Shown piece after piece: positions 1-64,000 of a stretch of DNA of 64,000 nt. Made by a program: the position numbers and the translations under genes. The notes under the pieces are model-generated. The model worked only from the letters and a program-made list of their open reading frames with translations. It did not search any database and was not told the origin of the DNA. Position 1 is the first letter of the stretch. Each line of letters begins with the position of its first letter. The DNA comes from Salinigranum halophilum. Lineage in GTDB: Archaea; Halobacteriota; Halobacteria; Halobacteriales; Haloferacaceae. The stretch covers positions 558,001 through 622,000 of the forward strand of contig NZ_SSNL01000003.1 in assembly GCF_007004735.1 (NCBI RefSeq), given 5' to 3'.

Positions 1-175
1 GGTGATTGAGCATCCCGTGTTCGGCGAGCTTCTTGAGCCGGCGAGAAACGTGTTGGGGCGACACCCGGATATACTTGCTCTCAGCCAGTTCTGTTGGAGA
101 TCCCGAACCCTCCCGTTGTATTATCTCCAGAATCCGGTCGTCCCAGATAGTCATCCATGTTCCCGAACGGCGCAT
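1..175 (-). CDS. Winged-helix DNA-binding protein, 5' part (runs off window)
   Basis: The first 58 codons of a leftward gene are visible; the 3' end lies outside the window. The translation opens MRRSGTWMTIWDDRILEII and continues through a segment with EL-AESKYIRVS and HVSRRLKKLAEHGML, the helix-turn-helix plus wing of small haloarchaeal MarR/ArsR-like transcription factors that are common on proviruses and plasmids. The ATG at 175 is preferred because MRRSGTWM is, from memory, the usual opening of this family; a second in-frame ATG lies at 154. The upstream region (176-385) is AT-rich with a TATA-like box and an inverted repeat, and is shared with the divergent integrase operon, so autoregulation is plausible. 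The regulated target is unknown. Confidence 0.75.
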   Translation of the reverse strand, partial: MRRSGTWMTIWDDRILEIIQREGSGSPTELAESKYIRVSPQHVSRRLKKLAEHGMLNH

Positions 176-224
176 TGATTGCGTGAATACACGATGGGAA
201 CCTAATTGTCGTGCTTCACCTGTT

Positions 225-262
225 TAGGTTAGATATACCACTATAAGTTCAGTCATAACCTA
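225..262. promoter_or_regulatory. Inverted repeat TAGGTTA-24-TAACCTA in divergent promoter
   Basis: Perfect 7-bp arms lie at 225-231 and 256-262, separated by 24 bp that contain two TATA-like stretches (GATATA, CTATAAG). A related half-site, AACCTA, occurs at 209-214. The element lies between the leftward winged-helix gene and the rightward zinc-finger/integrase operon, so it is a candidate operator for the winged-helix protein. Binding is inferred only. Confidence 0.4.
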
Positions 263-335
263 TATGTGATAAGGCTCCAATTCGGTGAATACGGGACCGA
301 GTGAGATACCGTAGGCTATTGTCGATAAAGTAGGT

Positions 336-368
336 CCCGCGGGCGTCGCTGGTACCGACGTCCGCGGG
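336..368 (+). promoter_or_regulatory. 13-bp stem-loop/palindrome before integrase operon
   Basis: CCCGCGGGCGTCG (336-348) pairs with CGACGTCCGCGGG (356-368) around a 7-nt loop; the only non-Watson-Crick position is a G-U wobble at 343/361. A TATA-like GATAAAG at about 324-330 would place the transcription start inside the palindrome, so it could act as an operator over the start site. If transcription begins further upstream it would be an RNA hairpin 17 nt before the start codon. Confidence 0.45.
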
Positions 369-385
369 TGGTCCCGCCCAGAACG

Positions 386-805
386 ATGAGCGAAACTAGC
401 AACGCGGGGGTTAGGCCCCGCACAGAGTCGGATGTAGCGCTCTCTCAAAAGAACCCCGGACCGGACTCCTGCGAAGTCTGTAGCGACCGAGACGCCGCAG
501 GCCTCGACGCGCGGACGAACCAGCACGTCTGTCGACCGTGTGCGCGACTCCGCGCGGACGGTGGGCTCGACTTCGAAGGGCTGGCTGTCCTGGAGCGCCA
601 GGCAGACGCGCTGGAGCGGCTCGCTGACGAGATGGAGTATCAGAACGCGGTGCTCGCTGAACTCGCGCACGCGGTTCACCAGGTGGCTGTGAACGCCGAC
701 GAGCACGCATATCCTGACGAGAAGCGCAGTCGCGTCCCGTCGTACCGTGGGCTCCACGGTCGAATCGACGACCAGCGATTCACTCGTGAAGAGGGGTACA
801 GATGA
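386..805 (+). CDS. Small zinc-finger protein coupled to integrase
   Basis: The 139-residue acidic protein has two CxxC pairs (Cys29/Cys32 and Cys49/Cys52) spaced 16 residues apart, which should bind one zinc ion. An alpha-helical segment rich in Leu, Ala and Glu follows (about 62-110). No enzyme motif is visible and the family is not recognised. The ATG at 386 is preferred to the upstream GTG at 368, which lies inside the hairpin. The stop overlaps the integrase start as ATGA (802-805), so the two are translationally coupled. A role in controlling or assisting recombination (an excisionase-like partner) is inferred from coupling alone. Confidence 0.7.
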   Translation: MSETSNAGVRPRTESDVALSQKNPGPDSCEVCSDRDAAGLDARTNQHVCRPCARLRADGGLDFEGLAVLERQADALERLADEMEYQNAVLAELAHAVHQVAVNADEHAYPDEKRSRVPSYRGLHGRIDDQRFTREEGYR

Positions 806-1812
806 GCAGCCTCGACCCGCTCGAACCCGAGGCTGCGGTTGACCTCTATCTGGACCACCGGCGTGATGAGGTGAGCGAAGAGACGCTTTCCTCGCACCGC
901 TACCGACTCGGTGCGTTCGTCGACTGGTGTGAGGAGGAAGGAATCTACAATATGAACGATGTCTCAGGGCGTGACCTCCACGCATATCGGGTCTATCGTC
1001 GCACCGAGCACGAGCTCCGACCCATGACCCTCCAGGGACAGCTCTCGACGCTCCGTGTGTTCCTCCGGTTCTGTGCCTCTATCGACGCCGTCGAAGACGA
1101 CACAGCGTCGAAGGTACTCCTGCCGACCGTCCGCGGGGAGGACCAGGCCCGTGAGACGCTCCTCGCCGAGGACCGCGCCGAGGAAATCCTCGAGTATCTC
1201 CAGAAGTTCCACTACGGCAGTCGCGCGCACGTCCTGTTCTGCCTGTTCTGGTACACTGGAATGCGCACGGGTGGTGCGCGGGCGATCGACCTTGACGACT
1301 ACGACTCAGACGACAACGCGATCGAGCTGGTCCACCGCCCCGAAGAGGACACACCGCTGAAGAACGGGACCGGTGGTGAACGATTCATCGCGCTCTCTCC
1401 GGGTCTGACGGAGATTCTCGATGACTACATCACGGGACCCAGAATCGACATCGAGGACGAGTACGGCCGTGAACCACTGCTGACGACCACACGTGGTCGG
1501 CCGGCGACGGGAACGATTCGGGATATCGTCTACCACTGGACTCGTCCGTGCTACATTGGTCGGGAGTGTCCGCACGACCGCGACCCAGACGAGTGTGATG
1601 CGGCGAATGGCGGAGCCCCGACTGGGTGTCCTTCGGTTCGTTCCCCGCACGACATCCGCTCCGGCGCGATCACGTCACACCTGCTCGAAGACGTCCCGGT
1701 CGAAGTCGTCAGCGACCGGATGGACGTCAGTCAGGACGTCCTGGATCGTCACTACGACCGACGCACCGAGCGCGAGAAAATGGAACAGCGCCGGGAGTAC
1801 CTCTGGGACTAA
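802..1812 (+). CDS. Tyrosine recombinase / integrase
   Basis: The 336-residue protein has an N-terminal SAM-like core-binding domain (about 8-100) and a C-terminal catalytic domain. Visible catalytic positions are Arg155 in YTGMR, probable Lys187, His283 and Arg286 in SPHDIR, and Tyr318 in DRHYD. The usual third-histidine position is not obviously conserved. A Cys-rich insertion (Cys250, Cys256, Cys265, Cys276) just before SPHDIR is a probable zinc knuckle often seen in haloarchaeal integrases. It breaks and rejoins DNA through a covalent phosphotyrosine and probably moves an integrative element or provirus. It is coupled to the zinc-finger gene upstream, and a tRNA-3'-end-like sequence follows 45 bp after its stop. 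Confidence 0.9.
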   Translation: MSSLDPLEPEAAVDLYLDHRRDEVSEETLSSHRYRLGAFVDWCEEEGIYNMNDVSGRDLHAYRVYRRTEHELRPMTLQGQLSTLRVFLRFCASIDAVEDDTASKVLLPTVRGEDQARETLLAEDRAEEILEYLQKFHYGSRAHVLFCLFWYTGMRTGGARAIDLDDYDSDDNAIELVHRPEEDTPLKNGTGGERFIALSPGLTEILDDYITGPRIDIEDEYGREPLLTTTRGRPATGTIRDIVYHWTRPCYIGRECPHDRDPDECDAANGGAPTGCPSVRSPHDIRSGAITSHLLEDVPVEVVSDRMDVSQDVLDRHYDRRTEREKMEQRREYLWD

Positions 1813-2168
1813 CACGATGTTCGATTTCACACCCTCACGGCTAGGGCTCCACGCATATTCTCAAATCCTGCACCCGCGTTGGCCCACCTCCAAAACGGAC
1901 GGTCTCTGGCCGTCCGAGATGGGTGGGGAACAACTCCCCAGCCACCTAACTTCGTTCCTGATTCCTCGAGTGAGTGCTGTACGTCGTCGGTTCCCACGGC
2001 CGAACGAGTGACACCGGCGAACACGTAGTATCTTCCCCATCCCGTCTCCGACCCGTACGGATGTCGCTCAGTTCACGCTAGTGAGAGAACCCGCCCACGC
2101 CGCTCCGCCTCTGAGTAAGTCTACTTGTATTAGGTAAATTCTTATTGTTCTTGTGCATGGGACGGGAC
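1813..2168. other. 356-bp gene-free stretch with two hairpins and a promoter
   Basis: No convincing gene is seen. After the integrase come the tRNA-like fragment, a hairpin of CGGACGG (1896-1902) with CCGTCCG (1910-1916), and a second, TGGGGA (1924-1929) with TCCCCA (1935-1940). These may end integrase transcription, although no long T-run follows. AT-rich DNA at 2127-2147 (TATTAGGTAAATT) is the likely TATA region for the next gene. The stretch may be the edge between accessory and core DNA. Confidence 0.4.
1856..1877 (+). other. tRNA 3'-end-like fragment, possible attachment site
   Basis: The stretch contains CAAATCC followed by TGCACCCGC, which resembles the T-loop, T-stem and acceptor 3' half of a tRNA whose 5' acceptor strand would read GCGGGTG. 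The T-stem 5' side is not complementary, so it is not a functional tRNA. Tyrosine recombinases often use tRNA 3' ends as att sites and leave such remnants, and this one lies just after the integrase. The assignment is tentative. Confidence 0.25.
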
Positions 2169-3854
2169 ATGAGCACGATACGTACGCTCCTCGTCGTGTC
2201 ACTCGTCGTCGTGGCGCTACTCCCAGTCGGCGTCGTTCCCGCAGGTGCCAGCGAGCACTGCACGTTTCCGGTGACATCGACCGACGCGACGGGGACCGCG
2301 GTGACCGTGAGCGAGCGGCCCGACGAGATAGTCACACTCGGTCCGAGCGCCGCCCAGACCCTCTACGAGATCGACGCGTGGGACCGCGTGGTCGGCGTCA
2401 CGGACAACGCCGACTACCTCGCGGGCGCGGACGAAAAGACACAGATCGGCAACCCGTACTTCGAGACGTCGGCCGTGACCGAACGAACCATCGCGGCACA
2501 GCCGGATCTCGTCCTCGTCCCGAACGCCTACCGCTTCTCGGTCCAGGTCGACACGCTTCGGCAGGCGGGGGTGACCGTCTACGTCTTCGACCGCGCCACC
2601 GATATCGACGACGTCGTCGAGAAGACGCGGCTCATCGGCGACCTCGTCGGCTCCTGTGAATCGGCGGACGAGACTGCGGACACGATGGAGACGCAACTCG
2701 ACACCGTCCGCGACGCCCTCCGAGACGAGGAGAAGCCGACGGGCCTGTACTACTTTTTCGGCTTCACCGCCGGTTCGGACACGTTCGTCGACGAGATACT
2801 GACCACTGCGGGCGTCGAGAACATGGCGGCCACGGGCGGGGCGAACGCGACCCAGTCGAGCGGCTACTTCCTCGCGAGCCCCGAGACGGTCGTCGCCGAG
2901 GACCCACAGTGGTTCGTCCTCAACGGCGACGAGTATAGCGAGGCGCGCGTTCCCGCCGGGCCGAACGGCGCGTTCACCGAGACGACGGCGTACGAGCAGG
3001 GGAACGCCGTCGTCCTCGACGCGAACGAGGTCTCACAGCCCGCCCCCCGGGTGATGAACGCGCTCTTGGACGTCGTCCAGGCGGTCCACCCTGACGCGTA
3101 CGAGGAGGAGATTCGCGACCGACTCGACCGCTCTGACGACCTCGGCGGCGCGAAACAGGTCCGGAGTTCGACGGCCGCTGACGGCACCGTCCGACTTGAG
3201 GCGCGGAATCTGGGGCGCGACAGACAGGTGAGCTTCGCCGTGCCGCCTCGGGAGAACGCCACGGCGCGACTGCACCACCTGAACGTCTCGCTCTCGACGC
3301 TGAACCCCTCCTTCACCGCCGATATCCGGTATCTCGCTAACGAGACCGGGCCCACGGGCCTCAACGGGACGTACGCGTTCTCGCGGTTCTCCCTGAACAC
3401 GAACGGACTCCCCGACGAGGACGTCGCGCGACTCCGCTTCCGGTTCAGCGTGAACGACTCCGCACTGGCTGTGCGGAACGCTTCCGCCGAGAACGTCACG
3501 CTGTACCGTCACGACGGGACTACCTGGAGCGCGCTCGACACGCGCGTGGTCGACGAGACGAACGACACCGTCGTCTTCGAGGCGACGTCGCCCGGGGCGT
3601 CGACGTTCGTCATCGGGGTCCCAGAGACCGACGCGGCACAGGCGGTCACCGCGACGCCGACGCCCGAACCGACGCCCACGCCGACGAGCACATCACCGAC
3701 GCCAGCGCCGGAGACACCCACAACGATGGAGACCTCGCCGACAGCTGACCCGTCGACGACGGACACCAGCGCGCCCGGGTTCGGCATCGCTGTCGTCGCC
3801 GTCGCTCTCCTTCTCGCTGTATTACTCAGTCGCGCACGCGTGCGTGAGGAGTAA
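2169..3854 (+). CDS. ABC-type substrate-binding protein with PGF-CTERM anchor
   Basis: The 561-residue exported protein has a signal peptide (1-28), then a periplasmic-binding-protein fold of the BtuF/FepB type (about 44-310, opening with the ERPDEIVTLGPSAAQTLY pattern) that typically binds cobalamin or ferric siderophores. A PGF-pre-PGF-like beta domain (about 325-475), a Pro/Thr linker (about 485-530) and a PGF-CTERM tail (PGF at 536-538, hydrophobic helix, basic end) follow. It is therefore held by the archaeosortase route rather than by a lipid. ATG 2169 gives the cleanest signal peptide; ATG 2157 is an alternative and fits a leaderless transcript. No permease or ATPase gene is adjacent, so the transporter partner and ligand are unknown. 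Confidence 0.85.
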   Translation: MSTIRTLLVVSLVVVALLPVGVVPAGASEHCTFPVTSTDATGTAVTVSERPDEIVTLGPSAAQTLYEIDAWDRVVGVTDNADYLAGADEKTQIGNPYFETSAVTERTIAAQPDLVLVPNAYRFSVQVDTLRQAGVTVYVFDRATDIDDVVEKTRLIGDLVGSCESADETADTMETQLDTVRDALRDEEKPTGLYYFFGFTAGSDTFVDEILTTAGVENMAATGGANATQSSGYFLASPETVVAEDPQWFVLNGDEYSEARVPAGPNGAFTETTAYEQGNAVVLDANEVSQPAPRVMNALLDVVQAVHPDAYEEEIRDRLDRSDDLGGAKQVRSSTAADGTVRLEARNLGRDRQVSFAVPPRENATARLHHLNVSLSTLNPSFTADIRYLANETGPTGLNGTYAFSRFSLNTNGLPDEDVARLRFRFSVNDSALAVRNASAENVTLYRHDGTTWSALDTRVVDETNDTVVFEATSPGASTFVIGVPETDAAQAVTATPTPEPTPTPTSTSPTPAPETPTTMETSPTADPSTTDTSAPGFGIAVVAVALLLAVLLSRARVREE

Positions 3855-3934
3855 AACCCGAGAGCGACCGACTCGAATTCGGGAGTGACTGAATCGAGAA
3901 CGGTTTTACCTCGGGCGACCGCCCTTCCGAGCAG

Positions 3935-4885
3935 ATGCGTCGTCGTCACCTCCTCCTCGCGTCGCTTTCGGCGGTCACGGGCTGTACGACGGCGGGATAC
4001 CGTCCGACAGGGCCGCGCACCCCACCTCCGGCACCTGAGACGGACGTCCCGTCGTCCGCCTCGGACCCCACAGACCCCACAGAGCGGCGTGCGCAGGCGG
4101 TCATCCGGCGACTCAACGAGCTGTATCGGCTTCTCCGGGCACCCCTCGGTAGCTTCGATGTCGAGGACGTCACGCCCGAGACGCTCGAGACGGCCGAGGC
4201 GTCGCTCGCTCGCGCCCGGGAGGCGCTCGCCTCGTTCTCCGACGTGGTCGTCGACGCTCCCCCTCGGTATCGGTCGCTCCCCGTACTCGTGACCGCCCAC
4301 GAGCGCCTGCTCGACGGACTGGCCGGCGCTGTCGAGTGCTGGTCGGCGCTGTCCGGGCTCGAGGGCGAAAGCGTCACCGCCGATGTGTTCGAGCGTGCCC
4401 ACGCCGCACAGCAGACACTCGTCGCCGCCGCCGCCGGCCTGCGTGAGACCGTCGAACAGCAGCCGACGGTCCCCGCCGCGGTGTTTCTCACTGTCGAGCG
4501 TCTGCGTGACTTCGCGACGGCGTTCGAGACGCAGTCGATGGCGGCGGCTCGGCTGGTGGATGCGAGCGAGCGACTCGCCCGGGGGACCGGCGACTGGCGA
4601 ACCGCACGCGCGGCCCTCGAACGTGACGCGTTCCAGCCGGCCCGGACGGGGTTCGACGACGCCCGAACTCACTACCGCACAGCGGCGGAGACACTGGACA
4701 GTATCGAGGATGCAGCGGGCTCGTTCGCGGACCTCGTCGAGACTCGCTCGTGTGTCGCCACCGCGGGTGTCGAGGCGACGGGGACGGGGCTCGATGCCGT
4801 CGATGCGGCCGTCGCAGGCGATGTCGCGCGCGCCGAACGGCTCCTCGAACGGGCCGAAACGACCCGGAATCGCTGTGTGCGGTGA
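3935..4885 (+). CDS. Secreted lipoprotein, helical, unknown function
   Basis: The 316-residue protein starts MRRRHLLLASL and has a lipobox ending at Cys17 (VTGC), so it is expected to be lipid-anchored outside the membrane. A short Pro/Thr linker is followed by an almost entirely helical body (about 48-316) rich in Ala, Leu, Arg and Glu; two cysteines occur late in the chain. No family is recognised. It follows the PGF-anchored binding protein by 80 bp and precedes the S-layer genes, so a cell-envelope role is likely but unproven. Confidence 0.7.
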   Translation: MRRRHLLLASLSAVTGCTTAGYRPTGPRTPPPAPETDVPSSASDPTDPTERRAQAVIRRLNELYRLLRAPLGSFDVEDVTPETLETAEASLARAREALASFSDVVVDAPPRYRSLPVLVTAHERLLDGLAGAVECWSALSGLEGESVTADVFERAHAAQQTLVAAAAGLRETVEQQPTVPAAVFLTVERLRDFATAFETQSMAAARLVDASERLARGTGDWRTARAALERDAFQPARTGFDDARTHYRTAAETLDSIEDAAGSFADLVETRSCVATAGVEATGTGLDAVDAAVAGDVARAERLLERAETTRNRCVR

Positions 4886-5010
4886 GTGGATCGCCCGCGA
4901 GACCCCTCCGAGGGGCGAAACGACGTCTGACACAAGAGCTTTATCCGATGACCAAAACCGCACGACAGCGACGCATTTGACAGCTGTTCTCACGACGGGC
5001 GAATCACACA

Positions 5011-5140
5011 AAACTTATTACAGAACCGGACTGCCAATGCCATGTACCCCTACCCATGGTGGCAACACCGAGTATCGCCGCTCACCCGAACGGTGGCCGG
5101 CCGAGAAAGTTGCTGTCGCCGACTGCAATCCAATCAAACC
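5011..5140 (+). promoter_or_regulatory. S-layer gene promoter and ~98-nt 5' leader
   Basis: AAACTTATTA (5011-5020) is a good haloarchaeal TATA box. It predicts a start near 5042 and a leader of about 98 nt before the ATG at 5141. Long leaders are known for haloarchaeal S-layer mRNAs (about 111 nt in Halobacterium). The predicted start coincides with an ATG at 5042 that is open in frame into the S-layer gene. The leader contains a GGCCGGCC palindrome near 5094-5101. Confidence 0.6.
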
Positions 5141-7879
5141 ATGACAGATAACAACAATAAGGTCCGCGCTGTTGTACTCGCAGCGCTGATGGTCTTCTCC
5201 GTCTTCGCGGGGTCCATCGCGTTCGCGGGTACGGCGGCTGCGGTCGCCACTGACGTCAGCAACGCTAGTGTTGCTGACGTTCAGACTGGGTCCGCCGGTA
5301 CGACTCAGTCCGTTACGTTCGACGTAACGCTTGAAGACGACACAGAGGATAACATTACAATCAGCTACGGTACTGGCGCCATCACTGGCGTTACGGCGTC
5401 CGACGTCGGGTCCATTGACGTAACAGCCACCTCGGACGCGGATGACGAGGTCGTTGTCAATGTCGCCGACAACACTGCTGACGGTACGCCTGCAACGGAA
5501 ACCATCACGGTGACCGTGACGCACGACCTCAGCAGCGGTGTCACGGCATCCGGCATCAACGTCGACTTCTCCGACGATGCTGGTGACGACACTGCCTCGG
5601 ACACTTTCAGCATCACGTCCGATCGCGCACCGGGTGACCCCGCAACGGTCTACCTCGGTGAGGAAGACGTCGACCTGACGGCCCTGCCCGGCGTCGACGC
5701 CGGCAGCGCCGCGACGTTCACCGGCGAGTCCGGTGACGCCGACGGTTCGACGGCCAGCGTCGGCAACGGTGCCTTCGCTGACATCACCGAAGCGAACAAC
5801 TTCCAGGCTGGCGGCTACGACTCGCCCGGCGCGACGGGCGACGCCGACCGCGAGCTCTTCGTTATCGAGCCCCAGGTCACCGACCTGACGATCTACTCCG
5901 GTGCCGGCACGGACGGCGCTGACGTCACGGACGGTTCCATCGTCTCTGACGAGGACGTCATCACCGTCGAGTCCGAGTGGAACTTCGACACGGCTGAAGG
6001 CGTCGAAGTCACCATCGAGGACGAGGACGGCCTCGAGGTTCAGTCGCAGCTGACCTCGAACACCGGCTCTCTCGTCATCGGTACCTCGGGCGAGAACGTT
6101 GAACTCTCCGGTGTCGACGAGCTCGACACGGGCGAGTACACGGTCACGGTCGAGGGTGAGGACGACCTCGACGGTGCGTCGCGCAGCGCGACGTTCACCA
6201 TCCGCGACGAGGCCCAGTCCATCTCGCTGAGCCAGTCGACCGTCACCCAGGGCGACACGGCCGTCGCCACGGTCACCGGCACGCCCGGTGAGTACGGTCT
6301 CGTCCGCATCTCGGCTGACGACCTCGACGACCTCGACGCGACCGACGCGTCCGCCGAGGACGTCTTCGCCAGCACTGGCGACGTCGAAGACCGCCGCGGC
6401 ACGGACGCGCTCACCACCGACGACGAATACGTCGGTGCTATCGTTGACCTCGACGACGAGGGTGAAGCGCAGGTCCGCATCCGCAGCGAGTTCCTCGACA
6501 CCACGACCGTCGACGTTGAGTTCGTCGAACTCGACGCACCGAACACTGACGACGCTAACGTCGAAGCAGGGTTCGATGCCGGCGAGGACGACTCCGCCGA
6601 GCTGACGGTCGAAGAACAGTCGATCAACATCACGTCCGCCCCGAGCGTCGTCCGCATCGGTGAGGAGTTCACCATCGAGGGAACTGCTCCCGAGTCCGAC
6701 GACGTGAAGGCGTACGCCCGCATCGACCAGAACTACGTCCCGCTCGTTGACGAGGACGACGACCTCTCCGAGGACGACGTCGACTCGAACGGCGAGTTCT
6801 CGGTCGAGATTGACTCCGGTAGCGAGATCAGCCTGCCTGACTCGTACCGCATCGCGATCGTCGCCGACCCTGTCGACGACGATGGCACGGACTACCTGAC
6901 GGACACCGACGAGATCAGCTCGGACGTCTACAGCGAGTTCGACACGAAGGCGACGACGACAGTCCGCACCGTCGAGGGTGACCTCACGGCGCAGCTCTCG
7001 TCGAGCAACATCGCCGCAGACGTCGGTGACGAGGTCACGCTGTCGGGCAGCGCGCTCGGCCAGGGTGACGCAGTCCGCGTCTACCTCATCGGTCCGCGCG
7101 GTAACTTCCTCGACGCCAGCGGTAACTCGCAGGCAGCCGAGTCGATCGACATCGACGAGGAAGAGTTCGACGAGGACTACGACGCCTTCACGCGCCGTGG
7201 TCAGTACACGTTCATCGTCGTCGGCCAGGGCCGCGACGGTGACTACGCGTCCGACATCGGCTTCGGTGGCGACGCGCTCCGTTCGGACCTGACGCCGCAG
7301 CAGGCAGTCGAAATCATCAACGACGAGTACACGGGCGCCGGTGTCGATGACCAGATCATCGAGCTGACGCTCTCCGCAGAGAACCCGTCGCTGACCATCG
7401 ACGACTTCACCACGGACGGGCAGGTCGCCCAGGGTGAGGTCACGATCTCGGGTACCTCGAACCGTGAGGACGGCACGACCGTCTTCATCGAGGTCCTCGG
7501 CGAGAACGAGAACGTCATCGCCTCGGACGAGGCTGAGGTCAACGGTTCGACCGGCGAATGGTCGACCACGATCGACATGTCTGACGTCGAAACCGGCACG
7601 TACACGCTGCGCGCCGATGACGACGAGGCATCCGCCTCGCTCGAGTTCGAGCTCGTTGGCGACGTGAGCACCCCGACTGAGGAGCCCACGCCGACCGAGG
7701 AGCCCACGGAAGAGCCGACTGAGGAGATGACCGAGGAGCCCACCGAGGCACCCTCGGACGGCACTGAGGAGCCCACGGAAGAGCCGACTGAGACCTCCAC
7801 GTCGACGCCCGGCTTCGGCGTCATCGTGGCCCTCGTCGCGCTCATCGCCGCGGCACTCCTCGCCTTCCGCCGCGACTAA
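5141..7879 (+). CDS. csg: Major S-layer glycoprotein, PGF-CTERM
   Basis: The 912-residue, very Asp/Glu-rich protein begins with the conserved haloarchaeal surface-glycoprotein signal (MTDNNNKVRAVVLAALMVFS, cleavage after about Ala34). An N-terminal beta domain (about 38-160) precedes the family core that starts VYLGEEDVD near residue 170. Repeated immunoglobulin-like beta domains follow, then a Pro/Thr/Glu linker (about 841-885, PTEEPTEEPTEE pattern, expected O-glycosylation) and a PGF tripeptide near 890 with a hydrophobic helix ending FRRD. It should form the crystalline S-layer, lipid-modified by archaeosortase ArtA after PGF processing. The start at 5141 is fixed by the signal motif. A strong terminator follows. 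Codon use is visibly adapted for high expression. Confidence 0.92.
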   Translation: MTDNNNKVRAVVLAALMVFSVFAGSIAFAGTAAAVATDVSNASVADVQTGSAGTTQSVTFDVTLEDDTEDNITISYGTGAITGVTASDVGSIDVTATSDADDEVVVNVADNTADGTPATETITVTVTHDLSSGVTASGINVDFSDDAGDDTASDTFSITSDRAPGDPATVYLGEEDVDLTALPGVDAGSAATFTGESGDADGSTASVGNGAFADITEANNFQAGGYDSPGATGDADRELFVIEPQVTDLTIYSGAGTDGADVTDGSIVSDEDVITVESEWNFDTAEGVEVTIEDEDGLEVQSQLTSNTGSLVIGTSGENVELSGVDELDTGEYTVTVEGEDDLDGASRSATFTIRDEAQSISLSQSTVTQGDTAVATVTGTPGEYGLVRISADDLDDLDATDASAEDVFASTGDVEDRRGTDALTTDDEYVGAIVDLDDEGEAQVRIRSEFLDTTTVDVEFVELDAPNTDDANVEAGFDAGEDDSAELTVEEQSINITSAPSVVRIGEEFTIEGTAPESDDVKAYARIDQNYVPLVDEDDDLSEDDVDSNGEFSVEIDSGSEISLPDSYRIAIVADPVDDDGTDYLTDTDEISSDVYSEFDTKATTTVRTVEGDLTAQLSSSNIAADVGDEVTLSGSALGQGDAVRVYLIGPRGNFLDASGNSQAAESIDIDEEEFDEDYDAFTRRGQYTFIVVGQGRDGDYASDIGFGGDALRSDLTPQQAVEIINDEYTGAGVDDQIIELTLSAENPSLTIDDFTTDGQVAQGEVTISGTSNREDGTTVFIEVLGENENVIASDEAEVNGSTGEWSTTIDMSDVETGTYTLRADDDEASASLEFELVGDVSTPTEEPTPTEEPTEEPTEEMTEEPTEAPSDGTEEPTEEPTETSTSTPGFGVIVALVALIAAALLAFRRD

Positions 7880-7916
7880 GTAACCACGACTGACCGGCGA
7901 TACCGGTCACCGCGGT

Positions 7917-7941
7917 CCGCCACACGGCGGTTTCATTTTTT
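7917..7941 (+). terminator. Intrinsic terminator after S-layer gene
   Basis: CCGCC (7917-7921) and GGCGG (7926-7930) form a 5-bp stem with a 4-nt loop, followed directly by TTTCATTTTTT. A second small hairpin, GACCGG/CCGGTC (7892-7897 and 7903-7908), lies between the stop codon and this one. The stem plus U-rich tail fits a haloarchaeal terminator for a very abundant transcript. Confidence 0.75.
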
Positions 7942-8046
7942 GCGACACTCGCCCGACGAGTGACGACACCGTCGCACCGCGCTCGCGTGGGTGCGTCCGC
8001 GTGGTGACGACTCGGGTGTGTCCCGAGGACACCGACCGGTTCCGCA

Positions 8047-8079
8047 CCACTTATGCAACTGTAGTTGTCCTATAACAAC
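8047..8079 (+). promoter_or_regulatory. Promoter of second S-layer gene with nested inverted repeats
   Basis: Two TATA candidates occur, ACTTATGC (8049-8056) and TATAACAA (8071-8078), giving leaders of roughly 80 or 60 nt. CAACT-GT-AGTTG (8056-8067) and GTTGT-6-ACAAC (8064-8079) are overlapping inverted repeats across the second TATA box, so a repressor could occlude it. Regulation is inferred. Confidence 0.4.
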
Positions 8080-8158
8080 CAATGTTGCCCACACGTTCAG
8101 GACGGTCGATAGCTCTGATCACGCCCGGTTCAGCACCTGCACACGCGGCTGGGCAGAC

Positions 8159-10849
8159 ATGACGAGGAGTCACAGCAGCGTGGTCGCCATCGTCTTCGTC
8201 CTCGTGGTAGCGACGGTCGGAGCCGCTGGTGTCCCGGCCCCCGTGAGCGCCGCGGCGACGGGCGTCTCCGCGACGGCTGTCACGCCGTCGACGGTGACTG
8301 TCGGGGACGCGACGACCCTCTCGTTCTCGGCGACTGTCGAGGGCGTCGACACCAGCGACGGGACGAGCGGGGCGAGCGTCACTCTCTCGTTCCCCGACAC
8401 CGTCGACCTCGGCGGTGCGACGGTGACGAACGTCGTCGTCGGTCCCAACGCCACGAGCGCCGCGGGAACCGTCGACACCGACGCGGGGACGGTCACCGTC
8501 ACCTGGGACGACGACACGGGTGTCTCCGACGAGCGCCTCTCGCTCCAGGTGGACGTCGTTGACGCCGTCGTCACCCGGACGGGCGAATCGGCACTCAGTG
8601 TCGACGTCGACGCTGACGCTGCCAGCGGTGCGGAACTGACGGTCGCCGTCGACCCCGTCACCGCCGTGGCTCCGAACAGTGACCGGAGCGTCTCCGAGAC
8701 GCCCGCGACGGTGTATCTCGGCGAGCAGGACGTCGACGTGACCAGGCTCGACGGCGTGGCACCCGGGGGCAGCTCACAGCAGTTTTACGGAGCCAACGGG
8801 AACGCCGAGGGAACCACCGCCCGGACCGCGGACACGCTCGCGGTGGACGTGACCGCCGCGAACGGGTTCGTGACCGGGGGCTACGCGTCCTCGCCGGCCG
8901 GGGACACGGTGTTGTCCGTCGTTAACCCGCGTGTGACGGACGTCGCACTGTCTCCGGGGGCGACTTCGTCGAGCGTCGACGTCGCCGACGGCTCGATTCC
9001 CCGAGACACCACACAACTGACCGTCTCCGCCGACTACAACTTCGCCGCCGCGGAGAACCTGACCGTCACTGTCGAGGACGAGGACGGGCTGGACGTCACG
9101 CCTCAGCTCACCGACGCGCCGACCATCACGACGACAGGGGGGAGCGTGACACTGGACGTCTCGAGACTCGACGCCGGAAGCTACAACGTGACGGTGGAGG
9201 GGGCCGACGACCTCGACAACGCCTCCCGGACGGTCTCGGTCCGCCTCCGTGACGCGGAGAAGGTCCTGTCGCTCTCGAAGACACGCGTCACTCGCGGTGA
9301 GAGCAGCATCGTCTCGATCGCCGGGGCACCCGGCGACGTCAGGTACGTCCGCGTCGACGCGGAGGCGTTGCGCGAGGAGACGGTGGTCAACACGCCGACG
9401 GCACGCGCCGTCTTCGACGACACCGAAGCCATCCAGACGATCGGTGCCGACGCCGACGCGGGTGTCGTGTACGCCGTCGTCACCCTCGACGACGACGGGC
9501 TCGCCGACGTCCGGCTTCAGACCGAGCCGTTCGCCGTCGGGTCCGTCGACGTCGAACTCACGACCGGACTCGACGGTCCCGTCGAGGACGACGCCACACT
9601 GGAAGTCACCGACCGGGCGTTGACGGTCGACGCGCTTCCGACGACGGCCGTCGGCGAGTCCGTCACCGTCTCCGGAACCGCCGCAGAGAGCGACCGGGTC
9701 AAGCTGTACGCCGCCGTCGGAGGGTCGTACCGTCCGCTGTACGAGACGGACGGGCTCGCCGAGGTGGACGTCGACAGCGACGGAACGTGGGAGGTCGACG
9801 TCGACACCTCGCGTGTCGTCGACATCCCCGGGGCCTACCGCGTCGTCGCCGTCGGCGACGCCGACACCATGGGGTCGACGGCGTCGGTCGACAGCGAGAC
9901 GCTCCGTGGGTTCGACGTGCGGGGGTCCGCCTCGCTGACCACCGTCGAGGGTGGCCTCTCGCTCGACTCGTCGCGAGACACTATCGCCGCGACCGGGACG
10001 GACGAGTTCACCCTCTCCGGGACGGCCGCCGGTCAGTCGGACCGACTCCGACTCTACCACGTCGGGCCGCGAGGCGAAGCGGACCTGACGCTCGTCGACG
10101 AACGCGACGGCGCGTTCGAAACGGAGGTCTCCGGGGTCGACACGCGCGGGACGCACACGTATGTCGTTGTCGGAGCGGGTCGCGACGGACAGTACGCACA
10201 CGCGCCCGACGAGCCGACCGTCGACGCACTCCTCTCGGGGCGCGAGACACCCACCGCGGCCGTCGAGATAATCCGCGACGCCTACACGGGGGCGGGAGTG
10301 GACGACCGGGTCGCCGTCGTGGCGGTACAGGCTGTCGACGAGGGACTCACGATATCGACGCCCGGGGCGCAGGTCGCGCCGACGGCGGTCGCCGTCACCG
10401 GACAGTCGACGAACGAGGACGGCTCGACGGTGGTCGTCGAACTCAGCGGGGCGAACGTGACCCGGTTCGCCGAGGCGTCGGTGACGAACGGGACGTGGAA
10501 CGCGACGCTCGACCTCAGCGACGTCCCGACGGGCACGTACCAGCTCTCCGCGGAGACCGCGACGGTCCGCGAGTCACGTCGGCTGACGGTCACCACGACG
10601 GGTGGTGCGTCGTCGACGTCGGGCTCCACGGCCACACCGAGCGAGGAGGTGGCGGAGACGACTGCCACGGACACGCCGTCGGATGCACAACCGACCGGGA
10701 CGACCGAGCCCGTCGAGCCGACCGGCACGGCGGGCGGGCAGTCGACGACGGACACTCAGCTCCCCGGGTTCGGCGGGGGCAGCGTCCTGGGGGCACTCAC
10801 GCTCGTCATCGCCGCGCTCGTCGCACTGACCCGACGCGCGACGGAGTGA
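8159..10849 (+). CDS. Second S-layer-type surface glycoprotein, PGF-CTERM
   Basis: The 896-residue protein is colinear with the csg product just upstream: signal peptide (1-33), N-terminal beta domain, VYLGEQDVDVTRLDGV, the EDEDGLDVTPQLT and GADDLDNASRT segments, the EIIRDAYTGAGVDDRV segment, a Ser/Thr/Pro/Glu linker and LPGFGGG with a C-terminal helix. Many N-x-S/T sequons are present (for example NATS, NLTV, NVTV). It is less acidic in the core than csg and has a different signal peptide. It is probably a tandem-duplication paralogue that forms a minor or condition-specific S-layer subunit; the nested operator-like repeats in its promoter fit differential expression. It converges on the next gene with a 12-bp gap. 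Confidence 0.9.
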   Translation: MTRSHSSVVAIVFVLVVATVGAAGVPAPVSAAATGVSATAVTPSTVTVGDATTLSFSATVEGVDTSDGTSGASVTLSFPDTVDLGGATVTNVVVGPNATSAAGTVDTDAGTVTVTWDDDTGVSDERLSLQVDVVDAVVTRTGESALSVDVDADAASGAELTVAVDPVTAVAPNSDRSVSETPATVYLGEQDVDVTRLDGVAPGGSSQQFYGANGNAEGTTARTADTLAVDVTAANGFVTGGYASSPAGDTVLSVVNPRVTDVALSPGATSSSVDVADGSIPRDTTQLTVSADYNFAAAENLTVTVEDEDGLDVTPQLTDAPTITTTGGSVTLDVSRLDAGSYNVTVEGADDLDNASRTVSVRLRDAEKVLSLSKTRVTRGESSIVSIAGAPGDVRYVRVDAEALREETVVNTPTARAVFDDTEAIQTIGADADAGVVYAVVTLDDDGLADVRLQTEPFAVGSVDVELTTGLDGPVEDDATLEVTDRALTVDALPTTAVGESVTVSGTAAESDRVKLYAAVGGSYRPLYETDGLAEVDVDSDGTWEVDVDTSRVVDIPGAYRVVAVGDADTMGSTASVDSETLRGFDVRGSASLTTVEGGLSLDSSRDTIAATGTDEFTLSGTAAGQSDRLRLYHVGPRGEADLTLVDERDGAFETEVSGVDTRGTHTYVVVGAGRDGQYAHAPDEPTVDALLSGRETPTAAVEIIRDAYTGAGVDDRVAVVAVQAVDEGLTISTPGAQVAPTAVAVTGQSTNEDGSTVVVELSGANVTRFAEASVTNGTWNATLDLSDVPTGTYQLSAETATVRESRRLTVTTTGGASSTSGSTATPSEEVAETTATDTPSDAQPTGTTEPVEPTGTAGGQSTTDTQLPGFGGGSVLGALTLVIAALVALTRRATE

Positions 10850-10861
10850 GGTCGGCGGCGG

Positions 10862-12079
10862 TCAACCGACTGGCTGGGCCGTGGCGGTGACGTTGCCCGC
10901 GTCGGTCTCGAGCGTCACCTCGTACTGACTCGTCGGGCCGACGAACCAGCGTTGGCCGCCGCTCGTCCGTCCGACGCGTTCGCCGTCGACGTAGACGGTG
11001 CCGTCGACGGGCGCTCCGGTCGCCGTCTCCTGTGCGACGACCTGCACCGGGCCACCGCCGAAGCTCTGGTTCACTCGGAGCGTCGTCCCGTTCGCTTCCG
11101 CGGCGGTCGGTTGGCCGGTCGGCATCCGGCTCAGCGACTTGTACTGGATCTCGCTGAAGACGTTCTGGGTGCTCCCGTCGAGGTAGCTCGTCAGCTGGCC
11201 GTGGGTGTGGTCGACGTTGATCCGGTAGAAGCCGTTCTCGAAGTTGGTGTAGGTCCGCACCGAGGAGGTGTCGCCCGTCCACGCCCACGGGTACAGCGCC
11301 CCGATGCGGTCGATGACTTCGTTCTCCGTGGCGAAGCCGTCTGAGGTGGTCGAGTCGATGTTCGACGGGTCGTTCGCCTCCCTGATGTAGGTGTTTCCGC
11401 GGATGGTGGCCAGCGCGACCGCCTCGCCGGCGACGGAGACGTGAATGCGGGTGGACGCCGCCTCGCCGCGGAAGACCGCACGCGCGTGTTCACGGACGGG
11501 ACCGCGAAGCGTCGCCAGTTCGACCTGCAGGGACTGGAGACGGGTCTCTGTCGCTGAGAGGAACTGCACCTGTGAGACCTCGTCTTGGAGCAGTGCGACG
11601 AGCTGTTCTGCCTGCCGGGCCTCGGCGTCGACGGCCGCGAGCGTCCGAAGGAGGTCACTGACGGAGATGTCACCGCGTTCGTACTGGGCGAGTGCCTGTC
11701 GCTCGGTGCGTTCGAGCGCTTCGACCTCCGCGGCGAGACGCTCGGTCTCCTGTCGGAGCACCTGCCGACGCCGGTCGACCGTCGAGGCGTCCCTGAGGCG
11801 TTCACGGACGATTCGCTCCCGGAGTTGGATGCCGACGGCACCGTGAGTCGCGCTGACTGCTGGTGCGAGGTCCATCGTCGACTGGGCGTACCCCGACGTG
11901 GGCTCGCCGGTCAGGAGCAGGACGCTCGTGGTGTTCTGCCCGGCGATGGGCTGGACCTGTGCGGTCTGCTGGAGTGGCTCCGCCCCGCCAGTGTCCGTGG
12001 CGCCGACGAGCGGGGTCGACACCGGGAGGGCGGCGACGACGACGAGGAGGGCACAGAGTGTGCTGAGGGACCGACGCAT
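10862..12079 (-). CDS. Secreted coiled-coil protein, haloarchaeal family of unknown function
   Basis: The 405-residue protein has a signal peptide (1-26, MRRSLSTLCALLVVVAALP), a long helical/coiled-coil part (about 85-200, rich in Arg, Glu, Leu and Gln), a globular middle with NTYIREAND and YPWAWTGDTSS, and a C-terminal beta domain resembling a PEGA/FN3-like module (TGAPVDGTVYVDGERVG). No transmembrane anchor is seen at the C-terminus, so the mature protein is probably secreted or held by the N-terminal segment. It resembles uncharacterised haloarchaeal secreted families (possibly DUF7096) but this was not verified. It sits among surface proteins and is divergent from the next secreted protein. 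Confidence 0.7.
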   Translation of the reverse strand: MRRSLSTLCALLVVVAALPVSTPLVGATDTGGAEPLQQTAQVQPIAGQNTTSVLLLTGEPTSGYAQSTMDLAPAVSATHGAVGIQLRERIVRERLRDASTVDRRRQVLRQETERLAAEVEALERTERQALAQYERGDISVSDLLRTLAAVDAEARQAEQLVALLQDEVSQVQFLSATETRLQSLQVELATLRGPVREHARAVFRGEAASTRIHVSVAGEAVALATIRGNTYIREANDPSNIDSTTSDGFATENEVIDRIGALYPWAWTGDTSSVRTYTNFENGFYRINVDHTHGQLTSYLDGSTQNVFSEIQYKSLSRMPTGQPTAAEANGTTLRVNQSFGGGPVQVVAQETATGAPVDGTVYVDGERVGRTSGGQRWFVGPTSQYEVTLETDAGNVTATAQPVG

Positions 12080-12256
12080 ACTCTCTGTACGACGCCGTCC
12101 CGGCGTAAATCTAGTGGTTCATCACCCGAGACGAACGGTCGTGACTCTCTGTCTCCCGACTGTGCCCGCACCTTCACGCGCCGCGGTGCGGTTCCCGAGA
12201 ATCACGCGCGAAAACCTGCCCACAAAGGACTTACCACCCCATCGACTGAACCACAC

Positions 12257-13831
12257 ATGCACCCCTCCCGTGGCCTCGTCGTTGCCGTCTGTGCCACGCT
12301 CCTCGTGAGTGTGCTGTCCGTCGCGACGGTTCCGCTCGCCGCGGCCGCACCCGGAACCGGCTTCGGGGTCGACGCCTACGAACAGCAGGCGGGTGACGTC
12401 GTCGCGCTCGACCTGTCGGTTCCGAGCGGGTCGACCGTGACGCTCGCGGTCGCCGGGCCGGCCTACGACGTCGAAGCGACCGTCGTCGACGTCGACAGCG
12501 ACGGGTTCGTCGTCGTCCGGTTGAACACGTTCGCGGCCGGGTGGCGGTCGACGGAACGAGTCGCCTACGAAGCCACCGGCGCAGACCGCGTCGCACACGT
12601 CGTCCGTGCGTCCCCGAGACGCGCGGTGCCGCTCGCGACGGGACCGTACGCTCTCGAACTGCGCGGACCCATCGCGGACCGCGCCCGACTCGACCTCGAG
12701 GCGGCCACGTTCGAGGCGGCCGTTCCGCGCGTGGCCCCACGCGACGCACATCCCGCCGACTCGGCGGACGTCGCGGCCCTCTCGCCCCCGAACGGGACGG
12801 TCGCCGAGGGCGACTGGGCGGTCGTGACGTTCCACGCGAGCGGGCTGGGCGGCGTCGCCCGCCTCGACGAGGCTCCGGTGACGAACCTCGTCTACGCGAC
12901 AGAGAGCGCCGCGAACGCGGAGTCGACACACATCGTTCGACACACCCTCGCGGCGAACGGGTCGCTGTCGGCGCTCACACTGGATTACGACGCGGGCGAC
13001 GGTGGGATTCCGGACGGTCTGGCCGGCGTCTCACGAGCGACCCTCGACGTCGGCTACGACCGCGACGGCGACGGCGCTGTGGACGTCGACCTCACGTCCG
13101 CCGTCTCGCACGTGACGCTCCCTCGCGCGGGACAGGTCCTGGTCTCGTTCGCCGACGCGCCGCCAGCGGTCGCCGGTGACACGCTCGTCGTCCGACTGCC
13201 GGTGACCAACCCCGACGGACGTGGTGGCGACGCCGTCGCACTCACCGTCGACGGACGGCGCACGAACGGAACCCTCGAGTACGGCCTCGCCGGCAGCGGC
13301 GCGCTCGGGAACGGGCTCGACCTCCGACTCACGCCCGTCGCGCCCGACGGTCGCGTCGGCGCGGCCCGAGCGGTGTCGCCCGCGGTCCACGAGGTGTTCG
13401 TCGACGACACCCGCGACACGCTCTCGGTGGTGTTCGACACCGCGGTCCTCGACCGTGGCACGTACGCGGCGACGCTCGCGCTGACCCCGTCGAACCCGCG
13501 TGTGAGCACGCCACAGATGCTCACGACCACGTTCAGCGTCGTCGAGCGACTGGTCACCCTCGACCGACCGGCGCCGTCGTTCGTCGTCGACGGCTCGAGG
13601 GTGCCCGTCCAGGTGGACACGACGCTCGCGCCCGGGAGCGAACTCACCCTGCACGTCTCCTCGGGGTCGACACCGGGGGTCCTGCAGGTGTACGTGCTGA
13701 CGGTCGGGCCGGACCGGACCGCGTCCGTCGACGTCACGCTCACCGACCGACTCGTGGGCGCGGAGGTCCGGGTCGTCCTCCGTGACGACGGCCACGTCGT
13801 CGCCGGGCCACACGTCGGGCGACCCGTGTGA
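12257..13831 (+). CDS. Secreted beta-rich surface protein (S-layer-like repeats)
   Basis: The 524-residue protein has a signal peptide (1-31) and then beta domains. The first (about 35-150) has the pattern QQAGDVVALDLSVPSGS followed by VVVRLNTFAAG and ATGPYALELRG, which resembles the haloarchaeal BGTF/S-layer-associated surface domain. Two further extracellular beta domains follow (about 250-375 and 380-524). No PGF-CTERM is present, so anchoring is unclear. An ATG at 12257 lies 27-30 nt after ACTTACC, consistent with a leaderless mRNA. The 177-bp gap to the divergent secreted gene carries both promoters. Function is unknown beyond a cell-surface location. Confidence 0.75.
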   Translation: MHPSRGLVVAVCATLLVSVLSVATVPLAAAAPGTGFGVDAYEQQAGDVVALDLSVPSGSTVTLAVAGPAYDVEATVVDVDSDGFVVVRLNTFAAGWRSTERVAYEATGADRVAHVVRASPRRAVPLATGPYALELRGPIADRARLDLEAATFEAAVPRVAPRDAHPADSADVAALSPPNGTVAEGDWAVVTFHASGLGGVARLDEAPVTNLVYATESAANAESTHIVRHTLAANGSLSALTLDYDAGDGGIPDGLAGVSRATLDVGYDRDGDGAVDVDLTSAVSHVTLPRAGQVLVSFADAPPAVAGDTLVVRLPVTNPDGRGGDAVALTVDGRRTNGTLEYGLAGSGALGNGLDLRLTPVAPDGRVGAARAVSPAVHEVFVDDTRDTLSVVFDTAVLDRGTYAATLALTPSNPRVSTPQMLTTTFSVVERLVTLDRPAPSFVVDGSRVPVQVDTTLAPGSELTLHVSSGSTPGVLQVYVLTVGPDRTASVDVTLTDRLVGAEVRVVLRDDGHVVAGPHVGRPV

Positions 13832-13890
13832 CTCTTCGCGCCGAGACTGTCTCCCGACCTATCAATTAACTCAATTCCGTATAACAGTAG

Positions 13891-13898
13891 TATTATAT
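13891..13898 (+). promoter_or_regulatory. TATA box of small gene
   Basis: TATTATAT lies 25-32 nt before the ATG at 13923 in otherwise GC-rich DNA, which predicts a leaderless transcript and supports that start over the in-frame ATG at 13902. Confidence 0.6.
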
Positions 13899-13922
13899 GG
13901 AATGCTCACATACGGTGTGGTG

Positions 13923-14051
13923 ATGCCCGAAATCACCGTCTCAGACAGCCTCTACAGACAGCTCATCGACGCGTCCGCTGGTGAGGAACTCGACCAGACG
14001 ATGTGGCGGATGGTACACAAGTACCAGCGCGGCAACAGCCCGGGCGAGTAG
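13923..14051 (+). CDS. 42-residue small protein, antitoxin-like
   Basis: The short protein opens MPEITVSDSLYRQL and ends with a charged tail. A beta strand followed by helices (DSLYRQLIDASAGEEL, QTMWRMVHKYQRG) resembles small haloarchaeal ribbon-helix-helix-like or DUF7557-type proteins that are often annotated as VapB-like. No toxin gene lies beside it, so an antitoxin role is not supported. The well-placed TATA box and the family-like N-terminus make it a likely real gene. Confidence 0.6.
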   Translation: MPEITVSDSLYRQLIDASAGEELDQTMWRMVHKYQRGNSPGE

Positions 14052-14172
14052 CGCTGTCGACTTGCGGTCCCCGTTCTCCCGTCCCTGTTCTCGGTAGCGT
14101 CGACACAGCGGGAACCAGCGGTCTGTTCGACTCGCCCGGTGACCAGGTCGCCGCTTCGGCACCACGCCGCGC

Positions 14173-15189
14173 TCACGGGAGGAACCCGGTCACTCCGAGG
14201 CTCTCGGCGACAAGCCAGCAGACGAAGAGCAGGTAGAGCCCGAGCAGGACGTACGACTCGCGCGTCGTCAACAGCATGTCGGTGCGGAGGATGGCGAAGA
14301 AGGCGATCGAGGCGAAGATGAGGAACGCCATCATCGGGACGACGCTCGCGAGGTCGACCGTGACCACGCCCGCGGCGAGCACGCCGGCCGGGAGCGCGAC
14401 GAGGAGCGCGAAGACGTTCGAGCCGAAGACGTTCGCGAGGCTCATCGAGGCGTTGCCGACGCGCGCGGCCGCGACGGACACGAACGTGTCGGGGATGGAC
14501 GTCCCGGCCGCGACGACGGTCAGTCCCCAGAGGAACGTGGAGGTCCCGAACAGTTCGCCGAAGCCGACCGCCGCGCGAACCAGGAGGTCGGCACCGACCA
14601 GGATGGTGAGGAGCGCTCCCCCCAGAATCGCCCACTGGCGGCCGACGTCGACCTGCGTCCGCGTCGCGGTCCGGCGGTAGTCGACGCTGTCGTGGTACTG
14701 GATGAACACGTACAGCCCGTAGAGTGTGAGCGGAAGCAGCGCGAGCAGCCAGGTCAACTGCCCGTCGAGCCGCGCGTCGGTCGCGTCGACGGGGTAGTAC
14801 AGCACGGCCAGCGTGAACGCCAGCAGCAACACCGCGAGCGAGAGGAGGTAAAACTGCGCCTCCTTGTAGACGAGGTCACGGTTCGAGGCGAGCTGGCCCT
14901 CGCCGGCGAGCGCCGACACCGCGGGGATGACGAGGATGTTGTACACCGCCGAACCGATGACCGCGCCGACGCCGATCTCGAACGCCCCGTACCGCAGGGT
15001 CGCGATGACGGTGCTCGACAGTTCGGGGAACGACGAGCCGACGGCGGCGATGACCGCCCCCTGGACGACCGGCGGGAGGCCGTAGTGGCCGCCGAGCCGC
15101 TCGGAGGCGTTGACCAGGTAGTCGCCGCCCTTCCACGCGAGCGCGGTTCCGGCGACGGTGAACGCGATCAGGAGCGGGAGACTCGGCAC
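14173..15189 (-). CDS. Sodium/calcium exchanger family antiporter (YrbG type)
   Basis: The 338-residue polytopic membrane protein has about ten helices and the two alpha-repeats of the Ca2+:cation antiporter superfamily: VGSSFPELSSTVIA with GAVIGSAVYNI in the first half, and AAGTSIPDTFVSVAAAR with NVFGSNVFAL in the second. It should exchange Na+ or H+ against Ca2+ or a similar cation across the cell membrane. The GTG at 15189 is chosen because TTTTTGAAA (15211-15219) lies about 27 nt upstream, as in a leaderless gene, and it begins just before the first helix; a GTG at 15249 would add 20 poorly fitting residues. Confidence 0.88.
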   Translation of the reverse strand: MPSLPLLIAFTVAGTALAWKGGDYLVNASERLGGHYGLPPVVQGAVIAAVGSSFPELSSTVIATLRYGAFEIGVGAVIGSAVYNILVIPAVSALAGEGQLASNRDLVYKEAQFYLLSLAVLLLAFTLAVLYYPVDATDARLDGQLTWLLALLPLTLYGLYVFIQYHDSVDYRRTATRTQVDVGRQWAILGGALLTILVGADLLVRAAVGFGELFGTSTFLWGLTVVAAGTSIPDTFVSVAAARVGNASMSLANVFGSNVFALLVALPAGVLAAGVVTVDLASVVPMMAFLIFASIAFFAILRTDMLLTTRESYVLLGLYLLFVCWLVAESLGVTGFLP

Positions 15190-15210
15190 AGACGCTTCGA
15201 GGGCTGGCGG

Positions 15211-15220
15211 TTTCAAAAAC
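15211..15220 (-). promoter_or_regulatory. TATA-like box of antiporter gene
   Basis: On the minus strand GTTTTTGAAA is centred about 27 nt before the GTG at 15189. It is the main reason for choosing that start codon. Confidence 0.5.
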
Positions 15221-15361
15221 CCGCCTATGTCCCGTCCCGGTGGCGACACCGGCGCCTCGTCGGGAGTCTCGTAGTCGCCGCCGGCAATTCAGTACTCCTC
15301 GACTGGGTACGCTGTTCGATTCGGATACAACCGACGCTGTGAAGTTCTCCGAGACTCCCGC

Positions 15362-16690
15362 TCAGAACCACTCTCTGAGGTACGGCGCTGGCGATTCGAC
15401 GGGAAGCAGGGAGTCGAGCTGTGTGACCGCGTCGGCGTCGCCAGCGACGTGTCCGAGTCTGGCGAGCACCGCTGCGGACCGGGCTCCCACGAGGACGCGT
15501 GACAGTGCACTGATGTCGATGTCGATGTCGACGTCGACGTTCCCGTCGGCGCCCCCCCGCCGGCAGGTCGTCAGTCCGTCGTCGACGCTCAGCTCGAACC
15601 GGTCGTCGTTCCAGTCGTACCGGGGGTCGCGAACCGAGAGGACGACACGCTCGTCCGTGGCCGGCGTCGCCAGTCGCGAAAGCGCCGCTTCCACGTCGAC
15701 GACACGGACCATCGGGCCGGGCTTCACCGTCGTCGTCACGTCGTCCGCGGGGTCAGAGAGCCGGTCGAGGAGGCTCGTGTCGCCCGCGAAGAGACGGACC
15801 TGCGAGACCTGTGAGTCGTGGTTGCGCAGGAAGGTGAGGAGCTGTCGGTACGCTTCGTCGTCGGCCGCACCCCAGTAGGTGACGGCGAGGGTCCGCCCCG
15901 GGTCGTCCTCCTCGAACCCGTAGACGAGATACGCCCGGAGTTCCTGGTCGTCCGTGTCGCCCCAGCCGTAGACGAATCGCTCCCCTGTCCAGGTACGGAA
16001 GACGCGGTGTCGCCACCAGTCAGGGGAGCGGTCGAGTGCGAGCGGTTCGGGTGCACTCCGTTCGTGCAGGGCGGCGAGTGCCTCGACGTCCGCGGGGTCG
16101 TCGGCAGCGAGTCGGCGAAACGACCCGTCTTCGTCGGGTGTCGCCGCCGGCGAATCGAGCGCGTCCGGCGGGAACTCGAACTGGACGTAGTCGTTCGTCC
16201 GTCCGTAGTCGAAGCGCCGGTAGAAGGCGTGCGAGAAGGGCCAGAGGGCGGCGACCCCTACGTCGCGCTCGCGGAGTTCCTCGTGGAGGTGGTCGAGGAG
16301 CGTTCCGACGTGTCCCCGTCGGCGGTGTTCGGGTGGCGATGCGACGGCTGTGACACCCCCGACGGGGCGAAACGCCCCCCGAATCCGCATCCGGAAGTCG
16401 ACGAGTGCGCTGGCGACGACGAGGCCGCCGGGAGCGACGTCGGTCGCCTCACGCGGGCGGGCGGAGGCAGTCGGCGTCTCAGTCTCAGTGTCAGTCTCGG
16501 CTGTGTCGCCCACACCGCTCGAGGGTTCGTACAGCCCTCTCGGTTCGAACTCGGCGGGCTGTTCGTGTGGGTCGTCGTCCCAGTCCGGGCCGCGCTCGGG
16601 AGCGAACGCGTACTGGAGGAGTCGGCGGTAGACGGGGCGGTGCTCGTCGTCGTCGGGGACCGCGCGATACGCCAGGGTCCTGCCACTCAT
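15362..16690 (-). CDS. GNAT N-acetyltransferase, Eis-like three-domain type
   Basis: The 442-residue protein has an N-terminal GNAT fold with the acetyl-CoA-binding motif VASPPEHRRRGHVGTLLDHL (about 120-140), preceded by an acidic Thr/Glu-rich insertion (about 63-85). A second GNAT-like half follows (about 195-300), and a C-terminal sterol-carrier-like domain (about 325-435) with DGLTTCRRGG and LSRVLVGARSA. This order matches the Eis family, which acetylates amines on small molecules or proteins; the substrate here is unknown. ATG 16690 is used; upstream in-frame starts would add a highly charged stretch with no homology. It is divergent from the small membrane protein gene. Confidence 0.85.
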   Translation of the reverse strand: MSGRTLAYRAVPDDDEHRPVYRRLLQYAFAPERGPDWDDDPHEQPAEFEPRGLYEPSSGVGDTAETDTETETPTASARPREATDVAPGGLVVASALVDFRMRIRGAFRPVGGVTAVASPPEHRRRGHVGTLLDHLHEELRERDVGVAALWPFSHAFYRRFDYGRTNDYVQFEFPPDALDSPAATPDEDGSFRRLAADDPADVEALAALHERSAPEPLALDRSPDWWRHRVFRTWTGERFVYGWGDTDDQELRAYLVYGFEEDDPGRTLAVTYWGAADDEAYRQLLTFLRNHDSQVSQVRLFAGDTSLLDRLSDPADDVTTTVKPGPMVRVVDVEAALSRLATPATDERVVLSVRDPRYDWNDDRFELSVDDGLTTCRRGGADGNVDVDIDIDISALSRVLVGARSAAVLARLGHVAGDADAVTQLDSLLPVESPAPYLREWF

Positions 16691-16777
16691 ACCTCTTCGT
16701 GGCGGCCGGTCGACAAAACTGTCGCGCACGGGCGGGGGAACCGAGAGGTTGAGGTGCGTTCGGCCCAACCGTTCGGT

Positions 16778-17020
16778 ATGGCTGACAGCGTCGACGGCAC
16801 GGACGAGACGGGCGGCTTCTTCACGCGGGACAAACTGCTCTTGCTCTCGATCGTGGTCGCCGGTATCGTCCTCCCGGGTATCGCCCGGCGATTCCTCGGC
16901 GAGGCCGGGTACGGTGGGCTCGGGACCATCGTGTTCGTCCTCGGCTACGCGGGTATGATCTTCCTCGTGTGGTACGGCTGGATTCGTCCGCTGGAGCTCA
17001 CCGGCCCCGTCGACCGCTGA
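16778..17020 (+). CDS. Small membrane protein, two helices
   Basis: The 80-residue protein has an acidic N-terminus, then two predicted transmembrane helices (about 20-38 and 48-68; FVLGYAGMIFLVWYGWIR) and a short polar tail. No family is recognised. It lies alone in a short gap between the acetyltransferase and another small membrane-protein gene, all likely separate transcription units. Confidence 0.65.
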   Translation: MADSVDGTDETGGFFTRDKLLLLSIVVAGIVLPGIARRFLGEAGYGGLGTIVFVLGYAGMIFLVWYGWIRPLELTGPVDR

Positions 17021-17115
17021 CGGGACAGCGGTCGGCCTGCCGGTGCGTTCGTCGTCCCGCGTCGGGAGCACCGAAGAACGGAACTTTAATTGCCGATTCG
17101 TTCGGAATCTCGAAC

Positions 17116-17367
17116 ATGGTTCCGCTCCAGCTCATCGACAGCTTCCTGCTCAACTACAACGTGGGGCAGGCGCTGTTGGTCGTCTTCGTCCTCGGGGGTG
17201 TCGGGATCCTCCCGTTGAAGTCACAGAAACTCCTCTCGCTGCACGTCATCGGGTTCGGTGTCATCTTCCTCCTGACGCCGCAGGCGCTGGTCCCGACGCA
17301 CTATCTGTTCCTCGGGATCGTGCTCGTGGTCGTCGGACCGCTGCTGTACGTCACCGCACGCTCCTGA
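17116..17367 (+). CDS. Small membrane protein, three helices
   Basis: The 83-residue, very hydrophobic protein has predicted helices at about 4-33, 41-57 and 62-80 with a LPLKSQKLL loop. No motif that would suggest a function is visible. The ATG at 17116 is the only start that precedes the first helix cleanly. The GC bias and length resemble neighbouring small haloarchaeal membrane proteins. Confidence 0.65.
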   Translation: MVPLQLIDSFLLNYNVGQALLVVFVLGGVGILPLKSQKLLSLHVIGFGVIFLLTPQALVPTHYLFLGIVLVVVGPLLYVTARS

Positions 17368-17463
17368 CCACACCGCCGCGTTCGGGCCCCCCGTCCGTCC
17401 GCTGTCGACACCGGAACCCCCTCCACTCTCGTCTTCTGCTCTCGCGTGTCGTCGGAGCGCGAC

Positions 17464-17471
17464 GTTTAAAC
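17464..17471 (+). promoter_or_regulatory. TATA box GTTTAAAC
   Basis: The palindromic GTTTAAAC, flanked as CGTTTAAACG, is centred 26 nt before the ATG at 17494 and predicts a leaderless transcript. Confidence 0.65.
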
Positions 17472-17493
17472 GACGACGCTCCCAATCGCGAGT

Positions 17494-18027
17494 ATGAGCG
17501 AACCGCGCGTCCCCGGCGGTCGTGGGGCGGAACTCGACCTTCCCTGTGGACGGACCCGGCGTGTTCGAAGCATCGACCTGGGTATGCGGGAGTTCGAATG
17601 CCCGTGTGGCGAGTCGCACGCGACGGTGATGGACGTCCACCCGCCCGAACGGTTCCTCCCGGAGTTCCTCGTCGAGGTCCTCCGCGAGGCCATCGAGACG
17701 ACGAGCGACGAGATGCCCGAGTTCGGCACACCGCATCTGATGGCGCTCGTGAAAGAGGAGTTCCCCGAGCAGGTGGTCTCCGTCGACGTCAGCGACGACG
17801 GCGAGGTCGGTGCCGGAATCGTCTGGGTGACCGACTTCCGTTCGCGCCGACTCCACGAGGTCATCGTCGAACTCGTCGTCGAACTGATGGAACACGCCGT
17901 CAGTCACGCGGAAGACGACTCCCTGTTACCCGAATTCGAGGCGCAAATGCTGGATTTCGACGTTTCGGAGTTCGTAGACCAGTACCGCGCGGAGCGGGAC
18001 CTCTCTGAAGAGGACGCGTACGTCTGA
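17494..18027 (+). CDS. DUF5815 family protein
   Basis: The 177-residue protein matches, from memory, the haloarchaeal DUF5815 family: MSEPRVPGGRGAELDLPCG, then LGMREFECPCGESHATVMDVHP. Cys24, Cys41 and Cys43 could form a metal site with nearby His. The rest is helical and acidic (about 50-177). The biochemical role is not known. It has its own TATA box and probably a leaderless transcript. Confidence 0.8.
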   Translation: MSEPRVPGGRGAELDLPCGRTRRVRSIDLGMREFECPCGESHATVMDVHPPERFLPEFLVEVLREAIETTSDEMPEFGTPHLMALVKEEFPEQVVSVDVSDDGEVGAGIVWVTDFRSRRLHEVIVELVVELMEHAVSHAEDDSLLPEFEAQMLDFDVSEFVDQYRAERDLSEEDAYV

Positions 18028-18090
18028 CGGTTGTCTGACTCCCGTCTCACTGAACGCTAAGTCGTCCCCGTGTGTACGTATGACGTGACG

Positions 18091-18339
18091 ATGCACCCCC
18101 AGACGGACTTCGAACCGCTACGGGGTGTGCTCTCTGAGGCCGACGAGCCGTTGACCGCACGGGAGATTCTGTCGCTCCTCGACGAGCACGACCAGTTCGA
18201 CAGCGCCCACAGAGTGGCAACCGTGCTCGGTCGGTGGGCCCAGCGGGGTGAGGTCGAAGTGCTCCGCGAGAGCCCCTACCGGTACCGCCTCTCTTCGACC
18301 TCGTCCTCGGCTTCGTCGTCCTCCTCGACGTACTCTTGA
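18091..18339 (+). CDS. Small winged-helix-like protein
   Basis: The 82-residue protein has TAREILSLLDEH and RVATVLGRWAQRGEVEVLRESPYRYRL, a helix-turn-helix followed by a wing, and a C-terminal serine-rich tail (about 68-82). It may be a small DNA- or nucleic-acid-binding regulator. A GTG at 18070 could extend it by seven residues; the ATG at 18091 gives the better N-terminus. It ends 167 bp before carB, but the carB promoter lies between, so they are probably separate. Confidence 0.6.
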   Translation: MHPQTDFEPLRGVLSEADEPLTAREILSLLDEHDQFDSAHRVATVLGRWAQRGEVEVLRESPYRYRLSSTSSSASSSSSTYS

Positions 18340-18431
18340 CGCGGCGAGCACACCACCGTCCACCCGGCGCTCGCACACGCCGGTCAGCACTGCCGCTCGT
18401 CACCTCGAACACCGTCCCTCGCGGTGGTTTA

Positions 18432-18483
18432 CGAAATTCGAAGTTCACTTGCGCTTCTCGTAGAAATTCGTCGCGCTTATTAC
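18432..18483 (+). promoter_or_regulatory. carB promoter with GAAATTCG direct repeat
   Basis: GAAATTCG occurs at 18433-18440 and again at 18463-18470, 30 bp apart (about three helical turns). The first copy is also the near-palindrome CGAA-A-TTCG. GCTTATTAC (18475-18483) is the TATA box, 28 nt before the ATG at 18507. The repeats sit directly upstream of the TATA/BRE, where an activator would bind. The regulator is unknown. Confidence 0.45.
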
Positions 18484-18506
18484 GATGAACCGGCTTCGAC
18501 CACGTA

Positions 18507-21500
18507 ATGACCGACGAGCCACAGGAGAAACCCGAGTCGGCCTCGGAGCACAGAACCATCCTCCTCATCGGAAGCGGTCCCATCCAGATCGGCCAGGCGG
18601 CGGAGTTCGACTACTCCGGCGCACAGGCCTGCCGCGCCCTCCAGGAGGAAGGTGCCCGAGTCGTCCTCGTCAACTCCAACCCCGCGACCATCATGACCGA
18701 CCCCGAGATGGCCGACCGGGTGTACATCGAACCCATCACGACCGACGCCATCGCGGAGGTCATCCGGAAGGAGCGCCCCGACGGTGTCATCGCCGGTCTC
18801 GGCGGGCAGACCGGACTGAACGTCACGGCCGAACTCGCCGAGGAGGGCATCCTGGACGAGTACGACGTCGACATCATGGGGACGCCGCTCGACACCATCT
18901 ACGCGACGGAGGACCGCGACCTCTTCCGCCAGAGAATGGAAAAAATCGGCCAGCCCGTCCCCCGGTCGACGACCATCTCGCTCGAAGAGGGTGAGTCCGT
19001 CACCGACTTCGACAAGGACACGATGGCGAAGAAGGTCGAAGCCGCCGTCGATGCGGTCGGTGGCTTGCCCGTCATCGCCCGCACCACCTACACGCTCGGT
19101 GGCTCCGGGTCCGGCGTCGTCGACGACTTCGAGGAACTCCGCGAGCGCGTCCGCAAGGGCCTGCGCCTCTCGCGGAACTCGGAGGTGCTCATCACCGAGT
19201 CCATCTCGGGCTGGGTCGAACTCGAGTACGAGGTGATGCGCGACGCCGACGACTCCTGTATCATCATCTGCAACATGGAGAACATCGACCCGATGGGCAT
19301 CCACACCGGGGAGTCCATCGTCGTCACGCCCTCGCAGGTCATCCCCGACGAGGGCCACCAGGAGATGCGCGACGCGGCGCTCGAGGTCATCAGGGAACTC
19401 GGCATCCAGGGCGGCTGTAACATCCAGTTCGCCTGGCGCGACGACGGCACCCCCGGCGGCGAGTACAGAGTAGTGGAGGTGAACCCCCGCGTCTCCCGTT
19501 CCTCGGCGCTGGCGTCGAAGGCGACCGGCTACCCCATCGCCCGCGTGACGGCGAAGGTCGCCCTCGGCAAGCGCCTCCACGAGATCGAAAACGAGATCAC
19601 CGGCGAGACGACGGCCGCGTTCGAGCCAGCCATCGACTACGTCGTCACGAAGGTGCCGCGCTGGCCCAAGGACAAGTTCGGCGACGTCGACTTCACCCTC
19701 GGGACGGCGATGAAGTCGACGGGCGAGGCGATGGCCATCGGTCGGACGTTCGAGGAGTCGCTGTTGAAGGCGCTCCGCTCCTCGGAGTACGACCCGGCGG
19801 CCGACTGGGCCGAGGTGAGCGACGAGGAACTCGAGGCAGAGTACCTCGCGAAGCCGACACCCGACCGCGCGTACGCCATGTTCGAGGCGTTCGACCGCGG
19901 CTACTCCGTCGAGGACGTCGCCGACCTCACGGGCATCAAGACGTGGTACGTCGAGCGCTACAAGCGCGTCACCGACGCCGTGGAGGCCGCACAGGACGGC
20001 GACTTCACCGCCGCCGCCATCGCCGGTCACACGAACGCCTCCATCGCCGCGGCCACGGGCTCCGACGTGGGCACCGTCGAGACGCAGGTGCCGGGGCGGA
20101 CGTACAAACAGGTCGACACCTGCGCCGGCGAGTTCGCCGCCCAGACGCCGTACTACTACTCCTCGCGGATGACGGAGTTCTTCAAGGGGCCGCTCGAGGG
20201 CGACGCCGCCGCGGGCGAACTTCGCGTCGACCGCGACGTCGAGAGCGTCGTGGTGGTCGGCGGCGGCCCAATCCGCATCGGACAGGGCGTCGAGTTCGAC
20301 TACTGCTCCGTCCACGCCATCCAGGCGCTCCGCGACATGGGCATCGACGCCCACGTCGTCAACAACAACCCCGAGACGGTGTCGACGGACTACGACACCT
20401 CCGACGGCCTGTTCTTCGAGCCCATCACGGCCGAGGAGGTCGCCGACGTGGTCGAGGCGACGGGTGCCGACGGCGTGATGGTCCAGTTCGGCGGGCAGAC
20501 CTCGGTCAACATCGGCCACGAGGTGGAGGCCGAAATCGACCGCCGCGGCCTCGACTGTTCGGTCATGGGGACCTCCGTCGACGCGATGGACCTCGCGGAG
20601 GACCGCGACCGGTTCAACCGCCTGATGGACTCTCTCGGTATCGCCCAGCCCGAAGGTGGCTCCGCCACCTCCGAGGCGGAGGCGCTCGACCTCGCCCGCG
20701 ACATCGGCTACCCGGTGCTCGTCCGCCCCTCGTACGTCCTCGGCGGACGCGCGATGCAGGTGGTCCACTCGGACGACGAACTGAAAGAGTACATCGAGGA
20801 GGCCGTCCGCGTCTCGCCCGACAAGCCCATCCTCGTCGACGAGTTCCTCGCCGACGCCATCGAACTCGACGTCGACGCCGTCTCCGACGGCGACCGGGTG
20901 CTCATCGGCGGCGTGATGGAGCACGTCGAGAGTGCGGGCGTCCACTCGGGCGACTCGGCGTGTCTCATCCCGCCGCGCTCGCTGGACGACGACGTGATGG
21001 CCCGTGTCCGCGCCGTCACCGAGGACATCGCCGGCGCCCTCGAGACCGTCGGCCTGCTCAACGTCCAACTCGCCGTGAAGGACGGCGCTGTCTACGTGCT
21101 GGAGGCGAACCCCCGTTCTTCGCGGACGGTCCCGTTCGTCTCGAAGGCGACGGGCGTCCCCATCGCGAAGCTGGCGGCGAAGGTGATGGCCGGCGAGACG
21201 CTCGACGACCTCGCTGCCCAGGAACAGATCCCCGAACAGACCTCGGTCAAAGAGGTCGTCCTCCCGTTCGACCGCCTGGAAGGGAGCGACCCACGCCTCG
21301 GCCCGGAGATGAAGTCGACGGGTGAGGTGATGGGGACCGCTTCGACGTTCGGCAAGGCCTACGAGAAGGCACAGTCCGCGACTGGCAAGCCTATCCCGAC
21401 CGAGGGGACCGCCGTCGTGGACCTCTCCGCCGAGGAGTTCCCCGCCGCCGACACCGATGCCGGACGGGAACTCACCGAGGGCTTCGCCGAGTTCTACGAC

Positions 21501-21746
21501 CTCGCCGAGTTCAACTCCGGTGAGGCGTTCCGCACGGCCATCCGCGAGGGCGAAATCGACCTCATCGTCTCGCGCAACCGCGACGCGCTCGAAGTGGCCG
21601 TCGAGGAGAAGGTCACGTACTTCTCGACGCACGCCTCGGCGAAGGCCGCGCTCGAGGCCCGCCGTCACCACGACGAGGACATCGACGTCGTCGCCGTGAC
21701 CGACCGGCCGAAGACCGTCGCTCAGTGGGGCGCACAGGGCGAGTAG
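18507..21746 (+). CDS. carB: Carbamoyl-phosphate synthase large subunit
   Basis: At 1079 residues it has the full length and duplicated architecture of CarB: two ATP-grasp halves, the first opening with LLIGSGPIQIGQAAEFDYSG and the second with VVVGGGPIRIGQGVEFDYC. The bridge carries NPRVSRSSALASKATGYPIA and its counterpart NPRSSRTVPFVSKATGVPIA, and a C-terminal MGS-like allosteric domain follows (about 940-1079). It makes carbamoyl phosphate from glutamine-derived ammonia, bicarbonate and two ATP for pyrimidine and arginine synthesis. Its partner carA is not in this window. The transcript appears leaderless. Confidence 0.97.
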   Translation: MTDEPQEKPESASEHRTILLIGSGPIQIGQAAEFDYSGAQACRALQEEGARVVLVNSNPATIMTDPEMADRVYIEPITTDAIAEVIRKERPDGVIAGLGGQTGLNVTAELAEEGILDEYDVDIMGTPLDTIYATEDRDLFRQRMEKIGQPVPRSTTISLEEGESVTDFDKDTMAKKVEAAVDAVGGLPVIARTTYTLGGSGSGVVDDFEELRERVRKGLRLSRNSEVLITESISGWVELEYEVMRDADDSCIIICNMENIDPMGIHTGESIVVTPSQVIPDEGHQEMRDAALEVIRELGIQGGCNIQFAWRDDGTPGGEYRVVEVNPRVSRSSALASKATGYPIARVTAKVALGKRLHEIENEITGETTAAFEPAIDYVVTKVPRWPKDKFGDVDFTLGTAMKSTGEAMAIGRTFEESLLKALRSSEYDPAADWAEVSDEELEAEYLAKPTPDRAYAMFEAFDRGYSVEDVADLTGIKTWYVERYKRVTDAVEAAQDGDFTAAAIAGHTNASIAAATGSDVGTVETQVPGRTYKQVDTCAGEFAAQTPYYYSSRMTEFFKGPLEGDAAAGELRVDRDVESVVVVGGGPIRIGQGVEFDYCSVHAIQALRDMGIDAHVVNNNPETVSTDYDTSDGLFFEPITAEEVADVVEATGADGVMVQFGGQTSVNIGHEVEAEIDRRGLDCSVMGTSVDAMDLAEDRDRFNRLMDSLGIAQPEGGSATSEAEALDLARDIGYPVLVRPSYVLGGRAMQVVHSDDELKEYIEEAVRVSPDKPILVDEFLADAIELDVDAVSDGDRVLIGGVMEHVESAGVHSGDSACLIPPRSLDDDVMARVRAVTEDIAGALETVGLLNVQLAVKDGAVYVLEANPRSSRTVPFVSKATGVPIAKLAAKVMAGETLDDLAAQEQIPEQTSVKEVVLPFDRLEGSDPRLGPEMKSTGEVMGTASTFGKAYEKAQSATGKPIPTEGTAVVDLSAEEFPAADTDAGRELTEGFAEFYDLAEFNSGEAFRTAIREGEIDLIVSRNRDALEVAVEEKVTYFSTHASAKAALEARRHHDEDIDVVAVTDRPKTVAQWGAQGE

Positions 21747-21910
21747 GCGCGAACCCTCCTACGGGGCACGTCTCGCGTCTTCCGTGACGCTCTCGTTATC
21801 TTTTCTCCGCACGTACGGCTAATCGCAGGTCGGGACGCCGCTGGGAGGACGGTGACCTGTTCACCCTCGGATACACACGAACCGGCGGCCGTCCCGCCTG
21901 CGCTCGTCTC

Positions 21911-22738
21911 TCAGTCGAGCTTGCCGAGCGCCTCGAAGAAGTCCACGGCCGGCCCGGCCAACCGGACGGGCCGGTCGGCGAGCCCGACGTGGACGTCGGT
22001 TCCGGGTTCGACCTCACGTTTCGTTCGGCCGTCACTCACGACGACGGCGTAGTCGACGTCGGTGACGGTGACGGTCACGTCGTGGTCCGAGGCCAAGACG
22101 AGGGGCGGCATCCCCTCGCGCGCGGCCATCTGATTGACGATGAGGCCGGCGACCTCCGGGTGGACGAGCGGACCGCGCTCGCTCAGGTTGTAGGCGCTCG
22201 ACCCCGTCGGCGTGGCGACGAGGACGCCGTCCGCTTCGCCTGCGTCGTACAACGCGCCGTCGACACGCACCTCGACGCGTCCGCCACCGCCCCGCCCACG
22301 GCGCGGTCCCTGTACGACGACCTCGTTCATCGCCGGTTCGCCGACCCAGTCGTCGGTTCGGGCGGCGATCCGTGGGACCTCTTGTACGCTGAGTTCGCCT
22401 CGTCGGTACGCGTCGACCTCGCGCTGGACGGCGCGTTCGGCCTCGTCCGGTCCGACGGCGTTCAGAAACCCGACCTCGCCGAGGTTGACGCCGAGTATCG
22501 GTGTCCCGTTGGCCCCGCGCGCGGCGAAGAGGAAGGTCCCGTCCCCCCCGATACTCACCACGAGGTCACACTCGTCGAAACGGTCGACTGAACAACCGAC
22601 GTCCGCACGGTCCAGCGCGGCGGCCGTCGTCGCGTCGAAGCGTGTCCGGACGTCGCTCTCGTCGAGTCGCGCCCCCAACGTCCGTGCCAGCGCCGCGGCG
22701 CGGTCGTTGTCCCGTTGGGCGACGATGCCGACTTCCAT
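21911..22738 (-). CDS. nadK: NAD kinase
   Basis: The 275-residue protein has the signature motifs of NAD+/NADH kinase: GGDGT at 64-68, NE in the AMNEVVV segment, TPTGSSAY around 175, and VLASDHDVTVTV near the C-terminus. It phosphorylates NAD to NADP using ATP or polyphosphate in the cytoplasm. A minus-strand CTTTTC at about 22762-22767 lies 27 nt before the ATG, so the mRNA is probably leaderless. It is divergent from the KaiC-like gene. From memory, carB and an NAD kinase are neighbours in other haloarchaea as well. Confidence 0.93.
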   Translation of the reverse strand: MEVGIVAQRDNDRAAALARTLGARLDESDVRTRFDATTAAALDRADVGCSVDRFDECDLVVSIGGDGTFLFAARGANGTPILGVNLGEVGFLNAVGPDEAERAVQREVDAYRRGELSVQEVPRIAARTDDWVGEPAMNEVVVQGPRRGRGGGGRVEVRVDGALYDAGEADGVLVATPTGSSAYNLSERGPLVHPEVAGLIVNQMAAREGMPPLVLASDHDVTVTVTDVDYAVVVSDGRTKREVEPGTDVHVGLADRPVRLAGPAVDFFEALGKLD

Positions 22739-22808
22739 ACCCCGCGTAACCCCCCCGGTGAGAAAAGCCCACCGTCACCGCGGAATCAATGTTGAGAGAC
22801 AGGGCGGC

Positions 22809-22818
22809 AAAATATATA
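22809..22818 (+). promoter_or_regulatory. TATA box of KaiC-like gene
   Basis: AAAATATATA is centred about 29 nt before an ATG at 22843, but that ATG is not in frame with the ATPase. It opens an 18-codon ORF instead, so the promoter appears to serve a leaderless upstream ORF followed by the real gene. Confidence 0.65.
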
Positions 22819-22842
22819 CGAACCGGCTCGAAACAGGCTCCA

Positions 22843-22891
22843 ATGGCGGTCCGAGTCGGTCTTGTCGAGTTCGACTGCCGGAGGGGGTTCC

Positions 22892-22899
<8 letters not shown>
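22843..22899 (+). CDS. Candidate leaderless 18-residue upstream ORF
   Basis: The ATG at 22843 sits at the predicted transcription start and reads MAVRVGLVEFDCRRGFRE before a TAG at 22897-22899. It overlaps the GTG start of the ATPase gene (22892) by 8 nt in another frame. It may be a leader peptide that couples or dampens translation of the ATPase. Only position supports it. Confidence 0.3.
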
Positions 22900-24004
<1,105 letters not shown>

Positions 24005-24011
24005 GTTCGAG

Positions 24012-24422
24012 CTACCGCACGATCGTGACGGGAACTGGCGACCGCCGGACGACGGCCTCGGCGACGCTCCCCAGGACGACCCGCGAGACGCCCGTGCGTC
24101 CGTGGCTCCCCATGACGACGTGGTCGACGTCTTGTGCGACTTCGACGATGCTCGCCGCCGGCCGGCCGGCTACGACGACCTGTTCGGCGTCGACGCCGAC
24201 CTCCTCGGCCAACTCCGTGAGGCGCGTTTCGGCCTCTCGGCGTGCCCGCTCGTACCACTCTTCGGCACCGGACGGAAAGGCGCTCCCGGTGTAGCCGGTG
24301 TCGACCGGGTCGATGACGCTCAGGAGGACGACGTCGGCGTCGGGCCACTCGTCGGTGACGAACCGTATCGCTTCCGCCGACTGCGGGGAGCCGTCGACGG
24401 GAACGAGGATACGTTTCACCAT
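24012..24422 (-). CDS. Universal stress protein UspA family
   Basis: The 136-residue protein has the whole Usp fold: MVKRILVPVDGSPQSAEAI at the start, then DADVVLLSVIDP, and the ATP-binding signature MGSHGRTGVSRVVLGSVAEAVVR near the end (G2xG9xGS type). It is therefore likely an ATP-binding Usp. The ATG at 24422 gives the canonical N-terminus; earlier in-frame starts add unrelated residues. The specific stress is unknown. It overlaps no other gene and faces the KaiC-like gene. Confidence 0.92.
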   Translation of the reverse strand: MVKRILVPVDGSPQSAEAIRFVTDEWPDADVVLLSVIDPVDTGYTGSAFPSGAEEWYERARREAETRLTELAEEVGVDAEQVVVAGRPAASIVEVAQDVDHVVMGSHGRTGVSRVVLGSVAEAVVRRSPVPVTIVR

Positions 24423-24671
24423 GGCACTGCGAACGCGACCAGCGTGCAAGAATCATGGGGGCGTCGCGCTCGCCGTCGGCGCTCGATGGAAGCTGGCGAA
24501 CAGGTGGTACACGGGCGGTCACAGGACGGCGTACCACGCGGCCGCGGGACGTCCTGCGATGGCTCGTCAGGGCACGCGGTCAGTAGGCTGCGGCCTCGTA
24601 TGTGAACGTCCGTGACGACCCACCCCCGGGAACCGAACGCAGCCCACACGACGACCCGCCGCTCCCGACCT

Positions 24672-26549
24672 CTAGTCGCCGTGGCGCGTCACGCAGGTCG
24701 ACAGCCCCGTCAGTTCGACGGGCTCGGAGTTGTCGGGCGAGTAGATGACCATCTGTCCCTTCTCCATGTAGGGCACCTTGTCCTCCAGCGTCGAGGGGAT
24801 GTTCACCGACTTGATGGCGTCCTCGTCGCCGAGGTTGAGCACGAGCTTCGTGTTCACCTGCTTGAACACGGGGTCGGCGATGTCCTGTGGGTCCTGCGTG
24901 ATGAGGAACAGGCCGAGTCGCTCCTTCCGGCCCTGTTTCGCCGCCTCGGTGAACTTGTGAACGACCTTCCGCGCCTGCACGGAGTCGGCGTCCGCGAGGA
25001 AGTTGTGCGCCTCGTCCATCCCCAGCACGACCGGCGTCCGCTTGATGCGGTCGTACGTGGGGTCGTTCGAGAGCTTCTCGTCGACGAGGAGGCTCGCGAC
25101 GGCGAGGACCACCGTGACGGCAGCCCGCGAGTCGTTGATGTGATACGTCGGGACGACGGTGAGCCCGCCCGGACGGACGAACTCGTGGACCTGTTCGGTG
25201 ATGGGGCGGGCGGCCTGGTCGAACACGTTGCTGAACGTCGCCGAGCGGACCCGACGCTTCACCGCGTCGAACGTCGCCTCGTGGACGCGGCCGGTCTCGT
25301 GGAGGTCCTCTTTGAGCCCCGGGTCGTCGAGGTACGTCTTGAACTGCTCGTACGTTCCGTCGTCGCCCGCTTGCCGGAAGAACCGGTAGATGAGTTCCTC
25401 GAGGGCGTTGTACTGGTTGTCGTTGAGGGCCGCACCAGCGACGAGCCAGGGGCGAGCGCGGGTCATCGAGAACGGAATCGTGAACCGCGCCTGCTCGGCG
25501 CGATGTCCCTCCCCGGGATAGGTCGAGCCGCCGACCTCGGGGACGAACGCGACGGTGTCGTCGTAGCCGCCGTAGGCGACGCCCTCGCGGTCGAACTGCC
25601 GGGCGATGTCGCCGTCGAGCGCCGGGTTGTCGTCGTGCATCTGGGCGTACTCGTCCTGTGGGTCGAACTGGACGACGGCGGGGGCGACGTTGCGGCCGTC
25701 GTCCATCCGATACCGGGTGTCGAGGAACTGCCGGAGCACGTTCTTCGAGGCGTGGGTCTTTCCCGACCCCGTCCCACCGGCCACCAGCAGGTGCCTGAAC
25801 ACGAGCGGGTCGCCGTCGGCGTAGTCGTTCTTCAGTCGGTAGTCTATCGTCGGCGGCGACGCCGCGGTGCGGACCTTCTCGCCACCGACCGAGAGGTGTC
25901 CAAGGAAGACGCCGTCACGGGGAATCTTCAGCCCCGCCTTGATCTGAGCGGCGTCCGTCGCCTCCTGCACGACCGCGCCGGGCTTCGGCACCCGGTCGGT
26001 CATCCGGCGCTTCCACTCCTCGTCCGTCTCGTCGTAGAACAAGACGGCGACGGGGTCGAGTTCGGAGACGAACTTGTAGTCACGCTCTTCGAAGTCGTCG
26101 CGACGCATCGCCCGTCGGGCGGCGATCTCCGTCGCGTCGTCCTCGTGGAACTCCTGGGCGTACTCGAGGGCCGTGATTCGACAAAAGAGCAGTTCACGGT
26201 CGGGATACGGGACGAGGAGGTACTTCCCCAGTCGGACGGAGTCGCGGTTGCCGACGGTGACGAACGCCTCCATCGCGGTGTCGTCGCCGTCTTCTGCCAC
26301 CCGGAGGCCGCGGGAGACGGAGACGACGCCGAGGCCGCGGTCCGTTCCGGCGGGGGAGACGTCGTAGGGCTCGAACGGCGTCCTCGCGTCCGCCTCCCGC
26401 CCGTTCGTCGTCTCGCCGTCCGCTTCCGCCGCGCCGTCTGCCTGCGCTCCGTCGCCGCGTTCGTCCCCGGTGTCGGGTTCGGGCTCAGCCGCCGTCTCGG
26501 ACCGTCCAGCAGCGTCACCGAAGTCAGTAAAATCACCGAGGTCGGACAT
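24672..26549 (-). CDS. herA: HerA-type DNA translocase ATPase
   Basis: The 625-residue protein has an acidic disordered N-terminus (about 1-60), a HAS-barrel-like beta domain (about 65-200), and a HerA/FtsK ATPase core with Walker A AGGTGSGKTHAS (about 253-264), VVQFDPQDEY, Walker B VVLGMDEAHNFLAD (about 505-518) and the TQDPQDI sensor. HerA forms a hexamer that drives NurA nuclease to resect DNA ends with Mre11-Rad50. nurA lies close by on the same strand, separated by one opposite gene. GGATTTATCC at 26571-26580 is a TATA box 26 nt before the ATG. Confidence 0.9.
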   Translation of the reverse strand: MSDLGDFTDFGDAAGRSETAAEPEPDTGDERGDGAQADGAAEADGETTNGREADARTPFEPYDVSPAGTDRGLGVVSVSRGLRVAEDGDDTAMEAFVTVGNRDSVRLGKYLLVPYPDRELLFCRITALEYAQEFHEDDATEIAARRAMRRDDFEERDYKFVSELDPVAVLFYDETDEEWKRRMTDRVPKPGAVVQEATDAAQIKAGLKIPRDGVFLGHLSVGGEKVRTAASPPTIDYRLKNDYADGDPLVFRHLLVAGGTGSGKTHASKNVLRQFLDTRYRMDDGRNVAPAVVQFDPQDEYAQMHDDNPALDGDIARQFDREGVAYGGYDDTVAFVPEVGGSTYPGEGHRAEQARFTIPFSMTRARPWLVAGAALNDNQYNALEELIYRFFRQAGDDGTYEQFKTYLDDPGLKEDLHETGRVHEATFDAVKRRVRSATFSNVFDQAARPITEQVHEFVRPGGLTVVPTYHINDSRAAVTVVLAVASLLVDEKLSNDPTYDRIKRTPVVLGMDEAHNFLADADSVQARKVVHKFTEAAKQGRKERLGLFLITQDPQDIADPVFKQVNTKLVLNLGDEDAIKSVNIPSTLEDKVPYMEKGQMVIYSPDNSEPVELTGLSTCVTRHGD

Positions 26550-26570
26550 ATCTCACGCAGGGAGAGCCGC

Positions 26571-26580
26571 GGATAAATCC
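26571..26580 (-). promoter_or_regulatory. herA TATA box
   Basis: The near-palindromic GGATTTATCC contains TTTATC centred about 26 nt before the herA ATG, predicting a leaderless mRNA. The divergent small gene has its own CTTTATCC at 26614-26621. Confidence 0.55.
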
Positions 26581-26643
26581 CTTTCCCCGTTTCGGTGTCA
26601 CCCCGAGCGTGGCGCTTTATCCCTCGGAGCCCCTATCACTCGT

Positions 26644-26976
26644 ATGTTACTGATTCGGGGGCTCGGCGGCGGAACCGGCCTCACGGGGACGCTGTACGAG
26701 CGTGGGGAGACGCCGCCGAGTTTCCGGGGAGCGCCGGACGAAGACGCCCCGTACGTCTGGGTCTGCGACGAGTTCTACGAGGTCGAAAGCGGTGGCTCCG
26801 TGACGACCATCGACGGCCGGCAGATTCACGTCGCGTTCGAATCGCCCATGCCTCGCGGGTTCGAGACGAAAGAGCAGGCGCTCGACGCGGCCGAAGAACA
26901 CCTCAGAACCCAGTTCGCACGCGTCGGCGTCCCGTCCGACGAGGTCACCATCGAAGTCGAGCGCACGGAGCCGTGA
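26644..26976 (+). CDS. Conserved small protein between herA and nurA (possibly DUF7113)
   Basis: The 110-residue protein opens MLLIRGLGGGTGLTGTLYERGE and has a beta-rich body with VWVCDEFYEVESGG, VAFESPMPRGFET and a C-terminal helix. No catalytic motif is obvious. From memory it resembles the haloarchaeal DUF7113 family. A TATA box, CTTTATCC, lies 27 nt before the ATG. It is divergent from herA and converges with nurA (18-bp gap), so it may work with the end-resection pair, but only position suggests this. Confidence 0.7.
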   Translation: MLLIRGLGGGTGLTGTLYERGETPPSFRGAPDEDAPYVWVCDEFYEVESGGSVTTIDGRQIHVAFESPMPRGFETKEQALDAAEEHLRTQFARVGVPSDEVTIEVERTEP

Positions 26977-26994
26977 GCGGACTCGGATTCAGAC

Positions 26995-28236
26995 TCAGCT
27001 GAGTCCCCAGCGCTCCTCGTCGTAGCGGCGGACCGCGTCGGAGTCGAGGTATTCCTCCAGTTTCCGGCGGAGCGCCGCCTTCTCGCCCTGGCTGACCCGT
27101 GCGAGTTCGTCCGCTTTCTGGACGGCCGGCGGCGGCCCCCGCCCGACGGCGACGTCGTGGAGCACCTGCTGGGTGAGCCGCTCTCGCGTCTCCTCGTCGC
27201 GGACGAACGCCGCCGGCGATTCGACCCGATACAGTACGTCGGTCCGAGGGTCGTAGACCGGAAGGAAGGCCACCTCGTAGTCCTCGGGCGAGAACCTCCG
27301 GTCGATGCCGAGTGCGTCCCCACGCTTCGACATCGTCTTATCGGTTCCACTCCGGGAGACGAACCAGTTCGTGAAGGTGAGACCGTCCGTCCGGCGCTCG
27401 CCGGCCTCGTCGTCCCACCGCTCGAGGAGCCGGGTGAAGAGCGCCGCGTCGTCGGTCCAGGGGGCCTCGACGCCCTTCTTCCGGAGGGTGCGGACGATGC
27501 CCCGAGCGGCGGGGTTCTTGACGAACCCGACGAGCGGGACGTCCCGCTCGACGAACGTCTCGACGAGGCGGACGTAGTTCTCGACGACGTCGCGGGGCGC
27601 GGCCTCGCTCACGAGGTCCCGAAGCTCCCGCTCGCCGTCCTGCCAGGTGAGGACCTCCATCGGGTACAGCGGGCCGTCGAGGACGAGCAGGTCGTCGACG
27701 GTGTCGGCCTGCAACAGCGCGTGCTCGCTCTCGGCGAGGTACAGCGCGAGCGCGTGGACGACCCCCTCGGCGTAGCGGTCGACGCGGGGGGCGTGCAGCA
27801 CCTTCCGCCGCGAGTAGCCCTCGTCGTCGACGATCCAGTCCGTCTCGCAGTCGACTGTCGGGTCGTTCGCGTGGACGGTCACGACGAGCGTCCGGGCGCG
27901 GTGGAGGTCGAGGTCCGAGGGGACCCCGGCCATCGCCGCCTGCGCCACGTCGAGGACGAGGCCGTTCTTGAACGTGGTGGGGTTGATGGTCCCCGAGTCG
28001 AGGCCGTGTGTCGTCTCGAACGGTGGTTCGGCGAGGGCGACGTCCTCGATGGGTGCCGACCGGAGGCGTTTCTCGCCGACGGGCTCGACCACGACGCGCG
28101 AGCCGTCGCGGAGCGGGTCGAGGAAGTTCTCCCAGACCTCGGTTGCGAGGTCGCCGTGGTCGGCGTCGTCGACGGCCCGGGCGATGGCGCTCGCCAGCCG
28201 AGCGATGCCGTCGACGTGGACGCGGTCGAGAGTCAT
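26995..28236 (-). CDS. nurA: NurA 5'-3' nuclease
   Basis: The 413-residue protein matches NurA: the first catalytic Asp in GLDSGTINP (about 79), a second acidic site in VLDGPLYPMEV (about 186), GFVKNPAARGIVRTLRKKG, and the C-terminal segment with PPAVQKADELARVSQGEK. NurA is a 5'-3' exo/endonuclease that needs HerA to process DNA double-strand breaks for homologous recombination. ATG 28236 is 27 nt after a minus-strand GTTTTC box (28261-28266). A 12-bp palindrome, ACTCAGCTGAGT (26993-27004), overlaps its stop codon at the convergent junction. Confidence 0.88.
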   Translation of the reverse strand: MTLDRVHVDGIARLASAIARAVDDADHGDLATEVWENFLDPLRDGSRVVVEPVGEKRLRSAPIEDVALAEPPFETTHGLDSGTINPTTFKNGLVLDVAQAAMAGVPSDLDLHRARTLVVTVHANDPTVDCETDWIVDDEGYSRRKVLHAPRVDRYAEGVVHALALYLAESEHALLQADTVDDLLVLDGPLYPMEVLTWQDGERELRDLVSEAAPRDVVENYVRLVETFVERDVPLVGFVKNPAARGIVRTLRKKGVEAPWTDDAALFTRLLERWDDEAGERRTDGLTFTNWFVSRSGTDKTMSKRGDALGIDRRFSPEDYEVAFLPVYDPRTDVLYRVESPAAFVRDEETRERLTQQVLHDVAVGRGPPPAVQKADELARVSQGEKAALRRKLEEYLDSDAVRRYDEERWGLS

Positions 28237-28347
28237 ACTCGGTCTCGCGCTCCCGACTACGAAAACCCTGTCCTCGCCCCGGTCCGTTCTCGTGTCTCGC
28301 CGTCGCGCCGACATCCTCATCCCCTTGCCCGTCGAAGGCTCTCTCGA

Positions 28348-29013
28348 ATGCCACCCACGGCTGTCGCGTTCGACCTCGACTACACGCTGGCGGTTCCCAC
28401 CAGGGACCGTCAGACCATCCTCTCCGAGGCCGCGCGGGTCGCCGGTGCGCCGCCGCTCTCTCGGGAGGCGTATCTCGCCGCCCACGCGAAGTGTCTCACC
28501 GAGGAGACGCGCGAACCCATCTTCGCGACGCTCCTCGCGGAACACGACCACGACACGGAAGCCTCTCCGGCCGCCGTCGCCGAGGCGTACCGCGACCTCA
28601 TCGCGGAGGCACTCGTCCCCGTCGCGGGGGTCGAAGGGATGCTCGACACGCTCCGACGCGAGTACCGCGTCGGGTTGCTCACGAACGGCCCCGTCGTCGC
28701 CCAGCACGACAAACTCCGAAAGCTCGACTGGGTCGGCGCGTTCGACGTCGAACTCGTCACCGGGTCGCTCGCGGCGGGCAAGCCCGACTCCCGGGCGTTC
28801 GAGGCTCTGCTCTCGGAACTCGGCACGCCGCCCGAGGAACTCGTCTACGTCGGCGACGACGTCGACGCGGACATCGAAGGTGCCGCCGCCGCCGGCATCA
28901 CTCCGGTCCAGGTCACCTTCGACGGGAGTGCCGACCCCCACCCCGACGCCGTCGCGACCCTCGGACGGGACGCGCTCGCGACCGACCTCCCGGCGCTGTT
29001 GACCCGACTCTGA
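28348..29013 (+). CDS. HAD-superfamily hydrolase
   Basis: The 221-residue protein shows all four HAD motifs: FDLDYTLAV (nucleophile and acid Asp) near residue 8, LLTNGP near 110, Lys in the AAGKPD segment (about 145-150), and VYVGDDVDADIEGA (about 165-180). A helical cap (about 18-90) marks it as a subclass I phosphatase of the phosphoglycolate-phosphatase/DUF4743-like type. It removes phosphate from a small metabolite in the cytoplasm; the substrate cannot be read from sequence. It is divergent from nurA. Confidence 0.9.
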   Translation: MPPTAVAFDLDYTLAVPTRDRQTILSEAARVAGAPPLSREAYLAAHAKCLTEETREPIFATLLAEHDHDTEASPAAVAEAYRDLIAEALVPVAGVEGMLDTLRREYRVGLLTNGPVVAQHDKLRKLDWVGAFDVELVTGSLAAGKPDSRAFEALLSELGTPPEELVYVGDDVDADIEGAAAAGITPVQVTFDGSADPHPDAVATLGRDALATDLPALLTRL

Positions 29014-29036
29014 CCCACCGGCCGACGGGCCCCGGC

Positions 29037-29453
29037 TCAGGCGCTCGCCGCCCCGTCGACCGCCGCAACGACCGCCTCGAAGACAGTGACGACCCGTTTC
29101 ACCTCGGCCCCGTCCTCGACGAACACCAGCGTTCGCGGGGGGCGAGACGCCTTCGGCCGGACGCGAAGCCCCTCGTCGCTCGCGACCTCGGCGGCCGTCT
29201 CCTGCTCGACGAGGAACTCCACGCGGGCGCGGTCGGGCTGGACGAAGACGACGGCCAGGTCGAACGCCCCGCTCCTGTCGGTACTGTCGTCCCGTCTGGT
29301 CACTCGATACGCGTGCGCCCCGTCGGGCGTCGGTGTCACCTCCCTGTCGGCGTCGGTGATGGCGACCCGTGCGAGCGCGTCGCCGAGGCCGTCGAGTTCC
29401 GAGGCGAGGAACTCGGCGATGCGCTTCCCGTCTCCGAGGCGGTCGTCGACCAT
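29037..29453 (-). CDS. Unknown haloarchaeal protein in DUF2240 operon
   Basis: The 138-residue acidic protein mixes a helical N-terminus (about 1-35) with a beta-rich core (HAYRVTRRDDS, FDLAVVFVQPDRARVEFLV, RTLVFVEDGAEVKRVVTVF). No family is recognised. Its ATG immediately follows the TAG of the DUF2240 gene with no spacer (stop 29454-29456, start 29451-29453), so the two are surely cotranscribed and translationally coupled. Confidence 0.7.
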   Translation of the reverse strand: MVDDRLGDGKRIAEFLASELDGLGDALARVAITDADREVTPTPDGAHAYRVTRRDDSTDRSGAFDLAVVFVQPDRARVEFLVEQETAAEVASDEGLRVRPKASRPPRTLVFVEDGAEVKRVVTVFEAVVAAVDGAASA

Positions 29454-29903
29454 CTACCCCTCCACGAGCGAGCGCCGCACTTCGTCTGCGAGCCCGCCCA
29501 CGTCGACGTCGCGGCGGCGGGCGTAGAGGACGGCGGCGGCCTCGATGGTCACGCCGAGGTCGCGCTGGAGACGGTTGACCGCGGCGACGGCCTCCTGTTT
29601 TTCCACCCCGTCTGCGACGATCTCGTTCAACAGGCGCTCGAACGTCGACTGCGACTGGAGGATGGACTCGTCGGGCGTGAACCCGTCCGGAATCTCGACG
29701 TCTCCCGGCGCGAACGCCGCGACCAGGTCGCCCTCGTCGCGCTCGACGAGGCCCCGGCCGGCGGCGATGTCGATGAGGCGCTTCGCCTGGTCGGGTGAGA
29801 ACCACTCGCGGTCGAGCGACAGCGCGACGACGAACTCCCCCTCGCCGAGTCGGTCGGTCCCGTGCTGGCGGAACGGGACGGCGACGGTGACCTCCATGCT
29901 CAT
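29454..29903 (-). CDS. DUF2240 family protein
   Basis: The 149-residue protein matches the archaeal DUF2240 pattern: VAVPFRQHG, then LGEGEFVVALSLDREWFSPDQAKRL, and STFERLLNEIVADGVEKQEAV. The fold includes a winged-helix-like segment (DQAKRLIDIAAGRGLVERDEGDLVAAF) that could bind nucleic acid. Function is not established. A second ATG occurs at 29897. GGTTAAT at about 29926-29932 lies 27 nt upstream, so the operon is probably leaderless. Confidence 0.85.
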   Translation of the reverse strand: MSMEVTVAVPFRQHGTDRLGEGEFVVALSLDREWFSPDQAKRLIDIAAGRGLVERDEGDLVAAFAPGDVEIPDGFTPDESILQSQSTFERLLNEIVADGVEKQEAVAAVNRLQRDLGVTIEAAAVLYARRRDVDVGGLADEVRRSLVEG

Positions 29904-30215
29904 ACTCCGTGGGGGACGGGCGAGCGGATTAACCGTTGTGTGTCTCTCCGCCGAGTGGGGGAGAGACTGCGGTGGGACGATTCGATGTGTGGACGTGGTG
30001 TGGGTGTGGCGGTCCCGGCGACGGCACGGGACACGGGTGCGGTGGCCCGTCGTTCCCTCCTGTGTCCTCCAGCCTGAACGGTCGTGTACCGACCCGGACC
30101 CACCGACTCGTCCACGCGGCCACACCGACCCTGTCTGGCTGTCCCGTGTTCGCACAGCTCACCGTAGAGCGCGCGAGTCGTGCGATTCAAGTAGTCGCTG
30201 GCTCTCTATCCCCGT
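29904..30215. other. 312-bp intergenic region before rps8e
   Basis: The stretch carries the leftward DUF2240 promoter (TTAA at 29926-29932) and, at its right end, the weak rps8e TATA-like TTCAAG (about 30186-30191). The middle is rich in alternating G and T (29985-30045) on the plus strand. Open frames across it have no family-like content and are not called genes. Nothing else is recognised. Confidence 0.5.
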
Positions 30216-30596
30216 ATGAAGCACCAGGGACGCTCGATGACGAAGCGGACGGGTGGTCGAATCAAGCCCGCTCGGAACAAGAAACGCTACGAGCAGGGTC
30301 GCGAAGCCAGCGAGACTACTGTCGGCGAGCCGCGGTTCCAGACCATCGACTCGCGCGGGAACGCGACCAAGACGCGCGCGCTCTCGACGAACGTCGCACA
30401 GATCTCCGACGGCGCGGAGACGGTCCACGGCGAAATCATCGGCGTCGAGGACAACCCCGCGAACGTCAACTACAAGCGACGGAACATCATCACGAAGGGC
30501 GCCATCATCACCGTCGAGGTCGACGGCGAGGAGAAGGAAGCGCGCGTCACCTCGCGTCCCGGGCAGGACGGTCAGGTCAACGCCGTCTTCGAGTAA
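30216..30596 (+). CDS. rps8e: 30S ribosomal protein S8e
   Basis: The 126-residue protein has the S8e hallmarks: GRSMTKRTGGRIKPARNKKRYEQGR at the N-terminus, split here for length, TKTRALSTNVAQISD in the middle, and NITKG-type RRNIITKGAIITVEVDG. It is an archaeal/eukaryotic small-subunit protein. It stands alone, as in other haloarchaea, with a TATA-like TTCAAG 28 nt upstream. It converges with the AbrB-PhoU gene across 172 bp that hold no gene. Confidence 0.97.
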   Translation: MKHQGRSMTKRTGGRIKPARNKKRYEQGREASETTVGEPRFQTIDSRGNATKTRALSTNVAQISDGAETVHGEIIGVEDNPANVNYKRRNIITKGAIITVEVDGEEKEARVTSRPGQDGQVNAVFE

Positions 30597-30768
30597 CACG
30601 ACTCGACACGCGCTCTCGACCGGACTCGGTTCGGCTCTTCCGGTTCTCTCGTTCTCACAGTCGTCGGTCAGTCGGCCGACCGCCGCTCGCGTCGTACCCA
30701 GCGCCGACGGCATCACTCCGGTCCTGTTCACCCCGACGGGAACCCCAACGCGCAGAACGGGTCGCGCC

Positions 30769-31770
30769 TCAGGGCGTCGGTGCCGCCTTCTGCAGCGCCG
30801 TCTCGGCGATGTTGCCGCCGTAGTCCGCCGAGCGGGAGACCGAGTCGACGATGAGGCCGAGCACCTGCGCGCGGGCGGGGTCGAGTTCACGGAGGTACTC
30901 GTCGATGGCGCGGGCGCGTTCGTCGATGGCCTGGACGGCCTCGCGTGCCTCGTTGGCGAGGCGGGTCGCCTCCGAACTGTCCTCTTCGAACAGGGCGTCC
31001 ATCCCGTCGTCGACGACGTTGGCGGCGTCCTCGCGGAGTTCTTCGAGCGCGTCGACGATCTCGTCGGGGACGGCCTTCTCGAGGTTCAAGGTGAGGTGGG
31101 CGATCTTCGTCGCGTGGTCGGCGATGCGTTCGAGTTGGCGGGCAGCCGACTGGTAGTCGAAGCACATCTCGCGGGGGAGGCCGAGTTCCTCGGCGGCCTT
31201 CGGGGTCCGGAGCGTGGCTCGGAAGATACGCGAGACGACCATCCAGAGGCGGTCGACGTCCTCGTCGCGCTGGATGACGTCGCGCGCCATGTCCTCGTCG
31301 AGGTCACCGAGCGCGAGGAGCGCGTCGTCGAGCATCGACAGTGCGATGAGTCGCATCCGGGTGACGGCGTTGTGAATCGACAGCTCCGAGGAGTCCAGGA
31401 GGTCGCGGATGACCACCCGGTCTCGGGTCTCTTCTAACACCTCGAGACCGACGAGACTCTGGGTGGCCTTTCGGATGGTGCGGCGCTGGTCGGTCGTGAT
31501 GCGGGCGCTCTCGAGGGCGATGATGTCGAACCCCGAGACGTACATGGTCATCACGGCGCGCGTGAGTTCGTCGCCCTCCAGGGTCGTGACGTCCAGCGTC
31601 CCCTCGGTCCGCTCTTCTTCCGACCGTGGGGTGAGGAACAACGAGTCTCCCTCCGGATAGAACTCGACCTCGCTCCCCGCCGACACGCCGTTCTCTGTCG
31701 CCCAGTCCTTCGGAATCGAGACGGTGTACGTCGAGCCACCGGTGACCTGCACCTTGCGCGTTTCCACCAT
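30769..31770 (-). CDS. AbrB-PhoU fusion phosphate regulator 1
   Basis: The 333-residue protein joins an N-terminal SpoVT/AbrB DNA-binding domain (about 1-50: ETRKVQVTGGSTYTVSIPKDW) to a PhoU-like helical bundle (about 100-330) with QLERIADHATKIAHL and DYGGNIAETA. PhoU proteins restrain Pst transport and relay phosphate status; the AbrB part could let this one bind DNA directly. It is divergent from pstS1. CTATAAATTT at 31795-31804 gives a TATA box 28 nt before the ATG. A near-palindrome ACCGATTGATTGGT (31771-31784) covers the predicted transcription start and may be its own operator. Confidence 0.88.
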   Translation of the reverse strand: MVETRKVQVTGGSTYTVSIPKDWATENGVSAGSEVEFYPEGDSLFLTPRSEEERTEGTLDVTTLEGDELTRAVMTMYVSGFDIIALESARITTDQRRTIRKATQSLVGLEVLEETRDRVVIRDLLDSSELSIHNAVTRMRLIALSMLDDALLALGDLDEDMARDVIQRDEDVDRLWMVVSRIFRATLRTPKAAEELGLPREMCFDYQSAARQLERIADHATKIAHLTLNLEKAVPDEIVDALEELREDAANVVDDGMDALFEEDSSEATRLANEAREAVQAIDERARAIDEYLRELDPARAQVLGLIVDSVSRSADYGGNIAETALQKAAPTP

Positions 31771-32062
31771 ACCGATTGATTGGTAGGCATCCCACTATAA
31801 ATTTGGCTATCGATATATATCTCTCAGCTGCCACCGGTCCGAATCCGCTGCTGCGGCGCAGAGCCGTCCAATCGTGCCGGCTTTCTCCCGACCGACTCTC
31901 CGCGTCCGCTGTCGCGGAAAGTCGCTCTGCCACCGCTCTCAAGCCTCCGCGAGCCGTTCTGTCCGCCGGCGTGTCTATTGAGATTCTGACCGGGTTTTTC
32001 ACAAACATAGTACTATATATTTATATTAGTAGAGTATTTACTTGTCTCTCCGCCACTCTGTG
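31771..32062. promoter_or_regulatory. Divergent promoter region of regulator 1 and pstS1
   Basis: The region includes the regulator TATA (31795-31804), the AT-rich ATCGATATATAT (31809-31820), TTTTTCAC (31995-32002) and the very strong AT tract ACTATATATTTATATTA (32012-32028) that serves pstS1. ATCGATATAT recurs upstream of pstS2 and TTTTTCAC recurs before pstC1, so these are candidate phosphate-control sites. A GC-rich, gene-free stretch (31825-31980) separates the two promoters. Confidence 0.5.
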
Positions 32063-32065
32063 ATG

Positions 32066-33097
32066 ATGACACGGAAGGGTGATTTCCTCTCGCGACGCGA
32101 CTTCGTGATCGGCGCCGGCGCGGCCGGCGTGGCCAGCCTCGCAGGCTGTACCCGCCAGAACACCGAGGGTGGCTCCGACGGCTCCGGCGGGTCCAGTGGC
32201 TCCGACGGGTCGTCCGATGGCGCGCTCTCTGGCCCCATCGACATCGCGGGCTCGTCGACCGTGTTCCCGCTGGCGACCGCGTTCAGCGAGATCTTCAAAG
32301 AGGAACACCCCGACGTCGAGTTCAGCCTCCAGTCGACCGGCTCCGGCGGTGGGTTCCAGAACTTCTTCTGCGTCGGCGAGACGGATTTCAACAACGCCTC
32401 CCGCCCCATCTCGCCCGAGGAGGAGACCCTCTGCTCCGACAACAGCGTCGAACCCGTTGAGCTCCAGGTCGCCACCGACGCACTGACCGTCATCGTCAAC
32501 AACGACAACGACTGGGCGGAGTCACTCACCGTCGAGCAGCTCCGGCAGATCTGGTCCGCAGAGGACCCGCCGAGCACGTGGTCGGACATCGACTCCGACT
32601 GGCCCGACGAAGAGCTCGAACTGTTCGGCCCGACCGACGCCTCGGGGACCTACGACTACTTCATCGAGGCCGTCATCGGTGAGGAGGGACCGGGTCACCG
32701 CCAGGACTACTCGCCGACGGAACAGGACCGCACCATCATCCGCGGTGTCGAGGGCTCGCAGTACGCCATGGGCTACATGGGCTTCGCGTACTACAGCCAG
32801 AGTTCGGACGCGGTGACGGCCATCGCCATCGACAGCGGCGACGGCCCCGTCGAACCGTCACTCGAGACGGCGAAATCCGGCGAGTACACGCCGCTCTCGC
32901 GCCCGCTGTTCACCTACCCCGCGACGTCCTCGCTCACCGAGCCGCAGGTCGCCGAGTTCGCCCGCTTCTGGATGGAGAACACGACCAACGAGGAGGTCGT
33001 CGCCGACGAGGTCGGGTACGTCCCGCTCGACAGCGACCAGCAGCAGGCGCAACTCGACACGCTCGAAGCCGCCATCGAGGACGCACAGTCGAACTGA
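32066..33097 (+). CDS. pstS1: Phosphate ABC transporter substrate-binding protein, system 1
   Basis: The 343-residue protein has a Tat signal with lipobox (SRRDFVIG, Cys28 in SLAGC), so it folds in the cytoplasm and is lipid-anchored outside. A Gly/Ser linker leads to the PstS fold with the phosphate-binding segment IAGSSTVFPLATAFSE, GSGGGFQNFFCVGETDFNNASRPI-type loop and GPTDASGTYDY. It captures phosphate for PstC1A1B1. ATG 32063 is equally possible. The gene heads a four-gene operon and is preceded by the strongest AT tract in the region. Confidence 0.93.
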   Translation: MTRKGDFLSRRDFVIGAGAAGVASLAGCTRQNTEGGSDGSGGSSGSDGSSDGALSGPIDIAGSSTVFPLATAFSEIFKEEHPDVEFSLQSTGSGGGFQNFFCVGETDFNNASRPISPEEETLCSDNSVEPVELQVATDALTVIVNNDNDWAESLTVEQLRQIWSAEDPPSTWSDIDSDWPDEELELFGPTDASGTYDYFIEAVIGEEGPGHRQDYSPTEQDRTIIRGVEGSQYAMGYMGFAYYSQSSDAVTAIAIDSGDGPVEPSLETAKSGEYTPLSRPLFTYPATSSLTEPQVAEFARFWMENTTNEEVVADEVGYVPLDSDQQQAQLDTLEAAIEDAQSN

Positions 33098-33132
33098 GGA
33101 CCGATTCGGAGACTGACGTTCGAATAACGAGA

Positions 33133-33162
33133 TTTTTCACCAGTGAATATAGGATATATAGG
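33133..33162 (+). promoter_or_regulatory. Possible internal promoter before pstC1
   Basis: TTTTTCAC (33133-33140) lies 26 nt before the pstC1 ATG and is followed by AT-rich GAATATAGGATATATAGG. The octamer is identical to one upstream of pstS1. It suggests that permease genes can also be transcribed independently of pstS1. Confidence 0.4.
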
Positions 33163-33165
33163 TAA

Positions 33166-34125
33166 ATGAGCACGGACGACATCACGAACGACCTCACACG
33201 GAACACGGAGAACGCGCCGGAGGAGCTCCTGACGCGCGCGTTCTTCTTCCTGTGTGCGGCGCTGTCGATCGTCACGACGGTCAGCATCATCCTGCTGCTC
33301 GTGACCGAGGCGGCGAAGTTCTTCACCGTCACCGCGCCGCTCATGGGTATCGAGGGGCCGACAGCGTCCGTCGTCGACTTCCTCACCGGCACGACCTGGG
33401 AGATCAACAACAACGAGTTCGGCGTCCTCGCGCTCGTCTCCGCCACGCTGATGATCACCATCGGCTCGGCCATCGTCGCACTCCCGCTGGGTGTCGCGAC
33501 GGCGATCTACCTCAGCGAGTACGCCAACCCCCGCCACCGCGCCTTCCTGAAGCCGGCACTCGAGGTGCTGGCCGGTATCCCGACCGTCGTCTACGGGTTC
33601 TTCGCGCTCATCTACATCACGCCCGCCATCCAGACCGTCCTCCCGGGGACCGGCACGTTCAACCTCATCTCGGCCAGCCTCGTCGTCGGCATCATGATCA
33701 TCCCGATGGTCGCCTCCATCAGCGAGGACGCGATGTCGGCCGTCCCCGACGAACTCCGGCAGGCCGGGTACGGGATGGGTGCGACGAAGTTCGACGTCTC
33801 GACGGGTATCGTCGTGCCCGCCGCGCTGTCGGGCATCTTCTCGTCGTTCATCCTCGCGCTCTCGCGAGCCATCGGCGAGACGATGGCCGTCACCGTCGCC
33901 GCGGGGTCGCGCGCGCAGTTCCTCAACCCGCTCAACCCCGCCGCGTACCAGGAGGGGGCGCTCCCGATGACCGCCGCGATGGTCCAGTTGCTCCTGGGCG
34001 ACATCACCGGTGGGGGGCTCGCGTACCGCAGCCTGTTCGCCATCGGCCTCACGCTGTTCGTCATCACGCTCGTCATGAACATCATCAGCGACTTCGTCGC
34101 GCAACGCTACCGGGAGGAGTACTGA
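33166..34125 (+). CDS. pstC1: Phosphate ABC transporter permease PstC, system 1
   Basis: The 319-residue membrane protein has six core helices and the cytoplasmic coupling loop EDAMSAVPDELRQAGYGMGATKFD that contacts PstB. A periplasmic loop (about 60-75) precedes the core. It pairs with PstA1 to form the phosphate channel. The stop codon is separated by one base from the pstA1 start, so translation is coupled. Confidence 0.95.
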   Translation: MSTDDITNDLTRNTENAPEELLTRAFFFLCAALSIVTTVSIILLLVTEAAKFFTVTAPLMGIEGPTASVVDFLTGTTWEINNNEFGVLALVSATLMITIGSAIVALPLGVATAIYLSEYANPRHRAFLKPALEVLAGIPTVVYGFFALIYITPAIQTVLPGTGTFNLISASLVVGIMIIPMVASISEDAMSAVPDELRQAGYGMGATKFDVSTGIVVPAALSGIFSSFILALSRAIGETMAVTVAAGSRAQFLNPLNPAAYQEGALPMTAAMVQLLLGDITGGGLAYRSLFAIGLTLFVITLVMNIISDFVAQRYREEY

Positions 34126-34126
34126 G

Positions 34127-35779
<1,653 letters not shown>

Positions 35780-35788
35780 TCGACAACC

Positions 35789-36667
35789 ATGAGCGACAAA
35801 GAGACACAGACGATGGCCGAATCGACAGCCGGTGAATCGGCGGACCCGACCGAAGAGGACATGCTCGTCCAGACGGACGTGAGCGAGAGCGTCGAACAGG
35901 CTCGACGCCCCCCGGCGAAGACCGTCATCCGCGCCGAGGGCATCGACGTCTACTACAACGACGTGCAGGCGCTCGACGGCATCTCGATGGAGATCCCCGA
36001 GAACCGCGTCACCGCGATGATCGGGCCGTCGGGGTGTGGGAAGTCGACGTTCCTCCGGTGTGTCAACCGGATGAACGACCTCGTCGACGCCGCGAGAGTG
36101 GAAGGAAACCTCTACCTGCGCGGGAAGAACGTCTACGACGACGACGTCGACCCCGTCGCCCTTCGGCGACGCGTCGGGATGGTCTTCCAGAAGCCGAACC
36201 CCTTCCCGAAGAGCATCTACGACAACGTCGCGTACGGCCTCGAGATTCAGAACAAGGAGGGCGACTACGACGCCATCGTCGAGGAGTCGCTCAAGCGGGC
36301 GGCGCTGTGGGACGAAGTCAAGGACAAACTCGACGAGTCCGGCCTCGACCTCTCGGGCGGCCAGCAACAGCGGCTCTGTATCGCCCGCGCGATCGCGCCG
36401 GACCCCGAGGTCATCCTGATGGACGAACCTGCGTCCGCGCTGGACCCCATCGCCACCTCGAAGATCGAAGACCTCATCGCGGACCTCGCCGAGGAGTACA
36501 CGGTCGTCATCGTGACGCACAACATGCAGCAGGCCGCCCGCATCTCGGACAAGACCGCCGTCTTCCTCACCGGGGGCGAACTCGTCGAGTTCGACGACAC
36601 CCAGAAGATCTTCGAGAACCCCGAAAGCCAGCGCGTCGAGGACTACATCACCGGCAAGTTCGGGTAG
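35789..36667 (+). CDS. pstB1: Phosphate ABC transporter ATPase, system 1
   Basis: The 292-residue protein has an acidic N-terminal extension (about 1-45) and the PstB core: Walker [10 protein letters not shown] (about 80-88), [18 protein letters not shown], signature [14 protein letters not shown], Walker [14 protein letters not shown] and the [13 protein letters not shown] switch. It powers PstC1A1. In the second system the ATPase core is highly similar. phoU follows 109 bp downstream. Confidence 0.95.
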
Positions 36668-36776
36668 GGACTCGCGCGCTCGCTGTCGCTTCGCCACCCC
36701 CGCCCGACGTCTCCGAGTCGCCGTCGTACTGACACCGAACCAAACAGTAATCCACCCTTCCAGAGAAGTATCGACC

Positions 36777-37451
36777 ATGCCTCGTGACGCGTACCAAGAC
36801 GCTCTCGAGACGCTCCGTGCGGACGTCGTGGCGTTCGGCGAACGGGTGTCGGACCAACTCGACGACGCCCTCCGGGCCATCGAGACCGACGACGACGCCC
36901 TCGCCACGGCTGTCATCGAGGGAGACGACGCCATCAACGAGCGCTACCTGGAACTCGAAGGCGACTGTATCGACCTCATCGCCCTCCAGCAACCGGTCGC
37001 GAGCGACCTCCGATTCGTCACCGCCTCGTTCAAGATCATCACCGAACTCGAACGGGTCGGCGACCTCGCGACCAACCTCTCGGCGTACGTCCACTCGGTC
37101 GACTCGCCACACTTTCCCGACGTGAGCCTCCTCGACGTCGGCCGACTCGCTCGCGAGATGGTCGACGAGGCGCTCGACGCCTACGACGGCGCGGACCCCG
37201 ACCGCGCGGCGGCCGTCGTCGAACGCGACGACGAACTCGACGGCCTCTGTGAACGGGTCGCCGAGACAGTCGTCCTCGAACTGGTCGAGACGACAGAGAC
37301 CTTCGCGGACGACGAACTGGCCGACCTGCTCTCGGAGGTGAACCTCCTCTTGCTCACGCTTCGGGACATCGAACGCGTCGGCGACCACGCCGTCAACATC
37401 GCCGCCCGGTCGTTCTACATGGTGACGAACCGGACGACGCTGCTGTACTGA
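36777..37451 (+). CDS. phoU: PhoU phosphate signalling protein, copy 1
   Basis: The 224-residue protein is a duplicated three-helix PhoU bundle with CIDLIALQQPVASDLRFV and FKIITELERVGDLATNL in the first half and RDIERVGDHAVNIAARSFYMV in the second. The paired E/D-R-x-GD motifs bind metal in known PhoU proteins. It probably inhibits Pst when phosphate is plentiful. It follows pstB1 and may be read from the pst1 promoter or from a weak TATA at about 36739-36752. It is very similar to the next gene and is likely a tandem duplicate. Confidence 0.93.
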   Translation: MPRDAYQDALETLRADVVAFGERVSDQLDDALRAIETDDDALATAVIEGDDAINERYLELEGDCIDLIALQQPVASDLRFVTASFKIITELERVGDLATNLSAYVHSVDSPHFPDVSLLDVGRLAREMVDEALDAYDGADPDRAAAVVERDDELDGLCERVAETVVLELVETTETFADDELADLLSEVNLLLLTLRDIERVGDHAVNIAARSFYMVTNRTTLLY

Positions 37452-37489
37452 CCGGCTCGTGCGGTCGGCCTCGGTATTTCGCTCTCGGA

Positions 37490-37541
37490 CGATATACATA
37501 GGACTAAATAGCAATATTGTCCCGTGGGAAAGTGATTTATA
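37490..37541 (+). promoter_or_regulatory. Promoter of second phoU copy
   Basis: GATTTATAACC at about 37532-37541 is the TATA box, 26 nt before the ATG at 37564. CGATATACAT (37490-37499) resembles the ATCGATATAT found near both pstS genes. A separate promoter implies independent control of this copy. Confidence 0.5.
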
Positions 37542-37563
37542 ACCGGACCCACTCGACTCGGGT

Positions 37564-38232
37564 ATGGCTCGACAAGCGTATCAGTCCCGCCTCCAGGGAC
37601 TCCGCGACGAGGTGCTCTACATGGGCGAACTCGTCGCCGAACAGCTCCGGACGGGGTTCGACGCCCTCGAAGGGAAGGACGACGAGTTGGCACAGGCGGT
37701 CATCGACGGCGACGAGGAGATCAACGGACTCTACCTCGAACTCGAGAAGGAGTGTATCGACCTCATCGCGCTCCAACAGCCCGTCGCCGGCGACCTCCGC
37801 TTCATCGCGTCGTCGTTCAAAATCATCACCGACCTCGAACGCATCGGCGACCTCGCGACCAACCTCGGCGGCTACGCCCTCCAGGCCGAGCGCGATGCCT
37901 ACCCCGAGGTCGACATCCGACGCATCGGCGACGCGACGCTCGAGATGCTCGAGCGGGCGCTCGAAGCGTACGCCAACGAGGACGTCGACGGCTGTTACGA
38001 CATCGCCGACCGCGACGACGAGGTCGACGCGATGTGTCAGGTGGCGAGTCAGACCGTCGTGCGCTCGCTCCTCGAAGCCGACTCGTTGGAACAGGACGTC
38101 GACGAGACGTTCCAGGACGTCTCTCGGCTCTTCCTCACGATTCGCGACCTCGAGCGTGTCGGCGACCACGCCGTCAACATCGCCGCCCGCACACTCTACA
38201 TGGTCGAGCAGAACGACGAACTGCTGTACTGA
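37564..38232 (+). CDS. phoU: PhoU phosphate signalling protein, copy 2
   Basis: The 222-residue protein aligns along its whole length with the preceding phoU: CIDLIALQQPVAGDLRFI, FKIITDLERIGDLATNL and RDLERVGDHAVNIAARTLYMV. It is a complete two-bundle PhoU. Because two Pst transporters flank these genes, each copy may serve one system. A perfect hairpin CGACCG-ATA-CGGTCG (38235-38249) follows just after the stop and may end its transcript. Confidence 0.92.
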   Translation: MARQAYQSRLQGLRDEVLYMGELVAEQLRTGFDALEGKDDELAQAVIDGDEEINGLYLELEKECIDLIALQQPVAGDLRFIASSFKIITDLERIGDLATNLGGYALQAERDAYPEVDIRRIGDATLEMLERALEAYANEDVDGCYDIADRDDEVDAMCQVASQTVVRSLLEADSLEQDVDETFQDVSRLFLTIRDLERVGDHAVNIAARTLYMVEQNDELLY

Positions 38233-38234
38233 CT

Positions 38235-38249
38235 CGACCGATACGGTCG
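38235..38249 (+). terminator. Hairpin after second phoU
   Basis: CGACCG and CGGTCG form a 6-bp stem with a 3-nt loop only three bases after the phoU stop; pyrimidine-rich CTTCT follows. It is terminator-like but without a long U-run. Confidence 0.4.
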
Positions 38250-38311
38250 CTTCTGGCCGGTCGGTCGCGGTGACGGAAGCTATAACGGACGGGCTCGAGT
38301 AGTCACGCGCA

Positions 38312-39286
38312 ATGAGTCACGAGGACCGCGAGCCTGCGCCGAACTCACTCGCCGGCCGCTCGCTGGACGATGCTGTCGACGCCGTCGTGAACCGAGACGA
38401 GTCACACGACCCCGACGAGGTCCGTCGGGTACTCTCGTCGGTCACCGAGGACGGGGTCGTCTCGACCGACGCGGCCGACGACGCGGTTGCTCACCTCTCG
38501 AAGGTCGTCTCGACGCCAGAGACGCGGACCGAACTGGCGGCCATCGCGCTCGCGGATGCGAAGGAGGCCGCCGAACCGGTCGCCCACCTCGACGTCGTGC
38601 AGGCGCGACTCGACCAGTACCAGACGCGACTCGACGAACTGGAGGCGTACGTCCCCGACCTCGGCGAGGAACTCCAGGCCGTCGCCGCCGACGATGGGGA
38701 CCTCTACGAACGCGCCGTGCGAATCCAGCGGCTCACCACGGCCGCCAACCGCACACAGGGGGCCGCCGACGAACTCCAGGTCGACCTCGAGGAGTTCGAG
38801 CGCTGGCTCTCGAACCAGACGGTTCGGTACGACGAGTTCGCCGACGAACTCGACGCGCTCGAAGGGTCCATCGAAGAACTCACCGCCCGGGCCGAGGAGG
38901 TCGCATCGGTTCTGGAGACGGCCACCGAGACGCACGTGACGCTGAACGAAGACCCCATGGCGTCCTGGGTGGACGTCAGCCTCCGTCACCGGGCGCTCGG
39001 ACTCCTCTTCGACGACCTCCGTGCGGAACTCGAGACGCTCCGCGAGTGGCCCAACACCGAGTCCACCGACGGTGCGACCGACTTACAGGCGCGGCTCGCC
39101 GACCTCAGAACGCGGTGGGAGACGACCGGCGACCGCCTCGCGGCGGTCGGCTCGGACGAAGCCAGATACACTGACTTCCTCGAGGCCTTCGAGAACGACC
39201 TCGACGCGTACGAACCGCCGATCGACTGGCGCGAGGTGCAGTCGACGCTCGACGACTACCGCGAGCGTGTCGACGGGCTCGCGTAA
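38312..39286 (+). CDS. Coiled-coil halo transducer-like protein
   Basis: The 324-residue acidic protein has a short N-terminal globular part (SLDDAVDAVVNRDES, about 15-75) and a long coiled coil (about 85-190), followed by a second helical domain with LRHRALGLLFDDLRAELETLRE. From memory it resembles proteins annotated as halo transducer proteins, which lack a membrane segment and a methyl-accepting domain. The function is not established. TATAAC at 38281-38286 is 26-31 nt before the ATG. It sits inside the phosphate cluster and converges with the second AbrB-PhoU gene. Confidence 0.7.
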   Translation: MSHEDREPAPNSLAGRSLDDAVDAVVNRDESHDPDEVRRVLSSVTEDGVVSTDAADDAVAHLSKVVSTPETRTELAAIALADAKEAAEPVAHLDVVQARLDQYQTRLDELEAYVPDLGEELQAVAADDGDLYERAVRIQRLTTAANRTQGAADELQVDLEEFERWLSNQTVRYDEFADELDALEGSIEELTARAEEVASVLETATETHVTLNEDPMASWVDVSLRHRALGLLFDDLRAELETLREWPNTESTDGATDLQARLADLRTRWETTGDRLAAVGSDEARYTDFLEAFENDLDAYEPPIDWREVQSTLDDYRERVDGLA

Positions 39287-39328
39287 CCGTCCCCTCGACG
39301 AACCCCACCCGACCCGACAGTCCCGACG

Positions 39329-40354
39329 TCACAGCCGGTCGTCGCGCATCGCCGCCTGCAGGGCGACGTCGCCGATGGCGTCCCCGTGGTCGAGCGTTCT
39401 GCGGAGGGCGTCGAGACACCGTGCGACCGCGACGACGTCCCTCGTGGTGCTCGCCGACATCTCGCTTCGGTCGGCGACCAGTGCGTCCTCGAACGCCTCC
39501 AGGGTCGCCCGCGCCTCCGTACCGGTGTCGAGTATCTCGTGGACCCTGTCGGTGTCGCGGCCCTCGAGGACCGCGTTCGAGGCGCCCTCGACGATTCCCC
39601 GCGCGGTGTTCGAGAGGACGTCGAGTTCGGCGGCGACCGTCTCGGGGAGCGGCTCCGTCAGCCGTCGACCCGCGCGGGCGATGGTGACGCCGTTTCGTGC
39701 GACTCGCCTGAGCCGCCGGGCGGTCTCGTAATACTCGAACAGTTCGGGACGACTCGTCTCGACCCGGTCGACTTCCGCCAGCGAGACGAGCGCGCGACTG
39801 AAGTGCCGGACCACCATCCCACAGAGTCGGTCGGTCTCGGTCTCGCGTTCGCACAGCCGGTCGTACGCTCCCGCGTCGGCGTCGACGAACGACCCCGTGG
39901 CCTGCTCGTGGACGGAGAGGGCGACGTACTGGAGTTGGACGACGGATTGTCGGACCGAGACGTCGGAGGCGTCGAGCAGGTTCCGGACGGTCAGTTCGCC
40001 CTCCTGTTCGTCGACCAGTTCGGTCCCGACGAACTGGCGGACGAGCGACCGGACCGCCCGACACGTCTCGGCGTCGAACGGCTCTCCGGCGGTGAGCGTC
40101 ACCCGCTCGAAGCCGACGGCCTGCGCCGCGCTGAGGGCACGCGCGACCTGTTCTCTCCCGCCGTCGACCTCGACGGTGATGGTCGAGAGCCCGTCGCTGT
40201 CTTTCGCGCGGCTCCGGACGACGATCGAGCCGTCGAGGTGGCTGTAGAGGTTGACAGGGGTCCCCGCCTCGAGGCCGCGGGCGGTCGCCCACTCCTTCGG
40301 AATCGAGACCGTGTACGTCCCGCCGCCGACCTGCTGGAGCTTTCGCGTCTCCAT
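39329..40354 (-). CDS. AbrB-PhoU fusion phosphate regulator 2
   Basis: The 341-residue protein has the same domain order as regulator 1: SpoVT/AbrB DNA-binding domain (METRKLQQVGGGTYTVSIPK, about 1-50) and a divergent PhoU bundle (about 100-335). The second PhoU repeat has drifted: the ER-GD metal motif is weak (RRVARNGVTIARA), so metal or Pst contact may be altered. It lies downstream of pstB2 on the same strand. An inverted repeat CGTCACC-15-GGTGACG (40355-40383) is directly before the ATG and may be an operator or a translational hairpin. Confidence 0.85.
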   Translation of the reverse strand: METRKLQQVGGGTYTVSIPKEWATARGLEAGTPVNLYSHLDGSIVVRSRAKDSDGLSTITVEVDGGREQVARALSAAQAVGFERVTLTAGEPFDAETCRAVRSLVRQFVGTELVDEQEGELTVRNLLDASDVSVRQSVVQLQYVALSVHEQATGSFVDADAGAYDRLCERETETDRLCGMVVRHFSRALVSLAEVDRVETSRPELFEYYETARRLRRVARNGVTIARAGRRLTEPLPETVAAELDVLSNTARGIVEGASNAVLEGRDTDRVHEILDTGTEARATLEAFEDALVADRSEMSASTTRDVVAVARCLDALRRTLDHGDAIGDVALQAAMRDDRL

Positions 40355-40383
40355 CGTCACCCACCGAACGTCGGCCGGTGACG
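40355..40383 (-). promoter_or_regulatory. Inverted repeat before AbrB-PhoU regulator 2
   Basis: CGTCACC (40355-40361) and GGTGACG (40377-40383) are perfect 7-bp arms 15 bp apart, and inner CACCG/CGGTG could extend them. The element starts one base upstream of the ATG, so it could hide the start in mRNA or bind a protein. Confidence 0.35.
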
Positions 40384-40431
40384 AGACGGGCCGTCGACGT
40401 CCGACGAGCGGCTCCCGGTTGCTGTCATCGG

Positions 40432-41352
40432 TCACCCGAACTTGCCGCTGATGTAGTCTTCGACGCGCTGACTCTCGGGGTCTTCGAAGATCTTGTCCGT
40501 ATCGTCGAACTCGACGAGTTCGCCCCCGGTGAGGAACACCGCCGTCTGGTCGGAGATCCGCGCCGCCTGCTGCATGTTGTGCGTCACGATGACGACCGTG
40601 TAGTCCTCCGAGAGCTGGTGGATGAGGTCTTCGATTTTCGAGGTGGCGATGGGGTCCAGTGCGGACGCGGGCTCGTCCATCAGCAACACCTCGGGGTCGG
40701 TCGCCAGCGCCCGTGCGATACAGAGCCGCTGTTGCTGGCCACCCGAGAGACCGAGCGCGTTGTCGTCGAGGCGGTCTTTGACCTCGCTCCACAGCGCGGC
40801 GTCGGTGAGACAGCGTTCGACGAGTTCGGCTTCCGCCTCCTCGTCGCTCCGACCGAGTAGCCGCGCGAGAAAGCCTTTCTCGATGTCGCCGTGCTTGCGC
40901 GGTCCGTACGAGATGTTGTCACGGATGCTCTTCGGGAACGGGTTCGGCGACTGGAACACCATGCCGACGCGCTTTCGCAACTCGACGAGGTTCACGCCGT
41001 CCTGGTATATCTCCTCTCCCTCCAGTCGGACGGAACCGTCGATGCGTGCGGACTTGATGCGGTCGTTCATCCGGTTGAGACACCGGAGGAACGTCGACTT
41101 CCCACACCCCGAGGGACCGATGAGTGCGGTGACGCTGTTCTCGGGGATCTCCATCGAGACGCCTTTGAGCGCGTGGTCGTCGCCGTAGTAGACGTCGAGG
41201 TCCTCGGCGGTGAGTTTCGCCTCGCCGTCGAACTCGTAGTCGACCCACTCCGGCCTGGCCTGTTCTTCGGTTTCGCCTGCAACCGTCTGCAGGGGTTGGC
41301 CGCTCTCGCTGTCGGTGCCGCTCGCCTTCTGTGATTGTCGTGTTTCACTCAT
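40432..41352 (-). CDS. pstB2: Phosphate ABC transporter ATPase, system 2
   Basis: The 306-residue protein has the PstB core: [41 protein letters not shown] and [13 protein letters not shown]. An acidic N-terminal extension (about 1-48) and an insertion after the Q-loop ([22 protein letters not shown]) distinguish it from PstB1. It energises PstC2A2. The pstA2 stop lies two bases upstream, so the genes are coupled. It is the last gene of the second pst operon before the regulator. Confidence 0.95.
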
Positions 41353-41354
41353 TG

Positions 41355-42977
41355 TTACTCGTGCTGAAGTTTGCTCCGGAAGTAGTACCGGGTCGCGATG
41401 CCGATGGCGTAGAACGAGAGGACGACGACGAGAAGGACGAGCGCCGTCGCCCACCGGAACCCCTCGGGGTCAGCGACGCTGTCGCCCAGCCCCACGCCCG
41501 CCGTGATGAGTGCGAAGAGCTGGTAGGGCAGCGCCGACGTCGCCTGCAGGAGTTCGGGGTTGGCCACGAACGGCGGTGCCGACGTGAACTCGAAGCCACC
41601 GATCACGTCGACTGTCTGCGCGCCAGGGACGAACGTCCCGCCCGCCATCGTCAGCAGAATCGGTGCCGTCTCGCCGGCGATGCGACCGACGCCGAGGATG
41701 ACGCCGGTGACCACACCCGGCAGTGCCGCCGGCAGGACCACGCTCTTGATCGTCTGCCACCGACTGACGCCGAGTGCCACGCTCGCATCACGGTACTCGT
41801 CGGGCACCGCGATCATCGCCTCACGAGACGTGATGACCACCAGCGGGAGGAGCATGAATCCGAGCGTGAGCATCCCCGCGAGCAGCGACTTCTGATTCCC
41901 GAACCGCGGAATGAGGAACGCGAAGCCGAACAGCCCGAAGACGATGCTGGGGGTGGACCACAGTCCGTTGGTCGCGACCTCGACGGCCTGGGTGAACCGT
42001 CCGCGTTCGGCGTACTCGGTGAGGAAGATCGCGGCGCCAACACCGAGCGGGACGGCGAACAGCACCGCGCCGATGACCAGCCAGAAGGTCCCGACGATGG
42101 CGGGGAGAACGCCCTGGAAGTCGTTCAACAGCGCCACACCGTTCATCACGAACGGGAGGGACAGCGGCAGCGTGAACGTGACGCCGAGGAGTGTCGTCTC
42201 CGGGCCAGCGCCGGCACCGAACTCGGCACCGGTCAAGAGCCCGGGAACTCCCTGGACCACGACGAACGCCACGAGGATGAACAGGAACGCGACGATCGAG
42301 ATGGCGTTCAGGTAGATGAGCGTGTACGCGCCCATACGACGGCCACGTGCTCCGAACCCGCCGTACGCCTTCGCGGCCGCCCAGCCAGCGAACAGGGTGG
42401 CGAACAGCGTCGCGACCGGGATGACGAACTCGGCGGTGAGCGACGCAGACTGCTCCCAGCCGAGGTCCCACACCCACTGTGGGCCGACGGTGCCGGTCAC
42501 GAACACGAGCCCGGTCAGGAGACAGAGCAGTCCGATCGGCACCGTCGAACCCACGTCTTCCCGGGTGACGACCGTGACCCCGAACGCTGCGGCACCAACG
42601 ACGACGCCACCGACTAAGCCACCGACGGTTCCCAGTCCGAGGGTCTGGGAGGCGAAGCCGCCGGCGACGGTGAACCACGCGATGCCGGCGACGACGGCCA
42701 CGATGAGTCCAGCGCTCGAACTGGGTTGTGTTTCAACGAACTCCAGCCGTGAGCCGATGCCGAACGTGATGACCGCCCCGCCGAGCAGGGCGAGGAGCCC
42801 GCCGAGGAGCGTCACGGCCGGGACGCCGACGATCCGGTCGGTGATAGTGACCCGCTCGAACAGCGCCGCCAGCGAGAGCGCGAACAGGATCGCCGAGAGA
42901 CCGACGGCCGCTGCGGCGACGGCGTCCGCCCCGGTGGTTTCGCGCTCGACCAGTTCGTTTCGCGTCGCGCCCGCCAT
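41355..42977 (-). CDS. pstA2: Phosphate ABC transporter permease PstA with long N-terminal domain, system 2
   Basis: The 540-residue protein mirrors PstA1: about 250 residues of additional hydrophobic helices come before a normal PstA permease with the coupling loop [21 protein letters not shown] large periplasmic loop (about 440-480, [15 protein letters not shown]) lies within the permease. The start overlaps the pstC2 stop by one base (TGATG type), showing tight coupling. Confidence 0.93.
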
Positions 42978-44110
42978 CAGACCTCACCTCCGAGCTTGCG
43001 CCGCATCCGCCACTCGATGTACTGCGCACCGATCGAGATGAAAAGCACCGTGACGAAGAGGATGACACCCGCGACGAACAGCGCGTCCATCTGCAGGCCG
43101 TCCGCCTCGCCGTAGTTGCGGGCGATGAGCGAGGTGAGTGTCTCCTGTCCGTAGAAGACGTTCACGAGCGGTTCGGTGAGTCTGGGAACGCCGCGGAGCA
43201 TCACGGTCGCGGCCATCGTCTCCCCGATGGCCCGACCCACGCCGAGCAGGACTGCCGCCGAGACGCCCGAGAAGGCCGCAGGGATGGTGATCGAGGTCAT
43301 GGTCTGCCAGTCGGTCGTCCCGACCGCGAGCGAGCCGCTCTTCATCGATTCTGGCACTGAAGAGAGGGCGTCCTCGGCGACCGAGACGACCGTGGGGAGG
43401 GCCATCAGTCCGACGACGATCCCCACGAACAGATACGTCCCCTGGCCGGTGAGATCGAACTGCTGGGAGGCCCACGGGCTGAGGACGGTAAAGCCGATGA
43501 AGCCGTAGACGATCGAGGGGATACCGGCGAGAATCTCGACGCCCGGCTTGACGAGTTCTCTCACTACCGGCGGGGCGATCTCCGAGAGGAACAGCGCCGC
43601 CGAGACGCCGAGCGGGGCGGCGACAGCCGTCGCGATGACTGTCACCAGCACCGTCCCGTGGATCATCGGAGCCATCGAGTACCTGATGGGGTCGGAGACG
43701 GCGTCCCACCGCGTCTCGATGAACAGCCGAAGTCCCGGGACGCTCACGCCGAACACGGTGGCGCTCTCGTACTGAACCACGGGAATCGCCTCGAGGAAGA
43801 TGAACACGATGATCAGACCCAGTATCAAGAGCGTCGAGATCGTCGTGGTCAGGGTCAGTATCAGCGCGGTCTCCTCTTGATATCTGAACCAGCCGTACAC
43901 CGACGAGCCGACGAACACGGCGAACGGTGCCACCGTGAGCGACGAGACGAGGAGGAACCCGACGAACGCCGCGAGCAGTGACAGCGCGATTACCGTGATG
44001 GTGACGAGCGCCCCTGTCGACGTGTCGTCGACGAAGTCTTCGACTCGAGTGAGTTGGCGCCGCACTTTCGTCTGTAAGCCGGTCCGTTCTCCATCCGTGA
44101 CTGAGGTCAT
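42977..44110 (-). CDS. pstC2: Phosphate ABC transporter permease PstC, system 2
   Basis: The 377-residue protein is longer than PstC1 because of two extra N-terminal helices (about 35-120, ALVTITVIALSLLAAFVGF) before the permease core. The coupling loop is EDALSSVPESMKSGSLAVG. It forms the channel with PstA2. It is preceded by a terminator-like hairpin that separates it from pstS2, which should lower its mRNA relative to the binding protein. Confidence 0.94.
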   Translation of the reverse strand: MTSVTDGERTGLQTKVRRQLTRVEDFVDDTSTGALVTITVIALSLLAAFVGFLLVSSLTVAPFAVFVGSSVYGWFRYQEETALILTLTTTISTLLILGLIIVFIFLEAIPVVQYESATVFGVSVPGLRLFIETRWDAVSDPIRYSMAPMIHGTVLVTVIATAVAAPLGVSAALFLSEIAPPVVRELVKPGVEILAGIPSIVYGFIGFTVLSPWASQQFDLTGQGTYLFVGIVVGLMALPTVVSVAEDALSSVPESMKSGSLAVGTTDWQTMTSITIPAAFSGVSAAVLLGVGRAIGETMAATVMLRGVPRLTEPLVNVFYGQETLTSLIARNYGEADGLQMDALFVAGVILFVTVLFISIGAQYIEWRMRRKLGGEV

Positions 44111-44147
44111 ATTGTGTGTTGTGGACGTGTTGTGTGAGGTGTGGTAG

Positions 44148-44200
44148 AAAAAAGCGAAACGCGTCGATGCGCCGTCCGAACCGACTACTCGGTTTCGCTT
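44148..44200 (-). terminator. Terminator/attenuator-like hairpin between pstS2 and pstC2
   Basis: On the minus strand AAGCGAAAC (44200-44192) pairs with GTTTCGCTT (44160-44152), a 9-bp stem, followed by a run of six T residues (44153-44148). A shorter hairpin, AACCGA-GTAG-TCGGTT (44194-44179), uses three bases of the first arm and so competes with it. The arrangement resembles an attenuator that sets a high ratio of binding protein to permease. Confidence 0.55.
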
Positions 44201-45419
44201 ACTGCTTCAGCTCCTCGAGCTGGCTCTTGAACTCCTCGAGGTCGCTCGTCGGGAGCGGGATGTAGTTGTTCTGCTCGACGAAGACGGACTGTCCGAACTG
44301 CGTCAGGAACATGTTGATGAACGCCGCCTCGCGCAGGTCGCGGCCGCCGCCACCGGGGTTGTCCTCCTCGATGAGCGTGTACATGTGGAGGTCGCGGTTG
44401 AGCGGGTAGCTGGAGTCGAAGATGGTGTTCTCCGCGTCTCGGTCCGGCTCGTACACCGTGCCCTCGAAGTCGATCGCGATGGGCTGGACCGACTCGCTCG
44501 TGAACGCAAGCGCCATGTACGCGATGGCACCCTCGTTCTGCTGGACGAGCTGGGCGACCTGCTGGTTCTGGCCCTGACGGGTGTCGACGTCCATCGGCGC
44601 GTCGGCGTCGCCGAGCATGTTGAGGCGGAACGACGTGTCCGTCCCGGAGCCCTCGGCACGACCGATCACGAAGATCTCTTGGTCGTAGTCGATGCCCTCG
44701 AGCTCGCTCCAGTTCGAGACCTCGCCCTGGAAGATTGCGCGGATCTGCTCGCCCGTGAGCTGGTCGACGCCGGCGTCGGCGACGTCGGAACTGACGACGA
44801 CCGGCTGGCCGTCGCGGCCGACGACGTTGTCGACGACCGTGCTGTTGGCCTCTTCGTCCGACCAGTCGAGCTCGGCCGTGATGGGGCCGGAGGAGTTACC
44901 GATGTCGACGAGACCCTCGACGACGGCCTCACAGCCCGTCCCCGAGTGGCTCAGGCCGACCGTCGTCGGGAACGGCGGCGACGAGCGCTGCTCGGTCGGC
45001 TCGAAGCCGAACTGGCTCGCGAAGTAGTCGGCGATGAGCATGTCGGTCTCGATTTCGCTCCAGCCGGGGACCGTGCTCTCCGAGTTGGAGCCCCAGTACT
45101 CGCCGTCCGACGGCGGCGCGTTGGAGTTCCAGTACGAACTCCCCTTGTTCGAGATGGGGTAGACCGTCGAGGACCCCTCGGCGGTGAGGAGCGAGCTCGA
45201 GGAGCCCGAACTCGAACTCGACTCCGTCGAACCTTCCATCGACTCGCCGCTGCTCTCGGTCGATTCGCTCTCGCCGCCGCTGCTCGCTTCGGTTCCCCCG
45301 CCCCCGTCGCCCGACTGCCCGCTGCATCCCGCGAGACCGGCTGCGCCGACCGCGCCAGTCGTTGCGATGAAGTTCCGCCGCGATACCAGGTCGCTCAGAC
45401 GATTACCCTCGTCCGTCAT
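44199..45419 (-). CDS. pstS2: Phosphate ABC transporter substrate-binding protein, system 2
   Basis: The 406-residue protein has a Tat lipoprotein signal (SRRNFIAT, Cys32 in LAGC), a long Ser/Gly/Glu linker (about 35-75), and a PstS fold with AEGSSTVYPISNKG, HSGTGCEAVVEGLVDIGNSS and EGSGTDTSFRLNM. It is longer and more diverged than PstS1, so its affinity or ligand (phosphate, phosphite or similar) may differ. A GTG one codon upstream is possible. Its promoter includes TTATAAACC on the minus strand near 45452-45460. Confidence 0.92.
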   Translation of the reverse strand: MTDEGNRLSDLVSRRNFIATTGAVGAAGLAGCSGQSGDGGGGTEASSGGESESTESSGESMEGSTESSSSSGSSSSLLTAEGSSTVYPISNKGSSYWNSNAPPSDGEYWGSNSESTVPGWSEIETDMLIADYFASQFGFEPTEQRSSPPFPTTVGLSHSGTGCEAVVEGLVDIGNSSGPITAELDWSDEEANSTVVDNVVGRDGQPVVVSSDVADAGVDQLTGEQIRAIFQGEVSNWSELEGIDYDQEIFVIGRAEGSGTDTSFRLNMLGDADAPMDVDTRQGQNQQVAQLVQQNEGAIAYMALAFTSESVQPIAIDFEGTVYEPDRDAENTIFDSSYPLNRDLHMYTLIEEDNPGGGGRDLREAAFINMFLTQFGQSVFVEQNNYIPLPTSDLEEFKSQLEELKQ

Positions 45420-45693
45420 CACCTGAGTGAAGCCGAGATTTGATTAAAGCGGTTTATAATACCCGTATCGAGTCCTCACCGGCGTTCGGGAGCAGAAAGT
45501 TCGAACAGAGACGACCCCATCGATATATCACGAACATACGACTCACTCTCACTCATACGTCTCGATACTCTATATACACGCTCTCGTCACACGCCGTCAC
45601 GACTGGCGCGGTGTGTCGGAGCGCCGCAGGCAGAAGCCGAACGACGGGCGCGCACACGACAGACGCGGACGAGTCGAGTCGCGTGGTGGGCCG
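45420..45693 (-). promoter_or_regulatory. pstS2 promoter region
   Basis: The 274-bp gap after cdc48 is AT-rich for this genome. TTATAAACC (about 45452-45460) is the probable TATA, giving a short leader. ATCGATATAT (45519-45528) recurs upstream of pstS1, and CTATATACACG lies near 45571. No gene is seen. Confidence 0.5.
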
Positions 45694-47919
45694 TTACTGG
45701 AAGCCGATCCGGCCGTCACGCCGCTCGGTGAACGACTCGCGGCCGCCACCTTTGAACTGGTCCTGCATCCGCTCGTAGTAGTCCATCAGGTCGTCGGTGA
45801 TGGTCGGCCGCACCGACTCCAGCGCCTTCCGGAAGTGACGCATCTCGATCTCGTCGGCGTCGGTGTCCTCGCGGAGTGCTTCGATGGCCGCTTCGCGCGC
45901 GATGGACTCGAGGTCGGAGCCGACGTACCCTTCCGTGATCTCGCTGATCTCACGCAGGCTGACGTCCGGCGCGAGCGGGCTGTTGCCCGTGTGAATCTTG
46001 AGGATCTCTTCTCGACCCTCCTCGCTCGGTTCGCCGACGAGGACGAGCCGGTCGAACCGGCCCGACCGGATGAGCGCCGGGTCGATCATATCTGGTCTGT
46101 TCGTCGCACCGATGACCATCACGTCGCCCATGTCTTCGAGGCCGTCGAGTTCGGTCAGCAGCTGGTTGACGACGCGCTCGGAGACGTTGTTCCCCATCTC
46201 CTGTCCGCGCGAGGGGGCGAGCGAGTCGAGTTCGTCGAAGAAGATGACCGTCGGCGCGACCTGCCGGGCCTTCCGGAACGTCTGCCTGATGGCCTTCTCC
46301 GACTCGCCGACCCACTTCGAGAGGAGCTGCGGTCCCCTGACGGAGATGAAGTTGGCGTTCGTCTCGTTGGCGACGGCCTTCGCGATGAGCGTCTTCCCCG
46401 TCCCGGGGGGGCCGTAGAGGAGCACGCCCTTCGGCGGTTCGATGCCCATCCGCTCGAACCGTTCGCGTTCGCGCAACGGCCACTCGATGCTCTCTTCGAC
46501 CTGCTGTTTCGCCGCCTCTAGCCCGCCGACGTCGTCCCACGATATCTTGGGCAGTTCGACGAGGACCTCCCGCATCGCCGAGGGCTCCACCTCACCGAGC
46601 GCGCCGTTGAAGTCCGCGCGCTTGACGATCATCCGGTCGATGAGCGAGGGCGGGATGTCCTCCTCGTCGAGGTCGATCTCGGGGAGGTAGCGGCGAAGCG
46701 CCTTCATCGCCGCCTCCTTGGTGAGCGACTCGATGTCGGCGCCGACGAAGCCGTGGGTCTCGTCTGCGAGGTTGTCGAGGCTCACGTCGTCCGACAGCGG
46801 CATCCCGCGGGTGTGGATCTGCAGTATCTCCTTGCGCCCCTCCTCGTCGGGGACACCGATCTCGATCTCGCGGTCGAACCGACCGGGGCGACGGAGCGCG
46901 GGGTCGACGGAGTCGACGCGGTTCGTGGCCGCGATGACGATGACCTGGCCTCTCGTCTCCAACCCGTCCATCATCGTCAGCAGCTGGGCGACGACGCGGC
47001 GTTCGACCTCGCCCGTGACGTCCTCGCGTTTGGGGGCGATGGAGTCGAGTTCGTCGATGAAGATGATGGAGGGCGCTTCCTCGTTGGCGTCCTCGAAGAT
47101 CTCTCGCAGCTGTTGTTCGGACTCCCCGTAGTACTTCGAGATGATCTCGGGGCCGGCGATGGAGAAGAAACTCGCGGAGGTCTCGTTGGCGACGGCCTTC
47201 GCCAGCAAGGTCTTCCCAGTCCCGGGCGGGCCGTGCAGGAGCACGCCCTGCGGCGGTTCGATGCCCAGCTTCTTGAATATCTGGGGGTGTTTCATCGGGA
47301 GTTCGACCATCTCCCGCACGCGCTGAATCTCGCCCTGGAGGCCGCCGATGTCCTCGTACGTGATGCCGCCGCCGGTCTTCTCGAAGCCCGAGATGGGCTC
47401 CTCGCGGAGTTCGACGTCGGTGTCCTCGGTGACGAGACAGACCCCGTCGGGTTCGGTCTCGACGGCGATGAGCGGAATCGCCTGCCCCGGCGACCGCATG
47501 AACGGGTGGTTCGTCGAACTCATCACCGGGACGATGTCGCGTTCGACGACGGGCCGTTTCAGTATCTGTCGCTTCACCATGCCCGCGGCGTCGGAGCCGA
47601 ACTGGACCGACGCCTCTTCGGGCGGGGCGAGGACGAGTTTGTCCGCCTTTTTCGCTTCGGCCTTCCGGATGGTCACGCGCTCGCCGATACCGACGTCGGC
47701 GTTTTGCCGTGTGAAACCGTCGATTCTGACGGTATCGGTGTTCCAGTCCTGCCGGTCCGCGCGCCACACCTTCGCCGCCGTCGTCTCACCACCTTCGATC
47801 TCGATGATGTCACCAGGGGAGAGCTTGAGATGGAGCAACGTGTCCGGGTCAAGACGGGCGATACCACGACCCGAGTCGTTCGGGTACGCTTTCGCCACTT
47901 CGAGTTGCACTTCGTTCAT
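45694..47919 (-). CDS. cdc48: Cdc48/VAT-type AAA+ ATPase
   Basis: The 741-residue protein has the Cdc48 N-domain (about 1-185, double-psi barrel and C-terminal part), then two AAA modules. D1 has Walker [13 protein letters not shown] (about 230) and [13 protein letters not shown]2 has Walker [13 protein letters not shown] (about 500), [13 protein letters not shown] and the arginine fingers. It extracts and unfolds proteins for the proteasome. The minus-strand CACTTATGAA (47971-47980) predicts a leader of about 30 nt containing GGAGG, though 17 nt from the ATG. It is transcribed toward pstS2. Confidence 0.96.
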
Positions 47920-48165
47920 GATTGATCCGCGAGGATTCCTCCGTAGATGTCCGTTTTTCGGCGACGCCGCTTCATAAGTGCTTTGTTAGGGGGGGTACCG
48001 GCCGTCTTCGCGGCCGTTCGCGTGTGTGTCACCGTATATCACGGTATGTGTGGACGGTATTAATCCCTACCGACAGGGGCACCGACTGCACGTATCGAGA
48101 CCGCGTCGTGTCGGGCGCGACGCGATGCCCGACAGTATTTGAGCCTCGGTCGTCTCCACTCGCCT

Positions 48166-49479
48166 ATGCGAACGCTCGCCTTCGACGGTCGGACCGGGGC
48201 CAGCGGTGACATGATACTCGCCGCACTCGTCGCGACCGGTGCCGACCCGGCCGTCTTGTCGCCCGTCGAGGACAGCCTCGACGTCGAGTATCAAATCGGG
48301 GAGACGACGCGCAACGGCATCGCGGCGACCACCGTCGACGTCGTCGTCTCGGGGGCGTCGACGGACGAGGTCCGTGGGGCGAACAGGGGTCACGACCACG
48401 ACCACGACCACGGCCACGACCACACGCACGACCACGACCACGGCCACAGCCACACGCACGACACGGACACTGCCGAGGGTGCCGGCCCCGTCCGAACTCA
48501 CGCCGCGGTCCTCGACATCGTCGCCGGCATGGACCTCGACGACGAGGTCGCTCGGCGCGCCCGCGCAGTCGTCGACCGACTCGCGGAGGCCGAGGCGACG
48601 GTTCACGGGACGTCCGTCGACGACATCCACTTCCACGAGGTCGGGGCCGACGACGCCATCGCCGACATCGTCGGCTGCTGTCTCCTCCTCGACGACCTCG
48701 ACGTCGACCGCGTCGTGACGTCCCCCGTCGCGGGCGGCGGCGGTTCCGTCGCGATGAGCCACGGGACCTACCCCGTGCCCGCCCCCGCCGTCGTCGAACT
48801 CGCCGCCGGCGCGGCGTGGCGACTCGTCGGCGGCCCCGTCGAGCGCGAACTGCTCACCCCGACGGGGGCGGCGCTCCTGGCCGAGTTCGCCGAGGGGGTC
48901 GACGCGCTCCCCTCGCTGAACGTTTCGGCGTCGGGCTACGGTGCGGGGACGAAGTCGTTCGAGGAGCATCCGAACGTCCTCCGGGCCGTCGTCGGTGACG
49001 GCGCTGGGAGGTTGCGACGTGACGACATCACCGTCCTCGAGACGAATCTCGACGACGCTGCACCCGAGGTTCTCGGTGGACTCCAGGAGTCGCTCGTGGC
49101 GGCGGGCGCCCGGGACGTCTCCGTCCTCCCGGCGACGATGAAGAAGTCCCGCCCCGGCCACCTCGTGAAGGTCATCACAAAGCCGGAAGACGCCGAGCGG
49201 GTCGCACATCGACTCGCGGTCGAGACGGGTACCCTCGGCATCCGCGAGCACGGTGCGGGTCACCGCTGGGTCGCCGAGCGTGCGTTCGAGACGGTCACGC
49301 TCGATATCGCAGGCGAAGCGTACGACGTCTCGGTCAAGGTCGCCTCGACGACGGACGGGGAGGTGTACGACGTCAGCGCGGAGTACGACGACGCGGCCGC
49401 CGTCGCCCGAGAGACCGACCTCCCCGTCCGAACGGTCGTCCAGCGGGCCGAGGCCGCGGCGAGAGAACGCCTCGACTGA
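48166..49479 (+). CDS. larC: LarC-type nickel insertion protein
   Basis: The 437-residue protein matches LarC: FDGRTGASGDMILAALV at the start, HFHEVGADDAIADIVG, SGYGAGTKSFEEHPNVLR and LETNLDDAAPEVLGG. LarC inserts nickel into pyridinium-3,5-bisthiocarboxylic acid mononucleotide for lactate racemase-like enzymes. A His/Asp-rich loop (about 76-98, alternating HD) should bind Ni or store it. The larA, larB and larE partners are not in the window. TATTTGA at 48135-48141 is 27 nt before the ATG. An ACCGT-5-ACGGT inverted repeat lies upstream near 48029-48043. Confidence 0.9.
   Translation: MRTLAFDGRTGASGDMILAALVATGADPAVLSPVEDSLDVEYQIGETTRNGIAATTVDVVVSGASTDEVRGANRGHDHDHDHGHDHTHDHDHGHSHTHDTDTAEGAGPVRTHAAVLDIVAGMDLDDEVARRARAVVDRLAEAEATVHGTSVDDIHFHEVGADDAIADIVGCCLLLDDLDVDRVVTSPVAGGGGSVAMSHGTYPVPAPAVVELAAGAAWRLVGGPVERELLTPTGAALLAEFAEGVDALPSLNVSASGYGAGTKSFEEHPNVLRAVVGDGAGRLRRDDITVLETNLDDAAPEVLGGLQESLVAAGARDVSVLPATMKKSRPGHLVKVITKPEDAERVAHRLAVETGTLGIREHGAGHRWVAERAFETVTLDIAGEAYDVSVKVASTTDGEVYDVSAEYDDAAAVARETDLPVRTVVQRAEAAARERLD
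48391..48459 (+). repeat. His-rich triplet repeat in larC
   Basis: Alternating CAC-GAC/GGC/ACG codons encode 12 His within 23 residues. The repetitive DNA could vary in copy number, and the encoded loop is a likely metal-binding tract. Confidence 0.85.
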
Positions 49480-50226
49480 CTACGCCGTCTCGTCGCGGTG
49501 TTCGTCGAGCGCCTCGTCGACGTCCAGTTCGCCCCTGGCGACGCGGCGGGCGAGTTCCTCGTCGATGGTCCGGTCGCCGCCCGAGCGCTGTCGCGACTCG
49601 TCTTTGATCCGCTGGAGTTCGCCCGCCGTCGGCTCGACCTCGCGCGAGTCGACGCGTTCGCCGTCGAGTCGGGCGATGTTCACGGCTGCGAGGACGTCGC
49701 CCATGCCGCGCGCGCCGGTGCCGAGGTAGGGGGTCGTCCCCGTCTCGTCGACGAGTTCGACGGGCACGTCGTCGAGTTCGTTGACGATGCGGCTCCCCTG
49801 CAACCGGGCCCCGTCGCCGACCCGGACGAGCGGGTCGGCCTCGCCGTCGACCTCGCGGCGGATGACCGCCACGGCGTCGGCGAGCGGGACGTGGAACGCG
49901 GCCACGACGACCGCACCCGAGAGGACGGCGATGCCCGGCCGGGTTCCGGGGTCCACGCCGACGACCGTCCGACCGCCGCCCCCGCGGAGGACAGCGAGCG
50001 CCTCTTCCACTGCGCGCCGGGCGTCGTCGCCGCCGCTCGCCACGACTCGCTCGACACCGTCGGGCACGTCGACGTCGTCGACGTCGTCGTGAGCGACGAT
50101 AACCACGCGCGTCCGGTCGGGGAGAGCGCCGCCCGGTTCGACCGTGGTGAAGACGGTCCCGCGGTCCCGGAGTTCGGCGACGGCCTCGTGGTAGAGTTCG
50201 AAATCGGCGGTGGCGACGACGATCAC
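49480..50226 (-). CDS. RuvC/RNase H-fold protein, predicted nuclease-like
   Basis: The 248-residue protein has an N-terminal alpha/beta domain (about 1-82) and a RNase H/RuvC-like domain opening TVVGVDPGTRPGIAV (Asp92), with acidic residues at GDGA (about 138), and the C-terminal GMGDVLAAVNIAR (Asp177). These match the metal-binding positions of Holliday-junction resolvases or YqgF-like nucleases. A helical tail (about 195-248) follows. The GTG at 50226 is supported by a minus-strand TTTTAT (50251-50256) 27 nt upstream. It converges with larC with no gap. Activity is inferred only. Confidence 0.7.
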   Translation of the reverse strand: MIVVATADFELYHEAVAELRDRGTVFTTVEPGGALPDRTRVVIVAHDDVDDVDVPDGVERVVASGGDDARRAVEEALAVLRGGGGRTVVGVDPGTRPGIAVLSGAVVVAAFHVPLADAVAVIRREVDGEADPLVRVGDGARLQGSRIVNELDDVPVELVDETGTTPYLGTGARGMGDVLAAVNIARLDGERVDSREVEPTAGELQRIKDESRQRSGGDRTIDEELARRVARGELDVDEALDEHRDETA

Positions 50227-50315
50227 ACTCCGCAGTTCGTCGGCGCTCGAATAAAACGTACCGAGCGAGACGCGTCGCTCCGCGCGTGGGCGACGGCGAA
50301 AAGTGGTGTCTCGTC

Positions 50316-50813
50316 TTACTTCGTGTCCGCGCGGACGAACGTCACCGGGCACGGCGCCGAGAGCATGACCTCTTGGGCGACGCTGCCGAAGACGGCCTTC
50401 CCGGTCGGCGAGCGCTTGCGTCCCCCGACGAGCACGAGGTCCGTGTCGAGTTCCTCGGCGACCTCGACGACCTTCTCACCGTAGTGGCCGATGGCACCGC
50501 GAATCTCGTAGTCGACGCCCGCCTCGTCGAGCAGGTCGGCCAGTTCGCGGACCGGCGAGTACCGGACGGCCACCGCGTCGGGGCTGACGTCCGCCGCGTC
50601 GCGGTCGAACCCGAGCGTGTCGACGCGCGAGTCGAACTCCTCACGGGTGAACACGTGCGTGATGACGACTGTCGCCCCGGCGGGGCCGGCGATGTCGACC
50701 GCCTCCTCGCCGAGTCGGGTCACGCGTTCCGCGTCCTTCGGCCCGAGGGCCACGAGGACGCTGTTCAGACCGGTCTGCGCTGTCTTCGTCTGCGGTACTG
50801 GCTGTTGGCTCAT
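50316..50813 (-). CDS. Universal stress protein UspA family, second copy
   Basis: The 165-residue protein has a Usp fold with LNSVLVALGPKDAERV, ATVVITHVF, and LVLVGGRKRSPTGKAVFGSVAQEVML, an ATP-binding-type signature in which GxxG is GGRKRSPTG. A short polar N-terminal extension (about 1-16) is present. The minus-strand GTTTATTG (50838-50844) predicts a leaderless mRNA. A perfect palindrome just upstream suggests direct control by a regulator. Confidence 0.9.
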   Translation of the reverse strand: MSQQPVPQTKTAQTGLNSVLVALGPKDAERVTRLGEEAVDIAGPAGATVVITHVFTREEFDSRVDTLGFDRDAADVSPDAVAVRYSPVRELADLLDEAGVDYEIRGAIGHYGEKVVEVAEELDTDLVLVGGRKRSPTGKAVFGSVAQEVMLSAPCPVTFVRADTK

Positions 50814-50837
50814 ATTTCACTATACCTGCCCCGACGC

Positions 50838-50874
50838 AATAAACCTTCCGAGTAATTTACTCGAATTTGAGTAA
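50838..50874 (-). promoter_or_regulatory. usp promoter with CGAGTAA-T-TTACTCG operator
   Basis: A perfect 15-nt inverted repeat (50849-50863) is followed by a third half-site TGAGTAA (50868-50874). It abuts the TATA/BRE of the usp gene (50838-50844). Position upstream of BRE fits an activator, while partial overlap could also repress. Confidence 0.6.
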
Positions 50875-51080
50875 AAAATTATAATGTTCGTTCGTGTCGT
50901 TCACCCGTTCATCCGAGGTGTTCTGGACGGGATTTGTGGACATGTCTACACGTCTGGGCCACCGAGGTGCGCTGTTCGCCCCCCGGCGACAGCGCCGTCA
51001 CGACCGGGGTGTCGGTTCGTCGCTCGTCCGGCCCGTACGGGTACACGCACCACTGGTCTGGAAGCCCGTTGATGCGAGGG

Positions 51081-51087
51081 ATTAAAT
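51081..51087 (+). promoter_or_regulatory. radB TATA box
   Basis: ATTAAAT is 26-30 nt before the GTG at 51112 but only 10-16 nt before the ATG at 51097, which favours the GTG as a leaderless start. Confidence 0.55.
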
Positions 51088-51111
51088 CGGGCTGCGATGC
51101 TACCTCTCCCT

Positions 51112-51792
51112 GTGAGCGACCCCCTTCCGACCGGCTGTCAGCCGCTCGACGACCTCCTCGGTGGCGGACTCGAACGCGGGACCGTCACACAGGTGTACGG
51201 CCCGCCTGCCGCCGGCAAGACCAACGTCGCGCTCTGTGCCGCCGTGCGTGCCGCCGCAGACGGTCTGGCGGTCTACGTCGATACCGAGGGACTGTCGCCG
51301 GCGCGCTTCGAGCAGGTCGCCGCCGCCGTGGGGGACGTCGACGACATCGCCTCCCGGGTCATCGTCTCGAACGCCCACGACTTCGAAGAGCAAGAACAGG
51401 CGGTCCGGGACGTCGCGGAGTTCGCCGAGCGCGCCGACGTCGTCGTAGTGGACTCGGCGACGGGCTTCTACCGGCTGGAGCGTCACGATGGCGACGAAGG
51501 CGAGGTGCTCCGGCGGGTCGCCCGGCAGGTCACCCACCTCCTCTCTCTGGCGCGCCGCCACGACCTCGCCGTCGTGCTGACGAACCAGGTGTTCACCGAC
51601 CCCGACGCCGACCGAGTGCGGCCGCTCGGCGGGAACACGCTCGAACACTGGACGGGCGTCGTCCTCCGACTGGACCGCTTCCGTGGGGGGAAACGACGGG
51701 CCACGCTCGAGAAACACGGGTCGAAGCCGGCGGGCGAGACGGCGACGTTTCAGATTACGGACGCGGGGCTCGAGGCCGTCGAGGAGTTCTGA
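51112..51792 (+). CDS. radB: RadB recombinase paralogue
   Basis: The 226-residue protein is a single RecA-fold domain, without the RadA N-terminal domain. It has LPTGCQPLDDLLGGG, Walker A YGPPAAGKTN (about 29-37), YVDTEGLSPARF, Walker B VVVVDSATG and TNQVFTDP. RadB assists RadA in homologous recombination. GTG 51112 is chosen because the TATA box fits it and related RadB proteins start at this point; ATG 51097 would add five residues. It converges with the CBS gene (28-bp gap). Confidence 0.94.
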   Translation: MSDPLPTGCQPLDDLLGGGLERGTVTQVYGPPAAGKTNVALCAAVRAAADGLAVYVDTEGLSPARFEQVAAAVGDVDDIASRVIVSNAHDFEEQEQAVRDVAEFAERADVVVVDSATGFYRLERHDGDEGEVLRRVARQVTHLLSLARRHDLAVVLTNQVFTDPDADRVRPLGGNTLEHWTGVVLRLDRFRGGKRRATLEKHGSKPAGETATFQITDAGLEAVEEF

Positions 51793-51820
51793 GTCGGATG
51801 AAAACGGCGGTGTGACGCGC

Positions 51821-52963
51821 TTACAGGTCGCCCAGCTTGCGGAGGAGCTGACCGCGGTAGCGCTCGTCGGCGTTGACGCCCTTCATCTCCAGCACGTTCC
51901 GCTCGAGTTTGTCGAGCGCGACGTGGAAGGCGTGTTCGGCGCCGTACCCCTCACCGGAGCCGGCCACCTGCCCGTGGCTCGTGCGGAGCCGGATCTGACA
52001 CTGGATGAGCGGCGTCCCGCGGAGCTTCTCCTTGTGCTCGTGGAACCGGACGTGCGCGTGGTGGACCTGCATCTGCTGGTACTTGTCGGCCACCTCGGTG
52101 ATCGAGTTCGTGATCTCGTCGCGGGAGATGGTGTCGAGCAACGAGACGTTCGTGACCTGGACGTCCATGCGCTCTTCTTCGGTGAAGGTCAGCGCGCGGA
52201 GCACGTCCGTCTTCGTCACCACGCCCGCGACGACGCCGTCGTCCTCCTCGGGCGTGACGATGAGTCCGGCGATGTCGTTCTCGAGCATCCGTGCGACCGC
52301 GTCGCGGACGGACGTGTCGGGCGCCGTGGTCAGGACGGGGCTCGTCATCAGGTCGTACACCGGCAGGTCGAGCATCCGGTCGATGTCGCCGCGACGGTCG
52401 TGTCGCCCCTGTCGGCTGTCGTTGCGCACGACGAAGTCGACGATGTCGTGCGTCGTGATGACGCCGGCGAGGCGGCCGTCCCCGTCGGTGACCGGCATGC
52501 GGGAGATGCCGTGCTCGCGGAGGAGGTTGATGGCGCGCCCGACGCGGTCCTTCTCGCCGATCTGGACCACGTCCTCGGTGAATATCTGTTCGACCACCAG
52601 CGCGTCGAGGTTCTCGATGACCGCCTCGAGGATGGCGTCCTCGGTGATGACGCCGACGAGTTTCTCGCCCTCGTAGACGGGCGCGAGCTTCACGTCGCCC
52701 TCGACGAGCATCCGCGCCACCTCCCGGACGTCCTCGTGTCGGTCGATCTTCGGTGCCGAGCGCACCAGCGCAGCCGCCTTGGTGTTGTCCTCGACGTGGG
52801 ACTTCACGAGCTGCTTCTCGCCGATGACACCGACGTAGCTCCCGTCGTTGGTCACGATGAGGCCCTTCGGGTTCTCCCGGTCGAAGATGGACCGGATCTT
52901 GCCGAGTCGCTTGTCCGCGTCGACCTCGATGAAATCAGGAAGGGCGATGTCAGAGATATCCAT
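51821..52963 (-). CDS. Four-CBS protein with HPF/RaiA-like C-terminal domain
   Basis: The 380-residue protein has four CBS motifs in tandem (about 10-60, 70-120, 125-180, 205-260), each ending with a G-V-I or G-V-V-T type strand, which bind adenine nucleotides as pairs. The C-terminal part (about 283-362) has HHAHVRFHEHKEK, QCQIRLRTSHGQV and YGAEHAFHVALDKLERNV, the beta-alpha pattern of ribosome hibernation factor HPF/RaiA. It may thus link energy status to ribosome silencing. The HPF assignment is my reading of pattern and was not tested. Confidence 0.82.
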   Translation of the reverse strand: MDISDIALPDFIEVDADKRLGKIRSIFDRENPKGLIVTNDGSYVGVIGEKQLVKSHVEDNTKAAALVRSAPKIDRHEDVREVARMLVEGDVKLAPVYEGEKLVGVITEDAILEAVIENLDALVVEQIFTEDVVQIGEKDRVGRAINLLREHGISRMPVTDGDGRLAGVITTHDIVDFVVRNDSRQGRHDRRGDIDRMLDLPVYDLMTSPVLTTAPDTSVRDAVARMLENDIAGLIVTPEEDDGVVAGVVTKTDVLRALTFTEEERMDVQVTNVSLLDTISRDEITNSITEVADKYQQMQVHHAHVRFHEHKEKLRGTPLIQCQIRLRTSHGQVAGSGEGYGAEHAFHVALDKLERNVLEMKGVNADERYRGQLLRKLGDL

Positions 52964-53125
52964 AGTCCAATCCGACTCTACACCACGGGCACTCTTGAAG
53001 CTTCGTTCCGTTTCCACCGCGCAACACTGACTCGCTGTTCTCTTGTCGCCCGAGCAGCGCCCCGACACCGACCGGTCCGGCGCGGGCGGGCCGACACCGC
53101 CCCAGGTCCGTGTCAGCGCACGCTC

Positions 53126-53242
53126 TCACCACCGCCAGCTGTGACCCTCAGAACAGCGGTGGTCTCCCGTGTGGTCGTGGCGCTGCCACTCGCAGTATTT
53201 GGTGTACGAACAGACCGGACAGACCTGGAGACACTCGCTCAT
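53126..53242 (-). CDS. 38-residue zinc-finger microprotein
   Basis: The short gene in the gap between the CBS gene and ilvD reads MSECLQVCPVCSYTKYCEWQ and continues to HSWRW. It has five Cys (4, 8, 11, 17, 30) and four His (22, 24, 28, 34), including the CPVC knuckle. It matches the class of haloarchaeal CPxCG-type zinc-finger microproteins known to be expressed. AT-rich TTATCTAC lies about 37 nt upstream. Function is unknown. The start, stop and cysteine pattern are the evidence; codon usage agrees. Confidence 0.65.
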   Translation of the reverse strand: MSECLQVCPVCSYTKYCEWQRHDHTGDHRCSEGHSWRW

Positions 53243-53362
53243 CGACACTCTGAGACGACATAACGACCCGAGAGTAGATAACAGCGGCGTACGCCCCCGC
53301 CTGATACGCAGCGAACTCGACGACTCTGCCGGTGGGCCGAACGTTCCGGCCGCCTGCTCGCT

Positions 53363-55120
53363 TCAGTCTCGCTTGACGCCGGGGTTGGTGACGGCGCCGT
53401 TCGCCGCGGAGTCGAACGCCTGGCCGTACTTCGCGAGCACGCCGCCCGTGTAGGTCGGCGGGTCCGGCTCCCACGCCTCTCGACGACGCGCCATCTCCTC
53501 GTCGGAGACGTCGACGGAGAGCTCTCGGCTGGGGATGTCGACGGTGATCTCGTCGCCGTCTTCGAGGAGGGCGATGGGGCCGCCCACCGACGCCTCGGGC
53601 GCGACGTGCCCGATCATCGGTCCGCGCGTCCCGCCCGAGAACCGCCCGTCGGTGATGAGCGCGACGTCCTCCTCGTGACCCTGACCGACGACGGCCGCGG
53701 TGACACCGAGCATCTCGCGCATCCCCGGCCCACCCTGTGGCCCCTCGTTCCGAATGATGATGACGTCGCCAGACTCGATCTCGCCCTCCTGGACGTACTC
53801 CATGGCCGCCTCCTCGTTCTCGAACAGACGGGCCGGGCCGACGTGGTGGAACGCGTCGTCGCCGGTCACCTTCAGGACCGCCCCGTCGGGTGCGAGGTTC
53901 CCCTTCAGGATCTTGATCGCTCCCTCCTCCTGTTTGGGTTCGTCGACGGTGTAGAGGAAGTCCGCGTCGATGTCGTCGTCGTCCCGGAGGTCGAGCGTCG
54001 CCAGTTCCTCCTCGATGGTCCGTCCGGTGACGGTCATCGCGTCGCCGTGGAACAGCCCCGCGTCGAGGAGTCGGCGGACGACGACGGGGACGCCGCCGAT
54101 CTCGAAGAGGTCGTTCATGACGCGCTGGCCGCCGGGCTGGAGGTCGGCGATCTTCGGGGTTCTTCTGCTGATCTCGTCGAAGTCGTCGATCTCGAGGTCG
54201 ATTCCCGCCTCGCGCGCGAGCGCGAGCAGGTGAAGCACACCGTTCGTCGACCCGCCGATGGCTGTCTGCAGCGCGATGGCGTTCTCGAAGGACTTCCGGG
54301 AGAGGATGTCGGACGGACGGCGGTCGTTCTCGATACAGTCGAGGACCAGTTCGCCGGCCTCGCGGGCGACGTCGTACCGCTCCTCGTGTTCGGCGGGTGC
54401 GCCGGCGCTTCCGAGCGGTGCCAGGCCAAGGGCTTCGGAAATCGAAGCCATGGTGTTCGCGGTGAACATCCCGCCGCACGAGCCGGCACCGGGACAGGCG
54501 TGGCGCTCGAGGTCGTCGAGTTCCTCCGCGCTCATCTCGCCCTGTGCGTAGCCCCCGACCCCCTCGAACACCTGGACGATGGTGACGTCGCGGCCGCCGT
54601 GGTGTCCGGGCATGATGGAACCGCCGTAGAGGAAGACGGAGGGCAGGTCGGTTCGGATCGCGGCCATCATCATTCCGGGGAGGTTCTTGTCACAGCCCGC
54701 GACGGTCACGAGGCCGTCCATCCGCTCGCCGAAGGCGACGAGTTCGACCGAGTCGGCGATGACTTCGCGGGAGATGAGCGAGGCCTTCATCCCCTCGGTC
54801 CCCATCGAGATGGCGTCGGAGATGGTGATGGTACCGAACTCGATAGGCATCCCGCCCGCGCCGTCGACGCCGCCGATGGCCGCGTCGGCGACGTCGTCGA
54901 GGTGGACGTTACACGGCGTGATGTCCGCGGCGGGGTTGGCCACGCCGACCATCGGCGAGGAGAGGTCCTCGTCGTCGAACCCCATCGCGCGGAACATCGC
55001 ACGGTGGGGTGCGCGCTCGGCACCCTCTGTCACGTCGCGACTCGGGAGGTCGGCCTCCTTCCGCCCGGAGAACTGTTCGGCGTCGTCCCGGTCCCGCTCG
55101 GGAGATTCCTGCTGGCTCAT
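53363..55120 (-). CDS. ilvD: Dihydroxy-acid dehydratase
   Basis: The 585-residue protein has the IlvD/Edd signatures: [10 protein letters not shown] (Cys70), [14 protein letters not shown] (Cys143) and [16 protein letters not shown] (Cys215), the three likely iron-sulfur ligands, plus [13 protein letters not shown] near the C-terminus. It converts dihydroxy-acids to 2-keto acids in valine, leucine and isoleucine synthesis. ATTTAAGC (55143-55150) on the minus strand predicts a leaderless mRNA. No other ilv gene is nearby. Confidence 0.96.
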
Positions 55121-55142
55121 AGTCGGGGGTTGCGCCGCGGAC

Positions 55143-55150
55143 GCTTAAAT
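55143..55150 (-). promoter_or_regulatory. ilvD TATA box
   Basis: Minus-strand ATTTAAGC is centred 27 nt before the ilvD ATG and supports the start at 55120 and a leaderless transcript. Confidence 0.6.
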
Positions 55151-55188
55151 GACCGTCACTGCCGGCAACGTCCGTCGCCCCGCACGCC

Positions 55189-55821
55189 TCACTCCTCCTC
55201 TTCGTCCTCGTCTCGCCGCGCCAGTCCCGCGAGGTGGCCCGCCGCCTCGACGGCGATGTCGCCCCCGAGTCGGGCCGCGTTCTCGCTCCCCGGCAGACAG
55301 AACACGGGGGTCGACTCGACGATGCCCGCCGTCGCGCGTGTCGCGACCACCATGACGCCGACCTCGTCGTACGACTCTCTTCTGAACAGTTCGCCGAACC
55401 CGGGGAGCCGCTTCGAGAACAGCCGTTCTGCGGCCTCGACGGTCACGTCGTCGGGCGTCACGCCCGTCCCGCCGGTCGTCACGACGACGTCGACGTCGTC
55501 ACGCTTCGAGAGCTGTGACAGCACCGACTGGACGTTGTCGTACTCGTCTGTGACGAGGTCGCGTGTGGCGACCTCGTGCCCTGCGTCCTCGAACGCCGCG
55601 GCGATGGCGTCACCCGCCGGGTCGTCGTCGAGCGACCGTGAGGTGGAGACGGTGACGACCGCCGCACCCAGCGTCTCGACGTCATGGTGGTGGTGACCGT
55701 GTGCGTGGTCGTGTGCGTCACCGTGTGCGTGGTTGTGGTTGCCGTGTGAGTGCGACTCGTCGCCGTGTCCGCCGTCGAGTTCGTGCTCGTCGCGCCCGGT
55801 GAGTGGCCTGTCGTCGCTCAT
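55189..55821 (-). CDS. moaB: MoaB/Mog-type molybdopterin protein with His-rich N-terminus
   Basis: The 210-residue protein has a His-rich N-terminal tail (about 13-46, 15 His) and a MoCF-type domain (about 50-200) with VVTVSTSRSLDDDPAGDAI, TTGGTGVTPDD and LPGFGELFRRESYDEVG. MoaB/Mog adenylates molybdopterin before metal insertion. The His tail is not usual in the family and may bind metal. The minus-strand GAGTTTTG (about 55845-55852) fits a leaderless start at 55821. It is downstream of the divergent dehydrogenase promoter. Confidence 0.9.
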   Translation of the reverse strand: MSDDRPLTGRDEHELDGGHGDESHSHGNHNHAHGDAHDHAHGHHHHDVETLGAAVVTVSTSRSLDDDPAGDAIAAAFEDAGHEVATRDLVTDEYDNVQSVLSQLSKRDDVDVVVTTGGTGVTPDDVTVEAAERLFSKRLPGFGELFRRESYDEVGVMVVATRATAGIVESTPVFCLPGSENAARLGGDIAVEAAGHLAGLARRDEDEEEE

Positions 55822-55943
55822 GACCATCCGTTCTGGGTCCCTCGACAAAACTCCCATCCCTCGGGCGAGTTCGACAGTGGTCGAACTACCGGACGACGAT
55901 ACGCGTAACCATACTGTTTTATCACTGTGGTTTGACCGCCCCG

Positions 55944-56987
55944 ATGATGAAGGCCGTTCAGTTCTCGGAGCACGGCGACCGTGACGTCATCGAGTACGGC
56001 GACTTTCCCGACCCCGAAATCGACAGCGACGAGGTCCTCGTCGACATCAAGGCGGGTGGGCTGAACCACCTCGATATCTGGACCCGTCGGGGGATGCCCA
56101 TCCTCGACCTCGACTTCCCGCACATCCCGGGGAGCGACGGCGCGGGTGTCGTCCAGGATATCGGCGACGAAGTAACCCGATTCGAGGTCGGCGACCACGT
56201 CGCCGTCCAGCCGGGCAAGTACTGCGGGAAGTGTGAGTTCTGCCGCGACGGCGAGGAGTCGATGTGCGTCTCGTATCACCTCATCGGTGAGCACATCAGA
56301 GGCGTCCATTCCGAACTCGCCGCGGTCCCCGAGGAGAACCTCGTCAAGGTCCCCGACCACGTCGACTGGGAGACGGCGGCGTCGGCGTCGCTGGTGTTCC
56401 AGACCGCGTGGCGGATGCTCATCTCGCAGGGTGAACTCGGGCCGACCGAGAAGGTGCTCGTCCTCGGTGCGTCGGGTGGCGTGGGCCACGCGGCCGTCCA
56501 GATCGCCGACTACGTCGGTGCCGAGGTGTACGCGACCGCCTCCACGGAGGAGAAACTGGGCTACGCCGAGGACTGTGGTGCCGACCACGTCATCAACTAC
56601 GAGGAGGACGACTTCGCGGCCGAGATTCGCGACCTGACCGGCAAACGCGGCGTCGACATGGTCGTCGACCACATCGGCGAGGCCACCTACCCGAACTCGC
56701 TGAAGTCGCTCGCGAAGGGCGGCCGCATCGTCACCTGCGGGGCCACGACCGGCGGGAATCCCGGTGCCGGCCTCAACCGAATCTTCTGGAACCAGCTGAA
56801 GGTCATCGGGTCGACGATGGCCACCCCTGGCGAGATCGACGACGTCCTGCCGCTGGTGTGGGACGGCACCTTCGAATCGCACGTCCGTGCGAGCCTGCCG
56901 ATGAGCGAGGCGGCCCGCGCACACGAGATGCTCGAGAACCGTGAGGGCTTTGGCAGCGTGGTCGTAAAGCCCGATAGTGAGCTCTGA
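55944..56987 (+). CDS. Zinc-type alcohol dehydrogenase / quinone oxidoreductase family
   Basis: The 347-residue MDR-superfamily protein has the catalytic-domain GSDGAGVV and zinc-binding cysteines CGKCEFCRDGEESMC (about 96-110, structural zinc), and a Rossmann domain with VLGASGGVGHAAVQIA (about 173-188). It should reduce or oxidise an alcohol, aldehyde or enone with NAD(P)H; the substrate is unknown. The ATG at 55944 (or 55947) is 25 nt after TTTTAT (55917-55922). The next gene overlaps its end by 11 bp. Confidence 0.9.
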   Translation: MMKAVQFSEHGDRDVIEYGDFPDPEIDSDEVLVDIKAGGLNHLDIWTRRGMPILDLDFPHIPGSDGAGVVQDIGDEVTRFEVGDHVAVQPGKYCGKCEFCRDGEESMCVSYHLIGEHIRGVHSELAAVPEENLVKVPDHVDWETAASASLVFQTAWRMLISQGELGPTEKVLVLGASGGVGHAAVQIADYVGAEVYATASTEEKLGYAEDCGADHVINYEEDDFAAEIRDLTGKRGVDMVVDHIGEATYPNSLKSLAKGGRIVTCGATTGGNPGAGLNRIFWNQLKVIGSTMATPGEIDDVLPLVWDGTFESHVRASLPMSEAARAHEMLENREGFGSVVVKPDSEL

Positions 56988-57297
56988 GACGGACGACGGA
57001 TACGTTCACCGACCGGACGCAGGCGACGACTCCGAGCGACCGGTCGGGGACGAACGTGAGGAACGCGCCCCGCTCCCGGGTCCCGAACCGACCGGCTTCG
57101 GCGACCGCGGCTGGGTACTCGTCGCCACCGTCGTCCTCTGTTTCCTCGTTATCCCCGGTGTCATCTATCTCCGTCCCGCCCTCCCCGGCGAGGCCGGGCT
57201 GTCGTTCATTGTCGCCATGCTCATCCTCCCGCTCGTGCCGGCGGTCCTTTTGGGCCTCACCGCAGTGTGGTCTATGCGCGAGAGCCGCCGGCGGTGA
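56977..57297 (+). CDS. Small membrane protein overlapping dehydrogenase
   Basis: The 106-residue protein has an acidic N-terminus (about 1-45) and two predicted transmembrane helices (about 46-65 and 75-98). It starts with GTG at 56977, 11 bases inside the dehydrogenase gene, so it is in the same operon. No family is recognised. Confidence 0.65.
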   Translation: MSSETDDGYVHRPDAGDDSERPVGDEREERAPLPGPEPTGFGDRGWVLVATVVLCFLVIPGVIYLRPALPGEAGLSFIVAMLILPLVPAVLLGLTAVWSMRESRRR

Positions 57298-57450
57298 ACT
57301 GGCCGCGGCTCCCCGACCTCTGTCTCGGGCTCCGTGGGCGCGGACGTCGGTGTCGGGCCGCCTCTCGGTCTGGTGTCGGGCCGTTCGTCGTCCGTCCGTC
57401 AGGCACGGACCACCGCACGGCGCACGCTCGCCGTCGACGACACACCCCGA

Positions 57451-58197
57451 CTATCTCTCCCCGGTCTCCTCGGTCACGCTGTTACACCGCAGACAGAGCA
57501 CCGTCTCGGCGACGTAGTTCACGTCGTGCGAGCCGCAGTCGGGACAGGTGAATCGGCCCACGCCGTACTCCGTCGACCCACGAGGCGCGTACAGCATTCC
57601 CTCCTCGACCCGTGCCGCTAGCAGTTCCCGGACGCGGCTCCGAACGAACCGGATCCGTCGAGCGAGCGCGTCGCTCCCAGTCCCGTGAATGTCGTCCCAG
57701 CCCACGTCGTCGGGGCGAGAGAGGTGGGTGACGAGGTCGGTCCCGGCCTGCAACAGCGGGCGCGTCGTCGCGCCCGCCGGGTCGTCGACCGCGGCGGCCG
57801 CGTACCCCTCGGCGGCCCGGTCGTACGCCTCGGTCGCCCGCTCGTCGTCGCCCGCGAGGCTTCGGCAGTGTCCGAGCAACTCGTCGCAGGCGGCGGCGTC
57901 AACCCCGTCGCGGACCCGCTTTTGGTCGACGGCGACGAGTGCGCCCTGCATCGCCCGGTTACGCGCGGCGTCCTCGACGCCTGCGAGCCGGTAACACAGG
58001 CCCGCTCGGACGAGGTGGCAGACGGCCCTTCCCGCCGAGGGGCGCTCCGCGTCGAAGGCCTCGCGCCGGAAGCCCTCGTGGCCGGCGAGCGTCCCGTACG
58101 CCGCGAGCGTGTACTGTCTTCCCGCCGTCTGCCACGCCGCCGTCGCCGTCGCGCGAATCGCCCGGTCGGCGTGGTCGAGGTCGGTTTCGGGGTCCAT
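57451..58197 (-). CDS. Helical protein with C-terminal zinc ribbon
   Basis: The 248-residue protein is mostly alpha-helical, with TPR-like segments (about 15-160, many Ala-rich AYDRAAEGYAAAAV helices) and a C-terminal zinc ribbon FTCPDCGSHDVNYVAETVLCLRC (about 216-238) with two CxxC pairs. This suggests a nucleic-acid- or protein-binding adaptor. No named family is recognised. The 193-bp gap to trkH holds the trkH promoter and leader. Confidence 0.65.
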   Translation of the reverse strand: MDPETDLDHADRAIRATATAAWQTAGRQYTLAAYGTLAGHEGFRREAFDAERPSAGRAVCHLVRAGLCYRLAGVEDAARNRAMQGALVAVDQKRVRDGVDAAACDELLGHCRSLAGDDERATEAYDRAAEGYAAAAVDDPAGATTRPLLQAGTDLVTHLSRPDDVGWDDIHGTGSDALARRIRFVRSRVRELLAARVEEGMLYAPRGSTEYGVGRFTCPDCGSHDVNYVAETVLCLRCNSVTEETGER

Positions 58198-58263
58198 GCC
58201 CGGACCGAGGACGCCGAAGACATGTGGGTTTCGGTCACCGTTCGCGCCCCCGGGTGTGAGTAT

Positions 58264-58273
58264 CGTTTTTACG
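58264..58273 (+). promoter_or_regulatory. trkH promoter
   Basis: CGTTTTTACG is centred about 28 nt before an ATG at 58297, which opens a 14-codon ORF rather than trkH. The trkH ATG is 94 nt further on. Confidence 0.5.
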
Positions 58274-58296
58274 GCGGCACGAACACTACTCAGGTG

Positions 58297-58341
58297 ATGA
58301 CCACGCGTCTCCCCGCCCCCGGAGGATGTCGGTGCGAGTGA
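58297..58341 (+). CDS. Candidate leaderless 14-residue upstream ORF
   Basis: The ORF reads MTTRLPAPGGCRCE and ends in TGA at 58339-58341. It begins where transcription is predicted to start, 94 nt before trkH. It might be a leader peptide, or simply chance. A second ORF of 22 codons (58326-58394) starts after GGAGG and ends with TGA overlapping the trkH ATG as ATGA. Confidence 0.3.
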   Translation: MTTRLPAPGGCRCE

Positions 58342-58390
58342 CTACTCGGCGCACGGGCCGCCCACCGTCGGCACTCCGCACCCTTCGTCG

Positions 58391-59887
58391 ATGAGGACCC
58401 GTATCGACTGGCGCGTCAGCTGTCGGCTGGTCGGGACCATCCTCAAGTGGCTGTGGGTGCCGCTCGCGCTCCCGCTCGCCCTCGCGCTCCTCGACGGCAC
58501 CTCGCCGCTCCCCTTCCTGGCCCCGATGGCCGGCACGCTCGTCCTCGGCACGGCCCTCGAACAGCTGACCGACTCGACCGAACTCGGGCTGCGAGAGGGC
58601 TTCCTGATGGTCTCTCTGACCTGGCTGAGTGTCGCCCTCGTCGGCAGCGTGCCGTTCGTCCTCGCGGGCGAGGGTGCGCTCGGAGAGCCGGTGAACGCGC
58701 TGTTCGAGAGCATGAGCGGCATCACCACGACCGGGGCGACGGTAATCGTCGACTTCGAGATTCACTCGCGAGCGGTGCTCCTCTGGCGAGCGACACTCCA
58801 GTGGCTCGGCGGAATCGGCATCCTCGTCGTCGCGACGGCCGTCCTCTCGCAACTCTCGGTCGGGGGCGCACAGCTCATGGAGACCGAGACGCAGGTCAAA
58901 GACGTCAACAAACTCACGCCCCGAATCTCCGAGACGGCCGCTCTCCTCTGGAAGCTCTACCTCGGGCTGACCGCGCTGCAGGTCGCCGTCCTCTACGGAC
59001 TCCACCTCGTCGGACTGGCCCCCGAGATGACGCTCTACGACGCCGTCGCCCACGCCTTTACCACCATCTCGACGAGTGGGTTCTCGCCGCGCGGGGAGAG
59101 CATCGCCGCCTTCTCCCCGGCGGTCCAGTGGGCCGTCATCCCGTTCATGATCCTCGGGGCGACGAGCTTCGTCCTCATCTACTTCGTCCTCCGAGGCAAC
59201 ACCAACCGCCTGCGCGAGAGCGACGAGTTCCGTTTCTACATCGGGGTGCTCGCGTTCTTCTCGCTCTCTATCGCCGGCATCCTCTTCGTCGACGGCGCGC
59301 CCCACACCTCCGTCGAGTCCATCGCCCGCCACTCGCTGTTTCAGGTGGTCTCCATCGTGACCACCACGGGATACGCGACCACGGACTTCAACCTCTGGTC
59401 GTCGGCCGCCAAACACCTGCTGTTCGTCTGTATGTTCATCGGGGGGATGGCCGGCAGCACCACCTGTTCCATCAAGGCGCTTCGGTGGCTCGTCGTCCTG
59501 AAGGCGTTTCGGCGTGACCTGTTCACCGTCGCCAACCCCTCCGTCGTTCGTCCCGTCAGGCTGAGTGGACGGGTCGTCGCCGAGTCCACCATCCGTGACA
59601 TCTACGCGTACACCCTCGTCTCGCTCGTCTTCTTCATCTTCGCCACCATCTTCGTCGTCGTCGACGCCTCACGGGTGCAGTTGACCGTCACCGAGTTCGA
59701 GGCGATGGGCGCGGCGGCCGCGACGTTCTTCAACGTCGGGCCGGGCTTCGGCATCGCCGGCCCCTTCGCGAATTACGAGTCGTTCCCCTCCAGCACCAAG
59801 CTCGTCATGACGTTCCTCATGTGGCTCGGCCGCATCGAAATCATCCCCGTTCTGGTCGTCCTCACGCCGTCGTACTGGCGGTCGTGA
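58391..59887 (+). CDS. trkH: TrkH-family potassium uptake protein
   Basis: The 498-residue membrane protein has the four M-P-M repeats of TrkH/KtrB channels with selectivity-filter residues in STTTGAT (first: SGITTTGA), STSGFSP, TTTGYAT and NVGPGFGIAG, each with the conserved Gly. It imports K+ with Na+ or H+. No TrkA gene is adjacent, so regulation by a separate subunit is likely. It is preceded by small ORFs in its leader. Confidence 0.93.
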   Translation: MRTRIDWRVSCRLVGTILKWLWVPLALPLALALLDGTSPLPFLAPMAGTLVLGTALEQLTDSTELGLREGFLMVSLTWLSVALVGSVPFVLAGEGALGEPVNALFESMSGITTTGATVIVDFEIHSRAVLLWRATLQWLGGIGILVVATAVLSQLSVGGAQLMETETQVKDVNKLTPRISETAALLWKLYLGLTALQVAVLYGLHLVGLAPEMTLYDAVAHAFTTISTSGFSPRGESIAAFSPAVQWAVIPFMILGATSFVLIYFVLRGNTNRLRESDEFRFYIGVLAFFSLSIAGILFVDGAPHTSVESIARHSLFQVVSIVTTTGYATTDFNLWSSAAKHLLFVCMFIGGMAGSTTCSIKALRWLVVLKAFRRDLFTVANPSVVRPVRLSGRVVAESTIRDIYAYTLVSLVFFIFATIFVVVDASRVQLTVTEFEAMGAAAATFFNVGPGFGIAGPFANYESFPSSTKLVMTFLMWLGRIEIIPVLVVLTPSYWRS

Positions 59888-59911
59888 GTCGCCTCGTCGC
59901 CTCTTCGTCGT

Positions 59912-60508
59912 TCACTCGGCCCGCTCGCCTGTCAGCCACGCCTCGACTCGCTCCGCGATGAACGCGTGGCCGGCATCGTTCGGATGGACGCCGTCTTCGG
60001 TCCGCCCGAGCCACTCGTCGACGGGCCGCGCCACCGGGAGGTGTGTGGCCACGACCGCAGCCAGCGCGTCGTCGTACGCGAGCGACCGGTCGGGCTGGCT
60101 CTCGTCGAAGGGGACGCTTCCGGGGCGGTCCAGTCGCAGGAGCGGTACGAGGCCGACGAACGCGTGGCGGTCGACCCGGACGTCCGTGTCAAGGAACGCG
60201 TCGAGGTCCGCCGCCGCGTCGCGGAAGGTCGTCTCGGGGACCCGCGGTTCACCGCCGCTCAGTTGTGCGTCGTTGTGGCCGGCGTGGACGAGCACGACCG
60301 TCTCCGTCTCCCGACCTTCGTCTTCAGCCACGCTCTCGTGGAGGGCGAGGTCACCAGCCGTCGCTCGCTCGGAGAGTGACGTCAGCGAGACGCCCATCCC
60401 GCCGTGCCGTTCGACGGCCCTGACGCCGCCGAGCCGGTCGGGCCACCCCGTGTCGCTCGTTCGCTCGCCGTGCGGGACGCTGTCGCCGAGGACGTACAGA
60501 GTCGTCAC
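59912..60508 (-). CDS. SGNH/GDSL-type hydrolase
   Basis: The 198-residue protein has the SGNH blocks: GDS (about 8-10, nucleophile Ser), Gly in the MGVSLTS segment, GHND (about 95-98), and DGVHPNDAGH (about 170-180) with the catalytic Asp/His. It hydrolyses an ester or thioester; the substrate is unknown. It lacks a signal peptide, so it acts in the cytoplasm. It faces trkH with a 24-bp gap. Confidence 0.88.
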   Translation of the reverse strand: MTTLYVLGDSVPHGERTSDTGWPDRLGGVRAVERHGGMGVSLTSLSERATAGDLALHESVAEDEGRETETVVLVHAGHNDAQLSGGEPRVPETTFRDAAADLDAFLDTDVRVDRHAFVGLVPLLRLDRPGSVPFDESQPDRSLAYDDALAAVVATHLPVARPVDEWLGRTEDGVHPNDAGHAFIAERVEAWLTGERAE

Positions 60509-60704
60509 GACTCGACCGTGGGACCGCCCCGTCTAAGCGGTTCTCACCGCGGGCACGCTCGCGGTGTGCGTACTCCCGATTCGTCTCGATTTCTGCGAGT
60601 CTGATTCTCGATTCGGATACTCGAAGCCGGTAGAACAGTGGTTCTATAAAAATCGTCGCGGCAACGCTTTTCACGATGCGTAATGTGACAACATGTTGCA
60701 CAGC

Positions 60705-61052
60705 ATGTTCGAACAGTTCTCAAGCGGATACTACCTCGGACGACTGTACGTCGAACCCCACGACGGCGACCACGCCGTCATCCACCGTGACGACCACGTC
60801 CGGGTGAACGAACACCTCTACACCACGGGCGAGGGAGTCGAGCGCACGGACGCCCCGCTGGTGATGAAACTGGAGAGCGGCGGTCACTTCCCCGTTCTCG
60901 GCGACGAGACCGTCCCGACGGGGACACTCGCGGTCCCCGAACCGCTCGCCCCCGGTGACCTCCCCGACCGGCGAGAGGTCCTGCTCGCCAAGGCCGACCG
61001 GGCCGCCGAGCTACTCCGATACGCCGGCTGGTCCCCGGCCGAGGGTCGCTGA
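60705..61052 (+). CDS. DUF5802 family protein
   Basis: The 115-residue protein opens MFEQFSSGYYLGRLYVEPHDG and matches, from memory, the haloarchaeal DUF5802 family. The middle has DAPLVMKLESGGHFPV and the C-terminus a helix with REVLLAKADRAAELL. No function is known. An ATG at 60693 (four codons earlier) would fit the CTTTT TATA-like box at 60666-60671 better; the family start supports 60705. Confidence 0.8.
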   Translation: MFEQFSSGYYLGRLYVEPHDGDHAVIHRDDHVRVNEHLYTTGEGVERTDAPLVMKLESGGHFPVLGDETVPTGTLAVPEPLAPGDLPDRREVLLAKADRAAELLRYAGWSPAEGR

Positions 61053-61121
61053 CCCGGCCGGATATCAGTCGTCGATACCGGGGACGGACGGTATAAGTGC
61101 CCTCCCCGACCTTCCTCGTGT

Positions 61122-62024
61122 ATGCTCGACGAGTTGCTCGGTCGCGCCGAGTTGAAAGAGCGTATCGCCGACCTCGAAGCGGAGGTCGGCCACCTCGAAG
61201 CCCGGTACGAGGCCGAATCCGACCGCCGAGCGGAGGCGGTCCGGGCGCGACAGGAAGCCGAAGAGCGCGTCAACCGCCTCGAGGACCGCATCGCCGACCT
61301 CGAGGGGCGACTGGAGGCGGTCGACGACGACGACGAGGTGTCCTTCCGCGGTCGTGAGACGCTCGCCGGCGAGCGCCTCCACTCGGTCCTCGCCCGCCTC
61401 CGTTCGCTGGAGACCGACGCGGAGGGAGCGCTCACGGCCTTCGTCGCCCCCGACTCGCTTCCCGACGTCGTCGCGGACGCCGTCGGCGACGGCGCGCCGC
61501 TCGTGCGCCGCGCCGCCCCGTGTCTCGTCTGCGTCGACGACGCCGGCCTCGTCGCTGTCACGCTCGCCCCGCCGGCACCGCCCGACCCGTTCGCGACGTG
61601 GAGCGACGGCTTCGAACTCGACGACGGGTGGTTCCTCCCACGGACCGGCGACGTACTCGCGCTCGTCCGTTCGGACCTGTTCGTCGTCGGGCAGTACGGG
61701 AGTGACCGCGACGGGGAGTGGTCCGTCGTCGACACTATCGAGAGCGACGTCAAGAGCACTCACTCGAAGGGCGGCTTCTCGCAGGGACGCTTCGAGCGCC
61801 GTCGCGACGCGCAGGTCGACGAACACGTCGACCAGTCGCTCGACGCGCTCGATGCGCTCGCCCCCGCTCCCGGTCGACTCGTCGTCGTCGGCGAGAAGAC
61901 CGTCCTCGGTGCCTTCGAAGCGCGAGCGGACTACGTCGCGCGGGTCGACGCCACCGGCGACCCCCGAGCGGCGTTCGAAGCCGCCGTCGACGACTTCTTT
62001 ACGACACGGCTGTCGCTGTTGTGA
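61122..62024 (+). CDS. Vms1/Ankzf1-like peptidyl-tRNA hydrolase
   Basis: The 300-residue protein has an N-terminal coiled coil (about 3-70) and an eRF1-like VLRF1 domain (about 100-300) with SKGGFSQGRFERRRD (about 215-229), where the Gln is the catalytic residue equivalent to the GGQ glutamine in release factors. It should free nascent chains from tRNA on stalled ribosomes. It begins 69 bp after the DUF5802 gene, and both may be in one operon. Confidence 0.85.
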   Translation: MLDELLGRAELKERIADLEAEVGHLEARYEAESDRRAEAVRARQEAEERVNRLEDRIADLEGRLEAVDDDDEVSFRGRETLAGERLHSVLARLRSLETDAEGALTAFVAPDSLPDVVADAVGDGAPLVRRAAPCLVCVDDAGLVAVTLAPPAPPDPFATWSDGFELDDGWFLPRTGDVLALVRSDLFVVGQYGSDRDGEWSVVDTIESDVKSTHSKGGFSQGRFERRRDAQVDEHVDQSLDALDALAPAPGRLVVVGEKTVLGAFEARADYVARVDATGDPRAAFEAAVDDFFTTRLSLL

Positions 62025-62204
62025 GCCGTCTCTGGGCAGGTGTGGCTGTCAGTCGGCACTCGCGACATCGCACGGCGTCGTGCCGAACACCCGCGGGCAC
62101 CGTGCGGCGGTCGTCAGGTCACACGCCGCGATGGCCGCGTGCTCGTACGTGAACGTTCGGTCGGGTCGGCTCGTCCGTCCCCGACCGCGACCACGATGAA
62201 CTGA

Positions 62205-62211
62205 ATTTAAG
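62205..62211 (+). promoter_or_regulatory. dgcN TATA box
   Basis: ATTTAAG is centred 27 nt before the ATG at 62235 and predicts a leaderless dgcN-dgcA mRNA. Confidence 0.6.
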
Positions 62212-62234
62212 AACAGCCTCCTCGTGGGGCCGAT

Positions 62235-63296
62235 ATGAACGCCAGACCCACCCGAGTCGCGGTCCTCGCGCACGACCTCTTTCCGCATCGTGCGAAGACG
62301 GCGACCGGCGTCATCCGTTACGCCGACTACGACGTCGCCGCCGTCGTCGACCGCGCCAACCCCGGCAGCCGAGCCAGTGACCACCTCTCGCTCGCTGCCG
62401 ACCGCGACGCGCCCGTCGTCGAGTCGATGGAGGCGGCGCTCGCCGTGGACGAGGAGATCGACGCGCTCGTCATCGGTATCGCTCCCATCGGCGGCGGCTT
62501 CGACGAGTCCTGGCGGCCGGACGTCGAACACGCCCTCGAACAGGGAGTCGACGTTATCGCCGGCCTCCACTACTTCCTCGCCGAGGACGACGCGTTCGCG
62601 ACACTGGCCGACGAACACGGCGCGACCATCTACGACGTCCGCAAGCCACACCCCGACCTCACCGTCGCGGAGGGGCGGGCGGACGAGGTCGACGCCGACG
62701 TCGTCCTCACGGTCGGGACGGACTGCTCTGTCGGCAAGATGACCGTCTCGCTCGAACTCACCCGCGCGGCACAGGAACGCGGTGTCGACGCCGCGTTCAT
62801 CCCGACGGGACAGACCGGCATCATGATCGCCGGGTGGGGTAACCCCATCGACCGGGTCGTGAGCGACTTCACCGCGGGTGCCGTCGAGGAGATGATTCTC
62901 GAGAAGGGCGACGAGCACGACGTGCTGTTCGTCGAGGGGCAGGGGAGCATCGTCCACCCCGCCTACTCCGCCGTCACCTGCGGTATCCTCCACGGGTCGA
63001 TGCCCGACGCGATGGTGCTGTGTCACGTCGCTGGCCGCGACGCCATCCACGGCTACGAGGACACTGCGATTCCCGACCCGGAGACCTACGTCGACCTCTA
63101 CGAGGACCTCGCCGCGCCCGTCCACCGCGGCGAGGTCGTCGCCGGCGCGGTCAACACCGCCTCGCTCGACTCGGACGAGGAGGCCCGCGCGGCACTCGAG
63201 GCGTTCGGGTCGAGCATCGACGGCCCCGCCACGGACCCCATCCGCTTCGACGCGGACGAGGTGCTCGATGCCGTTCTGGGTGACGACGAACCATGA
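62235..63296 (+). CDS. dgcN: DUF1611 family, D-glutamate N-acetyltransferase DgcN
   Basis: The 353-residue protein matches DUF1611: HDLFPHRAKTATGVIRY, then VLTVGTDCSVGKMTVSLEL, a P-loop-like segment (about 157-172), and FVEGQGSIVHPAYSAVT. In the DgcN-DgcA pathway, described in marine bacteria and haloarchaea, DgcN N-acetylates D-glutamate. It overlaps the next gene as ATGA, which fits the usual DgcN-DgcA pairing. Confidence 0.88.
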   Translation: MNARPTRVAVLAHDLFPHRAKTATGVIRYADYDVAAVVDRANPGSRASDHLSLAADRDAPVVESMEAALAVDEEIDALVIGIAPIGGGFDESWRPDVEHALEQGVDVIAGLHYFLAEDDAFATLADEHGATIYDVRKPHPDLTVAEGRADEVDADVVLTVGTDCSVGKMTVSLELTRAAQERGVDAAFIPTGQTGIMIAGWGNPIDRVVSDFTAGAVEEMILEKGDEHDVLFVEGQGSIVHPAYSAVTCGILHGSMPDAMVLCHVAGRDAIHGYEDTAIPDPETYVDLYEDLAAPVHRGEVVAGAVNTASLDSDEEARAALEAFGSSIDGPATDPIRFDADEVLDAVLGDDEP

Positions 63297-64000
63297 TCTC
63301 GGGCGAGTTCGAGCGGGTCTCGCTCCCGCTCGCGGACGCCTTCACCATCTCCCGAGGGACACAGGAGGAAGCCGAAAACGTCGTCGTCCGCCTCACCGAC
63401 GAGGGCGGGATGACGGGTCACGGCGCGGCCGCGCCCTCCCCACACTACGGCGAGACCGTCGAGACCGTCGAGGCCGTCCTCCCGGCGCTCCTCGAGGAGG
63501 TCGAATCCGTCGGCGACCCACACGCCATCGCGCGCATCGAGCGCCGAATAGAAGCGCGGGTCCGGAAGAACCCGGCCGCCCGCGCGGCCGTCTCCATCGC
63601 CCTGCACGACCTCGCGGCGAAGCGACTCGGGGTGCCGCTCTACCGGCTGTGGGGCCTCGACGCCGACGAGTGTCCGCCCACGTCGTTCACTATCGGGCTC
63701 GATTCCACGGAGCGAGTGCGCGAGAAGACCGAAGCGGCCGTCGAGGCGGGCTATCCGGTCTTGAAGCTCAAACTCGGGACGGACCGGGACGAAGAGTTGC
63801 TCGACGCCGTCCGCGAGGCCGCCCCCGACGCGACGCTCCGCGTCGACGCCAACGAGGCGTGGACGCCCCGCGAGGCGGTCGAGAAGTCCCACCTCCTCGC
63901 CGACCACGACGTCGAGTTCGTCGAACAGCCGGTCCCCGCAGAACACCCCGACGGACTCCGGTACGTCTACGAGCGCTCGCAGGTGCCGGTCGCCGTCGAC
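63293..64000 (+). CDS. dgcA: Mandelate-racemase-family epimerase, N-acetyl-D-Glu racemase DgcA (5' part)
   Basis: The first 236 residues of an enolase-superfamily protein are present; the 3' end is beyond the window. It shows the N-terminal capping domain (about 1-125), KxK at 158/160 (LKLKLG), metal ligand Asp185 in RVDANEAW and Glu211 in FVEQPV. It resembles L-Ala-D/L-Glu epimerases; beside dgcN it is best read as DgcA, which racemises N-acetyl-D-glutamate to the L-form. The later catalytic lysine and further metal ligands are not visible here. Confidence 0.85.
   Translation, partial: MISGEFERVSLPLADAFTISRGTQEEAENVVVRLTDEGGMTGHGAAAPSPHYGETVETVEAVLPALLEEVESVGDPHAIARIERRIEARVRKNPAARAAVSIALHDLAAKRLGVPLYRLWGLDADECPPTSFTIGLDSTERVREKTEAAVEAGYPVLKLKLGTDRDEELLDAVREAAPDATLRVDANEAWTPREAVEKSHLLADHDVEFVEQPVPAEHPDGLRYVYERSQVPVAVD

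Follow-up and report, generated by a model that had tools for sequence, protein, structure and literature searches.

An AbrB-PhoU Fusion Protein of Salinigranum halophilum, Candidate One-Chain Regulator of Phosphate Uptake, and Conserved Elements in the pst Promoter and in Its Own

The protein encoded beside the first pst operon of Salinigranum halophilum joins an AbrB domain, a middle domain, and a PhoU helical bundle in one chain and is, on balance, probably a regulator of phosphate uptake, an activator or dual regulator of pst that would bind two conserved promoter elements, a 28-bp element at pstS and a TATATA(G/T) box in its own promoter. This reading is drawn from sequence patterns in the window (the whole 64-kb stretch of DNA analyzed here) and in related genomes. 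To our knowledge, how archaea sense phosphate without PhoR-PhoB is still an open question. An element recurring at pst promoters across much of the order, together with a related box in the regulator's own promoter, allows short, specific binding and mutation tests, and the conserved element corrects the operator proposed earlier.

The regulator gene (termed class I) is divergent from pstSCAB-phoU-phoU (Table 1). The original prediction had described it as divergent from pstS1, which agrees with the profile matches (TIGR02136 above cut-off, then pstC, pstA, pstB, and two phoU genes). Its remark that a clear PhoR-PhoB pair is generally lacking in haloarchaea is in line with our search for Trans_reg_C (PF00486, the OmpR/PhoB-type winged helix), which gave no match in the S. 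halophilum genome at E 0.001 and matched 10 of 14 control genomes; this absence agrees with there being no PhoB-type regulator. The likely TATA box ends at 32040, which is why we place the start of pstS1 at ATG 32063 or 32066 and not at TTG 32042. The TTG, start of the longest open reading frame, lies barely behind that box, and either ATG agrees with the promoter and with relatives. A start at ATG 32063 or 32066 suggests a leaderless pstS1 transcript.

Table 1. Features of the window around the two pst operons
Feature	Position	Strand	Remarks
AbrB-PhoU regulator gene (class I)	30769..31770	-	ORF, 333 aa; apparent HVO_2374 PhoU2 ortholog
PhoU helical bundle, residues 126-331	30778..31395	-	PF01895 and fold match; first-half ExxxD (E214, D218) kept
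Middle domain, residues 54-125	31396..31611	-	beta-alpha-beta-alpha-beta-beta; predicted IF3-C/Alba/TusA-like fold
MazE/AbrB domain, residues 8-52	31615..31749	-	PF04014, E 1.7e-11
Own promoter	31796..31819	-	TATATAT box and, after 11 bp, TTTATA (likely TATA box)
ATAGTACTAT	32007..32016	+	perfect 10-bp palindrome overlapping the pst element
pst promoter element CTATATAT-TTATATTAGTAGA-GTATTTA	32013..32040	+	candidate pho-box and TATA box
pstS1, lipoprotein	32063..33097	+	TIGR02136 above cut-off; start ATG 32063 or 32066
pstC1	33166..34125	+	TIGR02138 above cut-off
pstA1	34127..35779	+	TIGR00974 above cut-off
pstB1	35789..36667	+	TIGR00972 above cut-off
Stand-alone phoU	36777..37451	+	TIGR02135 above cut-off
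Second stand-alone phoU	37564..38232	+	TIGR02135 above cut-off
Second AbrB-PhoU gene (class II), 28% identical	39332..40360	-	beside pstB of the second pst operon

The fusion of an AbrB domain to a PhoU bundle, as first predicted, was confirmed: MazE_antitoxin (PF04014) scored 44.3 bits against a curated cut-off of 24.7 (Pfam, residues 8 to 52), PhoU (PF01895) scored 75.1 bits against 23.5 (Pfam, E 5.7e-21, residues 136 to 226), and a predicted model of residues 126 to 330 matched the solved PhoU 1t72_G with Z 25.7 (2.4 Å, 197 residues aligned). PF01895 covers the first PhoU half only of the 333-residue protein, and the full-length PhoU equivalog TIGR02135 stayed below its cut-off (61.1 bits against 130.25), so the protein is a PhoU-domain fusion and not a stand-alone PhoU. 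Among 21 aligned AbrB-PhoU proteins, E214 and D218 are present in at least 90%, and 8 of the 13 invariant columns of the alignment fall in residues 5 to 32; where the metal motif E(D)xxxD would stand, the second PhoU half reads DSVSRSAD. The full chain was modelled with AlphaFold2 from an alignment of 41 sequences (mean pLDDT, 83.1; pTM, 0.72), with a poorly modelled N-terminal domain (block pLDDT of 39 to 66 over residues 1 to 50). Row 2 of that alignment (39356 to 40384, class II) was shifted, opening 8 codons ahead of the gene's likely start and stopping 8 codons short of its end, an offset in 1 of 41 rows whose effect on the model we judge to be small.

Neither the domain between AbrB and PhoU nor the conserved promoter elements appeared in the original prediction. 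Residues 54 to 125 gave no Pfam match at E 0.001, Alba included. Modelled alone (pLDDT, 90.8; pTM, 0.80), they matched archaeal Alba 2z7c best (Z 9.3, 2.2 Å, 72 aligned); TusA, SirA, Smr, and SepF followed at most about 1.5 Z lower, and IF3-C was also among the matches. The best Foldseek E value was no better than 0.033. The domain is 72 to 95% identical across 35 chosen relatives. Membership of the IF3-C/Alba/TusA/Smr/SepF fold group is a fair prediction from the model, and this fold gives no function by itself.

The pst element was derived from upstream regions of PstS-like genes at 44 loci, where column counts in 42 of them give CTATATAG-N3-T-N-ATAG-Y-AG-N-GTA(T/C)TTA. The 28-bp pattern, CTATATAG-N3-TNATAG-NAG-N-GTATTTA, ends in the likely TATA box of pstS, with the remainder directly upstream, and its best match starts 52 to 54 nt before the ATG at 40 of the 44 loci. 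Because the pstS matrix was fitted to the same 44 sequences that it describes, several of them weak, pattern searches (up to 3 mismatches allowed) serve as the test of the element. The pattern was found in 41 of 60 genomes (S. halophilum included), exactly once in each, with no match in the reversed control. All 41 sites (42 rows, one site being in two loci) precede a pst-like ORF, 38 a pstS and 3 a pstB, with 29 to 94 nt separating the site's first base from the start chosen for the ORF. By hand count, 36 of the sites are in an intergenic region shared with the regulator; the other five also stand before PstS-like genes. In S. halophilum the single site, 32013 to 32040, has 2 mismatches to the pattern, and a scan of the 64-kb window with the pstS matrix returned one strong site.

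Across the order, the element was found in 171 of 243 genomes (reversed control, 4 matches in 3 genomes). Two or more sites were present in 13 of the 56 genomes with at least two class I genes versus 5 of the 187 others (p 5e-6), in a test that ignores kinship and uses hand counts and copy numbers that may be lower bounds. Asking whether genomes with class I also have the site tests the link only weakly, because 237 of the 243 genomes have a close relative of the regulator (E 1e-80 or better) and 240 have a PstC relative. No site at 3 mismatches was found in 15 of the 56 members of the 60-genome set whose class I match reaches E 1e-80 or better, in any of the 14 genomes of one genus (g14), or in 8 of 9 genomes of another (g143), all genomes of both genera having class I and a PstC relative. 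Two of the six genomes without a class I match (G249 and G448, fragmented assemblies of 120 and 330 contigs) have the site.

A near-palindrome over the regulator's own start had also been proposed as an operator. The sequence is there (ACCGATTGATTGGT, 31771 to 31784, 5 of 7 arm pairs), but we reject the operator role in view of comparable windows and of the lack of conservation within the genus. In the 292-bp intergenic region, 13 windows, which overlap in part, have at least 5 of 7 pairs (shuffled mean, 4.0), the region overall being rich in palindrome-like windows relative to shuffled sequence; the single window with 6 pairs contains ATAGTACTAT. In three same-genus genomes, 6, 5, and 5 of the 14 bases agree with ACCGATTGATTGGT, and across 58 other loci the mean was 4.4 of 14 (maximum, 8). 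The near-palindrome is probably due to chance, and by its conservation the 28-bp element is the likelier control site.

The regulator's own promoter carries a related signal. A TATATA(G/T) box near -48 (start, -58 to -40) was found at 42 of 59 class I loci; 300 rounds of shuffling gave on average 1.0 such locus and never more than 4. A further set comprised the 80 best-scoring loci, which are therefore close relatives and may overlap the other surveyed genomes; these are called named loci, and one (L143) was left out for too little upstream DNA. The box was present at -60 to -38 in 71 of the remaining 79. Forty of the 79, many of them Halorubrum, have no divergent PstS or PstB within 900 nt; the box is kept in 39 of these 40, and the 28-bp site was found within 900 nt in none. 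The box thus tracks the regulator, whereas the longer element tracks pst. Where PstS or PstB is divergent, 31 of 39 named loci have the 28-bp site and 8 do not. At L118, L122, and other loci of this kind, in Halorubrum and certain further genera, no pst gene neighbors the regulator, and its own box is mostly kept.

A regulon beyond pst and the regulator is not claimed: the wider pattern TATATAK-N{9,15}-TTTA gave 6 matches in the S. halophilum genome and 6 in the reversed control, and the four of these loci that were read (L156, L158, L160, and L161) offered no convincing further target.

A match to the regulator at E 0.001 was present in 60 of 60 genomes (S. halophilum included), and a profile search at 1e-10 matched 279 of the 294 phylum genomes; outside the order, among the matches listed, the rows span nearly the whole profile model. 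In the 1.5 to 3 kb flanking 60 class I loci, tblastn placed a PstS relative upstream of the regulator at 41 loci, PstB at 5 (in one case arranged in tandem instead of divergently), and a stand-alone PhoU as the sole match at 2, neighbors being counted by hand. All 10 Haloferax loci (L076 to L079, L081, L082, L085, and L087 to L089) have the same divergent order, with proteins 87 to 89% identical. From this synteny and these other Haloferax species, the class I gene is the apparent ortholog of HVO_2374 (PhoU2).

The S. halophilum genome has three AbrB-PhoU genes. The class II gene belongs to a second pst operon on the minus strand, right of the first (39332 to about 45420), and the third lies elsewhere in the genome. 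In a tree of 71 proteins, class II is set apart (100/99). No single branch separates class I from the rest, and several branches are very long; the class names therefore serve merely as labels. One locus (L064) was left out of both the tree and the 59-promoter set. The PhoU half of the class II paralog lacks the ExxxD residues, reading LRRVARN where class I reads LERIADH. The promoter of the second operon (about 45440 to 45580, minus strand) is without the 28-bp element (pstS-matrix score, -3.3). It has TATATAG at 45576 (minus strand) and ATTATAAACCGCTTTA closer to the gene. Elsewhere, similar CATAGAAA/TATAAACC-CTTTA forms precede PstS-like or other lipoprotein genes (L028, L030, and L040).

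We infer the binder, the signal, and the sign of regulation from these arrangements as follows. The AbrB domain, probably dimeric, would bind the CTATATAG/ATAG half-sites that immediately precede the pstS TATA box and would also bind the related TATATA(G/T) box in its own promoter, giving autoregulation; the conserved element at pst and the box at the regulator's promoter support both pst control and autoregulation. The PhoU domain would read phosphate status, either through a bound ligand or metal or through docking on PstB, as proposed for stand-alone PhoU, and that status would alter DNA binding. On starvation, the regulator would most likely activate pst, or activate and repress it. Archaeal activators usually bind upstream of the TATA box, where most of the element sits. 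We favor activation or dual regulation because most of the element is upstream of the TATA box and because pho-boxes in Halobacterium are reported to be needed for upregulation (PMC6560208). Several observations weigh against this reading: genomes and divergent loci with class I but no site, among them all of genus g14; the second pst operon of the window, which lacks the element; the two genomes with a site but no class I match; the 2 mismatches of the S. halophilum site; the paralogs as possible binders; and the poorly modelled N-terminal domain.

The original prediction had named a one-component phosphate repressor. DNA-binding and PhoU domains in one chain tied to pst are upheld by synteny and the promoter elements; repression is not favored over activation. 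A simple repressor, blocking TFB/TBP at the promoter when phosphate is present and releasing it on starvation, seems to us rather unlikely. The element does run into the TATA box, so a bound protein could block TBP/TFB, and PMC6267482 argues by analogy that loss of a bacterial PhoU2 raises Pi transport; however, most of the element is upstream of the TATA box, the Halobacterium pho-boxes are called essential for upregulation (PMC6560208, second-hand for Furtwangler 2010), and the proposed palindrome ACCGATTGATTGGT is not conserved.

We assign a similarly low probability to the element being bound by a class II or class III AbrB-PhoU protein or by a different regulator, with class I acting on transport or on other targets. 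The two other AbrB-PhoU proteins of the same genome are possible binders, at least two AbrB-PhoU matches were present in 54 of 60 genomes (some possibly stand-alone PhoU), and sites without class I (G249 and G448) and class I without sites (genus g14) both occur; against this, a class I gene adjoins 36 of 41 sites, and 71 of 79 named loci keep the class I promoter box. That the AbrB-like domain serves only dimerization and the protein does not bind DNA is very improbable: this domain is the poorest part of the model, but it holds 8 of 13 invariant columns in residues 5 to 32, and Thermococcus kodakarensis TK2245 is listed among chromosome-associated proteins (PMC7325993).

Activation or dual regulation by the class I protein thus named as the preferred reading, a broader proposal is conceivable, though doubtful: in Haloarchaea, the three-domain chain (AbrB, IF3-C/Alba-like, PhoU) may have assumed the entire role of PhoR and PhoB, as an autoregulated activator that occupies an array of ATAG/CTAT half-sites immediately before the TATA box and alternates between the pst promoter and membrane-located PstB. 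MalK, which holds MalT, offers an analogy for such switching.

Bacterial PhoU, which acts together with PhoR/PhoB, is not known to carry a DNA-binding domain. The class I protein has the PhoU fold in common with it (1t72, 4q25, 1xwm, and 1sum; Z 22.9 to 25.7) and keeps its first-half ExxxD, but differs in that Pfam matches the first half only and TIGR02135 reaches 61 of the 130 bits of its cut-off. Haloferax volcanii PhoU2 (HVO_2374), like the class I protein, has an N-terminal DNA-binding domain and PhoU and lies beside pstS1 (HVO_2375), and in 2018 it was predicted to regulate Pi uptake (PMC6267482); no operator is given in the available text of that paper, and our link to it is by synteny and other Haloferax species. 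The family, the pst link, and the regulatory prediction are therefore already published, and this analysis adds the promoter elements and the middle domain and discards the palindrome. A search of the literature outside subscription journals found no paper treating PhoU, AbrB, and haloarchaea together. Halobacterium NRC-1 prp1 (VNG0458G), a "phosphate regulatory protein homolog," is listed next to phoX, pstC2, pstA2, pstB2, and phoU (PMC1779511, Table 1) and, by description, is possibly of the same kind. Halobacterium phoU, whichever PhoU gene is meant, has been treated as a transcription factor, and its deletion strain shows growth phenotypes in a transcription-factor deletion set (PMC5605881); it is likened to class I by description. 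T. kodakarensis TK2245, a SpoVT/AbrB family protein with a PhoU domain, shares both annotated domains with class I, is likened to it by annotation, and was found to be chromosome associated by mass spectrometry (PMC7325993). The pho-boxes of two Halobacterium pst promoters are reported to be elements required for induction (PMC6560208, citing Furtwangler 2010), and the 28-bp element may be their counterpart.
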